Of a stretch of 41,214 bases of DNA, positions 1 through 41,214 are shown one piece after another (the first letter of the stretch is position 1; each line of letters starts with the position of its first letter). The DNA is taken from the NCBI GenBank assembly GCA_016842085.1, contig JAEVEX010000055.1, positions 1 to 41,214 on the forward strand, written 5' to 3'. The translations under genes and the position numbers were made by a program. Source of the DNA: Candidatus Thermoflexus tengchongensis (GTDB taxonomy: Bacteria > Chloroflexota > Anaerolineae > Thermoflexales > Thermoflexaceae). Under the pieces are notes generated by a model that saw nothing but the letters and a program-made list of their open reading frames with translations, was not told where the DNA came from and ran no database searches.

Positions 1-1012
1 GAGCGGGCTGCGGTCGTGGAAGTCGGGGCCTGGCCAGGGCCGGATCCCAGGGCCGCCCGGTGCGCACGATGGCGTTGAGGATCACTACCAGACGTCGCAT
101 CACGGCCACCAGCGCCACGTGTCCCGCCTTCCCCGCCGCCCGCAGCCGTTGATAGAACTCCCGCAGGGGATCCGCCCAGCGCACGGCCGCCATCGCGCTC
201 AGGAACAGATAACGCCGCACTCGCTGCCGTCCTTCCCGCACCCGCCGTCGCCCGCTCCGTTGCCCGCTGTCGTGGGCCATCGGGGCCGTTCCCGTCCGGG
301 CGGCCCCCTCCTCCCGGGTCAGGGTGCCCAGCTCGGGCAGCCAGACCTGCAAGGTCAGGCGGGTGAGGCGCCCCACCCCCGGGACGCTCTCCAGCAGCTG
401 CCCCACCTGGGCCACCCGGGGGTCGGCCTGCTCCCAGCGGGCGGCGGCTTCTTCCAGGGCCTGGTCGATCCGAGCTTGTTCGGCCTCCAGAGCGTCCAGG
501 AGGCGCTGGAGGCTCTCCCGGATGCCGGGGTGGGTGGCGCGGGCGAGGCGCTGGCGTTCCCGTTGAATCCTTTCCACGATCTGCTCCCGGCGCTTGAGCC
601 AGGCTTGCACCTCTTCCTGGTGGGGGGAGGGGGGAGGGGTGGTGGTCTCATCCAGGAGGGCATAGAGGGCGATGACCTCGGCATCGAGGCCATCGGTTGG
701 AGTGCGGTGCCTGGGCACCGCACTCCAACCCAGGGTCTCCCGAAGGCGACGGATCCGTTTGGGGTTGGCCAGGCGAACGGGGAGACCCTGGGCCCGGAGG
801 GCCTGGAGGACGGGGGCTTCCCAGCCGCCGGTGGCTTCCACGGCGGCGCGGGCGATCGGATACGTGGCCCGGAGGGTCTCCAGCCAGCGGGCGAGGTCGG
901 CGGGGCGGGGGCGGACGGTGCCCTGGGCCACCCGCTGGCGGGTGAGGGGATCCAGGAGGACCCAATGGCAGATCTTCTGCGCCACATCGATACCCAGGAG
1001 ATCAGCGCGCAT
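1..1012 (-). CDS. IS110-family transposase (3' end outside window)
   Basis: The minus-strand frame stays open from an ATG at 1012 to the window edge (337 codons seen, no stop). GGAGGT lies 5 nt before the ATG. The N-terminal half has the RuvC-like DEDD layout of IS110 transposases: D9 (LGIDVAQ), E59 (AAVEATG), D107 and D110 (TDGLDAEV). A helical middle follows, then a Transposase_20-like region around SVPGVGRLT and the C-terminal part GHVALVAVMRRL. IS110 enzymes move elements through site-specific, RNA-guided recombination in the cases studied. Oddity: codons 95-106 are exactly a 36-bp palindrome (695-730) and lengthen the stretch before the third Asp compared with usual family members. The C-terminal catalytic Ser and the element ends cannot be judged here. 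Confidence 0.85.
   Translation of the reverse strand, partial: MRADLLGIDVAQKICHWVLLDPLTRQRVAQGTVRPRPADLARWLETLRATYPIARAAVEATGGWEAPVLQALRAQGLPVRLANPKRIRRLRETLGWSAVPRHRTPTDGLDAEVIALYALLDETTTPPPSPHQEEVQAWLKRREQIVERIQRERQRLARATHPGIRESLQRLLDALEAEQARIDQALEEAAARWEQADPRVAQVGQLLESVPGVGRLTRLTLQVWLPELGTLTREEGAARTGTAPMAHDSGQRSGRRRVREGRQRVRRYLFLSAMAAVRWADPLREFYQRLRAAGKAGHVALVAVMRRLVVILNAIVRTGRPWDPALARPRLPRPQPA
695..730. repeat. 36-bp palindrome inside the transposase gene
   Basis: The arms 695-711 and 714-730 are perfect 17-bp inverted repeats (GGTTGGAGTGCGGTGCC and its complement) around a 2-nt centre. The element is 36 bp, so exactly 12 codons (residues 95-106), and keeps the transposase frame open. 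I did not notice a second copy in the window. It could be an inserted small palindromic element, or an intrinsic structure of this element. Confidence 0.85.
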
Positions 1013-1276
1013 CGCACACCTCCAGGATCGGGATGAGGGGAACCGGTCGCTTCCTCCTTGTCTTTCGGGCTCCGAAGGGACTCCCACAACCGAATCCGAA
1101 GTGGCCGGTTCCGGGATGGGTGGGCGACGCCCCAGCTCTCCGTCGGGTTTCGTCCCCGGGGGAAATCGGGCTGTCGCCCACCGGTTGATTATCATACAAG
1201 GGGGGGAAAGATCGGACGTGGCGGGGCTCCTCCTGAGGGATCCTGGGGCCACGCAGGACAATCTTCGGCACCTCCC

Positions 1277-1960
1277 TCAGGGGCCCGGGGCATCGCCCGA
1301 ACGGAGGGAACCCCGAAGCACCTGGGGCCCGGTGGGCTGAGGGCTCCCTCCTTCCGGTTCCAGGGTCACCCCAATGCGGACGTAGACCGGGAGGTTGAGG
1401 GGAACGGTTACCGTGTAAACCCCGTAGGGGCGGGGGTGGGTGCGGAATGTGCCGCCGCTGACCCGCCGCCCCGCGGCATCCACAAACCACACCTGATACA
1501 CCTGGCCTTCCGGGGGAACGACCAGCCCCTTGGTGACCATCAGACCCTGGCCGTCTTCCAGGATGAGATACCCTTCCGCTTCGGGGGCTGCCTCCGCGCC
1601 CTGCAACGGGATCACGCGCGGGGTGACCGAAGGTTGGGTGGCGAAGATCAACGGGGCCGCCAGGATCAACAGCAGGGTGGCGGCCACCAGCGCGGCACCC
1701 ATCCCCAGCCACCGCCAGCTTTCCCGTTGGGGCCGTCGCACCCGGGCCATCAGGCGGGCCTTGAGGCGAGGAGGCGGGGGCTGTAACGGGACCGTATAGG
1801 CCAGAGCGGTGGCCGCCTCCCGATATCGGGCCACCGCCTCATGGCAGGCCGGGCACCTCGCCACGTGGGCCGCGACGGCCGCCGCCTCTTCCGGCGGCAG
1901 CGCCCCCAGCGCGTAGGCGGTGAGCTCTTCCTCGAAAACTTCGTGCCGGGCGTTCATCAT
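1277..1960 (-). CDS. Anti-sigma factor, RskA-like, zinc-finger type
   Basis: A 227-residue protein with an N-terminal anti-sigma domain containing the HX3CX2C zinc motif (HVARCPACH, about residues 32-40). One membrane helix follows (MGAALVAATLLLILAAPLIF, about 85-105), then an extracytoplasmic beta-rich RskA-type domain (VYQVWFVDAAG near 155-165). It should hold the upstream sigma factor at the membrane until proteolysis or a signal releases it. It lies 105 nt downstream of the sigma gene. The start is one of two tandem ATGs (1960 or 1957), with AGGGG 9 nt before the first; the frame extends upstream to 2002 but without a better site. The family assignment is firm; the signal sensed is unknown. 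Confidence 0.88.
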   Translation of the reverse strand: MMNARHEVFEEELTAYALGALPPEEAAAVAAHVARCPACHEAVARYREAATALAYTVPLQPPPPRLKARLMARVRRPQRESWRWLGMGAALVAATLLLILAAPLIFATQPSVTPRVIPLQGAEAAPEAEGYLILEDGQGLMVTKGLVVPPEGQVYQVWFVDAAGRRVSGGTFRTHPRPYGVYTVTVPLNLPVYVRIGVTLEPEGGSPQPTGPQVLRGSLRSGDAPGP

Positions 1961-2065
1961 CCGTAAATCCCCTGTGAAATCATACGCAGGCCGCTTCGCC
2001 ATGGATCATCCATCGATTCCTCCAGCGCCTTTTGAACCCAGACGATGGAACGGCGCAGCTCCCGT

Positions 2066-2647
2066 TCAGGAAAGCAGACCGCGTTCGGCCAGCCAGTCGC
2101 GGAGTTTCCGGAGCGCCAGATGCAGGCGGCTTTTCACGGTGCCCAGCGGCTCCCCCAGATACTCCGCGATCTCCTGGTGCGACCACCCCCGAAAATAGGC
2201 CAGCTCCAGGACCTGGCGCTGGGCTTCCGGAAGGGTGTCCAGCGCCTCCCGGACAGCCCGGGTCAGCTCTTCTGCCTCCGCCAGGACTTCCACCGCGGGA
2301 TCCGCAGCTGCAGCCTCCATAGATTCGGGCTCGATCTCATGCGCCTGAGGCGGCCGGGCGCGACGCCGGCGCAGTTGATCGATGGCCCGGTTGCGAACCA
2401 TGGCGTAAAGCCAGGTGGTGAAACGGCTTCGCTCCGGCATGAAGGCGCCCGCGTGCTGCCAGATGCTCCAGAACACATCCAGGACCACCTCCTCCGCCGT
2501 CTCCGGGTCGCCCAGGATGCGAAGGGCGAGGGAGAACGCGCGGGCCCCATGCCGGTCATAGAGGGCAGCCAGCGCGTGCTCATCGCCCCCGGCGATCCGC
2601 GCTAAAAGAGCTGCATCATCCAGATCCGCGTAACCCGGTTCCCTCAC
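2066..2647 (-). CDS. ECF RNA polymerase sigma factor (SigK/RpoE type)
   Basis: A 193-residue two-domain sigma factor. Region 2 runs from about residue 10 to 85 (LYDRHGARAFSLALRIL, then FTTWLYAMVRNRAIDQLRR for -10 recognition and melting). Region 4 is near 130-185 (LPEAQRQVLELAYFRG and the HTH HQEIAEYLGEPLGTVKSRL). It directs RNA polymerase to stress or envelope promoters when released from the anti-sigma factor encoded just downstream. I chose the GTG at 2647 because it overlaps the stop of the upstream M24 peptidase gene as GTGA, a translational-coupling arrangement. An ATG at 2689 is in frame and would add 14 residues inside the peptidase gene. Confidence 0.92.
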   Translation of the reverse strand: MREPGYADLDDAALLARIAGGDEHALAALYDRHGARAFSLALRILGDPETAEEVVLDVFWSIWQHAGAFMPERSRFTTWLYAMVRNRAIDQLRRRRARPPQAHEIEPESMEAAAADPAVEVLAEAEELTRAVREALDTLPEAQRQVLELAYFRGWSHQEIAEYLGEPLGTVKSRLHLALRKLRDWLAERGLLS

Positions 2648-3840
2648 GGCCGGATCACCCAGAGTTCGGTCTGCGGATGGCTGATCCACTCCGCGCCTCG
2701 CGGTGTGACCAGCACATCCTCCTCCAGCCCGATGTAACCATACCCGGGCACCTTCACACCCAGCTCCAGCGTGAAGACGTTCCCGGCTTCCACCACCCCA
2801 TACGGCGTCTGCCCGTAGCGCTCCCAGCGGGGCCCCAGCACCGTCGAGCCATCATGGACGGTCCGCCCGATGTGATGCCCCAGGGCGTGCAGATACTCCG
2901 GATAACCCCACTGGGTGAGGGCGCGGCGCGCCGCGGCGTCCACCTCCCACCCCTGGACGCCCGGGCGCAGGGCCTGGAACCCGGCCAGGAGCGCCGCCCG
3001 GACGGCCTGGAAGGCCCGCTGGACCTCCGCGGGGGGCTCCGCTTCCTCCTCCCGCAACACATACCAGACCCGCTGCATATCCGAGCAGAATCCATCCTGC
3101 CGGATCCCCATATCCACGTGAACCAGCGTCCCCGGGGCCACCGAACGTTCCCCGGGCATCGCATGTCCGATCGGCGCATCCGGCCCGATGGCCACAATGG
3201 GACAGTAATCCGGATCCCATGCGGGCTCCACGCCCCGCGCGCGCATCCGCTCGTGGACGAAGGCCTGGATCTCCCGCTCGGAGCGACCGGGATGCAGGAA
3301 GGATCCGATCTCCGCGAACAGGGCTTCGGTCGTCTCCACCGCCCGGCGGATGGCCTCCACTTCCAGCGGGGTCTTACGGCCCCGGAGCGCCCCGATGAGA
3401 TCCTCGGCGGAGATCAGACGGCTCACGAACGGTGTGCCGCTCAGCATCCGATGGAGGAGACACCACATGCCGTGGGTCAGCCCATCGGCGGCGGGATCGT
3501 TTTCCGAATAGTTAATGGCGATCTCCCGCGGGTTCAGGCGCTGAAGCGTCTCCACCAGGGGCTCCCGGATGCTCTCATCATACCCGATCACCGGGTCCCA
3601 GACCCCCAGCGCCGCCACATTCTCCCGATCGAATCGCCCCACGATGGCGATCCGGTCTCCTTTCGCCGTGAGCAGGAACGCAGAGACCCAGGTCACGTTC
3701 AGGTCGAGGATCAGATCCAGCACCGGATCCCGTGTCTGCCCGGTCTCCCGGACGAACGTTAACCAGGCGTCCATCCCCTTCTCGTTCAGGATGCCGATCG
3801 CCTGTCGGACCTTCTCGCGGATGAGGGCCGGATTGGGCAT
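2644..3840 (-). CDS. M24-family Xaa-Pro-type metallopeptidase
   Basis: A 398-residue protein with an N-terminal creatinase-like domain (about 1-150) and a C-terminal pita-bread domain. Likely dinuclear-metal ligands are D243 and D254 (VDMGIRQDGFCSD), H322 (LGHHIG), E359 (FTLEL) and E373/E374 (GLEED). The family cleaves Xaa-Pro bonds or related substrates in the cytoplasm; the exact substrate is not visible. The start is ATG 3840, with AGGAGGT 7 nt upstream; the frame runs on to 3969, but that part looks untranslated. It is followed directly by the sigma factor gene through a GTGA overlap, so the three genes probably share a transcript. Confidence 0.9.
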   Translation of the reverse strand: MPNPALIREKVRQAIGILNEKGMDAWLTFVRETGQTRDPVLDLILDLNVTWVSAFLLTAKGDRIAIVGRFDRENVAALGVWDPVIGYDESIREPLVETLQRLNPREIAINYSENDPAADGLTHGMWCLLHRMLSGTPFVSRLISAEDLIGALRGRKTPLEVEAIRRAVETTEALFAEIGSFLHPGRSEREIQAFVHERMRARGVEPAWDPDYCPIVAIGPDAPIGHAMPGERSVAPGTLVHVDMGIRQDGFCSDMQRVWYVLREEEAEPPAEVQRAFQAVRAALLAGFQALRPGVQGWEVDAAARRALTQWGYPEYLHALGHHIGRTVHDGSTVLGPRWERYGQTPYGVVEAGNVFTLELGVKVPGYGYIGLEEDVLVTPRGAEWISHPQTELWVIRP

Positions 3841-3978
3841 TTGCAGACCTCCTCTCCTCCGGGGCTGAGAGAGATTCGCAGCATCGGTTTGCTTCGCTGT
3901 CTTCTCCGGGAAGAAGAGCGCTCCCCCTCCCCGTGCGGCGAGGCCGGGCGGGGAGGAGGGAAAAGGCAACCCATTGTA

Positions 3979-4827
3979 TTATGCGGAGCCCAGGAGGCGC
4001 TGGATCACCGCTTCCAGCTCCTCCTCCGAGTAGTAATAAATGACAAGGCGTCCGCCCCGACGGCCAGCGGAGAGCCGAACCTTGGTGCCGAGGGCCTGGC
4101 GCAGGCGGTTCTCGATCTCCACCAGGCCAGGAGGCCGGGGGAGGATCTTTCGTCCCTGGGTGCGCTGACCCTGCAGGCGACGGGCCAGTTCCTCTGTCGC
4201 GCGGACGCTCAACCCTTCCTCCAGGATCCGACGGAGAACCAGCTCCTGCTGGGCCGGATGGCTGAGCATCAGCAGCGCCCGTGCATGGCCTTCGGTGATG
4301 CGCCCTTCCATCAGATGGGCCTGGATCGAGGGGGGAAGCTGAAGCAGGCGCAGGGCGTTGGTGATCGTCGCCCGGCTCCGCCCCACCCGTCGGGCCACCT
4401 CCTCATGGGTCAGGCCGAAGGTCTCGATCAGGTAGCGATACGCCTGCGCCTCCTCGATGGGATTCAGATCGGCCCGCTGAAGGTTCTCCACCAGAGCCAG
4501 CTCCAGCATCTGCTGGGGAGCCACCTCCCGCACCACCACCGGAACAGTCGTCAGGCCCGCCCGTTGGGCCGCCCGCCACCGGCGCTCTCCCGCAATCAGC
4601 GTATATCGCGGAGGCTCCAGCTGGGTCTGGGTCACAATGAGCGGTTGCAGCAGCCCGTGCTCCCGGATGGATTGGGCCAGCTCCTCCAGCTCTGCCTCAT
4701 CGATCTGCCGGCGGGGCTGATGGGGATTGGGCTCGATGGCATCGATGGGGACCTCCAGGAGGCCCGCGGTCTCGCCCGCGGGAAGCAGGGCTTCCAGCCC
4801 CTTCCCGAGCCCGAATTTACGCGCCAT
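3979..4827 (-). CDS. parB: Chromosome-partitioning protein ParB
   Basis: A 282-residue ParB/Spo0J protein. It begins with KFGLGKGLEALLP, the N-terminal motif that stimulates ParA. The CTP-binding ParB/Srx fold includes GERRWRAA (80-87) and ENLQR (114-118). A helix-turn-helix for parS binding lies at about 138-160 (THEEVARRVGRSRATITN), and the C-terminal dimerisation domain ends near 282. The start is ATG 4827 (AAGGAGGTGCCC upstream), overlapping the end of parA by 11 bp. It acts with ParA on origin-proximal parS sites; I found no clear parS in this window. The next gene, the M24 peptidase, begins 138 bp downstream. Confidence 0.97.
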   Translation of the reverse strand: MARKFGLGKGLEALLPAGETAGLLEVPIDAIEPNPHQPRRQIDEAELEELAQSIREHGLLQPLIVTQTQLEPPRYTLIAGERRWRAAQRAGLTTVPVVVREVAPQQMLELALVENLQRADLNPIEEAQAYRYLIETFGLTHEEVARRVGRSRATITNALRLLQLPPSIQAHLMEGRITEGHARALLMLSHPAQQELVLRRILEEGLSVRATEELARRLQGQRTQGRKILPRPPGLVEIENRLRQALGTKVRLSAGRRGGRLVIYYYSEEELEAVIQRLLGSA

Positions 4828-5617
4828 GGGCACCTCCTTCCCGAATGGGAACCGGGAGTCCATCGCCCCGCATCAGCTCATGGGCGAGGGCGGTATAGGC
4901 GATGGCCCCTGGAGAATGAGGAGCGTAGACGATGATGGGCAGGCCATAACTCGGGGCTTCCGCCAGGCGAACGCTCCGGGGGATGACCGTCTGGAACACC
5001 CGGCCGGGGAAATGCTGACGAACTTCTTCAACCACCTGCTGGGCGAGACGGGAGCGGGCGTCGAACATCGTGAGCAGGAAGCCCCGCACATGCAGCCGCG
5101 GGTTGAACCCCTGGCGCACCCGCGTCATCGTTTGAAGGAGCCGGGAGAGGCCCTCCAGGGCCAGATATTCACACTGCACCGGCACGATCAGCGCATCCGC
5201 GGCAACCATGGCATTCAGGGTCAGCAAACCCAGGCTGGGTGGGCAGTCGATCAGGATGTAATCATAAGCGCCACGAACGCCTTCCAGGGCCTCACGGAGG
5301 CGGAATTCCCGTCGGGGGATCTGCACCAGCTCCACCTCAGCCCCAGCCAGGTCCGCGCTTGCAGGGGCCAGCTGGAGGTTCGCCCATCGGGTGGGATAAA
5401 CCCGTTCCGCAATGGGCAGGCCATCGATCAGCGCCTCGTAGACTGAACCCTTCAGGCTCTTCCGATCGATCCCCAGACTGGCCGTCGCATTGGCCTGGGG
5501 ATCCAGATCGACGAGCAGCACCGAACGCCCGGCCGTCGCCAGGCAGGCGGCCAGGTTCACCGCAGAGGTGGTCTTCCCGACTCCTCCCTTCTGGTTCGCA
5601 AAGGCGTAAACCGGCAT
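4817..5617 (-). CDS. parA: Chromosome-partitioning ATPase ParA (Soj)
   Basis: A 266-residue MinD/ParA-type ATPase. The deviant Walker A motif QKGGVGKTT is at residues 9-17 with the signature first lysine. VDLDPQANAT is at about 36-45 and the Walker B region ILIDCPPSLG near 121. No N-terminal HTH is present, as expected of chromosomal Soj rather than plasmid ParA types with a regulator domain. ATP-dependent dimers bind DNA and are released by ParB, driving origin segregation. It is followed by parB with an 11-bp overlap. It lies 116 bp downstream of the PfkB gene rather than next to rsmG as in many bacteria. Confidence 0.97.
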   Translation of the reverse strand: MPVYAFANQKGGVGKTTSAVNLAACLATAGRSVLLVDLDPQANATASLGIDRKSLKGSVYEALIDGLPIAERVYPTRWANLQLAPASADLAGAEVELVQIPRREFRLREALEGVRGAYDYILIDCPPSLGLLTLNAMVAADALIVPVQCEYLALEGLSRLLQTMTRVRQGFNPRLHVRGFLLTMFDARSRLAQQVVEEVRQHFPGRVFQTVIPRSVRLAEAPSYGLPIIVYAPHSPGAIAYTALAHELMRGDGLPVPIREGGAHGA

Positions 5618-5733
5618 TTTCCGCTCCAGCCATGTTCGCCGCTTGCCTCATGGCTTACGCCGTTCGGCTCCCATCCGGATGGCGGGATATCCCCTCCTCT
5701 CCTCCGAACCACGGAAGGAGGAGAGAAAATATT

Positions 5734-6582
5734 TCACTCGAAGGGAAGCGCCCTCAGTTCCAGACGGATGGCCTCGATCTCTTCCGGGCGGGGAGTTCCT
5801 TCCAGGCCCGGACGGGTGACCGAGAGCGCGGCCACCCGGGCCGCATAACGGGCTGCCGTTAGAGGATCCCGGGTTTCCCACAACCGGATGAAAAAGGCGG
5901 CCGCAAACACATCGCCCGCTCCGGTCGGATCGACCTCTTCCACCGGATAGGCTGGAATGGAATAAGGAATCCCATCCCGGAACAGCGTGGCCCCGCGGGC
6001 GGCCTGGGTGACCACCAGGATGGACGTCCGATGGGCCCAGCGGCGGGCGAGGGCCCAATCTCCCTGGATGTCTTCCTCGCTGAAGACCACCGCATCCGCA
6101 TAGGGAAGGAACCGCTCGGCCTCCGCCCAGGGCTGGGGGTATACGTGACCCTCTGGATCCCAGGCCCGCATCCAGCCCTGAGGGGTGATCCCCCGGAGTG
6201 CGCCCTCAAACAGAAACAGCAGGGAAGGATCCACCTCCCCGGCCACAGGAGCCAGATGAACCACGCGGGGCTGACGCCATTCGAGAGGCACCGCTGCCGG
6301 GAGCAGCCGTTCCGCCACCCCATGAAGGCGCTGCCGCCGGCCCTGGGGGGTGTAAAGATTTTCGAACTCCGTGGTCCGCTCCGCCGGCAGGTTCATCACC
6401 ATCGCTCCATCCAGGGCCAGCCGGGGATCCCAATCCGGCCCGGTGCTGGTCAGGACCCCCACCCGCCATCCATGGGCCAGCGCCGTCCGACCGGCATACG
6501 CCGCTGTCCCCCCAAACATCGGCCCGAACGGCGTTCGATCCCGACAGACGTGCCCGATGATCAGATAATCCACTGAAGACAT
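5734..6582 (-). CDS. PfkB-family sugar/nucleoside kinase
   Basis: A 282-residue ribokinase-fold protein. It starts VDYLIIGHVCRDR, has the early glycine pair GGTAAYAG that contacts substrate in this family, and ends with the anion-hole/catalytic motif DPTGAGDVFAAAF. The catalytic base is the Asp of GAGD. Substrate cannot be told from sequence. The start is ATG 6582, with GGAG 8 nt upstream; the frame continues to 6648 and would overlap jag. It sits between jag and parA, where many genomes have mnmE and rsmG. This is one of two PfkB paralogues in the window; the other is at 12398-13438. Confidence 0.88.
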   Translation of the reverse strand: MSSVDYLIIGHVCRDRTPFGPMFGGTAAYAGRTALAHGWRVGVLTSTGPDWDPRLALDGAMVMNLPAERTTEFENLYTPQGRRQRLHGVAERLLPAAVPLEWRQPRVVHLAPVAGEVDPSLLFLFEGALRGITPQGWMRAWDPEGHVYPQPWAEAERFLPYADAVVFSEEDIQGDWALARRWAHRTSILVVTQAARGATLFRDGIPYSIPAYPVEEVDPTGAGDVFAAAFFIRLWETRDPLTAARYAARVAALSVTRPGLEGTPRPEEIEAIRLELRALPFE

Positions 6583-6640
6583 TAGCCACTCCGATCCGCG
6601 GGAATCCTGGGGCGGAGGGCTCAACCGCAGCCCCCGCGAA

Positions 6641-7336
6641 TTACGCATTCCCCTCTGAGGTCCAGCGCATCGCGATCACCACCCGTCGTTCCTCTCCCTC
6701 GCCGATGCTGTAGGTGGTTACTTTCGGATGATCTTTCAGGGCCATATGGATCACCCGCCGCTCGGCGGCCGGCATGGGCTCCAGCTCCACCGGACGACCG
6801 GTGGCCATCACCTGTTCCGCTTTCTTAAGGGCCAGACGACGCAATGCCTCCGCGCGCCTGGCCCGATAGCCATTGATATCCACCACCAGGGGAACGAAAA
6901 CGCCCAGGCGCCGGGCGACGATCGCCCGCGCCAGGGTCTGGAAGGCATACAGGGTGCGGCCGTGATGGCCGATCAGGCGGCCCGCCGTTGGTCCTTCAAT
7001 GCGCACCGCCCAGATGGAATAATCCCCCCGCTCCTCCGGTCCCTCAACCGTTTCCCGGGCGATGGAGAGCGTCGCCTGGATCCCCAGGGAAGCGAGGAGG
7101 CCGCTGACTGTCTGGGCCACCACCTCCTCGATCTGCTCCGGCGTCGGGCCTGGAGGCGGCGCAGCGGGCTCCCGAACCACCAGACGAACCCGCGCCTCCC
7201 GGGCGCCGATGCCCAGAAAACCCGGGCTGCCAGGATCCAGCACCTCGATCTCCACCGCCTCACGGGGAACACCCAGCTGAGCCAGACCCGCCTGGATCGC
7301 CGCCTCAATTGTGGGTCCGTGAACCACCAGTTCCAT
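6641..7336 (-). CDS. jag: KH/R3H RNA-binding protein Jag (KhpB)
   Basis: About 231 residues. An N-terminal Jag_N domain (PGFLGIGARE) is followed by a Pro-rich linker, a KH domain (AGRLIGHHGRTLYAFQ) and a C-terminal R3H domain (PMPAAERRVIHMALKD). This is the SpoIIIJ-associated RNA-binding protein, encoded next to yidC in most bacteria and linked in some to cell-envelope and division control. The start is ATG 7336 or an in-frame GTG two codons earlier at 7342; both follow GCGAGGTGG, so the choice is uncertain. The gene lies 136 bp downstream of yidC. Confidence 0.94.
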   Translation of the reverse strand: MELVVHGPTIEAAIQAGLAQLGVPREAVEIEVLDPGSPGFLGIGAREARVRLVVREPAAPPPGPTPEQIEEVVAQTVSGLLASLGIQATLSIARETVEGPEERGDYSIWAVRIEGPTAGRLIGHHGRTLYAFQTLARAIVARRLGVFVPLVVDINGYRARRAEALRRLALKKAEQVMATGRPVELEPMPAAERRVIHMALKDHPKVTTYSIGEGEERRVVIAMRWTSEGNA

Positions 7337-7472
7337 ATCCACCTCGCCCGGATGATTCCTGCTCAGGTTTCTTCGCTCTCTGGATGACAGGGAAGAGCCG
7401 TGAAGCGTGGGGAGCTCGCCCCTCCCTCGACACTGGACCGCTCCAGGCGGCCCCTCCAGCCCGGCACCTCCC

Positions 7473-8354
7473 TCACCGGCTCCCCCGAGCCTTCCGGCGC
7501 GGTCGAGGGGACCCCACGGAAGGGGTGGAACCCGAGGAGGAGGACGGAGTGGCCGCCGCCATCCCCCTGCCTCGCGTGAAACGACGGGCCAGGAAGCCCC
7601 TCCAGTCCCGCGTGACGAGGGCGAACTGGACCACCGAGATCAGGTTCGTGACGATGAAGTAAATGCTCAACCCCACCGCCAGGTTGTAGCTGATCCACCC
7701 GAAGAAAAGGGGCATATACAGGTTCATCAGCTGGGTGGTCATGCGGGTCTGCGGATCCGTGCTCGGGGGCGTCATGATCTTTTGCGACCACCAGGTGGTG
7801 AGGATCACCAGCAGGGTCATGATCGGCAGGGGGATGAGGATCCCCCCCACCGGGATGAAAATCCGCTCCGGGCGCCCCAGATCCCAGAGCAGGAACTGGC
7901 TCTGGATGGGGAGCAAGGTGGCCAGGGCCGGGAAACCGTTGAAGCGATAGAGCAGCTTGGCCAGGTCAATGACGGCTATGGGGTTGAGGGCCAGGACGTG
8001 AATGATGGCCTGGTAAACCGCGATCAGGATAGGGAACTGGATCAGCAGGGGAAGACAGCCGCCGAGGGGGTTGACCCCCGCCTCCTTATAGAGCTTCATC
8101 TGCTCCTGGGCCAGCTTCTCCCGATCCTTGGCGTATTTCTTCTGGAGCTCCTGGAGCCGGGGCTGCAGCTCCTGCATCTTCTTCGCCGCCCGTTGCTGCT
8201 GGGCCATCAGCGGATAGAGCAACAACCGGATCAGCACCGTCAGCGCCACGATCGCCAGCACGAAATTCCGACCCAGAGCGGCATAGAGCACCAGGAGGAG
8301 ATTCACCAGCGGCTGGAAGAACAGCAGGTTCGTCACCAGCGTGATCGGATTCAT
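7473..8354 (-). CDS. yidC: YidC/Oxa1-type membrane protein insertase
   Basis: A 293-residue protein lacking the large periplasmic domain of proteobacterial YidC, thus the short Gram-positive/Oxa1 type. Hydrophobic segments include FVLAIVALTVLIRLLLYPLM (with the helix-embedded Arg typical of the hydrophilic groove), the coiled cytoplasmic hairpin rich in K/E/Q (about 55-95), CLPLLIQFPILIAVYQAI, then IPLPIMTLLVILTTWW and LAVGLSIYFIVTNLISVVQ. The tail is basic and Ser/Pro-rich. It inserts small membrane proteins alone or with SecYEG. The order rpmH-rnpA-yidD-X-yidC-jag fits; the X is the beta-propeller lipoprotein. Confidence 0.96.
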   Translation of the reverse strand: MNPITLVTNLLFFQPLVNLLLVLYAALGRNFVLAIVALTVLIRLLLYPLMAQQQRAAKKMQELQPRLQELQKKYAKDREKLAQEQMKLYKEAGVNPLGGCLPLLIQFPILIAVYQAIIHVLALNPIAVIDLAKLLYRFNGFPALATLLPIQSQFLLWDLGRPERIFIPVGGILIPLPIMTLLVILTTWWSQKIMTPPSTDPQTRMTTQLMNLYMPLFFGWISYNLAVGLSIYFIVTNLISVVQFALVTRDWRGFLARRFTRGRGMAAATPSSSSGSTPSVGSPRPRRKARGSR

Positions 8355-8548
8355 CGAACCTCCTTTGGTTCAACCGATACCTTTACCTTTTGGAGCTGCG
8401 GGAGACGCTTTCGGCGGCCTGCCCCATGCAATAAAGAAGAAACATTCACCGCTTAGCAGCGAACCCGAAGGCGTCTTATCCCGGCCCGAACGGCATTTCT
8501 CTATCCCTTCCTTGCGAGACAAAGCCACCTGGGGAAGCGGACCCCCGT

Positions 8549-9661
8549 TCAGCGGCTCAGCTTCCAGGCCTCTGTCAGATCCGGGTGGAACGCCACCAGG
8601 CGGAATGGCCCCCCGGTGGGAGCCACCACGATCCGATCGGCGACCGCCACGGGAGCGGCGAGGAGACGCCCCGGAGCCAGGTTGACCGATTTGATTTTCG
8701 CCCCATCTTCCAGATTCACCAGATGGATCCAGCCAGCCTCATCAGCGATATAAACCCGGTTCTCCACCACAAGGGGCCGGGCGCGAACCGGCCCGTTCGC
8801 CTGGAATGGACGGGGCCAGAGGGGACGCCCCTGGCGATCCAGCGCGAAGACCTGCCCGCTCATATCGCCCACAATCAACCGGTCCCCGGCGGCCGCCGGC
8901 CCATCCCAGACCCAGTGATTCGCCCGGAAACGCCATCGCTCCTGACCGGTGGCTGGATCCACGGCATAAAGATGATCGTCGAACGCTCCGGCATACAGCG
9001 TGTCCCCATCCAGCGTCAGCGCGCCGGCGATCGCTCCGCGGGCCTGGAACGGAGCGGGCCAGCGCAACGCCCCGCTCTCCCGATCCAGGGCCAGCAGGCG
9101 ATGGTCCATCGTCCCCACGATCAACATGGTCCCCGAAAGGACCGGGGTAGCCCAGATCCGGGCAGCTCCCCGCCCGGCCTCCGGAAGACGGGTCCGCCAG
9201 AGGACCCGGCCGCTGGCCCCCTCCAGGGCCAGCACCCATCCATCCCCGGTCCCGACGAAGACCCGCGTTCCATCCGTGATCAGGCCCGCGAAGATCGGGC
9301 CCAGAGGGGGTTGATCGGATGGGGGATACACCCACTGGAGAGCCCCGCTCCCCCGCTCCAGCCCGCAAAGGCGGCTTTCCCCGGTTCCCGGGTTCTCCGC
9401 CGCGATGATCACCCATCCTTCCAGCACAGCGGGAGCAGCGTGGTAAGAACCCGCGCACGCCCCCGCGTTTCCATCCTTCGGAGGAAAACGCCAGCGCTCC
9501 TGACCGGAGGAAGCGTCGACCGCCAGCACATGGTCGAGATCCGCCACATAAAGGACATCTCCCGCCACCTGTATCCCGGGCCAGCTGGATCCCGCGCCGC
9601 TACAACCGGCGAGCAGCAACGCGAAGAGAACCCCGATCCATCCCGGCAGCTTCCACGCCAT
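8549..9661 (-). CDS. PQQ-like beta-propeller lipoprotein
   Basis: About 370 residues. It begins with a lipoprotein signal peptide: a basic start, the hydrophobic core WIGVLFALLLAGC and a lipidated Cys at about residue 20. The rest consists of repeated PQQ-type blades with the A-x-D-x-x-x-G-x-x-x-W pattern (AVDASSGQERWRF, ALEGASGRVLWRT, ALDRESGALRWPA, AVDPATGQERWRF). It should sit outside the membrane as a scaffold, somewhat like BamB, but has no catalytic motif. The start may be ATG 9661 (GAAGG 8 nt upstream) or ATG 9682 (GGAGG only 2 nt upstream). Its position between yidD and yidC is unusual. The 244 bp upstream hold nothing I recognise. Confidence 0.85.
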   Translation of the reverse strand: MAWKLPGWIGVLFALLLAGCSGAGSSWPGIQVAGDVLYVADLDHVLAVDASSGQERWRFPPKDGNAGACAGSYHAAPAVLEGWVIIAAENPGTGESRLCGLERGSGALQWVYPPSDQPPLGPIFAGLITDGTRVFVGTGDGWVLALEGASGRVLWRTRLPEAGRGAARIWATPVLSGTMLIVGTMDHRLLALDRESGALRWPAPFQARGAIAGALTLDGDTLYAGAFDDHLYAVDPATGQERWRFRANHWVWDGPAAAGDRLIVGDMSGQVFALDRQGRPLWPRPFQANGPVRARPLVVENRVYIADEAGWIHLVNLEDGAKIKSVNLAPGRLLAAPVAVADRIVVAPTGGPFRLVAFHPDLTEAWKLSR

Positions 9662-9926
9662 CGTCGTCGCCTTCAATGACATATCCTCCAGCGCAGTTAT
9701 GGAAACCGGACTTCCACGGTTAAGCTCGAACGGGGAAGGCGGCATGGCCTCCTCCCGAGGACTTTCCCTTCGGATCCCATAGAGAGGAGAAGAAAACACT
9801 TTTTGGGGCCGTGCAGAGGGCCTTCGGGCGCCTCGCACAGCCACCGGAAGGAGCGCAACGCGGAACTCCTGGATGTTTGCCGCTCGGGAAGGCCCTCACC
9901 CCAAAAGCCCTCCCAGCTCTCCTTCC

Positions 9927-10169
9927 TCAGGGCACCGGATCGTATCCCCCGGGGTGGAAAGGATGACAGCGGGCGATCCTTCGGATCCCCAGCCATCCTC
10001 CCCGGAGCAGTCCATAGCGGGCGATGGCCTCATACGTATACTGGGAACAGCTCGGGTAAAAGCGACAGCTGGGCGGCAGCAGCGGAGAGATCAGCCGCTG
10101 GTAAAGGCGAATGAGCCCCAGGGCGATCCAGGCCGGCAAACGGGTCCAGCGCCATCCAGATCCCTTCAT
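9927..10169 (-). CDS. yidD: Membrane protein insertion efficiency factor YidD
   Basis: An 80-residue protein with the full YidD pattern: [22 protein letters not shown] followed by [31 protein letters not shown] and the C-terminal DPVP. It is a small amphipathic membrane-associated protein that aids YidC-dependent insertion. Of three tandem ATGs (10175, 10172, 10169) the last is best spaced from AAGGG. The gene lies 102 bp downstream of rnpA. Confidence 0.95.
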
Positions 10170-10271
10170 CATCATCCCTTCGTTTGTTCGCGGGGGATCG
10201 GGGTGGTGGTCAGGTCATCTGCCCCACCACCGGGTCTTTTTAACAGAAACACCATCTCCAGGAAGAGAACA

Positions 10272-10613
10272 CTATTCCCGCAACAATCCCAATCGCGCGA
10301 GGGCTTCCAGCAGCGCGGCTTCCGCATCCTGACGCTTGCGCCCGATCAAACCCGGGCGGGCGATGAGGACCAGATCCCAGCCCGGCTGGATCTCATGGAG
10401 ATGCAGCCGGGCGGCTTCCCGAAGCAGGCGCTTGGCTCGATTCCGGCGAACGGCCTTGCCGATGGCGCGGCGCCCGGCGATCACGGCCACCCGCGTCACT
10501 CCCAGATCGTTCGGGGCCGCTTTCAACTTTAGAAGCGCGTTAGACGAGGAGCGCCCTTCCTGCAGGACCCGCTCAATCGCCTTCCGGTGACGCAAGCGAA
10601 CCAGCGAAGCCAC
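10272..10613 (-). CDS. rnpA: Ribonuclease P protein component
   Basis: A 113-residue RnpA. The signature is GRRAIGKAVRRNRAKRLLRE (about 67-86), preceded by LRHRKAIERVLQEGR and ending in a region matching DLVLIARPGL. It binds the RNase P RNA and helps 5' processing of tRNA precursors. The start is GTG 10613, only 14 nt after the rpmH stop, with a weak ribosome site (CTGAGCC), so it may depend on coupling to rpmH. The extreme N-terminal extension reported for some thermophilic RnpA proteins is absent. Confidence 0.96.
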   Translation of the reverse strand: MASLVRLRHRKAIERVLQEGRSSSNALLKLKAAPNDLGVTRVAVIAGRRAIGKAVRRNRAKRLLREAARLHLHEIQPGWDLVLIARPGLIGRKRQDAEAALLEALARLGLLRE

Positions 10614-10627
10614 GGCTCAGGGAATGT

Positions 10628-10831
10628 TCAGTCTTTACGGCCGGAGGGCCCCCGATACTTCCCCTTCCAGTTGATCCGCTTGGCTCCCTCATATTGCGGC
10701 GTCAGCCGCCAGCGGCCCTTTAACCGCCGCGCCTTCAACACGCGCCGACCGCCTTTGGTACGCATGCGGGCCAGGAAGCCATGCACCTTCAACCGCTTGC
10801 GCCGCTTGGGCTGGTAAGTCCGCTTGGGCAT
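10628..10831 (-). CDS. rpmH: Ribosomal protein bL34 with C-terminal extension
   Basis: Residues 1-44 are classic bL34 ([20 protein letters not shown], then [22 protein letters not shown]). Most bL34 proteins stop there; this one continues for about 23 residues ([20 protein letters not shown] and a short basic tail) to 67. The start is ATG 10831, with GGAGGAGG about 10 nt upstream. It is the first gene of the minus-strand block, 32 bp after a likely transcription start from the extended -10 promoter at 10870-10875. The tail is basic and could contact 23S rRNA; that is inference. Confidence 0.95.
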
Positions 10832-10869
10832 CTTCGATCGACCTCCTCCTTGAGGCTGCGCAATCGGTA

Positions 10870-10875
10870 ATTATA
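10870..10875 (-). promoter_or_regulatory. Extended -10 promoter for rpmH block
   Basis: On the minus strand the sequence TGTTATAAT gives a perfect TATAAT -10 hexamer with the extended TG. Transcription would start near 10863, about 32 nt before the rpmH ATG. No good -35 is visible at 16-18 bp, which fits an extended -10 promoter. Confidence 0.65.
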
Positions 10876-10971
10876 ACATAACGTTCGGCTGCAAACCCGG
10901 AGTGTCCTGACGTGACCATGGCCTTTCGATATCGAGAGGATCTGCGCCGTTCGACGCTCATCCTCTCCCTC

Positions 10972-11000
10972 TTGCTTCCATCCGCCTCCCTCCCTATACT
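10972..11000 (+). promoter_or_regulatory. Sigma-70-type promoter for proC
   Basis: TTGCTT at 10972-10977, a 17-bp spacer, then TATACT at 10995-11000. The predicted start near 11007 leaves a leader of about 36 nt with AAAGGAGGAAACGG just before the proC ATG. It diverges from the rpmH promoter in a 211-bp intergenic region that shows no DnaA-box cluster. Confidence 0.7.
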
Positions 11001-11042
11001 TTAACGCAACCCACCGTGGGGAAATTTTAAAGGAGGAAACGG

Positions 11043-11897
11043 ATGGTGGAGGATGCACGTCTGCCGCGGATCGCTTTCATCGGCAGCGGGGTGATGGCCG
11101 AGGCGATGATCCGCGGGCTTCTACGCGATCACCTGATCGACCCGAAAGAGATCATCGCCAGCGGGCCACGGCCGGAACGCGGGCTGGAGCTCCAGGGCCG
11201 CTACGGCGTGCGGACGACCACACATAACCCGGAGGCGGCGGCCGAGGCCGAGATCGTGGTCCTCTCCGTCAAGCCCCAGGTGATCCCCCGCGTGCTCCCG
11301 GAGCTGCGGGGCCACATCCGTCCGGAAGCCCTCATTTTCTCCATCGCCGCCGGCGTCCGCATCGCCACCCTGCGGGAGGGCCTGGGGGTCCCCGCCATCA
11401 TCCGCGCCATGCCCAACACCCCCGCTCAGATCGGTCAGGGGATCACGGTGTGGACGGCTACCGAAGAGGTGACCCCACGACAGCGGGAACATGCGGTCCT
11501 CCTCATGCGGGCGATGGGTGAGGAGGTCTATGTCGACGACGAACGTTACCTGGATATGGCCACGGCCCTGACCGGGACCGGCCCGGCCTATGTGTTCCTG
11601 TTTATGGAAGCCATGGTGGATGCCGGGGTGCACCTGGGGTTCTCCCGACGGGTCGCCGAGCAGCTGGTCTACCAGACCGTCATCGGCTCCGCTCTCTACG
11701 CCCGCCAGTCCGGCCTGCACCTCGCAGCGCTGCGCAACCAGGTGACCTCGCCGGGTGGCACGACGGCGGAAGCCCTGTATCACCTGGAGAAGGGTGGCTT
11801 TCGCACGGTGATCTCCCGCGCCATCTGGGCCGCCTACGTGCGTTCCCGACAGCTGGGTCGGGGGGCCGCCGATGAAGTGGAACGCCTCGAGCGTTGA
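11043..11897 (+). CDS. proC: Pyrroline-5-carboxylate reductase
   Basis: A 284-residue protein with the N-terminal Rossmann motif RIAFIGSGVMAEAMIRG, the mid-protein RAMPNTPAQIGQG, and the C-terminal dimerisation motif ALTGTGPAYVFLFMEA with SPGGTTAEALYHLEKGG. It catalyses the last step of proline synthesis, NAD(P)H reduction of pyrroline-5-carboxylate. AAAGGAGGAAACGG precedes the ATG. Its 3' end overlaps the next gene by 26 bp, so the two are probably cotranslated. Confidence 0.96.
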   Translation: MVEDARLPRIAFIGSGVMAEAMIRGLLRDHLIDPKEIIASGPRPERGLELQGRYGVRTTTHNPEAAAEAEIVVLSVKPQVIPRVLPELRGHIRPEALIFSIAAGVRIATLREGLGVPAIIRAMPNTPAQIGQGITVWTATEEVTPRQREHAVLLMRAMGEEVYVDDERYLDMATALTGTGPAYVFLFMEAMVDAGVHLGFSRRVAEQLVYQTVIGSALYARQSGLHLAALRNQVTSPGGTTAEALYHLEKGGFRTVISRAIWAAYVRSRQLGRGAADEVERLER

Positions 11898-12381
11898 CCG
11901 GCCGACCCGGATTGCCGTGGTGGGAAGCAGCGAGGCGACCCCTCAGGAGGAAGCCTGGGCTTACCAGGTCGGCCGGCTGCTGGCGGCAGCCGGCGCGGTG
12001 GTGATCTGCGGGGGCCGTGGTGGGGTGATGGAAGCGGTCTGCCGCGGGGCCGTGGAGGCCGGCGGGCTCACTGTTGGGATCCTCCCGGGAGATGATCCGA
12101 ACGAGGCCAACCCCTACGTGCGCCTGCCCCTGCCCACCGGGCTGGGCGAGGCGCGGAACGCCCTCGTCGTGCGCGCGGCCGAGGCGGTGATCGCCATCGG
12201 CGGGGAGTTCGGCACCCTCTCGGAGATCGCCCTGGCCCTTAAATGGGGCATCCCGGTGATCGGCCTGGAGACATGGGCCCTCCATCGGCCCGGCGTGACG
12301 GTGCCGATCGAACGGGTCTCCACCCCCGAGGAAGCGGTGCGCCGCGCCCTGGCCCGGGCACGGAAGGCCACGAACCCGTGA
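11872..12381 (+). CDS. LOG-like Rossmann nucleotide-binding protein (TIGR00725 type)
   Basis: A 169-residue single-domain protein. The lysine decarboxylase-like/LOG fold is shown by RIAVVGSSEA at the start, the phosphate loop ICGGRGGVMEAVCRGA, and IAIGGEFGTLSEIALALK, where the usual PGGxGTxxE reads GGEFGTLSE. Relatives hydrolyse nucleoside monophosphates to the base (cytokinin-activating enzymes), but the TIGR00725 subgroup has no settled role. The ATG at 11872 lies inside proC; no strong ribosome site is needed if the genes are coupled. Confidence 0.85.
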   Translation: MKWNASSVDRPTRIAVVGSSEATPQEEAWAYQVGRLLAAAGAVVICGGRGGVMEAVCRGAVEAGGLTVGILPGDDPNEANPYVRLPLPTGLGEARNALVVRAAEAVIAIGGEFGTLSEIALALKWGIPVIGLETWALHRPGVTVPIERVSTPEEAVRRALARARKATNP

Positions 12382-12397
12382 CGCCCTTTTTCCTCAT

Positions 12398-13438
12398 GTG
12401 GCTCATCCCTCTCTTCTTCAGGGCTCGCCATTGGAGCTGCTGGTCATCGGTGATGTGACGGTGGATCTCTATCTGGCGCTTCCCGGGCTTCCGGAGCCCG
12501 GCGGCGATGTCCATGCCCGGCGTATGATCCTCCGGGCGGGGGGATCGGCGGCGAACACGGCCGCCGTGGCCGCCGCCCTGGGGCTCCCCACGGCCCTCAT
12601 CGGCGCCGTCGGCACCGATCCCCTGGGGGAATGGGCGCGGGCCCAGCTCGCCGCCAGCGGCGTGGATCCCCGCGGCGTGCAGCAACGCCCCGAGGCGCCT
12701 ACCTCCATCATCACCATCCTGGTCACCCCGGACGGCGAGCGAACGATGCTCTCCTACCGCGGAGCCAGCCGCTTCGCCGCGTTTCGAGAAGAAGACCGCG
12801 CCCGTCTCCGCCGCGCCGCTTTTTTCCATCTCTCCGGATATGCCCTCCTGGAGGAAAGCCCCCTGCGCCGCACGGCCACCGCGCTGCTGGAAGAAGCAGC
12901 CGCCCACGGCCTGCGATGCGCCATGGACCCCGGGCTGCCGGCCTGTCGGATGGCCCCGGAGGCCGTGCGGGAAGCCCTGCATCGGACGCACATCCTCCTG
13001 CTCACGGAGAGGGAGGCCCAGATCCTCTTCGGACCTGAGCCGCGCCGGGGGTTCGCGGAGGCCCCGGACTTGCACTGGATGATCCTGAAGCGCGGGGAGC
13101 GAGGATGCCGGCTGCTGGGGCGCGAGGGAGAAGACCTCGCTATCCCCCCCTTCGCAGTTTCGGTGATCGATACAACGGGGGCCGGCGATGCCTTCAACGC
13201 CGGCTTCCTGTTCGGCCTGGCATGGGGGAGCCGCCCTGAGACAGCTGCCCTCCTGGGCAACGCCGCCGGCGCCCTGGCCTGCACCGTCTGGGGTGTGATC
13301 GGATCCTTCCCCGGCCGTATGGCGATGGAACAATTGATCCAGGAGGCCCTCGGGGATCCCGCCTGGTCCTCCTGGCATGCGCTTCTCACAGAGGCCTGGG
13401 ACTGTCTGCGGGGATCCCGTATTCCCGGCGAGGCATAG
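12398..13438 (+). CDS. PfkB-family carbohydrate/nucleoside kinase
   Basis: A ribokinase-fold protein of about 335-346 residues. Family signature 1 is GGSAANTAAVAAALG and signature 2 is DTTGAGDAFNAGFLFGL with the catalytic Asp. The start is uncertain: GTG 12398 gives 346 residues, TTG 12431 (MELLVIGDVTVD, AGGG 8 nt upstream) fits the family N-terminus better. Substrate (ribose, adenosine, fructose or another sugar) cannot be read from sequence. It follows the LOG-like gene by 16 bp or 49 bp. Confidence 0.88.
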   Translation: MAHPSLLQGSPLELLVIGDVTVDLYLALPGLPEPGGDVHARRMILRAGGSAANTAAVAAALGLPTALIGAVGTDPLGEWARAQLAASGVDPRGVQQRPEAPTSIITILVTPDGERTMLSYRGASRFAAFREEDRARLRRAAFFHLSGYALLEESPLRRTATALLEEAAAHGLRCAMDPGLPACRMAPEAVREALHRTHILLLTEREAQILFGPEPRRGFAEAPDLHWMILKRGERGCRLLGREGEDLAIPPFAVSVIDTTGAGDAFNAGFLFGLAWGSRPETAALLGNAAGALACTVWGVIGSFPGRMAMEQLIQEALGDPAWSSWHALLTEAWDCLRGSRIPGEA

Positions 13439-13607
13439 CCGCTGAATTTCTCCACCTGGGGGATTTTCCTTCTCCCCTTATGAACCACCCCAGCGAGGAT
13501 CCAGACCTCCTCCGGGAGAGATGTCACCGGTCCCGGCGCGCTGCATCCAAAGATATGGGGAAAACCCGCGGAATTCCCTCCGCGATCTCCTGGTTTGGAG
13601 GTGACAG

Positions 13608-14759
13608 ATGGCGAGGATCCTGATCCTGGGCGGCGGCAGCGGTGGCCTGGTGGTCGCTAACAAACTGGCCCGCGGCCTGCGCGGGACCGACCACGAGATC
13701 CTCCTGGTGGATCGCAGTCCCTATCACTACTTCATGCCTTCCTTCCCATGGGTGGCCCTGGGCTTTAAGGAGCCGGAACAGGTGCGTCGACCTCTGAAGA
13801 ACCTGGAGAAGAAGGGCATCCGCGTGATCCAGGGCGAGGTCCAGGAGATCCGCATCCCCGAGAAGCGGGTTCGGGTGAACGGGGAAGATCTCTCCTACGA
13901 TCTGATGGTGGTCTCCCTGGGAGCCGAGGTGAAGCCGGACCTCATGCCCGGCTTCGAGGTGGCCTATCATCCGTGGACCATCGAAGGGGCCATCCGGATG
14001 CGGGAGGCCATCCAGCGGTTCGAGGGCGGGCGGATCGTGATCGGTGTCTCCGGGCCTTACTACCGCTGTCCCCCCGCTCCTTATGAGATCGCCGGACAGC
14101 TGGATTTTGCTCTCCGTGCCCGCCGGCTGCGGGACAAATCGGAAATCATCCTGGCGCATCCGCATCCTCAGCCCCTCTCGGCCATGGGGCCAGCCATCAG
14201 CGGCGTGATCTCCGAGATCCTGTCCAGCAAGGGCGTTCGCTTCGAGGGGAATTTCAACGCCAAAGCCATTGATCCGGAACGCCGCCTGCTCATCGGCCAG
14301 GATGGCCGGGAGATCCCCTTCGATCTGCTGATTATGGTCCCGCCCCATCGGCCGAGCTCCGCCGGGATGTGCCCCGGGCTGCTCACCCCGGCCGGCTTCC
14401 CACTGGTGGATCCACAGACGTTCCGGTGCGTGGCGGATCCCGAGGTGTTCGCCATCGGGGATATGGTGAACCCGGCCATCAACCTGCCCGCGGCCGGCGT
14501 GGTCGCCCACTTCCAGGCGGAGTTCGTGGCCAACCAGATCCTGGCCGAGCTCAAGGGTGCCTACATCGGCGAGAGCTTCACCCCTGTGGCGATGTGCATT
14601 ATGGACTTCGGCGACGACGCCGTGCTGCCCATGTGCGACTTCACCCGCATCCTGGATCTATCCGGCCCGCCTTCCTGCGGCGTGCTGGGCCGCAGCAAGG
14701 CCATCCGCCTGACCAAGATGCTCTTTGAGTCCATGTGGTTCGCCACGTATCTGAGCTGA
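13608..14759 (+). CDS. Sulfide:quinone oxidoreductase-like flavoprotein
   Basis: A 383-residue FAD/NAD-type two-dinucleotide-fold protein. FAD is bound by LILGGGSGGLVVANKL (5-20) and VFAIGDMVNP. The SQR-type redox Cys is C154 in YRCPPAPYE. A second candidate lies in the MCIMDFGDDA region; I could not place the third Cys of classic SQR with confidence. The C-terminus has an amphipathic stretch (KAIRLTKMLFESMWFATYL), consistent with monotopic membrane binding. SQR oxidises sulfide to polysulfide and feeds quinones. GGAGGTGACAG precedes the ATG. It pairs with the following DUF1641 gene, a combination common for SQR-like proteins. Confidence 0.85.
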   Translation: MARILILGGGSGGLVVANKLARGLRGTDHEILLVDRSPYHYFMPSFPWVALGFKEPEQVRRPLKNLEKKGIRVIQGEVQEIRIPEKRVRVNGEDLSYDLMVVSLGAEVKPDLMPGFEVAYHPWTIEGAIRMREAIQRFEGGRIVIGVSGPYYRCPPAPYEIAGQLDFALRARRLRDKSEIILAHPHPQPLSAMGPAISGVISEILSSKGVRFEGNFNAKAIDPERRLLIGQDGREIPFDLLIMVPPHRPSSAGMCPGLLTPAGFPLVDPQTFRCVADPEVFAIGDMVNPAINLPAAGVVAHFQAEFVANQILAELKGAYIGESFTPVAMCIMDFGDDAVLPMCDFTRILDLSGPPSCGVLGRSKAIRLTKMLFESMWFATYLS

Positions 14760-14783
14760 ACTCAAGGCAGGAGGCATGCGGCT

Positions 14784-15296
14784 ATGACGGAGCAAATTCT
14801 TCAAGACCCGAAGGCCCAGGAAGCGCTGGAGCGGACCCTTTCCCTGCTGATCCGGATGAACGAGACGGGAGCGCTGACCCTCCTGGAGGACGTGGTGGAG
14901 CTGCTCCCCGATTCCCTGTCTTATTTGATGGATCCCCGGTTGCTGAAGATCGGGGCCAACCTGGCGTATCTGCTTCACGTGGTGGAGATGGTGGAGCCCA
15001 CCCTGATCACGGTGATGATGAGCCGCCTGGTGGAGGAACTGAACCGGGAGTTAACGCCGGAGCGCATGAAAGAGCTGCCCCGCATGGGGCCGGTCTCCCT
15101 GGTGAAGGCGCTGGGAGATCCTGACGTCCAGCGGGGGCTCGGGATCCTGGTGCTCTTCCTGCGGGTGCTGGGGCGGGCCTTCGATCGCTCCAGCCAGGAA
15201 CTGATGGCCCTGATGGAAGCAACCGAGAAGACCCTGGCGGAGCTGCGCCGCCAGCGGGCGGAGATGGAACGCCAGGCGGCGGCCGTCGCCTCATAA
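14784..15296 (+). CDS. DUF1641 protein, partner of SQR-like enzyme
   Basis: A 170-residue mostly helical protein. The DUF1641 core lies around VVELLPDSLSYLMDPRLLKI and LVKALGDPDVQRGLGILVLF. The C-terminus is a charged coiled coil (LMEATEKTLAELRRQRAEME). DUF1641 proteins are commonly encoded beside SQR-like or formate-dehydrogenase-like proteins; their biochemical role is unsettled. The gene is 24 bp downstream of the flavoprotein and surely cotranscribed. It ends 72 bp from the convergent DUF4058 gene. Confidence 0.85.
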   Translation: MTEQILQDPKAQEALERTLSLLIRMNETGALTLLEDVVELLPDSLSYLMDPRLLKIGANLAYLLHVVEMVEPTLITVMMSRLVEELNRELTPERMKELPRMGPVSLVKALGDPDVQRGLGILVLFLRVLGRAFDRSSQELMALMEATEKTLAELRRQRAEMERQAAAVAS

Positions 15297-15368
15297 ACAG
15301 GAGCTACTTGGGGCTCACTCCACAGCGGTTCCCGAACGCTTCTGCGGAGCCCGACCGTCCCGGTTGGC

Positions 15369-16151
15369 CTATCGATAGCCTCGCTCCCGCAGCCAGGCAT
15401 CCAGCCAGGCCATCTCCTCCTCTGAAAGAGGGGGCGGGGGAGGAGGCTGACGGTAATCGATCTGCACTCCGTAGGCCCCGCGCTCATAAACCGTCGCCAC
15501 CGCCGACCCCAGATCCAGCGGGACATCCGGATCGGGCTCCAGCAGCGGAACCGGAAGCACCGGCAGCGGGTCCATCAGCCGGATCGGCCACACCTCCACC
15601 GTCGGCCGGCGGTCCGCCCGGCTCAGGATCACGTAATAGGGAGCGGGAGGCACCGGATCCTCCAGGGGCGGGCGCTCTCCGCCCCGCAGCAGATCGATCT
15701 CCATCAGATGAACCGCGGACCGCAAGAGATCCCGCCGCTTGCGCAGGTAGTCGGCGTGGGCCTCATGCCCGGCCCGCTTGTTCACCGGCGAGAGGATTTC
15801 GATCACCGTCACCAGCTGTCCGGTGTCTGTCTTGCGGATCTCGACGCTGTAAAGACGCAACGGCACCTCCAGGGGGACCCGGCTTTTCACCGGGGCCGGC
15901 GGGATGGCCACGGAGGTCCCCGCCTCCGAAGAAGGGGAAAGCCGATGGATCGAGACGTCCGGCCGCACGATATGGGTCTCCCCGATCTCCACTACCTCAT
16001 ACGTGATCGAGACCGACAGGCGCGCGAAGTAACGCGGCGTGATCTGGCGATTCAACTGAGCCTGAATTTCCGAGGCCAGATTGCTGTGGAAATCCGGCCA
16101 CAGATCCGGCCGTTCCAGATAGGGATCCATACCGGGGAATGGGGAAGGCAT
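15369..16151 (-). CDS. DUF4058 family protein
   Basis: A 260-residue protein that opens with the family signature MPSPFPGMDPYLE and WPDFHSNLASEI. Other conserved features are VRPDVSIHR, VTVIEILSPVNKR, YLRKRRDLLRSAVHLMEIDLLRGG, and the C-terminal YERGAYGVQIDYRQPPPPPPL. The E-x(n)-K pattern (VEIRK, VIEILSPVNK) recalls PD-(D/E)XK-type nuclease folds, but I cannot prove that. DUF4058 is widespread in Chloroflexota, Cyanobacteria and Planctomycetes without known function. GGGAGGTCCGGC precedes the ATG. Confidence 0.85.
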   Translation of the reverse strand: MPSPFPGMDPYLERPDLWPDFHSNLASEIQAQLNRQITPRYFARLSVSITYEVVEIGETHIVRPDVSIHRLSPSSEAGTSVAIPPAPVKSRVPLEVPLRLYSVEIRKTDTGQLVTVIEILSPVNKRAGHEAHADYLRKRRDLLRSAVHLMEIDLLRGGERPPLEDPVPPAPYYVILSRADRRPTVEVWPIRLMDPLPVLPVPLLEPDPDVPLDLGSAVATVYERGAYGVQIDYRQPPPPPPLSEEEMAWLDAWLRERGYR

Positions 16152-16321
16152 GCCGGACCTCCCATATGATTCGCTCTGGCTCTCATTTTATAACTGGCCG
16201 CTTTCACGGGCACAGGCAGCCCGTGAGGCCTTTTGAGGGAGCTCCGGCAGCCCGTATGGGAAATCCCGGCGAGCTTTTTCAAAGGGATCCGCGAAGCCTC
16301 TCCTCCCTTCAGGATAGCGGT

Positions 16322-16344
16322 GCGGGGCGCCGAAGGCGCCCCGC
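16322..16344. repeat. GC-rich hairpin upstream of DUF4058 gene
   Basis: GCGGGGCGCC-GAA-GGCGCCCCGC is a perfect 10-bp stem with a 3-nt loop. It lies 47 bp beyond the GH57 stop codon and has no U-tract. It may stop or shield the GH57 transcript; no gene is seen in the remaining 240 bp between the genes. Confidence 0.6.
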
Positions 16345-16391
16345 CACCGCTTGATCTCAACCACGTCCGGCTCACGGCCTCTAAGAGCGGT

Positions 16392-19300
16392 TCACGGACC
16401 GGGTTGCCGCATGGGGAGCTGGGGGAAGTCCTCCGGCCCCAGCCGATCGAGATCGGCCTCCCGGGAAGGCCGGTAAGCGGAGAGCATTTCCTCCTGGGTC
16501 GGCCGCTCCCCGGCCGGCCAGGCCACATCCAGGATGCGGGTGTGATTGGTATCGTCCGGGCCGCCGCCCAGCCGCCACTGGGCCGCCCGGGGCAACACAT
16601 CCCGCACCCGCCAGACCCCCGGCGATGGGAACCCCTCCTGGCTCAGCACCACCGCCAGATACGCCGCTTTCCGCGGATCGAAATCGGCCCCGAAGATCCG
16701 CTGGGGCACCCGCAACAGAACTGTGCGCTGATTCGGGTTCACCGCGATCCGCAGGGAAGCTCCTGGAACCGGCTTCGGCTTCCCCCGTTCATCCGGGGCG
16801 TAAATCCCCGGCGTCCATCCCTCCGCCCACAGGGCCACCTCCCAGCCAAAACCCTCCTGTAGGGCCGCGTTCCGGCCCGGCAGCAGCAACCGCGCGCCGG
16901 TCCCCTTCCCTGGATCCCGATCGATATACACATCGAGGATCTGGAGCGCTAATCCGTTGGGGGAGCCCCACGGATTCGGGATCGGGCCGTAGAACTCGAA
17001 GCGGAAAACGAGATCATCCCCCTCGATCCCCACCTGGAACCGTCGGAGGTCGAACACCTGGGGCAGGAACACCGGATCCGTCGGATAGACGTAGCTCCCC
17101 GGCCCATGGTCATCCTTCTCCGGGTCCTCGATGTCCAGGATCACCTCGGCGAGGCCGAAATCCGGCATCTGGAAGCGGGCGACGCCGGAGGCGGGCAGCC
17201 GCGCGACGCCCTGGGGCCGGGAGACGATGACCTCCCAGAGCAGCGGGTCGCCTGCCTCAAGGGTTCCGAGGGCGGACACGGGCAGCGATAGCTCCAGCGT
17301 CCCCTTCCCCAGCCGGGCCTGGAATTCCCCGGGAGCCGGCATCCACAACCCGAAGGGATCCGCCTGAAGGAAGCCCATCGTCACTGCTCCCCCCTCGCGG
17401 TTCACCAGGATCGCGTGGGTGGCCCCGAAACCCAGCGGAACCCGCGGTCCAATGGGATGCGCGGAGAAACCGGCCCGTCCGGCCCCCTGGGGCGCGGCGA
17501 TATAGAATGCGAACGACACATCCCCTTCCCAGGCCCCATCCACCCGCACATACAGGTGAGTTCGATCAGCCCCGATCCAGAACCCCTGCAGGACCGGATC
17601 CGTTCCCGGATAGCGGGCGGCCGTCTCCCATTCCCCCGGAGAAGCCTGGCCATCGATCGCCGGCGTCAGCGGACCGCTGAACGGCGTTGAAGGCTCTGCC
17701 ACCGGGGGTGCGACGATGGGGATCGAGAGGAAATCCGGCGCGGGCTCCCCCAGCGCCTCATAGACCTGCCGGAGCAACGCGCGGAAAGCGGCATCGAAAT
17801 AATCGTCCTGCCCGCTGTCCTGATCGGCCCCATACCACCAGAACCAGTCCGAGCCTTCTGCCAGGAGCATCGCCTCCCGCGCCCGTTCCAGGGCTTCCGG
17901 GGGAGCGGGTTTCCGGCCTTCCTCGTAATCGCTCAGTATCTGCCGCACGCGCCGGAGCGCAGCCCAGGCCTCCCGCTCTTCCGCCTCACCGATCCAGGTG
18001 TCATAGTTCGGGCTGAACCAGGCGCCGGGGAACAGCTTCGGGAGCGGCCGCGCCGCCTCCGGGAACATCCGCAAGAACTCCGAGGGCGTCACCGTGCGGA
18101 TGGTCCGGCTCTCGTTCAACCTTCGATACAACCCACGGAGGAACGCCTTCCCATCGTTTTCGTAATATTCCCAGGCGTTCTCCCCATCGAGGATCACCGA
18201 AACCAGCAGAGGACCCTTCACCCCCTTCCCGCGGGCCTTCTCCCGGATATTCTCCAGACGCCGGATGAAATCCTCCGCCGCCGCCTCCCCCGGCATCCCG
18301 GAATACGTGAAGCCAATCCGGTCGGACAGCACGCCGTCCCGGAACACGATGAACAGCGGCCGATCCTGAGGATCGGAGAGCCGGTATGGGCGATAGAGCA
18401 GATCGACCTCCTCCACCGTTTCGCGGGCATCCCGGGTGAAGCCGCTCAGGCCCAGGGAGCGGGCCAGCACCGGCTCCCCGGAGGCCATCCAGAGGAAACC
18501 GGCATCGATGACCATGGGAACGATCTGCTGGGCCACCGCGCCCTCCGCCGGCCAGAGGCCCCGCGGCGGGCGGCCGAAATGGGCCTCATACAGCGCCACC
18601 GCCCGGCGCAGATGCTCCCGCGCGTCCTCCGGGGCAATGAACGGCGGATCCGGCAGCAGCGCCTCCGGATTCCCCACCCGGGCGAGATCCGAGTAGACCA
18701 GGAGAGGCAGGATCGGATGGGCATACGGTGTGGTGGTCACCTCGATCTGACCCGCATCCTGAAGCGCTTTATGCAGCGGAAGGACCTCCCGCAGGATCCG
18801 ACGGGTTTCCTCGAAAATCACCCCCTTGTCCGCCTCCGTGAAACCCCGCTCCTTGCGGACCAGATCCGCCAGCGGGGGTCGAGCCAGGAAATCCGGATCC
18901 ATCCAGGCCAGGTTGAAGAGGACCTGGAGATCGCGGAAGTCCTGGATGGTGAAGGCAGCCATCGCCCGCTCGATAGCGGCTGGATCCGCCGAGCGGCCCC
19001 GCTTTTCCAGGAGCTCCCGATAGCGGGGGAAACGGGGGATCACCCGTTGCCAGTTCGCATCGAAGAAGCGCTGGAGGATGAATCGTTTCTCTTCATCCGT
19101 GAGAGCATCCGCCGGCTTCTCCGCCAGGGCCCAGTAGATATCCTTCGCCCCTGCGGCCAGGTCCTCGAGCTGACGGATCAGAACAGGAGTGAGGTTGAAG
19201 GTCACGTGGACATTCGGGTATTCCCGCAGGATGGCCGCCATATCGTAGTAATCTTTCGTGGCGTGCACCCGGGCCCATGGTCGGGTGTAAAGGCCGGTCT

Positions 19301-19574
19301 GGGGATCCTTCGGGTAGAACGGCTGATGCTGATGCCAGATGAGCGCCAGATAAAGGGGCTCCTCCGCCGGCGTGGCGGTCGGGGCAGGCAGCGAGGGCGT
19401 CACCGTGGGGATCGGTGTCGGCGTCGGCCGGCAGCTCGCCAGGATCAAAAGAAGCGCCCACCCGAACCCCGCCATCCTTTGCCAGATCCCCCTCGGAAAG
19501 AACAACAGCCTGGGATCCTCTCCACCACCCCGAATCTGGAGATCCAGATGCCATAAGGGATCGCTTCGCTTCAT
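16392..19574 (-). CDS. Secreted GH57 glycoside hydrolase with C-terminal glucodextranase-like module
   Basis: A 1060-residue lipoprotein. The signal segment GFGWALLLILASC puts the lipid Cys at about residue 48, followed by a Thr/Pro linker. The GH57 domain starts with LIWHQHQP (78-85); GLWPAEGAV carries the likely nucleophile Glu and VILDGENAWE the likely acid Asp. The final 300 residues are beta-rich (DGQASPGEWETAARYPGT, YVYPTDPVFLPQVFDLRRF), like the DOMON/glucodextranase C-terminal modules that bind sugars. It probably attacks alpha-glucans at the cell surface. The start is ATG 19574 with GGGGGAG before it; ATG 19475 (MAGFGW) would remove an odd 33-residue lead before the signal peptide. 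Confidence 0.88.
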   Translation of the reverse strand: MKRSDPLWHLDLQIRGGGEDPRLLFFPRGIWQRMAGFGWALLLILASCRPTPTPIPTVTPSLPAPTATPAEEPLYLALIWHQHQPFYPKDPQTGLYTRPWARVHATKDYYDMAAILREYPNVHVTFNLTPVLIRQLEDLAAGAKDIYWALAEKPADALTDEEKRFILQRFFDANWQRVIPRFPRYRELLEKRGRSADPAAIERAMAAFTIQDFRDLQVLFNLAWMDPDFLARPPLADLVRKERGFTEADKGVIFEETRRILREVLPLHKALQDAGQIEVTTTPYAHPILPLLVYSDLARVGNPEALLPDPPFIAPEDAREHLRRAVALYEAHFGRPPRGLWPAEGAVAQQIVPMVIDAGFLWMASGEPVLARSLGLSGFTRDARETVEEVDLLYRPYRLSDPQDRPLFIVFRDGVLSDRIGFTYSGMPGEAAAEDFIRRLENIREKARGKGVKGPLLVSVILDGENAWEYYENDGKAFLRGLYRRLNESRTIRTVTPSEFLRMFPEAARPLPKLFPGAWFSPNYDTWIGEAEEREAWAALRRVRQILSDYEEGRKPAPPEALERAREAMLLAEGSDWFWWYGADQDSGQDDYFDAAFRALLRQVYEALGEPAPDFLSIPIVAPPVAEPSTPFSGPLTPAIDGQASPGEWETAARYPGTDPVLQGFWIGADRTHLYVRVDGAWEGDVSFAFYIAAPQGAGRAGFSAHPIGPRVPLGFGATHAILVNREGGAVTMGFLQADPFGLWMPAPGEFQARLGKGTLELSLPVSALGTLEAGDPLLWEVIVSRPQGVARLPASGVARFQMPDFGLAEVILDIEDPEKDDHGPGSYVYPTDPVFLPQVFDLRRFQVGIEGDDLVFRFEFYGPIPNPWGSPNGLALQILDVYIDRDPGKGTGARLLLPGRNAALQEGFGWEVALWAEGWTPGIYAPDERGKPKPVPGASLRIAVNPNQRTVLLRVPQRIFGADFDPRKAAYLAVVLSQEGFPSPGVWRVRDVLPRAAQWRLGGGPDDTNHTRILDVAWPAGERPTQEEMLSAYRPSREADLDRLGPEDFPQLPMRQPGP

Positions 19575-19721
19575 AGGACTCCCCCAGATATGGTAAAGCG
19601 CTTTACTTATCTTCGAGGGGATGGAGAATTCTGTCAAGATCGATATTAGCGCTTGCGCATCAGGTGCCGGCGCAGGCCGGCACGGACAACCATCTCCCAG
19701 CCGGCCATCGGCCGATCGCAC

Positions 19722-19886
19722 CGATGGAAATCGGTCTTCGAAGGCGCTTACGCGCTGGGCATGGCCCGGCATGGGCTCCTCCAGTGCCGGGACAGGAACA
19801 CCGTGTGCGAATGGGGGCGACGTTACCGGGCGGAAGGATGGAAAGGCTTGCCCATCCAACCGGGCCGCGGGCGGAAGCCCGCTTTT
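19722..19886 (+). pseudogene. IS630-type transposase remnant
   Basis: A plus-strand fragment reading AYALGMARHGLLQCRDRNTV and then WGRRYRAEGWKGLPIQPGRG resembles the N-terminal helix-turn-helix part of IS630/Tc1-like transposases. It matches the transposase at the right window edge (AAYWVAKHGLLKERD), so both probably derive from one element family. No catalytic DDE part follows. GCGGGCGGAAGCCCGCTTTTT at 19867-19887 looks like a terminator but falls within the codons of the fragment. The 3' end of the neighbouring C45 gene (minus strand) abuts this remnant. Confidence 0.65.
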
Positions 19887-19891
19887 TCCCT

Positions 19892-20938
19892 TCAGCACGC
19901 TCCCGAAGCGGAACGGATGTCTGGATACTCCTTCGGGCCCTTCGGAAGGGAAGCAGGCCAGGGGAAGCTATAGAAGGGATTTTGACAGGGAGGCCCAAAG
20001 GCATATTCAACGGCCCGCTGGCGGAGGTCTGTGATCACCGACCAGAGGGTGGCGAACCCGGGGCGGTGCCCGCAGACCGGAACCTCATGATCGCTCAGCG
20101 CCTGGCGAAGGCGTCCCGGGAGGGGCGCATCCGATGGAGCGATCCCCTCGATCAGCCGCTCCTTCCGCCGGATGGAGAATCGCAGGTCCCGAGGGCCATG
20201 ATAGGGCCGCATCGCCGGATGCTCGTAATGGTTTGTCACGGCCAGGATCCCATCTTCCGGGGCGCGCACCGCTGCGCAGAGCGGATGGACCTCCACCGCG
20301 AATCCCTCGTGAGGGTCAGCGATCAGGAAATTCAGGGGAAGCATATGGGGCATCCGCAGCAGCAGCTCAACAGCCTCCCCGGCCGATCGGCACCGCTCGA
20401 GCAGGATGCGAGGGATCAGATGGAAGGGGATCCCGGGCCGGGGCGGGGGCTCGTCGGCCATCACGGCGTGCAGGGAGACGAAGAGGCCGGCCTCATTGAC
20501 CCCATCGTAGCGTCCGCCAGGGACGCTGCCCATCATCCCCAGGGAGGCCAGGCTCCCCTCCGGGCGCAACCCGATCAGATCCCGCCGGCGCTGGATTGGC
20601 TGGAAGTCGTAGTTCCGTCCCACCCACGTTCCATCCGGACCCCACCATGCCACCGCAGAGCAGGCGAACAGGCGGGCGCGCATGGAGGTCCGGCAAACCT
20701 GCTGCCAGAGGAGCCGGGAATCCAGCCCCTGGGCCGCGGCGTAACCCTCATATTCCTCGATCAGGGGAGGATGCCAGCGGGCCACCAGCCGGCGGCAGGC
20801 TTCCGCCAGCTCTGGATCCGGGGGCGAAGGCCACCACGGCGGACGGCGGAACGGCGGGTCGAGCTGGCCCAGGGCTTCCCCGATGGCCCGATGCGTGCCT
20901 GTAAGCTCCAGAAAGCGATAAGGAGCAGGCAGGTTCAT
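19892..20938 (-). CDS. C45-type acyltransferase/hydrolase (Ntn-fold)
   Basis: A 348-residue protein resembling the acyl-CoA:6-aminopenicillanate acyltransferase family (peptidase family C45, autoprocessed Ntn hydrolases). The likely nucleophile is the Cys of LFACSAVAWW, followed by the family motif VGRNYDFQP. GRYDGVNEAGLFVSLHA and ILAVTNHYEHP are also conserved. The natural substrate is unknown. The ATG at 20938 overlaps the CoA-transferase stop as ATGA, with AAGGGGGGACGG upstream. The last 25-30 residues run into DNA next to the IS630 remnant and may be a replaced tail. Confidence 0.8.
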   Translation of the reverse strand: MNLPAPYRFLELTGTHRAIGEALGQLDPPFRRPPWWPSPPDPELAEACRRLVARWHPPLIEEYEGYAAAQGLDSRLLWQQVCRTSMRARLFACSAVAWWGPDGTWVGRNYDFQPIQRRRDLIGLRPEGSLASLGMMGSVPGGRYDGVNEAGLFVSLHAVMADEPPPRPGIPFHLIPRILLERCRSAGEAVELLLRMPHMLPLNFLIADPHEGFAVEVHPLCAAVRAPEDGILAVTNHYEHPAMRPYHGPRDLRFSIRRKERLIEGIAPSDAPLPGRLRQALSDHEVPVCGHRPGFATLWSVITDLRQRAVEYAFGPPCQNPFYSFPWPASLPKGPKEYPDIRSASGAC

Positions 20939-21693
20939 CCGTCCCCCCTTCGTGGCTGGGCACGCAGCGCGCGTAATACGGCCAGCTCCTCCGGGGCGGG
21001 CGGCGGCGTGACCGTCAGATCCGGGGCGATTCGGAGGGGCCATCCCGTTCGCTCCTGCACCGTTTCCACGGGGATTTCCGGGTGGATCGCGGTCAGCACC
21101 AGTTCCCCGGAGGCATCGGGGGTGAGGATGCCCAGATCCGTGATGACGGCTGCCGGCCCACCTCCGGAGAGCCCGGCCCGCTGTCGGCTTTCCCGTCCTT
21201 CCAGGAAGCCAGGCGCGGTGTGGAAATCGCAACGCTCAGGGAAGCGACGCCGCTCGTGGGGGGTAATTACATAGAAACGGCCTGCCCACGCCGCGATCTC
21301 GACTGCCCCCCCGGATCCAGGCAGCCGGACCTGGGGGTGGTGATACGCTCCGATCACCGTGGCGTTCAGGTTCCCGAAGCGATCCACCTGGGCCCCGCTC
21401 AGAAAGCCCACGTCGATCCGTCCCCGTTGCAGGTAGAAGGCGAACAGATCGAACATGGGAAGGACAGCCAGCGCACCGCTCACCAGCGCAGGATCGCCGA
21501 TCGAAAGCGGAAGGCGACGAGGGCGGGCGCCGATGACGCCGGCCTCATAGATCAGCACGAGGTTCGGGGCATGAAGGCGGCGGGCCAGATTGCAGGCCAG
21601 GTTCGGCCATCCGATCCCCACGAACACCACCTCGCTGTCCCGGAGCATCCGGGCGGCGGCGATGATCATCATCTCCTCCGGCGTGTAATCCAT
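20935..21693 (-). CDS. CoA-transferase beta subunit (IpdB/glutaconate-type)
   Basis: A 252-residue protein of the CoA-transferase I family: EVVFVGIGWPNLACNLARRL near the start, the region around LIYEAGVIGARP with its Glu (the family's acyl-linkage Glu position), FLSGAQVDRFGNLNATVIG and a VITDLGIL segment. Such proteins normally work as alpha/beta pairs encoded side by side; no alpha subunit lies in this window, the upstream gene being HtrA. Relatives of IpdB act in steroid-ring degradation and may be hydrolases. GTGGAGGAAAGGCG precedes the ATG; the next gene overlaps by 4 bp. Confidence 0.85.
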   Translation of the reverse strand: MDYTPEEMMIIAAARMLRDSEVVFVGIGWPNLACNLARRLHAPNLVLIYEAGVIGARPRRLPLSIGDPALVSGALAVLPMFDLFAFYLQRGRIDVGFLSGAQVDRFGNLNATVIGAYHHPQVRLPGSGGAVEIAAWAGRFYVITPHERRRFPERCDFHTAPGFLEGRESRQRAGLSGGGPAAVITDLGILTPDASGELVLTAIHPEIPVETVQERTGWPLRIAPDLTVTPPPAPEELAVLRALRAQPRRGDG

Positions 21694-21752
21694 CGCCTTT
21701 CCTCCACGTCAGGGTAGGGGGTGGCTTCATGGGCGTGCCCTGCCGTGGCCCC

Positions 21753-22694
21753 TCATCGTCGGGATGCCGGTGCCTCCTTGGGGATCACCGTGAACGTCCG
21801 GAGCTGATGCTGTCGCATCACCTGGACCTCCACCGGGCGCCCCGGAGGCCAGTGGGCCAGGAACCGGTGCAGCTCCCCAAGGCTCTTCACCGATTGTTCC
21901 CCAATCCGGATCAGGATATCTCCCTCCTGGAGCCCGGCCTGGGCGGCAGGCCCCCGCGGATCCACCTCCAGGATCTCCAGGCCGGTGGCGGGGGCTGGCC
22001 ACGGGATGGGACGGATCTGGACCACGATCCCCAGATAAGCGCGGCGGATGCGTCCTTCTTTAATCAGCAACGCAGCGACCCATTCCGCGGTATGGCTGGG
22101 AATGGCGAAGGCGATGTTTTCCGCACCCAGGATCGTGGCCACGCACACGCCAATCACCTCACCCCGGCTGTCAACCAGAGGGCCGCCTGAGTTCCCCGGG
22201 TTGAGGGCTGCGTCGGTCTGGATGATATCTTCAATCACCTGGCCCCCCGGGCCCTGAAGCGCCCGCCCCAGGCCGCTGATGATCCCGGCCGACACGGTGA
22301 AGTGGAAACCCAGGGGGTTGCCGATGGCGACCACCAGCTGTCCCAGACGCAGGCGGGAGGAATCGCCCAGCCGCGCGGCCGGGAAGGTTTCCCCGCGCTC
22401 CACCCGCAGGACAGCCAGATCGGTGTAAGGATCCTCGCCGATGATGCGGGCGGGAAAGGTGCGGCCATCGATCAGCGTCACCTCAGGATCGCGGATGGAA
22501 CGGATCACATGACTGTTGGTCAGGAGATAACCATCCGGGGTGATGAAGAACCCGGAGCCCATCAGCTCCAGCGCCTGGCGCCTTCGAAAGGAGCCGGCCG
22601 GCCGGATGCTGACCACCGCCGGGCCGACCTGCTCCACCACCCGGATCACGGTCTGGGAATACGCATCCAGCGGTTCTTCTTCGCGCATGTCCAT
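21753..22694 (-). CDS. HtrA/DegP-type serine protease with PDZ domain
   Basis: A 313-residue trypsin-like protease. The triad is H62 (LLTNSHVI), D92 (PYTDLAVLRV) and S169 (LNPGNSGGPL). One PDZ domain follows (LEILEVDPRGPAAQAGLQEGDILI). There is no signal peptide or membrane segment before the protease domain: the protein begins with an acidic, polar stretch. It may therefore be cytoplasmic, unlike most HtrA proteins. The start is ATG 22694 or the third codon, ATG 22688; the ribosome site ACAGGGC is weak. It is 40 bp downstream of lipB. Confidence 0.93.
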   Translation of the reverse strand: MDMREEEPLDAYSQTVIRVVEQVGPAVVSIRPAGSFRRRQALELMGSGFFITPDGYLLTNSHVIRSIRDPEVTLIDGRTFPARIIGEDPYTDLAVLRVERGETFPAARLGDSSRLRLGQLVVAIGNPLGFHFTVSAGIISGLGRALQGPGGQVIEDIIQTDAALNPGNSGGPLVDSRGEVIGVCVATILGAENIAFAIPSHTAEWVAALLIKEGRIRRAYLGIVVQIRPIPWPAPATGLEILEVDPRGPAAQAGLQEGDILIRIGEQSVKSLGELHRFLAHWPPGRPVEVQVMRQHQLRTFTVIPKEAPASRR

Positions 22695-22734
22695 GCCCTG
22701 TAGAATGTAGAACTTGTGGGGACCACAGGTGGAA

Positions 22735-23505
22735 TCAACGGCGAAGCTCCCGAACTCCCATCAGTGCCCAGAGGCGAGCAGGGTCCACCGGCTCCACCTC
22801 CAGCCCGAACACCTCTCCGAAAGAGCGGGCAAGGGCTTCCTGGACCGCTGCCATCTGTCGGGCCCGCTCCGCCTCGTCCTCGGGTTCCCCCCAGAACATC
22901 GCCATCGAGACCACACCCTTATCCACGATGCCACACGGGATAATGCCGGTGAAGTAAGTGAGATCCGGGTACACGTTCAGGGCGAAACCATGCATCGTGA
23001 TCCCCCGCGCATCCACCCGCGCGCCGATCGCGGCGATTTTCGCGGGGGCCTGTCGCAGGTGGGGCGGGCACCAGGCGCAGCGGCTCAGCACATCCGGCTG
23101 CACCCACACCCCTGGGGCCCCGGGGATCGTCCCCGCGGCGATGCCGAAGCGGGCCAGGGTCTCCACCAGCATCTGTTCGATCCGACGGACGAAGGCCACC
23201 TTATCCAGACCCAGGGCGGGGAGATCCAGGATGAAGTAGCCGACGACCTGGCCCGGACCGTGATACGTGACATCCCCGCCGCGATCGGTGACCACCACCG
23301 TAACCCCCCGGCGGGCTCGCTCCATCTCGTCCCACAGGATGTGCTCAGGACGGGCCGAGCGCCCCAGGGTGAACACGTGGGGATGCTCCAGCAGAAGCAG
23401 CGTATCCGGGATCTGCCGGGTCGCCCGCGCCTCCACCAGCGCCCGCTGCAGCGCCCACGCGGCCGTGTATTCCACAGTTCCCAGCCACGACCACCAGCCT
23501 TTCAT
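22735..23505 (-). CDS. lipB: Octanoyl-[ACP]:protein N-octanoyltransferase
   Basis: A 256-residue LipB. The signature RGGDVTYHGPGQVVGY is at 75-90, the catalytic Lys K156 is in AKIAAIGAR, and the catalytic Cys C191 in IIPCGI. It transfers octanoyl from acyl carrier protein to lipoyl domains, the first step of lipoate assembly. A short insertion before the Lys holds a CxxC pair (C143, C146, SRCAWCPPH) not typical of LipB. GGAG lies 8 nt before the ATG. LipA is not in this window. Confidence 0.95.
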   Translation of the reverse strand: MKGWWSWLGTVEYTAAWALQRALVEARATRQIPDTLLLLEHPHVFTLGRSARPEHILWDEMERARRGVTVVVTDRGGDVTYHGPGQVVGYFILDLPALGLDKVAFVRRIEQMLVETLARFGIAAGTIPGAPGVWVQPDVLSRCAWCPPHLRQAPAKIAAIGARVDARGITMHGFALNVYPDLTYFTGIIPCGIVDKGVVSMAMFWGEPEDEAERARQMAAVQEALARSFGEVFGLEVEPVDPARLWALMGVRELRR

Positions 23506-23786
23506 GCTTCCACTCCGGGATGTTCATCTCCTCGATGGATCTTAATCCGCTGGTTCTCCCTCGCCAAAAAGCTGGGCTCCCATCCCAGCGGATCGCACGG
23601 CAATTGCCCGCCGCCGTCCTGCAACATATCAGGGGCTCCCAGAAGGAAGATGGAGGCGGCCATCCCATCTCGCGGGTGGAAGGCGGACCGCAGCGGTTTG
23701 ATCCGGATGCGCCGGGGGCCGGCGTTGAAAGATGATCTCGCCTTCGGCTCGCAATAACGGACCGGGGGTTATACTCCCCTCTTTTG

Positions 23787-24500
23787 TCACCTGGACCATG
23801 TCCTGCGCGCGATCTCCCCACGCCCGCCCAGGGGGCCTTCGGGGCGCCCATTGATGCGCACCTGAAGGGCCGCAGCGTTCCCCGTCTCCAGCTGCAAGGA
23901 TGAACGGGCCTCCCAGGTTCGGGTTTCCCCCGGTCGCAGCAGACCCTGATAGACCACCTGATCATCGGCCCGGATCCGCACCCAGACGTGCTCGCTGGCC
24001 TCCACTTCCAGCCGGAGCGCCGGCGCGGGGGCCACAGGTCCAGGAGTGGGGGTAGCGGACGGAATGGGCCCTACCCCAGGCACAGTGGGGGCTGGAGGAA
24101 GCCCCACTGATCGAACCCGCCAGGGCCCGCGGACCAATCCGAAGACGCCGGCCAGCAACAGGATGGCGAGGCCGATGGTGACGAAGGATCGCCATGGAAG
24201 AGCGGGGCGGGCCGGGATACGGGTGAGTTCGAACATGGAGGGCATACGGGAAGGTTGCGTCGGGGAGACGGCTGCTGGCATTCCATCCCATTCGGCCAGG
24301 AGCGCCGTCTCATCCAGCCCCAGCCACCGGGCGTAGCGGCGCAGGAATCCCCGCGCATGGGCGGAGCTGGGGAGAAGCGAGAAGGCCTCGTTCTCCAGCG
24401 CCTCCAGATAGATCCGTTTGATCCGGGTTCCCGCAGCCGCTTCCTCCAGGGAGATCCCCCGGGCTTCCCGGGCTGCCCGCAGCTGTTCGCCAATCCCCAC
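23787..24500 (-). CDS. RodZ-like HTH membrane protein with DUF4115 domain
   Basis: A 237-residue protein: HTH_25 domain at 1-70 (EQLRAAREARGISLEEAA), one membrane helix at about 106-122 (FVTIGLAILLLAGVFGL), a Pro-rich linker and a C-terminal DUF4115 beta domain (HVWVRIRADDQVVYQG). RodZ connects MreB to the envelope, but such proteins occur more widely. The start is GTG 24500, 2 nt after the rplI stop, with GGAGGTG (end of rplI) as ribosome site. The 281 bp downstream, before lipB, hold only a weak hairpin near 23570-23588. Confidence 0.88.
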   Translation of the reverse strand: MGIGEQLRAAREARGISLEEAAAGTRIKRIYLEALENEAFSLLPSSAHARGFLRRYARWLGLDETALLAEWDGMPAAVSPTQPSRMPSMFELTRIPARPALPWRSFVTIGLAILLLAGVFGLVRGPWRVRSVGLPPAPTVPGVGPIPSATPTPGPVAPAPALRLEVEASEHVWVRIRADDQVVYQGLLRPGETRTWEARSSLQLETGNAAALQVRINGRPEGPLGGRGEIARRTWSR

Positions 24501-24502
24501 TC

Positions 24503-24952
24503 CTACACCTCCCGTTCCACCACGACCTGCACCTGAGCGGTGATCTCCGGCCCCAACCGCACCTTCACCGGGTGGGTGCCCAGGGTGCGGATGGGGGCCT
24601 CCAGCTCAATCCGCCGTCGATCCACCTCCACCCCCAGCTGTTGAGCGATGGCCTCGGCGATCTGCTGGGTCGTGATCGCGCCGTAGAGCCGATCGCCCTG
24701 CCCGGCCCGGGCCCGGATCGTCACCGCGGCTCCCTGGAGCCGGGCCGCCTTTTCCTGAGCGGTGCTCAGCTGGCGGATCCGGCGCTGTTCGGCGGCCTGA
24801 CGGGTTTCCGCAGCATGGCGGATCAGGCCTTCCGTCGCGGGCGTGGCCAGGCCTTTGGGGATCAGGAAATTGCGGGCGTAGCCGTCGGCGACCTCTTTCA
24901 CCTCGCCGGCCCGCCCGAGGTTCGGCACATCCTGTAACAGCACCACCTTCAT
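24503..24952 (-). CDS. rplI: Ribosomal protein bL9
   Basis: A 149-residue bL9. The N-terminal rRNA-binding domain is [20 protein letters not shown] followed by [16 protein letters not shown]; a long connecting helix rich in Gln/Arg ([15 protein letters not shown]) leads to the C-terminal domain ([15 protein letters not shown]). The start is ATG 24952, with GGAGGATC about 8 nt upstream; an open frame continues to 25336 but codes nothing recognisable. The usual neighbours rpsF, ssb and rpsR are absent; the next gene is rodZ-like. Confidence 0.97.
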
Positions 24953-25052
24953 CGCGGTGATCCTCCATATGGGGCTGGTTCGATCTGGATGGGACTCCTG
25001 GGGTATCTTAGCAGGGATCCGATGACTGGACAACCGTGATCCAGGGTCCGAG

Positions 25053-25250
25053 ATGTATTTGCAAGATGTGGACGACGCGTTGCAGGCGGAGGCGAAGCCC
25101 GCCAGATGGCAGTCAGTGGGGAAGCGCCGGCGGACGATAATGACACCCCCCGGGGAAGTTCGGGTGAAGCAGCGGCTGTATCGGGATGAGGCAGGGCCGG
25201 GGTGTTTCTTGCTGGACAAGTATTCAGAACCGCTTGCCCCTCGAGCGTGA
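25053..25250 (+). pseudogene. Fragment of ISLre2/UPF0236-type transposase
   Basis: A 65-codon open stretch reads [20 protein letters not shown] and then [16 protein letters not shown], the pattern of the N-terminal part of UPF0236/ISLre2 transposases (R-T-x-x-T-x-x-G-E-V ... Y-R-D). Nothing of the catalytic domain follows, so it is a decayed copy. It lies between rplI and the toxin-antitoxin pair. Confidence 0.5.
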
Positions 25251-25260
25251 TTATCTCGGA

Positions 25261-25300
25261 AGATACGGGGTAAAATACATATTCGGATGAGTATCTGAAT
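25261..25300 (+). promoter_or_regulatory. Candidate promoter/operator of the toxin-antitoxin pair
   Basis: TAAAAT at 25271-25276 is a plausible -10. It sits inside an inverted repeat AGATAC (25261-25266)/GTATCT (25291-25296). A nested imperfect palindrome ATTCGGA/TCTGAAT spans 25281-25300. Antitoxins usually repress their own operons at such sites. The -35 is weak. Confidence 0.4.
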
Positions 25301-25322
25301 GCCCATCCATGGAGGTGTCCCT

Positions 25323-25604
25323 GTGCAGAAAGTCATCGGTGTGACCGAGCTACAGCGGCGCTTCCGGGCCGTGCTGGACGAGGTGGCGAAGCAGGGCGTC
25401 TTCTACGTGCTCACCCGCGGCAGCCGGCCCGAAGCCGTCCTCATCCCCTATGAAACCTTCCTGCGCTACCAGGCGCTGGAGGAAAAAGAAGTCCTGGCCC
25501 GCCTGGACCGCCTGCTGGCGCGGCTGGCAGAGCAGAACGTGGCCCGGAGTGACGAGGAAGTGGCCGCGGATGTGGAAGCCGCGCTGGCCGAGGCGCGCCG
25601 CTGA
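25323..25604 (+). CDS. Phd/YefM-like antitoxin
   Basis: A 93-residue protein starting at GTG 25323, with GGAGGTG 7 nt upstream; an ATG at 25299 lacks a ribosome site. The N-terminal part ([20 protein letters not shown], then [19 protein letters not shown]) has the Phd/YefM dimer-and-DNA-binding pattern. The C-terminal half is charged and helical ([20 protein letters not shown]) and likely wraps the toxin. The stop overlaps the toxin start as TGATG. Confidence 0.82.
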
Positions 25605-26044
25605 TGCGGGCAGTGGTGGACACGAATATCCTGGTGCGGGCGCTGATTCGGCCCCAGGGCACAGTGGGGCCGGTCCTCTTCCACCTGCGGCGGGGGGACT
25701 ATACCCTCCTATACAGTGATGCCACCCTGGAAGAGCTGGTGGCGGTGCTTCACCGGCCGCGCATTCGGGAGAAGTACGGCCTCAGCGACGAGGACATTCG
25801 CACCGTGGTGGCGCTGATTCTCCTCCGGGGAGAGCACGTCACGCCCCATATACAGATCCGTGCATGTCGTGACCCTCACGATGACAGGTTCCTCGAGGTG
25901 GCAGTGAGCGGCCGGGCGGACCTCATTGTCAGCGGCGATGAGGACCTGCTTGTCCTCTCGCCGTTTCAGGGCATTCCCATCGTGTCCCCGCGCGAGTTTC
26001 TAAAAATGCTCGCGGCCGAAACGGAGAAAGGGGAGGGGCCGTGA
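25604..26044 (+). CDS. PIN-domain toxin (PIN_3, COG1569 type)
   Basis: A 146-residue PIN domain. Acidic metal-site residues are visible: D6 (VVDTN), E43/E44 (ATLEEL), D90/D93/D94 (RDPHDDRFLEVA) and D112/D114 (SGDEDLL). Such proteins are Mg-dependent RNases, many cutting tRNA or rRNA; the target here is unknown. It overlaps the antitoxin by 1 bp and belongs to the putative toxin group rather than classic VapC. Confidence 0.87.
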   Translation: MRAVVDTNILVRALIRPQGTVGPVLFHLRRGDYTLLYSDATLEELVAVLHRPRIREKYGLSDEDIRTVVALILLRGEHVTPHIQIRACRDPHDDRFLEVAVSGRADLIVSGDEDLLVLSPFQGIPIVSPREFLKMLAAETEKGEGP

Positions 26045-26240
26045 GGCCGTCTCCCCTTCGCTTGTGCCTGGAGGACCTTCCGTGCCACTGAACTTTTTCG
26101 AATAGGCTCTAAGAATCCTGGGTTGCCGGTTCGTGGTTGAGGGATTCTGGGCCTTGAGGGCCTGGCCTGACTGGGGTCTCAGCTTGCTGATCCGCCGAAA
26201 CCCATGAAAGCTGGAAAGCCCCGCCTTTTCGCTCATCCTC
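26045..26240. other. Non-coding stretch after the toxin gene
   Basis: I see no convincing gene. Open frames occur on the minus strand but show no family pattern or ribosome site. It ends at the -35 box of the next promoter. Confidence 0.5.
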
Positions 26241-26269
26241 TTGACAGAAAATCGGAGACGTGCTATATA
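26241..26269 (+). promoter_or_regulatory. Strong sigma-70-type promoter of the sulfur locus
   Basis: TTGACA at 26241-26246, an exact 17-bp spacer, and TATATA at 26264-26269. The predicted start near 26276 is about 410 nt before the rhodanese ATG. It is one of the best -35/-10 matches in the window. Confidence 0.7.
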
Positions 26270-26685
26270 TAACGGCAAACCTCTGGGGTCGTCGAAGGCC
26301 ATGGCTGGGATGCGCGCAACCCCACTCGCTGGCGCGAGGGGCGCTCCGCGATGGCGGATCGCGCAGCGGGTGGACTTCATCTCCTCGATGAACACCTGTA
26401 TCTGTCCTGAGCGGGGGCAGAAGGCGGCCGCCCGCTTGGGACGTGCGCCCCGCTGAGTGGAACCGACCTCCTTCTGCCTCCGCCTTTCCTCATCTCCTGA
26501 CGGAATCACCCTGGCTCAGATCCGCTCGGCGTCCTCTCCGGCTATCCCTGCTGCTTCGCCCGGATGGCGTTTGCTGTAAACGTCCCTGCATATCCCATTC
26601 GGGGGGATGGGGATAGGCCGGGCGCAGAGCGATGGCGGCCCTTCTCTGTCTCTTTCCCCATAAACCCTGATCCGGGAGGTTGGTC
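26270..26685 (+). other. Long leader or unannotated RNA upstream of rhodanese gene
   Basis: About 410 nt follow the promoter with no convincing protein. The first part can fold: CTCGC-TGGC-GCGAG, and GCGAT-GGCG-GATCGC are adjacent hairpins near 26329-26366. A 51-codon frame from ATG 26301 ending in GRAPR has no family resemblance or strong ribosome site. It may be a regulatory leader, a small RNA, or a relic of a decayed gene. I recognise no riboswitch class. Confidence 0.4.
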
Positions 26686-27531
26686 ATGGCGACGTATGCG
26701 GATCCGCTGGCCCTGGTGGACACGGAGTGGGTGGCGCAGCACCTGCAGGACCCGAAGGTGCGGATCGTGGAGGTGGATTATGACCCGGCCAGCGCCTATC
26801 ATCTGGGCCACATCCCGGGCGCTGTGCTCTTCGACTGGCGGAAGGATCTGAACGACCCGGTGCGGCGGGACATCCTGAGCAGGGAGGCCTTCGAGGCCCT
26901 CAACAGCCGCGCCGGGATCTCCAACGACACCACGGTGGTGCTTTACGGGGACTTCCGCAACTGGTTCGCGGCCTTCGCCTTCTGGATCTACAAGCTCTAT
27001 GGCCATCAGGATGTGCGCCTGCTGAACGGCGGCCGCAAGAAGTGGATCGAGGAGAAGCGGCCCCTCACCGAGGAGGTGCCCTCCTACCCGCCGGCAACCT
27101 ACCAGGCGCAGGAGCCCGACGCCCGCCTGCGGGCACATCTGCCCTATGTCCTGAACGTTCTGGGGAAGCGCGGGATAGTGCTGGTGGATGTGCGCTCGCC
27201 GGCGGAGTTCACCGGGGAGATCACCGCTCCGCCGGAGTATCCCAACGAGGCGGCTCAGCGGGGCGGCCACATCCCTGGGGCGGTGAACATCCCATGGTCG
27301 AAGGCCCTGAACGACGATGACACCTTCAAGGATGCCGAGTCCCTGCGCCGGATCTATGAGGAGGCAGGGGTCACCCCGGACAAGGAGGTGATCACCTATT
27401 GTCGCATCGGGGAGCGTTCTTCGGTGACCTGGTTCGTGTTGCGCCATCTGCTGGGCTACCCCCATGTCCGCAACTATGACGGTTCCTGGTCGGAGTGGGG
27501 CAACACCATCGGCGTTCCGATCGAGCGTTAA
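26686..27531 (+). CDS. Thiosulfate sulfurtransferase (two-domain rhodanese)
   Basis: A 281-residue tandem rhodanese. The inactive N-terminal domain spans about 10-125 ([10 protein letters not shown]), the active C-terminal one 150-281 ([23 protein letters not shown]), with catalytic C239 in the loop CRIGERSS. It moves sulfane sulfur from thiosulfate or a persulfide to an acceptor. GGGAGGTTGGTC precedes the ATG at 26686; an in-frame TTG lies two codons earlier. It heads a plus-strand run of sulfur-related genes and may hand persulfide to the TusA-like protein encoded next. Confidence 0.94.
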
Positions 27532-27540
27532 GGGGAGGCG

Positions 27541-27570
27541 AGGGTGGGCCTCCGGCCGGAGGCCCACCCT
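27541..27570. repeat. Perfect 30-bp palindrome after rhodanese gene
   Basis: AGGGTGGGCCTCCGG and its exact complement abut without a gap, 9 bp after the rhodanese stop. As RNA it would form a very stable hairpin (13 bp with a 4-nt loop). No U-run follows, so it may be an attenuator or a block to 3' exonucleases setting the ratio of the rhodanese to downstream messages. Confidence 0.8.
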
Positions 27571-27591
27571 TCAGAAAACCGGAGGGAAGCC

Positions 27592-27831
27592 ATGGCACGG
27601 ATTGTGCGGACCGTGGATCTGCGGGCGGGGATCGAGCTGTGCACGGATTCGCCGATCGGTCGGGTTCAACAGGCCCTGGCCGGCCTGGGTCCGGAGGAGG
27701 CGGTGGCGGTGTGGGTGAAAGGTTACGCCGATGAGTTCACTGTCACCGCATGGGCGAAGCGGAACGGATACACCGTCCTGGAGGTGCAGCGGGAGGGCGA
27801 GGAAGCCCGCATCCTGCTCGGGGTCTCCTAA
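27592..27831 (+). CDS. TusA-like sulfur-carrier protein
   Basis: A 79-residue protein with the TusA/SirA outline: VDLRAGIELC at the N-terminus with a single Cys (C17), then PIGRVQQALAGLGPEEAVAV, DEFTVTAWAKRNGYTV and a final strand ARILLGV. The usual CPxP is changed to C-T-D-S-P, so the Cys is kept and the first Pro is not. It may carry persulfide from the upstream rhodanese. GGAGGGAAGCC precedes the ATG. The TusA assignment rests on fold pattern and context and is less certain than the rhodanese. Confidence 0.7.
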   Translation: MARIVRTVDLRAGIELCTDSPIGRVQQALAGLGPEEAVAVWVKGYADEFTVTAWAKRNGYTVLEVQREGEEARILLGVS

Positions 27832-27877
27832 CAAGTAGAGATGCCGGGAGCAATCCTAATGCTCAGGAGGGCGAAAC

Positions 27878-28426
27878 ATGTTGCTCCTGATCGAGGCCAC
27901 ACCGACGGCTCTGAGGGATCAAAAGGTTGTTGCGCAGGCGCTGGAATCCCTGGCTCGAGCTCTGCAGGTCCGAGGAGGCCGCCTGGTGGAAGCACAGGTG
28001 GCGACGGATCGCTCTCGTCTCTTCCTGATTGTCGAAACCCCGGAAGGCGAGCTCGTCGAGCCGGTGGTGCGCGGGGTGGGACTGGAGGTTCGGATGTCCA
28101 AGCCGGTGCGCCTGATCGGTCAGGAGATCGATGAGATCTCCCGTAGCCGGTCCGACGTGGACTTCATCGTGGAATGGAACTTCCCACCCGGATTGACGAT
28201 GGAGGCCTACCTGGAGCGTAAGCGGGCGAATTCGCCGCGTTACGCGCTGGTCCCGGAAGTGCGCTTTCTGCGCACTTACGTCTGTGAGGATATGAGCAAA
28301 TGCCTCTGCTTTTATGAGGCAGAGCGGGAAGAAGATGTCCGGCGGGCCCGAGAGGTAGTGGAAGCCCCGGTGGACGCCATTATCCGGGTGGATCGGGGGT
28401 TTCCCGATCTGGGGAGGACAGAATGA
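27878..28426 (+). CDS. DUF4242 family protein, two-part
   Basis: A 182-residue protein. The C-terminal half has the DUF4242 pattern (VRFLRTYVCEDMSKCLCFYE followed by REEDVRRAREVVEAPVDAII), a ferredoxin-like fold suggested to bind metals. The N-terminal half (LEATPTALRD-type start, VRGVGLEVRMSKPVRLIGQE) is less clear, so it may be two related domains or a fusion. The role is unknown. AGGAGGGCGAAAC precedes the ATG, and the stop overlaps the next gene as ATGA. Confidence 0.75.
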   Translation: MLLLIEATPTALRDQKVVAQALESLARALQVRGGRLVEAQVATDRSRLFLIVETPEGELVEPVVRGVGLEVRMSKPVRLIGQEIDEISRSRSDVDFIVEWNFPPGLTMEAYLERKRANSPRYALVPEVRFLRTYVCEDMSKCLCFYEAEREEDVRRAREVVEAPVDAIIRVDRGFPDLGRTE

Positions 28427-29178
28427 GCTTGCTGAGCGCGGAGGGGTTGTCGAAAAGCTATTTCATCCATGGGCGTCGGGTGCCGGTGCTTATGCGAGTT
28501 TCCATGGAGGTCGCGGCAGGCCGGGTGCTGGCGGTACTGGGGCCCAGCGGGGCGGGGAAATCCACCCTCCTGCGCTTGCTGGCCGGTCTGGAGCCTCCGG
28601 ATGAGGGACATGTGAAGCTTTGTGGGGAGCCCATCCAGGCAGGCCATCCGGCGCTGGCGTTGATGTTCCAGGACCCATGTTTGCTGCCCTGGCTCTCGGT
28701 GCGGGAGAATGTCCGTTTTGGGATTCGATTCATGGGGCTGTCGGGGGCGGAATCCCAGCGGAGGGTGGATGAGGCCCTGGCGTGGGTGGGGTTGCAGGAG
28801 GTCGCGGATTGGTATCCCCATCAGCTCTCCGGGGGAATGGCGCAGCGGGTGGCACTGGCCCGTGCCCTGGCCCGTCAGCCTCGGGTTCTTTTGCTGGATG
28901 AGCCTTTCAGCGCCCTGGATCCGCTTGCTCGGCAGGCCCTGGGGGCGTTGATCCGGCGGGCCGCCGGAGAGGGGATCGGGGTAGTCATGGTCACCCACAA
29001 TGTGGAGGAAGCGATCCAGCTGGCCGACGAGGTGCTGGTCCTCACAGCGCGTCCGGGTCGGGTACTTCTGCATCAGCCCTTACGAGGATGGGAAGCACCT
29101 CATCTGAGCCTGCGCCAGGCCCTGGAGCTGGCGGCCGCGGGTCGCTGGGTTTCCCACCATGCACCCGCCTTTCGATGA
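28423..29178 (+). CDS. ABC importer ATPase, SsuB/TauB/NrtD type
   Basis: A 251-residue nucleotide-binding subunit: Walker A GPSGAGKST (40-48), Q-loop Q83, signature LSGGM (135-139), Walker B VLLLDE (155-160), H-loop H192 (VTHN). With the next two genes it forms an importer of the nitrate/sulfonate/taurine class. The 4-bp overlap with the DUF4242 gene shows translational coupling. Confidence 0.93.
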   Translation: MSLLSAEGLSKSYFIHGRRVPVLMRVSMEVAAGRVLAVLGPSGAGKSTLLRLLAGLEPPDEGHVKLCGEPIQAGHPALALMFQDPCLLPWLSVRENVRFGIRFMGLSGAESQRRVDEALAWVGLQEVADWYPHQLSGGMAQRVALARALARQPRVLLLDEPFSALDPLARQALGALIRRAAGEGIGVVMVTHNVEEAIQLADEVLVLTARPGRVLLHQPLRGWEAPHLSLRQALELAAAGRWVSHHAPAFR

Positions 29179-29201
29179 ACCGCAGGTTAGGAGGGAGGAG
29201 G

Positions 29202-30422
29202 ATGGACCGTTCTCCAATTCGACTCTGGCGGCGTCGGGAGTTGCTCAAGACGATGGGAGGTGTGCTTCTGGGCTGGGGGATCGGTGGGCTTTCCGGTTGT
29301 TTTCCTCGGACGCCCCCCTCATCGCCCGTTCAAGCGCCAGGTTCTGGGACCGGTCCGCGTGAAGGACGTCCGTTGCGGATTGGCTACCTTCCGATCACCG
29401 ATGCGTCGGCCCTTCTGGTGGCAGAGGCCCTGGGTTTCTATCGAGATGAAGGGCTGGGAAGCGCAGATCTCCGGCTGTTCCGCTCATGGGCTCAGTTGAT
29501 GGAAGCCTTTCAGGCCCGACAGGTGGATGTGATCCATCTGTTGATGCCAGCAGCGATCTGGCTGCGCTACAGTCGCCATTTCCCTGCACGGGTTGTGGCC
29601 TGGAACCACGTAAACGGCTCTGCGTTGACGGTCCGTCCGGAGATTCAGCAGTTGAAGGATCTGGGCGGACAGACCGTAGCGGTGCCCTTCTGGTATTCCA
29701 TTCATAACGTGATTCTGCAGATGCTTTTACGAAAGGCGGGCCTGAGGCCCGTGCTCGGCGGAGAGGGGAAGGTGGGTGCGGAGGAAGTGCGTTTGATTGT
29801 GTTGCCGCCTCCGGAGATGCCCCCAGCCCTGGCCTCCGGACGGATCGCTGGATTCATCGTGGCTGAGCCCTTCAATGCGCTGGCCGAGGTTCAGGGATCA
29901 GGACGCATCCTCCGCTTCACGGGAGATGTGTGGAAAGAGCATGCCTGTTGTGTGGTGGTGATGCATGAGGAAGATCTGGAGCGGACCCCCGCGTGGGCCC
30001 AAGGCGTGGTTCGGGCCATCGTTCGCGCCCAGATCTGGTTACGTCACAATCGACAGGAGGCCGCTCGCCTGCTCTCCCGGACGGGCCGGGCTTACCTGCC
30101 CCATCCTCCAGAGGTTCTGGAGCGGGTGTTCGCCGCTCATCTCCACGGATATGAAGGTATCCTCCAGCATCCTGAGTGGTCGCCCATGCGGATCGATTTT
30201 CAGCCCTATCCCTATCCTACGTATACGGAAGCGATCGTCTCCGCCTTGAAGGAGACTGAAGTGGAAGGCGAGAAGGAGTTCCTGCGAGCTCTCGACCCTG
30301 CGGATGCGGCTCGGGATCTGGTGCTGGAAGGGCTGGTGAGGCAGGCGATCGAAGAGCTGGGTGGTCCTGGGATCTTCGGCCAGCCGGCAACGTGGAGCCG
30401 ACAAGAGCACATCGAGCCTTGA
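29202..30422 (+). CDS. ABC substrate-binding lipoprotein, SsuA/NrtA-like, Tat-type signal
   Basis: A 406-residue protein. The signal contains a twin-arginine run (WRRRELLK, about 9-16) and a hydrophobic core ending in LSGC, lipid Cys C33, so it looks like a Tat-exported lipoprotein. The periplasmic-binding fold begins LRIGYLPITDASALLVAEAL and includes VDVIHLLMPAAIW. The family binds sulfonates, taurine, nitrate or aromatic acids; the ligand is not readable. The start is ATG 29202, with AGGAGGGAGG upstream; ATG 29175 is in frame but overlaps the ATPase gene. The C-terminus is longer than in typical SsuA. Confidence 0.88.
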   Translation: MDRSPIRLWRRRELLKTMGGVLLGWGIGGLSGCFPRTPPSSPVQAPGSGTGPREGRPLRIGYLPITDASALLVAEALGFYRDEGLGSADLRLFRSWAQLMEAFQARQVDVIHLLMPAAIWLRYSRHFPARVVAWNHVNGSALTVRPEIQQLKDLGGQTVAVPFWYSIHNVILQMLLRKAGLRPVLGGEGKVGAEEVRLIVLPPPEMPPALASGRIAGFIVAEPFNALAEVQGSGRILRFTGDVWKEHACCVVVMHEEDLERTPAWAQGVVRAIVRAQIWLRHNRQEAARLLSRTGRAYLPHPPEVLERVFAAHLHGYEGILQHPEWSPMRIDFQPYPYPTYTEAIVSALKETEVEGEKEFLRALDPADAARDLVLEGLVRQAIEELGGPGIFGQPATWSRQEHIEP

Positions 30423-30425
30423 GCC

Positions 30426-30507
30426 ATGAAGCGCAGCGGAATGGCAATTTTGCTGCCCTGTATTGGGTTAGGGATCGGATGGGGACTCTGGGAGGGGCTC
30501 ATCCGCA
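30426..30507 (+). other. Out-of-frame N-terminus of the ABC permease
   Basis: From ATG 30426, 4 nt after the upstream stop, a frame encodes a hydrophobic first helix (AILLPCIGLGIGWGLWEGLI) as expected for the start of SsuC-type permeases. The conserved remainder of the permease is one frame off (+1) and begins near 30508. A GGGAGGGG run at 30490-30497 is a natural place for an indel. Confidence 0.6.
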
Positions 30508-31194
30508 TTGCAATGGCCAGCTCCTCCATGGCCACCGCGTTCTCCAGGGCCCTCCCTGGAAGCTCTGTATCATCTGATCCGGGAGGGCGTGCTTCCCTAT
30601 CACGCGGGGGTAAGTCTCCGTCGGGTCCTGATCGGGCTGGGGCTTGCAACAGGAGCGGGGGTGCCCCTCGGGCTGGCCCTCGGGTATTTCCCGAGCCTGG
30701 AGCGGATCACCGCTCCGATCCTTCAGCTTGTGCGCACAATCTCTCCGCTATCCTGGATGCCCATTGCGGTGATTGCCCTGGGAATCGGGGATCGCGCGGT
30801 GATCTTCCTGATTGCTGTCGCATCGGTGTGGCCAATTCTGTTGAACACCGCTTCAGGGGTGCGTCACCTGAACCGGAACTGGCTATGGCTGGCCCGCAGC
30901 GTGGGGGCTTCGACGCCTCATATACTGATCCACATCGCGATCCCAGCAGTTTGGCCTCAGCTCTTCGCCGGCCTTCGGATGGCATTGGGCATCGCATGGG
31001 TGGTACTGGTCCCGGCGGAGATGCTCGGGGTGAGCAGCGGGCTGGGCTATTTTCTCCTGGACACCCGTGACCGTCTGAGCTATTCGGAGCTGATGGCAGC
31101 GATCCTGGGGATTGGTTGCGTGGGCCTGTTGCTGGACGCCGGGATCCGCGCGCTGGAAGCTTGCTGGCGGAGGTCAGGAGAGGGACGAGCATGA
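30508..31194 (+). CDS. ABC importer permease, SsuC/TauC type (frameshifted or truncated 5' end)
   Basis: A 228-residue frame from TTG 30508 covers the binding-protein-dependent permease domain: GVSLRRVLIGLGLATGAG, LQLVRTISPLSWMPIAVIAL, and the EAA-like coupling loop ARSVGASTPHILIHIAIPAV. TM1 is in the frame of 30426 instead. Either a single-base indel split the gene, or translation starts at the TTG (GGGAGGGG about 10 nt upstream) and the first helix is lost. The 3' end overlaps the flavoprotein as ATGA, so the distal frame is the one kept in register with the operon. Confidence 0.82.
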   Translation: MQWPAPPWPPRSPGPSLEALYHLIREGVLPYHAGVSLRRVLIGLGLATGAGVPLGLALGYFPSLERITAPILQLVRTISPLSWMPIAVIALGIGDRAVIFLIAVASVWPILLNTASGVRHLNRNWLWLARSVGASTPHILIHIAIPAVWPQLFAGLRMALGIAWVVLVPAEMLGVSSGLGYFLLDTRDRLSYSELMAAILGIGCVGLLLDAGIRALEACWRRSGEGRA

Positions 31195-32915
31195 TCTGGC
31201 GCGGATATCGGGTGTCTGAGTGGACGTGTGACGTATTGATGATCGGGGCCGGCCTGGCCGGGTTGACTGCGGCCTGGGCGGCTGCGCGCGAGGGAGCCCG
31301 GGTGCTGGTGGCATGCAAGGGGTTCGCAGGGGCTGATGGGGTCAGCCCTTTCGCGGGCGGGGTGGTGCTGTATCTGCTGCCGGAGGACGATGAAGATGGG
31401 TTTCTCCAGGAACATGAGCGCCTCAACGAAGGGCTAATCCATCCAGAAGTTCTCCGGCGGGTGATCCGCCAGAACACCTCCCTCTGGCAGGCGTGGGGAC
31501 GGTGGGGGGCCCCACTGGAGCGGGAGATCGATGGTTCTCCCCGCCGACGCTGGTTGCGGATCGGCGGGCGCTCCCATGTTCCCCGGCTGGCTGTGGACAG
31601 TATGAAGATGATGCAGTTTCTCCGACGCCTGGCTTTGCGGTCGGGTGTCCGCTTGCTGGAACAGACATGCATTACCCGTCTTCTCCAGGACGCCGGGGGA
31701 ACGCTGGTGGGGGCTGTTGGCTTTCAAAGGCAAGAGGGAAAGCTGGTGATCATTCGCGCTCCAGCAGTGGTCATGGCCTCCGGCGGATGCTCATGGCGGG
31801 GGGCTCATATGGGGCAGCACAACGTGATGGGGGATGGCGTGGCCATCGCTGCTCGCCTCGGGGCAGAGCTGGCCTCTATGGAGTTCTGCGTAAGCTATGT
31901 GGCCACCTGCTCATTGTTCGACAGCCATGGTCAGTGTGTGCTGGCCGCCCTCGGGGGGAAATTTCGGAATTCCCTGGGAGAGAATATCCTGATCCGCCAT
32001 GGCCTGCCAGAGCCCGCTCCTACTCATCAGCTGGCGCTGGCGATGGTCCTCGAGCTCCTGGAAGGCCGGGGACCGATTCAATTCGATCTGCGGGGGATCT
32101 CCGAAAACGAGCGCCGCGATTGGGAAGAACGGTTTCCCCTGGTAGCACGCGGGCTGAGGCGCACAGGACGGGATATTTTCGCTGAGCCGGTGCCCTGGTT
32201 TCCGGGGTTCACGGGCTCGATCGGGGGAAGCGGAGGGATTCGCTGGCAGAGGCTCGGCGGAGAGACCAACGTCCCCGGCCTGTTCGTGGCTGGGGATGCC
32301 GCCATGCGCACGCCGGTCACCGGGGCGGGCAGCGGCATCACCTTTCTGAATCTGGCATGGGCTGGGGTAAGCGGTCTCTGGGCCGGCTTGTCGGCTGCCC
32401 GTTGGGCCCGGGGTTATTTGGCTGCGGGGCCCGAATGGACCCGGGAGGCGATCGAGGAGGGCCTGAAAGAAACCGTGGGGCCTCTGGAGCGTCGAACAGG
32501 GTTTTCCTCCCGATCGTTGCTCCGTCAGCTTCAGCAGGTGGTGGTGGACCCTTGCGTCAATTTCCTCCGAACCCGGGAGGGGTTGCAGGCCGCCCTGTCC
32601 CGGATTCGCGAGATCCGCCGGGAGACCGAGATGCTGCGGGCAAGGGACTGGCACGATCTGGCCTGCTGTCATGAAGTTCGCCATGCGGCCCTGGTGGCGG
32701 AGGCCATGTTGGCCAGCGCGGTGGTCCGGGAGGAGAGCCGGGGATGGCATCGCCGTCTGGACTTCCCGAACCGGGGAGGACCCGAGTGGGAAGTCTGGAC
32801 AGCGGCGCGTCTGCGTCAGGATGGAGCAGATATGGATTTTGAGGTTCAACTCTGGCTGCCGTCCTCCTTAGGAACGGAGCCCCCGGAGGGCGCGGATGAT
32901 TTGCTTCGTGAATGA
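31191..32915 (+). CDS. AprA/FrdA-like FAD flavoprotein
   Basis: A 574-residue flavoprotein of the fumarate reductase/APS reductase alpha superfamily. FAD is bound by LMIGAGLAGLTAAW (GAGLAG 19-24) and GLFVAGDAAM; the capping domain lies between about 230 and 340. ARTICLE-type end motif is seen as VVREESRGWHRRLDFP. It is encoded with a two-cluster ferredoxin, as AprA is with AprB, yet next to a sulfonate-type importer. From memory, a flavoprotein/ferredoxin pair of this sort (asfAB) serves arylsulfonate desulfurisation in Pseudomonas putida. GGAGAGGGACG precedes the ATG at 31191, which overlaps the permease stop. Function is inferred. Confidence 0.83.
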   Translation: MIWRGYRVSEWTCDVLMIGAGLAGLTAAWAAAREGARVLVACKGFAGADGVSPFAGGVVLYLLPEDDEDGFLQEHERLNEGLIHPEVLRRVIRQNTSLWQAWGRWGAPLEREIDGSPRRRWLRIGGRSHVPRLAVDSMKMMQFLRRLALRSGVRLLEQTCITRLLQDAGGTLVGAVGFQRQEGKLVIIRAPAVVMASGGCSWRGAHMGQHNVMGDGVAIAARLGAELASMEFCVSYVATCSLFDSHGQCVLAALGGKFRNSLGENILIRHGLPEPAPTHQLALAMVLELLEGRGPIQFDLRGISENERRDWEERFPLVARGLRRTGRDIFAEPVPWFPGFTGSIGGSGGIRWQRLGGETNVPGLFVAGDAAMRTPVTGAGSGITFLNLAWAGVSGLWAGLSAARWARGYLAAGPEWTREAIEEGLKETVGPLERRTGFSSRSLLRQLQQVVVDPCVNFLRTREGLQAALSRIREIRRETEMLRARDWHDLACCHEVRHAALVAEAMLASAVVREESRGWHRRLDFPNRGGPEWEVWTAARLRQDGADMDFEVQLWLPSSLGTEPPEGADDLLRE

Positions 32916-33165
32916 GGAGCGCTGTGTGGGATGTGGCCTGTGTGTGCGGGTCTGTCCACTGGATGTGTTCCGAATGGTTCCGCGCGATGGACGCCGAAAG
33001 CCGGTGGCCTGCGCCGTCTATCCCGAGGATTGCATGAGCTGTTTCATCTGTGAGGAATACTGCCCGGCAAACTGTTTGTATGTTAGCCCGGAGCGGAGCC
33101 CGCTGCATGCGGTATGGCCTTTCCATGAGGAGATCGAAAAAACGAAAAATGGAGGAAACAAATGA
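32896..33165 (+). CDS. Two-[4Fe-4S] ferredoxin, AprB-like partner
   Basis: An 89-residue ferredoxin. Cluster 1 ligands are C10, C13, C16, C20 (CVGCGLCVRVCP); cluster 2 C46, C49, C52, C56 (CMSCFICEEYCP). Between them lies an 18-residue insert with C39, and C60 follows. It should pass electrons to or from the flavoprotein encoded just upstream. The start ATG 32896 overlaps that gene by 20 bp (GGAGGGCGCGG upstream), and the stop overlaps the next gene as ATGA. Confidence 0.93.
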   Translation: MICFVNEERCVGCGLCVRVCPLDVFRMVPRDGRRKPVACAVYPEDCMSCFICEEYCPANCLYVSPERSPLHAVWPFHEEIEKTKNGGNK

Positions 33166-33662
33166 GCGAGATCGAAGCGCTCCTGCGCAACAACGAGGTC
33201 TATGCGGCGTCCTTCGCTTATGGCCACCTTCCGGCCGCCCCCTCCCGGCGGCTGGCCATCGTGACCTGCATGGACGCGCGCATCGATGTGCATCGGATCC
33301 TGGGCCTGCGGGAGGGCGAAGCACACGTCATCCGCAACGCCGGAGGGGTGGTCACGGAGGATGTGATCCGTTCCCTGACGATCTCCCAGCGCCTGCTGGG
33401 CACGCGGGAGATCATGCTCATCCATCACACGGATTGTGGCATGTTGACGTTCCGGGACGATGAGCTGAAGGATCGCATCCAGGCGGAGATCGGGATCCGG
33501 CCGCCCTTCGCTTTCGAGGCCTTCTCCGACCTGGAGGAGGATGTCCGACAGTCCATCCGCCGGCTTCAGGCCAGCCCCTTCCTGCCCTATAAGGACGCGA
33601 TCCGTGGATTTGTTTACGATGTGCGCACCGGCCGGCTTCATGAAGTCCAACCGGATCCGTGA
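33162..33662 (+). CDS. Beta-class carbonic anhydrase, clade-D-like
   Basis: A 166-residue protein. Zinc and active-site residues are C36, D38 and R40 (TCMDAR), H89 and C92 (HHTDCG). The compact form with EAHVIRNAGGVVTEDVIRSL and the C-terminal GFVYDVRTGRLHEV resembles the Rv1284 group (clade D). That clade also contains the carbonyl sulfide hydrolase of Thiobacillus thioparus, so in this sulfur setting COS or CS2 may be the substrate rather than CO2. GGAGGAAACAA precedes the ATG; both ends overlap neighbours. Confidence 0.92.
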   Translation: MSEIEALLRNNEVYAASFAYGHLPAAPSRRLAIVTCMDARIDVHRILGLREGEAHVIRNAGGVVTEDVIRSLTISQRLLGTREIMLIHHTDCGMLTFRDDELKDRIQAEIGIRPPFAFEAFSDLEEDVRQSIRRLQASPFLPYKDAIRGFVYDVRTGRLHEVQPDP

Positions 33663-33700
33663 AACCCGTGAGGTTGGAAGGTCTCTCCAGGAGGTGGGAA

Positions 33701-35095
33701 ATGGTGCTCTGGAAACCGGATCCCAGCTTCTATCCGTCCCCCCGGCTGGCCATGCAGGCGCCCCCGGAGCGCCTGGCTTATGTGGCGACGGTGAATCCGA
33801 ATCCGGATGGGCGGCCTGACGCTCTAGCCGTGGTGGATGTGGACCCACGTTCCCCCACCTATGGGCGGGTGGTTGGAAGGGTGGATCTTCCCTATGCCGG
33901 CGATGAGCTGCATCATTTCGGCTGGAACGCATGCAGCTCGGCGCTGTGCCCCTATGCGCCCCATCCGCATGTTCAGCGCCGATACCTGATCCTCCCCGGG
34001 TTGCGCTCATCCCGGATCTATATTGTGGACACCCAGCCGGATCCCCGGAATCCCCGTCTGGTGCGGGTGATCGAGCCGGAGGTGGTCGCCTCCCGGACGG
34101 GCTACTCACGTCCCCACACGGTGCATTGTGGGCCGGACGGCATCTACCTCAGCGCTCTGGGGAGCCTGGAGGGGGATGGGCCCGGCGGGATCTTTGTGCT
34201 CGATCATTACACCTTTGAGGTCCTGGGGCGCTGGGAGGTGGATCGGGGGCCGCAGTTTCTCGCTTACGATTTCTGGTGGCATCTCGGTTACGATGTGATG
34301 ATCACCAGCGAATGGGGGACGCCTCGTATGGTGGAGAATGGGGTCGATGTGGAGGCCCTGCTGAACGGCCGCTACGGCCACCGGCTCCATGTCTGGGATC
34401 TGCGCCGCCGGCGGCATCTCCAGGCTCTGGATCTCGGGGCAGAGCACCAGATGGTCCTGGAGCTGCGGCCTGCCCATGATCCGACAAAGGCCTACGGGTT
34501 CGCAGGGGTTGTTCTCTCGCTGAAAGACCTTTCCGCATCGGTCTGGCTATGGTATCGGGAGAACAGCGCCTGGTCGGTGCGAAAGGTGATCGAGATTCCT
34601 GCGGAGCCAGCGGATCCCGACCTGCTCCCCCCTATCTTAAAGGACTTCCGCGCCGTCCCGCCCCTGGTGACCGACATCAACCTCTCCCTGGATGATCGCT
34701 TTCTGTATGTTTCATGCTGGGGCACCGGGGAGTTGCGCCAGTATGATGTTTCCGATCCCTTCCATCCCCGGTTGACTGGGGCCGTGCGCCTCGGGGGGAT
34801 CGTGAGCCGCGCCCCCCATCCGAAGGATCCCGCACGGCCGCTGAACGGAGGCCCCCAGATGGTGGAGATCAGCCGGGACGGCCGCCGCATCTACGTGACG
34901 AACTCCCTGTATATCCCCTGGGATCCGATCTTCTACCCGGACGGCATCCGGGGATGGATGGTGAAGCTGGATGCGGGTTCGGACGGAGGGCTGGCGGTGG
35001 ATCCAGCGTTTTTCGTGGAGTTCGGGGACTACCGGCCGCACCAGGTCCGGCTGGAAGGAGGGGATGCCTCATCGGACTCCTTCTGCTATCCGTGA
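33701..35095 (+). CDS. Selenium-binding protein SBP56 / methanethiol oxidase family
   Basis: A 464-residue seven-bladed propeller of the SBP56 family. Signatures are WKPDPSFYPSPRLAM at the start, LHHFGWNACSSALCPYAP, TGYSRPHTVHCGPDGIYLS and the C-terminal DYRPHQVRLEGGD. Human SELENBP1 and bacterial MtoX members oxidise methanethiol to formaldehyde, sulfide and H2O2 and need copper; several His residues and Cys are kept here. The start is ATG 33701 (AGGAGGTGGGAA upstream, and it fits the family N-terminus); a GTG at 33659 overlaps the previous stop. No signal peptide is visible, unlike periplasmic MtoX. Confidence 0.93.
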   Translation: MVLWKPDPSFYPSPRLAMQAPPERLAYVATVNPNPDGRPDALAVVDVDPRSPTYGRVVGRVDLPYAGDELHHFGWNACSSALCPYAPHPHVQRRYLILPGLRSSRIYIVDTQPDPRNPRLVRVIEPEVVASRTGYSRPHTVHCGPDGIYLSALGSLEGDGPGGIFVLDHYTFEVLGRWEVDRGPQFLAYDFWWHLGYDVMITSEWGTPRMVENGVDVEALLNGRYGHRLHVWDLRRRRHLQALDLGAEHQMVLELRPAHDPTKAYGFAGVVLSLKDLSASVWLWYRENSAWSVRKVIEIPAEPADPDLLPPILKDFRAVPPLVTDINLSLDDRFLYVSCWGTGELRQYDVSDPFHPRLTGAVRLGGIVSRAPHPKDPARPLNGGPQMVEISRDGRRIYVTNSLYIPWDPIFYPDGIRGWMVKLDAGSDGGLAVDPAFFVEFGDYRPHQVRLEGGDASSDSFCYP

Positions 35096-35117
35096 GGAAG
35101 CAGTGGAAGGCGGAGAG

Positions 35118-35759
35118 ATGGCGGACTGGTTCCCATGGGGTGGGATATTTCTGCTGGGGGCTTATCATGGCCTGAACCCCGCGATGGGATGGCTGTTCGC
35201 TCTGGCTCTGGGCCTGCAGGAGCGGCGGCGCCGGGCCCTCCTGCAGGCCCTGGTGCCGATCGCGATGGGGCACTTCCTCGCCGTTGGGGCGGCCGCCCTT
35301 GTTCTCATCGCCCTTCCGAATGTTCTGCCCCTCCGGTTTGTGCGCGGGGGAATGGCCTTGATCCTTGCAGGTTTTGGCGCCTACCGGCTGGTCCGCGCTC
35401 GCCATCTCCGGTGGGTCGGCCTGCGGGTGGGATTCCGCGACCTGGTGGTGTGGTCGACACTGATGGCCTCCAGCCACGGCGCAGGCCTCATGCTCTCCCC
35501 TTTCTTGCTGGGCCCAATATGTGTGGTTCCCGGGCTGCACGGAAGTGAAGGGTTCTATTCGGCATGGCTCGTGAGTCTGCGGGATGGCATCGGCATCGTG
35601 GGAATGCATACGCTGGGGTATTTGCTGACCATGGCTCTGGTTGCATGGATTGTATACGAAGGCGGTCATCTGGCCCTCCTTCGACATACCTGGGTGAACC
35701 TGGATTTCCTCTGGGCGTTCGCATTGCTTGGCACCGCATTTCTCTCGCTCCTTGGATGA
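35118..35759 (+). CDS. Polytopic membrane protein with His-Gly motifs
   Basis: A 213-residue protein with about five or six hydrophobic segments (IFLLGAYHGLNPAMGWLFAL, GHFLAVGAAALVLIAL, GMALILAGFGAY, GMHTLGYLLTMALVAWIVY, FLWAFALLGTAFLSLL). Conserved-looking motifs are YHGLNPAMGW and SSHGAGLML, which recall the HG/NP motifs of NicO- or TauE-like metal or anion carriers; the family is not certain. It follows SBP56 closely and could deliver copper or export a sulfur product. The start could be ATG 35118 (GGCGGAGAG) or ATG 35064 (GGAAGGAGGGG), the latter within the SBP56 gene. Confidence 0.75.
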   Translation: MADWFPWGGIFLLGAYHGLNPAMGWLFALALGLQERRRRALLQALVPIAMGHFLAVGAAALVLIALPNVLPLRFVRGGMALILAGFGAYRLVRARHLRWVGLRVGFRDLVVWSTLMASSHGAGLMLSPFLLGPICVVPGLHGSEGFYSAWLVSLRDGIGIVGMHTLGYLLTMALVAWIVYEGGHLALLRHTWVNLDFLWAFALLGTAFLSLLG

Positions 35760-36086
35760 AGAGAATCCGCCTCGGTCGCCCTCTATGCTGGGAACCCAGC
35801 GGCCCCAGTTTTGAAAATCTGGAAAGCCCTGGGAACCGAAACCGAACCCGAAACCCAAACCGGCGCGTTGACAGGGTTCACCTTATCGGCTAAAATACGC
35901 GATGCTTTTTTGATCTCCGGGCTCCGGGTTCATCCCCTCCGCCGGAGGAGCCCCCCAATCGGGCGTTGCGCATCGGGTCTCCTTCCGGAGAGGGGAGGGA
36001 AAGGAGTCCTTCTGCCTTCTCCATCGGCACCGGGTGGCATAAGTCCTGTCCATCTTAAACCTCAGGATCGCGAGGGATAAAGGAGA
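35760..36086 (+). other. rpsL upstream region with long leader
   Basis: No gene is seen in these 327 bp. At 35832-35862 there is a run of GAACC/GAAACC-like units. After the promoter at 35868-35896 comes a leader of about 184 nt that can fold (CCTCCGCCGGAGG near 35936-35948 and TCTCC...GGAGA near 35979-35995). It ends with AAAGGAGA before the rpsL ATG. Confidence 0.55.
35868..35896 (+). promoter_or_regulatory. Sigma-70-type promoter of rpsL
   Basis: TTGACA at 35868-35873, a 17-bp spacer and TAAAAT at 35891-35896. The predicted start near 35903 gives a leader of about 184 nt before rpsL. Confidence 0.72.
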
Positions 36087-36518
36087 ATGCCGACCATCAA
36101 CCAGCTGATCCGCAAGGGGCGTAAGCCGAAAGTTCGGAAAAGCAAGTCGCCTGCCCTTCACTGGGTGTATAACTCCCTGACCGGGGAGCGCTACTGGGAT
36201 CCGAAGGGGGCTCCACAGCGCCGCGGGGTGTGTGTCGTGGTGCGCACCATGACGCCCAAGAAGCCCAACTCGGCGCTGCGGAAGATCGCCCGGGTCCGCC
36301 TGACCAGCGGGGTGGAGGTCACCGCTTACATCCCCGGTGAGGGCCATAATCTCCAGGAGCACTCGGTGGTCCTGGTCCGCGGGGGCCGCGTGAAGGATCT
36401 CCCGGGGGTGCGCTATCACATCATCCGGGGCGCCCTGGATGCGGCGGGTGTGGAGAAGCGACGCCAGGGGCGCTCGAAATATGGCGCCAAGCGGCCCAAG
36501 GAGCAGAAGGGCCGGTAA
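36087..36518 (+). CDS. rpsL: Ribosomal protein uS12
   Basis: A 143-residue uS12. Decoding-centre motifs are [18 protein letters not shown] (about 53-70, with the wild-type Lys linked to streptomycin sensitivity) and [30 protein letters not shown]. It has the longer N-terminal insert ([20 protein letters not shown]) common in Gram-positive-like S12. The usual downstream partners rpsG and fusA are missing: a convergent rluB follows after 61 bp. Confidence 0.97.
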
Positions 36519-36547
36519 TGCTTTCTTCGTTATCGAGGTGAGCTGCT

Positions 36548-36576
36548 GGAGGGGAGCCCATCCCGGGCTCCCCTCC
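36548..36576. terminator. Hairpin between convergent rpsL and rluB
   Basis: GGAGGGGAGCCC (36548-36559) pairs perfectly with GGGCTCCCCTCC (36565-36576) over a 5-nt loop, followed by GCTTTAT on the plus strand. The U-content is low, but the site and stem suit a terminator for rpsL and possibly also for rluB. Confidence 0.65.
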
Positions 36577-36579
36577 GCT

Positions 36580-37326
36580 TTATCCGGATCGAGGACGCTG
36601 TGGGGTTTTCGAGCTATGCTGCTTCAGGGTTCGAAGTTGCTGTAACTCCTGGGGGGTCAGGGGGCGCCACTGACCGGGCTTGAGACGACCCAGCGCCACC
36701 GGTCCGATGCGGATGCGGATCAGTCGACGCACCGGGTGGCCCAGGCGAGCAGCGATCCGCCGGATCTGGCGCTTTTTCCCTTCCCGCATCTCCACCAGCA
36801 GCCACGTTTGATTCCCCTCGTAGCGGATGATCTGCACCTTCGCCGGCCGGGTCCTCTGCCCCTCCAGGAAGATCCCCCGTCGCCATTGCTCCAGGGTTTC
36901 GGAATCGGGGCGTCCCTCCACCAGGACCTGGTAGACCTTCGGATGCTCATAGCGGGGATGGGTTAACCGGTGGGCCAGATCCCCATCGTTGATCAGCAGG
37001 ACCAGTCCCTCGCTCCGCGCGTCCAGGCGCCCGACCACATAGAGCGGTTTCACCGGAGGAACCAGATCATACACGCTGGGCTTCCCGGAACCCGGCATCG
37101 GATCCGAAAGCACACCCCGGGGCTTATAAAGCGCAAAGCCCATCAGAGGGGGAATCCGGATGCGGCGGCCATCCACCCGGATTTCATCCCGTTCTGGATC
37201 GGCGCTCATCCCGAGATGGGCTGGGATCCCGTTCACGGTCACCCTTCCCTGCCGGATCAGCTCTTCACATTCCCGACGGGAGCCCAACCCCGCACGGGCC
37301 AGGATCTTTTGAAGACGTTCTCGCAT
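36580..37326 (-). CDS. Large-subunit rRNA pseudouridine synthase, RluB type
   Basis: A 248-residue protein. An S4 RNA-binding domain opens it (RLQKILARAGLGSRRECEEL), then the RsuA-type catalytic domain with VVGRLDARSEGLVLLINDGD, whose Asp is the nucleophile, and YQVLVEGRP. It probably makes pseudouridine near the peptidyl-transferase centre (2605 in E. coli numbering); RsuA-type assignment for 16S cannot be excluded. The start is ATG 37326 (TAGGGGTAAGA upstream) or ATG 37347. It begins close behind the deacetylase gene. Confidence 0.92.
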   Translation of the reverse strand: MRERLQKILARAGLGSRRECEELIRQGRVTVNGIPAHLGMSADPERDEIRVDGRRIRIPPLMGFALYKPRGVLSDPMPGSGKPSVYDLVPPVKPLYVVGRLDARSEGLVLLINDGDLAHRLTHPRYEHPKVYQVLVEGRPDSETLEQWRRGIFLEGQRTRPAKVQIIRYEGNQTWLLVEMREGKKRQIRRIAARLGHPVRRLIRIRIGPVALGRLKPGQWRPLTPQELQQLRTLKQHSSKTPQRPRSG

Positions 37327-37350
37327 TCTTACCCCTACGCACGTCATGAT

Positions 37351-38415
37351 TCAGGGGGAGGGCGCGGTTTTCAGAAGGCTTAATTTCCACGCCAGCTTTT
37401 CCACATCATCGGTGCCGCGGATCCGGATTCGGGGCCATACCCAGCGGTTTTCCAGCCGCTCGTCTGCCCCGTAGGCCGTGGTGACCGCGCCCCAGAATCG
37501 ATACCCCTCCAGAAACCGGATCAGGTTCTGATCGTAGTCGGAAGAGGGATAGGCGAAGAAACGCACCGGACGGCCGGTATGGGCCTCGATGGATTGCTTC
37601 CCGCCGATGATGTGATAGAAGAGAAAGGCTTCGTCCCTCCCATTCAGCGGGATATGCTCCCGTCCGTGGAGCTGGATGTCCATCCCGGCCTCGCTCATCT
37701 GCCGGATCTGCTCCCAGGACAGATAGCGAGGATCCCCCTCATCGGCCCGGCCGGTCAGAACGAAGAACGTTCCCTGAAAGCCGTAGCGCAGGAGCTTTGG
37801 GAACGCCTCCTCATAGGCATCCCGATAGCCATCATCGAAGGTCAATACAATCGGTCGGGGAGGGAGCGGACGACCCTGCGTCAGATGGAAGATCAGATCG
37901 CTGAGGGAGACCGTCTCATAACCGGCCTGGCGCAGGTATTGAAGGTGAGCTTCGAACATCGAAGGCCGCACCGAAAGATCCAGGCGGAAACGGTCCGCCC
38001 CGGAGGGCGGATTCGAAATGTAATGATACATCAGGATGGGAACCTGCAGCGCCCGTGGCGAGCCATCGGCAGGCGGCAGGGGTTCCTGAAAGAACGGATA
38101 AGGCGTCGGAGCCGGTGGTAGGGTCGGCGATGGCTCAGGGGTCGAAGGCCGCGGAGGCGCTGAAGGAGACGTCGACGTGGGGGAGGGAGACATGGGAGGC
38201 GATGCCGTGGGGGAGCTTTCCGGGACAGGGGCCGAAGGGGAAGCCCCGGCGGGGATGGGAAGCAACCCGCGAGAAGTCTCCCATGCCGCCGCATCGATCG
38301 CATAGGTGAGGATCAGCGCGGTCAGCACCAGCGGCCCGCCGAGAACGATGATCCACAGGATGGGAGGGCTGAAACGCTGTCGAGTTCGCAGTCGCCGGGG
38401 ATCGCTCATCTTCAT
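37351..38415 (-). CDS. Membrane-anchored polysaccharide deacetylase (CE4)
   Basis: A 354-residue protein. One N-terminal membrane helix (ILWIIVLGGPLVLTALILTY, about 19-38) is followed by a long Pro/Ser/Thr linker (50-110), then a CE4 NodB domain: LTFDDGYRD with the catalytic and metal Asp, and IQLHGREH as the second metal motif, where the usual HSRTH-like His pair is present in changed form. It likely removes N-acetyl groups from cell-wall or exopolysaccharide outside the membrane. ATG 38415 or 38409 could start it. It precedes rluB by a few bases, in one transcription unit. Confidence 0.9.
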   Translation of the reverse strand: MKMSDPRRLRTRQRFSPPILWIIVLGGPLVLTALILTYAIDAAAWETSRGLLPIPAGASPSAPVPESSPTASPPMSPSPTSTSPSAPPRPSTPEPSPTLPPAPTPYPFFQEPLPPADGSPRALQVPILMYHYISNPPSGADRFRLDLSVRPSMFEAHLQYLRQAGYETVSLSDLIFHLTQGRPLPPRPIVLTFDDGYRDAYEEAFPKLLRYGFQGTFFVLTGRADEGDPRYLSWEQIRQMSEAGMDIQLHGREHIPLNGRDEAFLFYHIIGGKQSIEAHTGRPVRFFAYPSSDYDQNLIRFLEGYRFWGAVTTAYGADERLENRWVWPRIRIRGTDDVEKLAWKLSLLKTAPSP

Positions 38416-38593
38416 CCATGAGCCTGGATTTCAGTGGGATTCCATGGACGGGCTGGGAGCCGGAAGCCCTGAGGGCCGGGAGGCGCCGGGCCGCCGCATG
38501 GTCCGGTATCCTCCAAAGGCCTGAAAGGCGGGATGAGTTCTCTTCGTCCTGTCGAGAACCCAGCGGCCTGATCGTTCATAAGGAAAGAGCCAG

Positions 38594-38631
38594 AAAAACC
38601 CCGCACCCCTGAGGAAGCAAGGGGTGCGGGG
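38594..38631 (-). terminator. Rho-independent terminator of tRNA-Glu
   Basis: CCCCGCACCCCT (38599-38610) pairs with AGGGGTGCGGGG (38620-38631), a perfect 12-bp stem with a 9-nt loop. On the minus strand it is followed by TTTTT (38598-38594). It lies 10 nt after the tRNA 3' end. Confidence 0.9.
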
Positions 38632-38640
38632 ATCCCGGAG

Positions 38641-38714
38641 TGCCCCCGAGGGGATTCGAACCCCTGATCTCCGCCTTGAAAGGGCGGCGTCCTAGGCCAC
38701 TAGACGACGGGGGC
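38641..38714 (-). tRNA. tRNA-Glu(TTC)
   Basis: On the minus strand the acceptor GCCCCCG pairs with CGGGGGC and the discriminator is A (38641). The anticodon stem-loop is CCGCC-CTTTCAA-GGCGG with anticodon TTC, and the T-arm contains GGTTCGAATCC. CCA is not encoded (CTCC follows). An extended -10 promoter lies just upstream and a strong terminator just downstream, so it is a single-gene unit. Confidence 0.96.
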
Positions 38715-38726
38715 GTTTCCCGGTTA

Positions 38727-38732
38727 ATTATA
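38727..38732 (-). promoter_or_regulatory. Extended -10 promoter of tRNA-Glu
   Basis: The minus strand reads TGGTATAAT: a perfect TATAAT with extended TG, 13 bp before the tRNA 5' end. The -35 is poor, as for the rpmH promoter. Confidence 0.65.
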
Positions 38733-38872
38733 CCACACGTTCGATGGCAGACCCGGGATGTTCGGACGGCCGCTGGATCGCCCGCCGCTTCTCTCTTTTT
38801 ATGATCTGAGAAATGGCCCAGGGCGACTTCGAGCTTCTCCGGGATCGACATCGAGCAGAAGACACCGGGCGA

Positions 38873-39373
38873 TCACCCCAGGGGTTCCATCGGGCGAACG
38901 CCCTCCGTGCCCCGGCGCAGCTCCCAGGGGTAGATGATGTAAGCGTCGGTCACGGCGGCATAGTAAGTCGGCCCGTGGCGAAAGAGCGATTCGCGGGGTT
39001 TGTAATGAAGCACCGCAGTTTCCGGATAACCCCCGGCTGCCTCCACCCGGCTTCGAACGGTGTTGATGGTGCGCCCGCTGGCCCAGACGTCATCCACGAT
39101 CAGCACCCGACGGCCCCGCAACAGCTCATCCTCAGGGAACTGCAGGAACGTGGGCCAGGTGAAAAGCTTGACCTGGCTTAAGTCCTGGGCTTCCGGGAAG
39201 CGAACGGCGGCCGTCAGGATGTATTTGATGTCCAGGGCCTCCGCGATCATCCCCCCGGGCACGATCCCCCCCCGCGTGATCATCAGCAGGGCGTCAAACG
39301 GTCCCCGGAGCTGGGGCAGCAGATGGTCCATCAGGGCTTCCACATCTCCCCACGAAAGGATTTCTCGCCGCAT
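38873..39373 (-). CDS. Purine-type phosphoribosyltransferase
   Basis: A 166-residue type I PRTase. The PRPP-binding motif RVLIVDDVWASGRT is at 89-102. MITRGGIVPGGMIAEAL supplies the N-terminal loop. It resembles the xanthine/hypoxanthine or Gpt-like group that salvages purine bases from PRPP; the base is not determined. AGGAGAGGT precedes the ATG. It ends about 140 bp before the tRNA promoter on the same strand. Confidence 0.88.
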   Translation of the reverse strand: MRREILSWGDVEALMDHLLPQLRGPFDALLMITRGGIVPGGMIAEALDIKYILTAAVRFPEAQDLSQVKLFTWPTFLQFPEDELLRGRRVLIVDDVWASGRTINTVRSRVEAAGGYPETAVLHYKPRESLFRHGPTYYAAVTDAYIIYPWELRRGTEGVRPMEPLG

Positions 39374-39842
39374 CCACGCAACCTCTCCTTAAAATTGAGA
39401 AATCCAAGCAGACGTCGGAGGCCTCATGCTCCGACCCTCCAAAACGACAGGTTGGGGGATGGCTTGTCTCCCTGAGCGCGATGCCCCTGGCCTCTCCATG
39501 GGGGCTTTGGGGGAAGGAGCCATCCCGATCCCGGCTCCCTGGACGGGAGCCCAACAACGGATGTCCTGCTCTCATTTTATTCGCTCTCTCGGTAGCGTGA
39601 GAGGCCGCAGTGGAGGAGGACAGGGTTTACGCATTGGGGCGTGGATTGCGGGCCCGCAGCCCTCGAGGTTGCACGGCCGGCTTCCTCACCGGGGATTTCT
39701 GGGCCGGATGGGGTGCCGAGGGCAACCCCACCCGGCCTGGAGGAACATTTTACTCCCCCGTGCCCCAAAAGGCCTCCGGGGAAGAGGGACCACCCTGCCT
39801 TCCCGAATGGGGGCCTGACTGCGTAAGTCTTAAAAACCCTGT
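39374..39842. other. Non-coding gap with imperfect hairpin
   Basis: No gene is recognised in these 469 bp. An imperfect inverted repeat at 39702-39737 (GGCCGGATGGGGTGCC against GGCAACCCCACCCGGCC) lies downstream of the substrate-binding gene on its strand and could end or protect that transcript. Confidence 0.5.
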
Positions 39843-40868
39843 TTACGGGGTTCCCTGCCTTGCCTTCTGGAGCAAAGCGGTGGTGAAGACCCGATCGATC
39901 TCCACGGGCCGGGTGATGGCGTTGTAGCGCCGCAGGACTTCGTAAAGAGCCTCCCACTGTTCCCGCGTTTGCCATCCGATCCCATGGGCCCGTGTCACCT
40001 CCGATTCGGCGTCCCTCAGCTCGGTCTCCAGCATAAACTGCATGTGTCCTCGATCGGCCTGCGGCGCGTATTTCAGAACGATGTCCACCGCTTCCTCCGG
40101 GTTCCTCCGCGCGTCCTCGATCCCTTTCATGGCCGCGCGCAGGAAGCGGACCAGAAGATCCGGATCCCGCTGGATCTGCTCTTCGCTGGTGACATACGTG
40201 AGCCCCAGGGTGGGCACCCCATAGTCCGCGGCCTCCCAGATCACCAGCTCATAGCCCATCTGCTGCAGCAGATAGGGTTCATTGGACTTGAAGAGGGGAT
40301 ATACATCCACCAGCCCCTGAACCAGCACTCGGGGATCGAAGCCGACGTTCACCAGCTCCACCCGGCTTCGATCCACCCCCGCCGCCTCCATGATGGCGAA
40401 GAGATCCGGCGGCGGCGTCCCTTTATACCCCACCTTCTTCCCCTCCCAATCCTTCGGCGTCCGCATCCCGGAGGATTTCAGGGCGGCGAAGGCCTGCTGC
40501 CCTCGCTGGCCGATGAGGGCGATCGAGACCAGGGGAAGACCTGGATCGGCCCGCCGCTGGAGCAATACCGCCGCGTCCTGCGTGGTCACCTGGACCGCGC
40601 CGGCCATCAGGAGCTGGAGATGCTCCCCCCGCCCGGTGGAATGCTGGATCTCCACATCCAGCCCTTCAGAGAGAAAATAGCCTTTCTCTTTGGCGACGTA
40701 GACGCCCACAAACGGGAGGTTGGCCTGGGGCTTGTAGCCGGCCATGAAGACCATATGGCGGAGCGCCACCGTGGGCGTGGCCATCGGCGTCGGCGTGGTG
40801 CAGCCCACGATCCCGATCACCAGACCTGCGAGGAGCACGAAGCGGATCATCCGGCCGATTCGAAGCAT
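39843..40868 (-). CDS. NMT1/THI5-like ABC substrate-binding lipoprotein (orphan)
   Basis: A 341-residue lipoprotein. The signal is MLRIGRMIRFVLLAGLVIGI with lipid Cys C23 (IVGC). The binding fold reads PFVGVYVAKEKGYFLSEGLD, GAVQVTTQDAAVLL and the LVNVGFDPRVLVQGLVDVYP region. The family carries pyrimidine precursors of thiamine, nitrate, sulfonate and similar ligands. No ATPase or permease stands beside it here, so it may use a transporter elsewhere, or one beyond the window. The start is ATG 40868 (GGAGG 7 nt upstream) or ATG 40874. Confidence 0.88.
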   Translation of the reverse strand: MLRIGRMIRFVLLAGLVIGIVGCTTPTPMATPTVALRHMVFMAGYKPQANLPFVGVYVAKEKGYFLSEGLDVEIQHSTGRGEHLQLLMAGAVQVTTQDAAVLLQRRADPGLPLVSIALIGQRGQQAFAALKSSGMRTPKDWEGKKVGYKGTPPPDLFAIMEAAGVDRSRVELVNVGFDPRVLVQGLVDVYPLFKSNEPYLLQQMGYELVIWEAADYGVPTLGLTYVTSEEQIQRDPDLLVRFLRAAMKGIEDARRNPEEAVDIVLKYAPQADRGHMQFMLETELRDAESEVTRAHGIGWQTREQWEALYEVLRRYNAITRPVEIDRVFTTALLQKARQGTP

Positions 40869-40980
40869 CGCCATGCCTCCTTCTTGAGCTTGCGCTGTTG
40901 GGCTTCCATCGGAAGGGCGGGATGGCCCCAACCCCCGGAAGAAAGCAATGAGGGCGCGTCCAGTCGTCCCCTAATGAGTT

Positions 40981-41009
40981 TTGACAATCAAGATCGGTAA
41001 AGGCATACT
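40981..41009 (+). promoter_or_regulatory. Promoter of the right-edge transposase
   Basis: TTGACA at 40981-40986, a 17-bp spacer and CATACT at 41004-41009. The start near 41016 gives a leader of about 23 nt containing AAAGGAG before the transposase ATG. Confidence 0.55.
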
Positions 41010-41038
41010 CGGGTCATCACGCATGAAAGGAGCGAAAG

Positions 41039-41214
41039 ATGGCCCGACGTAGAACAGTAACATTGACGGAAGAGGAACGCCAACAACTGATTAACCATCG
41101 AGATCACGATCCTCGTCCCTATGTGCGGGAACGCTGTGCTGCCATTCTGAAGGTTGCCGATGGGAAGGCCGCCTACTGGGTGGCGAAACACGGCTTGTTA
41201 AAGGAACGGGATCC
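41039..41214 (+). CDS. IS630-type transposase, N-terminal part (3' end outside window)
   Basis: From ATG 41039, after AAAGGAGCGAAAG, the frame runs to the window edge (58 codons). It reads RRRTVTLTEEERQQLINHRD, then YVRERCAAILKVADGKAAYW and VAKHGLLKERD, the N-terminal helix-turn-helix segment of IS630/Tc1-like transposases. It is similar to the fragment at 19722-19886, and is presumably the intact relative. Element end repeats cannot be set without the other end. Confidence 0.75.
   Translation, partial: MARRRTVTLTEEERQQLINHRDHDPRPYVRERCAAILKVADGKAAYWVAKHGLLKERD

Follow-up and report, generated by a model that had tools for sequence, protein, structure and literature searches.

The eleven genes at 26686–35759 of the window (the whole 41,214-nucleotide stretch analyzed here, from a contig of the hot-spring Chloroflexota bacterium Candidatus Thermoflexus tengchongensis) form a mosaic, in which a coherent core sits among separately inherited sulfur genes, and not one conserved pathway. 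The center of this mosaic (27878–33165) is probably an Asf-like organosulfur-acquisition cassette, a reading to which we give a probability of roughly 0.6, and its sequence points to a remote sister of the Asf system for aromatic sulfonates in bacteria. Such a cassette would suggest a sulfur source for Thermoflexus-like organisms, which are thought to be unable to assimilate sulfate.

Gene content of the locus

All eleven genes are real, lie on the plus strand, and are tightly packed, with intergenic distances (in gene order) of 60, 46, −4, 23, 3, −4, −20, −4, −4, and 22 nt. The gene families named in the original prediction were confirmed, with Pfam matches for all but the last gene. The locus had been taken to begin at 26241. 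Because the open reading frame at 26241–26456 does not display the codon bias of its neighbors, it is not a gene, and the locus starts instead at the rhodanese gene (26686). It is flanked upstream by a PIN toxin pair and rplI, and downstream by rpsL. No regulator (LysR-type AsfR) was found among the eleven genes or adjoining the cluster, and a scan for promoters and terminators yielded sites no more numerous than in shuffles. The genome, which is 95% complete, encodes at this locus:

26686–27531, + strand: two-domain thiosulfate sulfurtransferase (rhodanese; Pfam Rhodanese, E = 6.8e-39, 2 domains)
27592–27831, + strand: TusA-like protein (Pfam TusA, 29.1 bits, barely above the cut-off of 28.6)
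27878–28426, + strand: DUF4242/SCO4226-like protein (Pfam SCO4226-like, E = 4.8e-21)
28423–29178, + strand: ABC importer ATPase of SsuB/NrtD type, core (ABC_tran, E = 2.4e-36; order conserved in relatives)
29202–30422, + strand: solute-binding protein of NitT/TauT class, core (NMT1_2, E = 1.2e-46)
30426–31194, + strand: ABC importer permease of SsuC type, core (BPD_transp_1, E = 9.5e-22 over 30508–31194)
31191–32915, + strand: FAD flavoprotein of AsfA-like clade, core (FAD_binding_2, E = 2.9e-25, and Succ_DH_flav_C)
32896–33165, + strand: 2[4Fe-4S] ferredoxin, AsfB-like, core (Fer4, two stretches, E = 1.5e-11)
33162–33662, + strand: β-carbonic anhydrase of Rv1284 type, accessory (Pro_CA, E = 3.4e-14)
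33659–35095, + strand: SBP56 family protein of cytoplasmic type, accessory (SBP56, 662 bits)
35118–35759, + strand: membrane protein, partner of SBP56 in Chloroflexota (no Pfam match)

A conserved core among separately inherited genes

The order SsuB-SsuA-SsuC-flavoprotein-ferredoxin recurs in ten loci from Thermoflexus, other Chloroflexota, and one Bacillota genome (one of the contigs starts inside SsuC), across which the flavoproteins are 42–59% identical. In 10/10 loci of this clade, the ferredoxin gene directly follows that of the flavoprotein, which it overlaps in the window. A DUF4242 homologue is found at five of the nine core loci long enough for judging, and in most close members; it is core or near-core. 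A profile search of genome contigs with the flavoprotein alignment returned few loci.

The remaining genes behave differently: rhodanese-TusA, the carbonic anhydrase, and the SBP56-membrane pair are kept, or turn up again, where the core is missing, and the core in turn occurs where they are missing. The rhodanese is 93–96% identical across the seven congeners in which it was found, with the TusA-like gene beside it in all seven. This pair is fixed in the genus independently of the core, and the rhodanese lies outside the core cassette. The carbonic anhydrase likewise persists in relatives devoid of the core. Of 29 Chloroflexota loci sampled, 26 have the membrane gene next to that of SBP56 (a contig edge cuts short two of the remaining three), and the two genes are a separate Chloroflexota pair. 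It had been proposed that the locus is a unit, an idea to be abandoned if the genes were not kept together in relatives. This is what we found in part: the full set is present in none of the seven congeners where the site was found, nor in any other sampled genome, yet two congeners (G004 and G006) carry deletion scars. Because these two keep the order tusA, truncated ferredoxin, carbonic anhydrase, SBP56, and membrane gene, the last two broken, the longer set predates this strain and is decaying. Comparison of congeners thus turns an apparent operon into a site whose modules are lost or kept separately.

The core flavoprotein and ferredoxin resemble presumed Asf-type pairs

The description of the flavoprotein as "AprA/FrdA-like" holds at the level of the fold only. 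It shares the FAD_binding_2 fold with AprAB, FrdAB, and L-aspartate oxidase, the first two of which also have an iron-sulfur partner, but unlike these enzymes it is devoid of the substrate His/Arg residues. In alignments to SdhA and NadB, GFTGSIGGSGG, APTH, and GAGSG replace HYxMGG, APRD, and GANR. Because the dicarboxylate-binding His/Arg residues are absent, the protein is neither a fumarate reductase nor an aspartate oxidase. AprA, which was compared by profile only, was rejected as well (NCBIfam aprA, 58.9 versus a cut-off of 641.8). Residues, profile score, and tree all argue against AprA or fumarate reductase.

In the tree, the flavoprotein clade is sister (UFB 97/SH 98) to the flavoproteins of flavoprotein-ferredoxin pairs encoded in organosulfur loci of Cupriavidus, Azospirillum, Sinorhizobium, and Paenibacillus, whereas SdhA, NadB, and an FrdA-like protein form a separate, well-supported branch. 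It is sister to, and not nested within, the reference clade that contains the Cupriavidus metallidurans pair. That pair, the only one of its kind found on the CHR2 replicon, was called AsfA/AsfB by elimination on the replicon and not by locus tag, and its AsfA identity is presumed. A second flavoprotein on the replicon was discarded, being FrdA-like and encoded in an operon of another type, and no homologous pair was found at 780–829 kb, a region where one might look for the published locus tags.

AsfA has long been used as a marker of aromatic-sulfonate use. Its asfRABC cluster is known from Pseudomonas putida S-313, Cupriavidus, Variovorax, and Rhodococcus, and its described function includes the LysR regulator AsfR and the SsuD monooxygenase. 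To our knowledge, the role of the AsfA-type flavoprotein-ferredoxin pair has so far only been inferred. AsfA and AsfB, a reductase and a ferredoxin, have been proposed to act in the desulfonation of aromatic compounds (PMC2864759). As in asfRABC, the core combines a reductase-ferredoxin pair with a solute-binding protein and an ABC transporter (here with an SsuC that looks frameshifted). The flavoprotein clade is sister to that of the presumed AsfA, and the fumarate-binding residues are lost in both. Unlike asfRABC, the locus has no LysR regulator, includes an added DUF4242 gene, and lies in a genome without SsuD, and its flavoprotein is about 29% identical to the Cupriavidus protein. In other phyla, related pairs adjoin SsuABC/sulfonate-type ABC importers, LLM monooxygenases, SfnB, SsuD, or rhodanese. 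The organosulfur import and redox chemistry originally predicted is therefore supported for the importer-flavoprotein-ferredoxin core, but not as one eleven-gene route.

The importer and the DUF4242 protein

The solute-binding protein, which is 45–69% identical to its relatives, has an N terminus with RR and a lipobox-like motif. Its ligand class cannot be read from the fold, since Foldseek places NrtA, CmpA, SsuA, and TauA all close, SsuA/TauA being no nearer than the nitrate/bicarbonate binders. A Sao (Sec-assisted organometallic) transporter was rejected, with scores far under the model cut-offs. The permease is encoded in two frames: one, from 30426, holds the first transmembrane segment and the other, from about 30541, the body, with the frame break in this assembly near 30541–30545. 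SsuC thus looks frameshifted, and the strain may have no working importer. The DUF4242 protein has a predicted tandem dimeric α/β-barrel fold (AlphaFold pLDDT 90.8), for which Foldseek matches DABB proteins, and a conserved KCxC motif. We found no literature linking DUF4242 to sulfonates.

Sulfur metabolism of the genus and proposed function

T. hugenholtzii has been reported to lack both sulfate transport and the assimilatory reduction of sulfate (PMC8129789). NIR_SIR, ATP-sulfurylase, and TauD were found in 0/9 genomes of the genus. SsuD is absent from the window genome, whose four LLM proteins are F420-type (best SsuD-model score, 78.7 versus 518 bits). Any C–S cleavage must therefore differ from the textbook Ssu/Asf route. 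The importer is of the same NitT/TauT class as in ssuEADCB/tauABCD, but an electron-transfer pair stands in the place of their monooxygenase or dioxygenase.

The ABC importer would take up an organosulfur anion, most probably a sulfonate, and the flavoprotein-ferredoxin pair, of the AsfA/AsfB kind, would supply electrons for C–S cleavage or perform it. Given the absence of the above enzymes, the cleaving partner is probably the flavoprotein itself or the DUF4242 barrel, and the sulfur would most likely pass as sulfane sulfur or thiosulfate to the neighboring rhodanese-TusA. The complete scheme, in which an Asf-like pair cleaves C–S bonds without SsuD/TauD, via the flavoprotein or DUF4242, and hands sulfane sulfur to rhodanese-TusA in thermophiles unable to assimilate sulfate/sulfite, is tentative and on balance doubtful. 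In these thermophiles lacking SsuD, TauD, and the sulfite-reductase family, the clade separates the pair from its usual monooxygenase, which makes the pair's own chemistry testable.

Genes beside the core

The rhodanese has the active loop CRIGERS and 1uar rhodanese as nearest solved structure (E = 4.8e-115), whereas the TusA-like protein keeps its Cys in LCTDSP (reading LCTDSPIG) but not the CPxP motif. The carbonic anhydrase and SBP56-membrane pair would be independent accessory genes at a shared site, for CO2/bicarbonate and thiol oxidation, respectively. The COS/CS2 hydrolysis once proposed for the former (as a β-CA of clade D) is not indicated by its sequence: the closest solved relative, with a nearly full-length match, is Mycobacterium tuberculosis Rv1284 (1ylk), a genuine carbonic anhydrase (213 bits versus 138 for COS hydrolase and 94 for CS2 hydrolase). 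Unlike Rv1284, it adjoins an organosulfur cassette.

SBP56, whose nearest solved structure is 2ece (E = 4e-210), had been assigned to the SBP56/methanethiol-oxidase family; it is not the MtoX equivalog (NF052453; 101 versus a 650-bit cut-off). The copper ligands of SBP56/SELENBP1 thiol oxidases (HH, HxxH, Asp, and Glu; PMC10362175) are kept, as judged by inspection of the translation (DELHHFGWN, PHTVH, YDFWW, and LELRP). By definition, mtoX neighbors SCO1/SenC and MauG (PMC5739008); neither is beside this gene, which lies between the carbonic anhydrase and an unrelated membrane protein. It thus shares fold family and copper-site motifs with the mtoX operons of Hyphomicrobium and Ruegeria, but has no evident signal peptide and has the membrane partner in place of SCO1/MauG. 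In one distant Chloroflexota genus, a rhodanese gene also lies upstream of SBP56.

Alternative explanations

All eleven genes could form one pathway for importing an organosulfur compound, breaking its C–S bond, oxidizing the released methanethiol or COS, and relaying sulfur through rhodanese-TusA. Although tight spacing, the ancestral order glimpsed in G004 and G006, and the rhodanese upstream of SBP56 in a distant genus fit this idea, the independent loss and retention of modules, the 26 sampled loci with a core-less SBP56-membrane pair, and the Rv1284-like carbonic anhydrase make it very unlikely. Alternatively, the importer's substrate might be a non-sulfur anion or a small organic molecule, which the flavoprotein-ferredoxin pair would reduce, and the sulfur neighbors would be coincidental. 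The equal closeness of NrtA and CmpA would agree with this, as would more distant Chloroflexota flavoprotein relatives with ferredoxin, whose loci are without this importer and in some cases include UbiD-like sequences. We consider it unlikely, because sulfur-acquisition genes abound around related pairs, the genus is without sulfate assimilation genes, and the core directly adjoins a rhodanese gene, whole or as a remnant, in the window and in the relatives G002 and G030, with a rhodanese close by in Paracoccus.

The Asf-like cassette might also be a decaying relic with a non-functional importer, selection acting only on rhodanese, TusA, and the carbonic anhydrase. The two-frame SsuC and, at the corresponding site of G004 and G006, the truncated ferredoxin and broken SBP56/membrane genes point that way, but in the window every core gene except SsuC has an open, full-length frame, and a one-base metagenome assembly error would look identical in SsuC, so that we regard a relic as rather improbable. 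This reading is about the cassette's current condition and is compatible with the Asf-like explanation.

The array is compact and contains one damaged gene

Eleven consecutive genes on the plus strand occupy positions 26686-35759 of the window, with spacings ranging from -20 nt (overlap) to 60 nt (gap). The compact plus-strand array of the original prediction is therefore real, and its family assignments were upheld at the family level by family searches, but its left edge at 26241 was misplaced, because the ORF there is not coding-like. The only damaged gene in the array is ssuC, which is read in two frames, with the first transmembrane segment starting at 30426 and the body at ∼30541 in the next frame. 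This split reflects either a mistake in the assembly or the beginning of gene decay, and the permease is possibly broken in the window genome (3.9 Mb, 100 contigs), which belongs to a genus that also includes the named Thermoflexus MAG SKYG36. Directly upstream of the locus (25299-26044), a Phd/YefM antitoxin gene is followed by one for a PIN-domain toxin; the same pair, 91-94% identical, occupies the same place in the congener G008. The sole sigma-70-like promoter match within 26000-36200 (35868-35896) lies just 5' of rpsL, beyond the last gene of the locus.

The locus is a mosaic

At the same site in congeners, defined by rplI on the left and rpsL on the right where contigs reach them, gene content varies, although rhodanese and TusA are kept in all seven congeners in which the site was found.

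Gene content of the site in congener genomes
G008: rhodanese-TusA-carbonic anhydrase-rpsL
G002: rhodanese-TusA-DUF4242-SsuBAC-flavoprotein-ferredoxin; no carbonic anhydrase, no SBP56
G006 and G004: rhodanese-TusA, truncated ferredoxin, intact carbonic anhydrase, broken SBP56 and membrane genes
G001, G003, and G005: rhodanese-TusA only

The truncated ferredoxins 5' of the carbonic anhydrase in G004 and G006 are deletion scars, which implies that an ancestor had a longer set that has since been lost piece by piece. In G002, rhodanese and TusA share 84-95% identity with the window copies, whereas the core is only ∼51-60% identical and resembles that of G030, a genome from another family. This discordance in sequence suggests that the core was probably transferred between lineages. 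The locus is thus a real mosaic and, although the array stands, the single eleven-gene organosulfur route originally proposed is not supported, since its modules were lost separately among congeners.

The conserved unit, SsuB-SsuA-SsuC-flavoprotein-ferredoxin, recurs in identical order at ten loci. These are the window, G002, G030, G300, two loci in one Bacillota genome (one of whose contigs starts inside SsuC), and four genomes from a single Chloroflexota family. A DUF4242 gene is also present with this core in the window, G002, and G030, at one Bacillota locus, and in G300, where it is placed 3' of the ferredoxin. No match to carbonic anhydrase or SBP56 was found at the other core loci within the stretch examined at each.

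The core is a new Asf-like clade from thermophiles

Although a member of the FAD_binding_2 superfamily, the flavoprotein no longer has the residues with which succinate dehydrogenase and aspartate oxidase bind dicarboxylates; by sequence inspection, these are likewise missing in its Cupriavidus counterpart. Maximum-likelihood analysis places the window clade as sister (97/98 support) to flavoprotein-ferredoxin pairs from Cupriavidus metallidurans, Azospirillum, Sinorhizobium, and Paenibacillus, with SdhA, NadB, and an FrdA-like protein on a separate branch. The Asf-like core represents a new clade, from thermophiles. The Cupriavidus genome paper reports on the compared replicon a reductase-ferredoxin AsfA/AsfB proposed for aromatic desulfonation (PMC2864759). 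Because a single pair of this kind was found there, the reference pair is presumed to be AsfA/AsfB; a rough estimate based on published tag numbers would place AsfA/AsfB ∼100 kb from the pair used. According to a review, asfRABC comprises a binding protein, a transporter, the reductase/ferredoxin, and a LysR regulator, working with ssu (PMC4267179). Annotated relatives adjoin sulfonate-type importers and LLM monooxygenases, SfnB, SsuD, or cupin-rhodanese-HupE genes, which supports organosulfur acquisition as the role of the cassette.

Pairs of the same superfamily are also plasmid-borne (Nostoc edaphicum pNe_5, L150; Paracoccus methylovorus p2, L151), within rich organosulfur islands with SsuD, several LLM proteins, rhodanese, and HupE/UreJ. 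More distant pairs in two other Chloroflexota families (L057, L058), where the importer of the core cassette is absent, adjoin proteins that on inspection are UbiD decarboxylase-like.

In the textbook route, SsuD releases sulfite oxygenolytically, and sulfite is then reduced. SsuD was not found in the window genome, whose four LLM proteins are F420-type and far under the SsuD cut-off, and no NIR_SIR, ATP-sulfurylase, or TauD proteins were found in the nine genus genomes searched. With neither SsuD (window genome) nor NIR_SIR (nine genomes), this route is left without its first and last enzymes. T. hugenholtzii is reported to have a NitT/TauT transporter set but neither assimilatory sulfate reduction nor sulfate transport (PMC8129789). 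This genomic background makes the case unusual. The flavoprotein-ferredoxin pair would cleave the C-S bond, perhaps assisted by the DUF4242 protein, and the released sulfur would reach rhodanese-TusA. The predicted DUF4242 model is a tandem dimeric α/β barrel (pLDDT 90.8), a fold common to heme enzymes and putative monooxygenases. An Asf-like core in a thermophile clade poses a testable mechanistic question.

Rhodanese, TusA, carbonic anhydrase, and SBP56-membrane are separate from the core

The rhodanese, a thiosulfate sulfurtransferase whose loop reads CRIGERS, is most similar to rhodaneses of solved structure. CPxP is absent from the TusA-like protein, and among solved structures the carbonic anhydrase comes closest to M. 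tuberculosis Rv1284. The copper-site motifs known from SELENBP1 are retained in SBP56, which falls outside the MtoX equivalog class. Of 29 Chloroflexota loci sampled, 26 have the membrane partner directly after SBP56; a contig edge truncates two of the remaining three. A link of SBP56 to the core is not indicated. Bacterial methanethiol oxidases have recently been reported to yield sulfane sulfur (PMC10936201), which would fit an occasional rhodanese neighbor of SBP56. In four loci of one other Chloroflexota genus (L098, L105, L106, and L108), a rhodanese 57-63% identical to that of the window lies upstream of the SBP56-membrane pair, which suggests that this is another sulfur-gene pairing that recurs.
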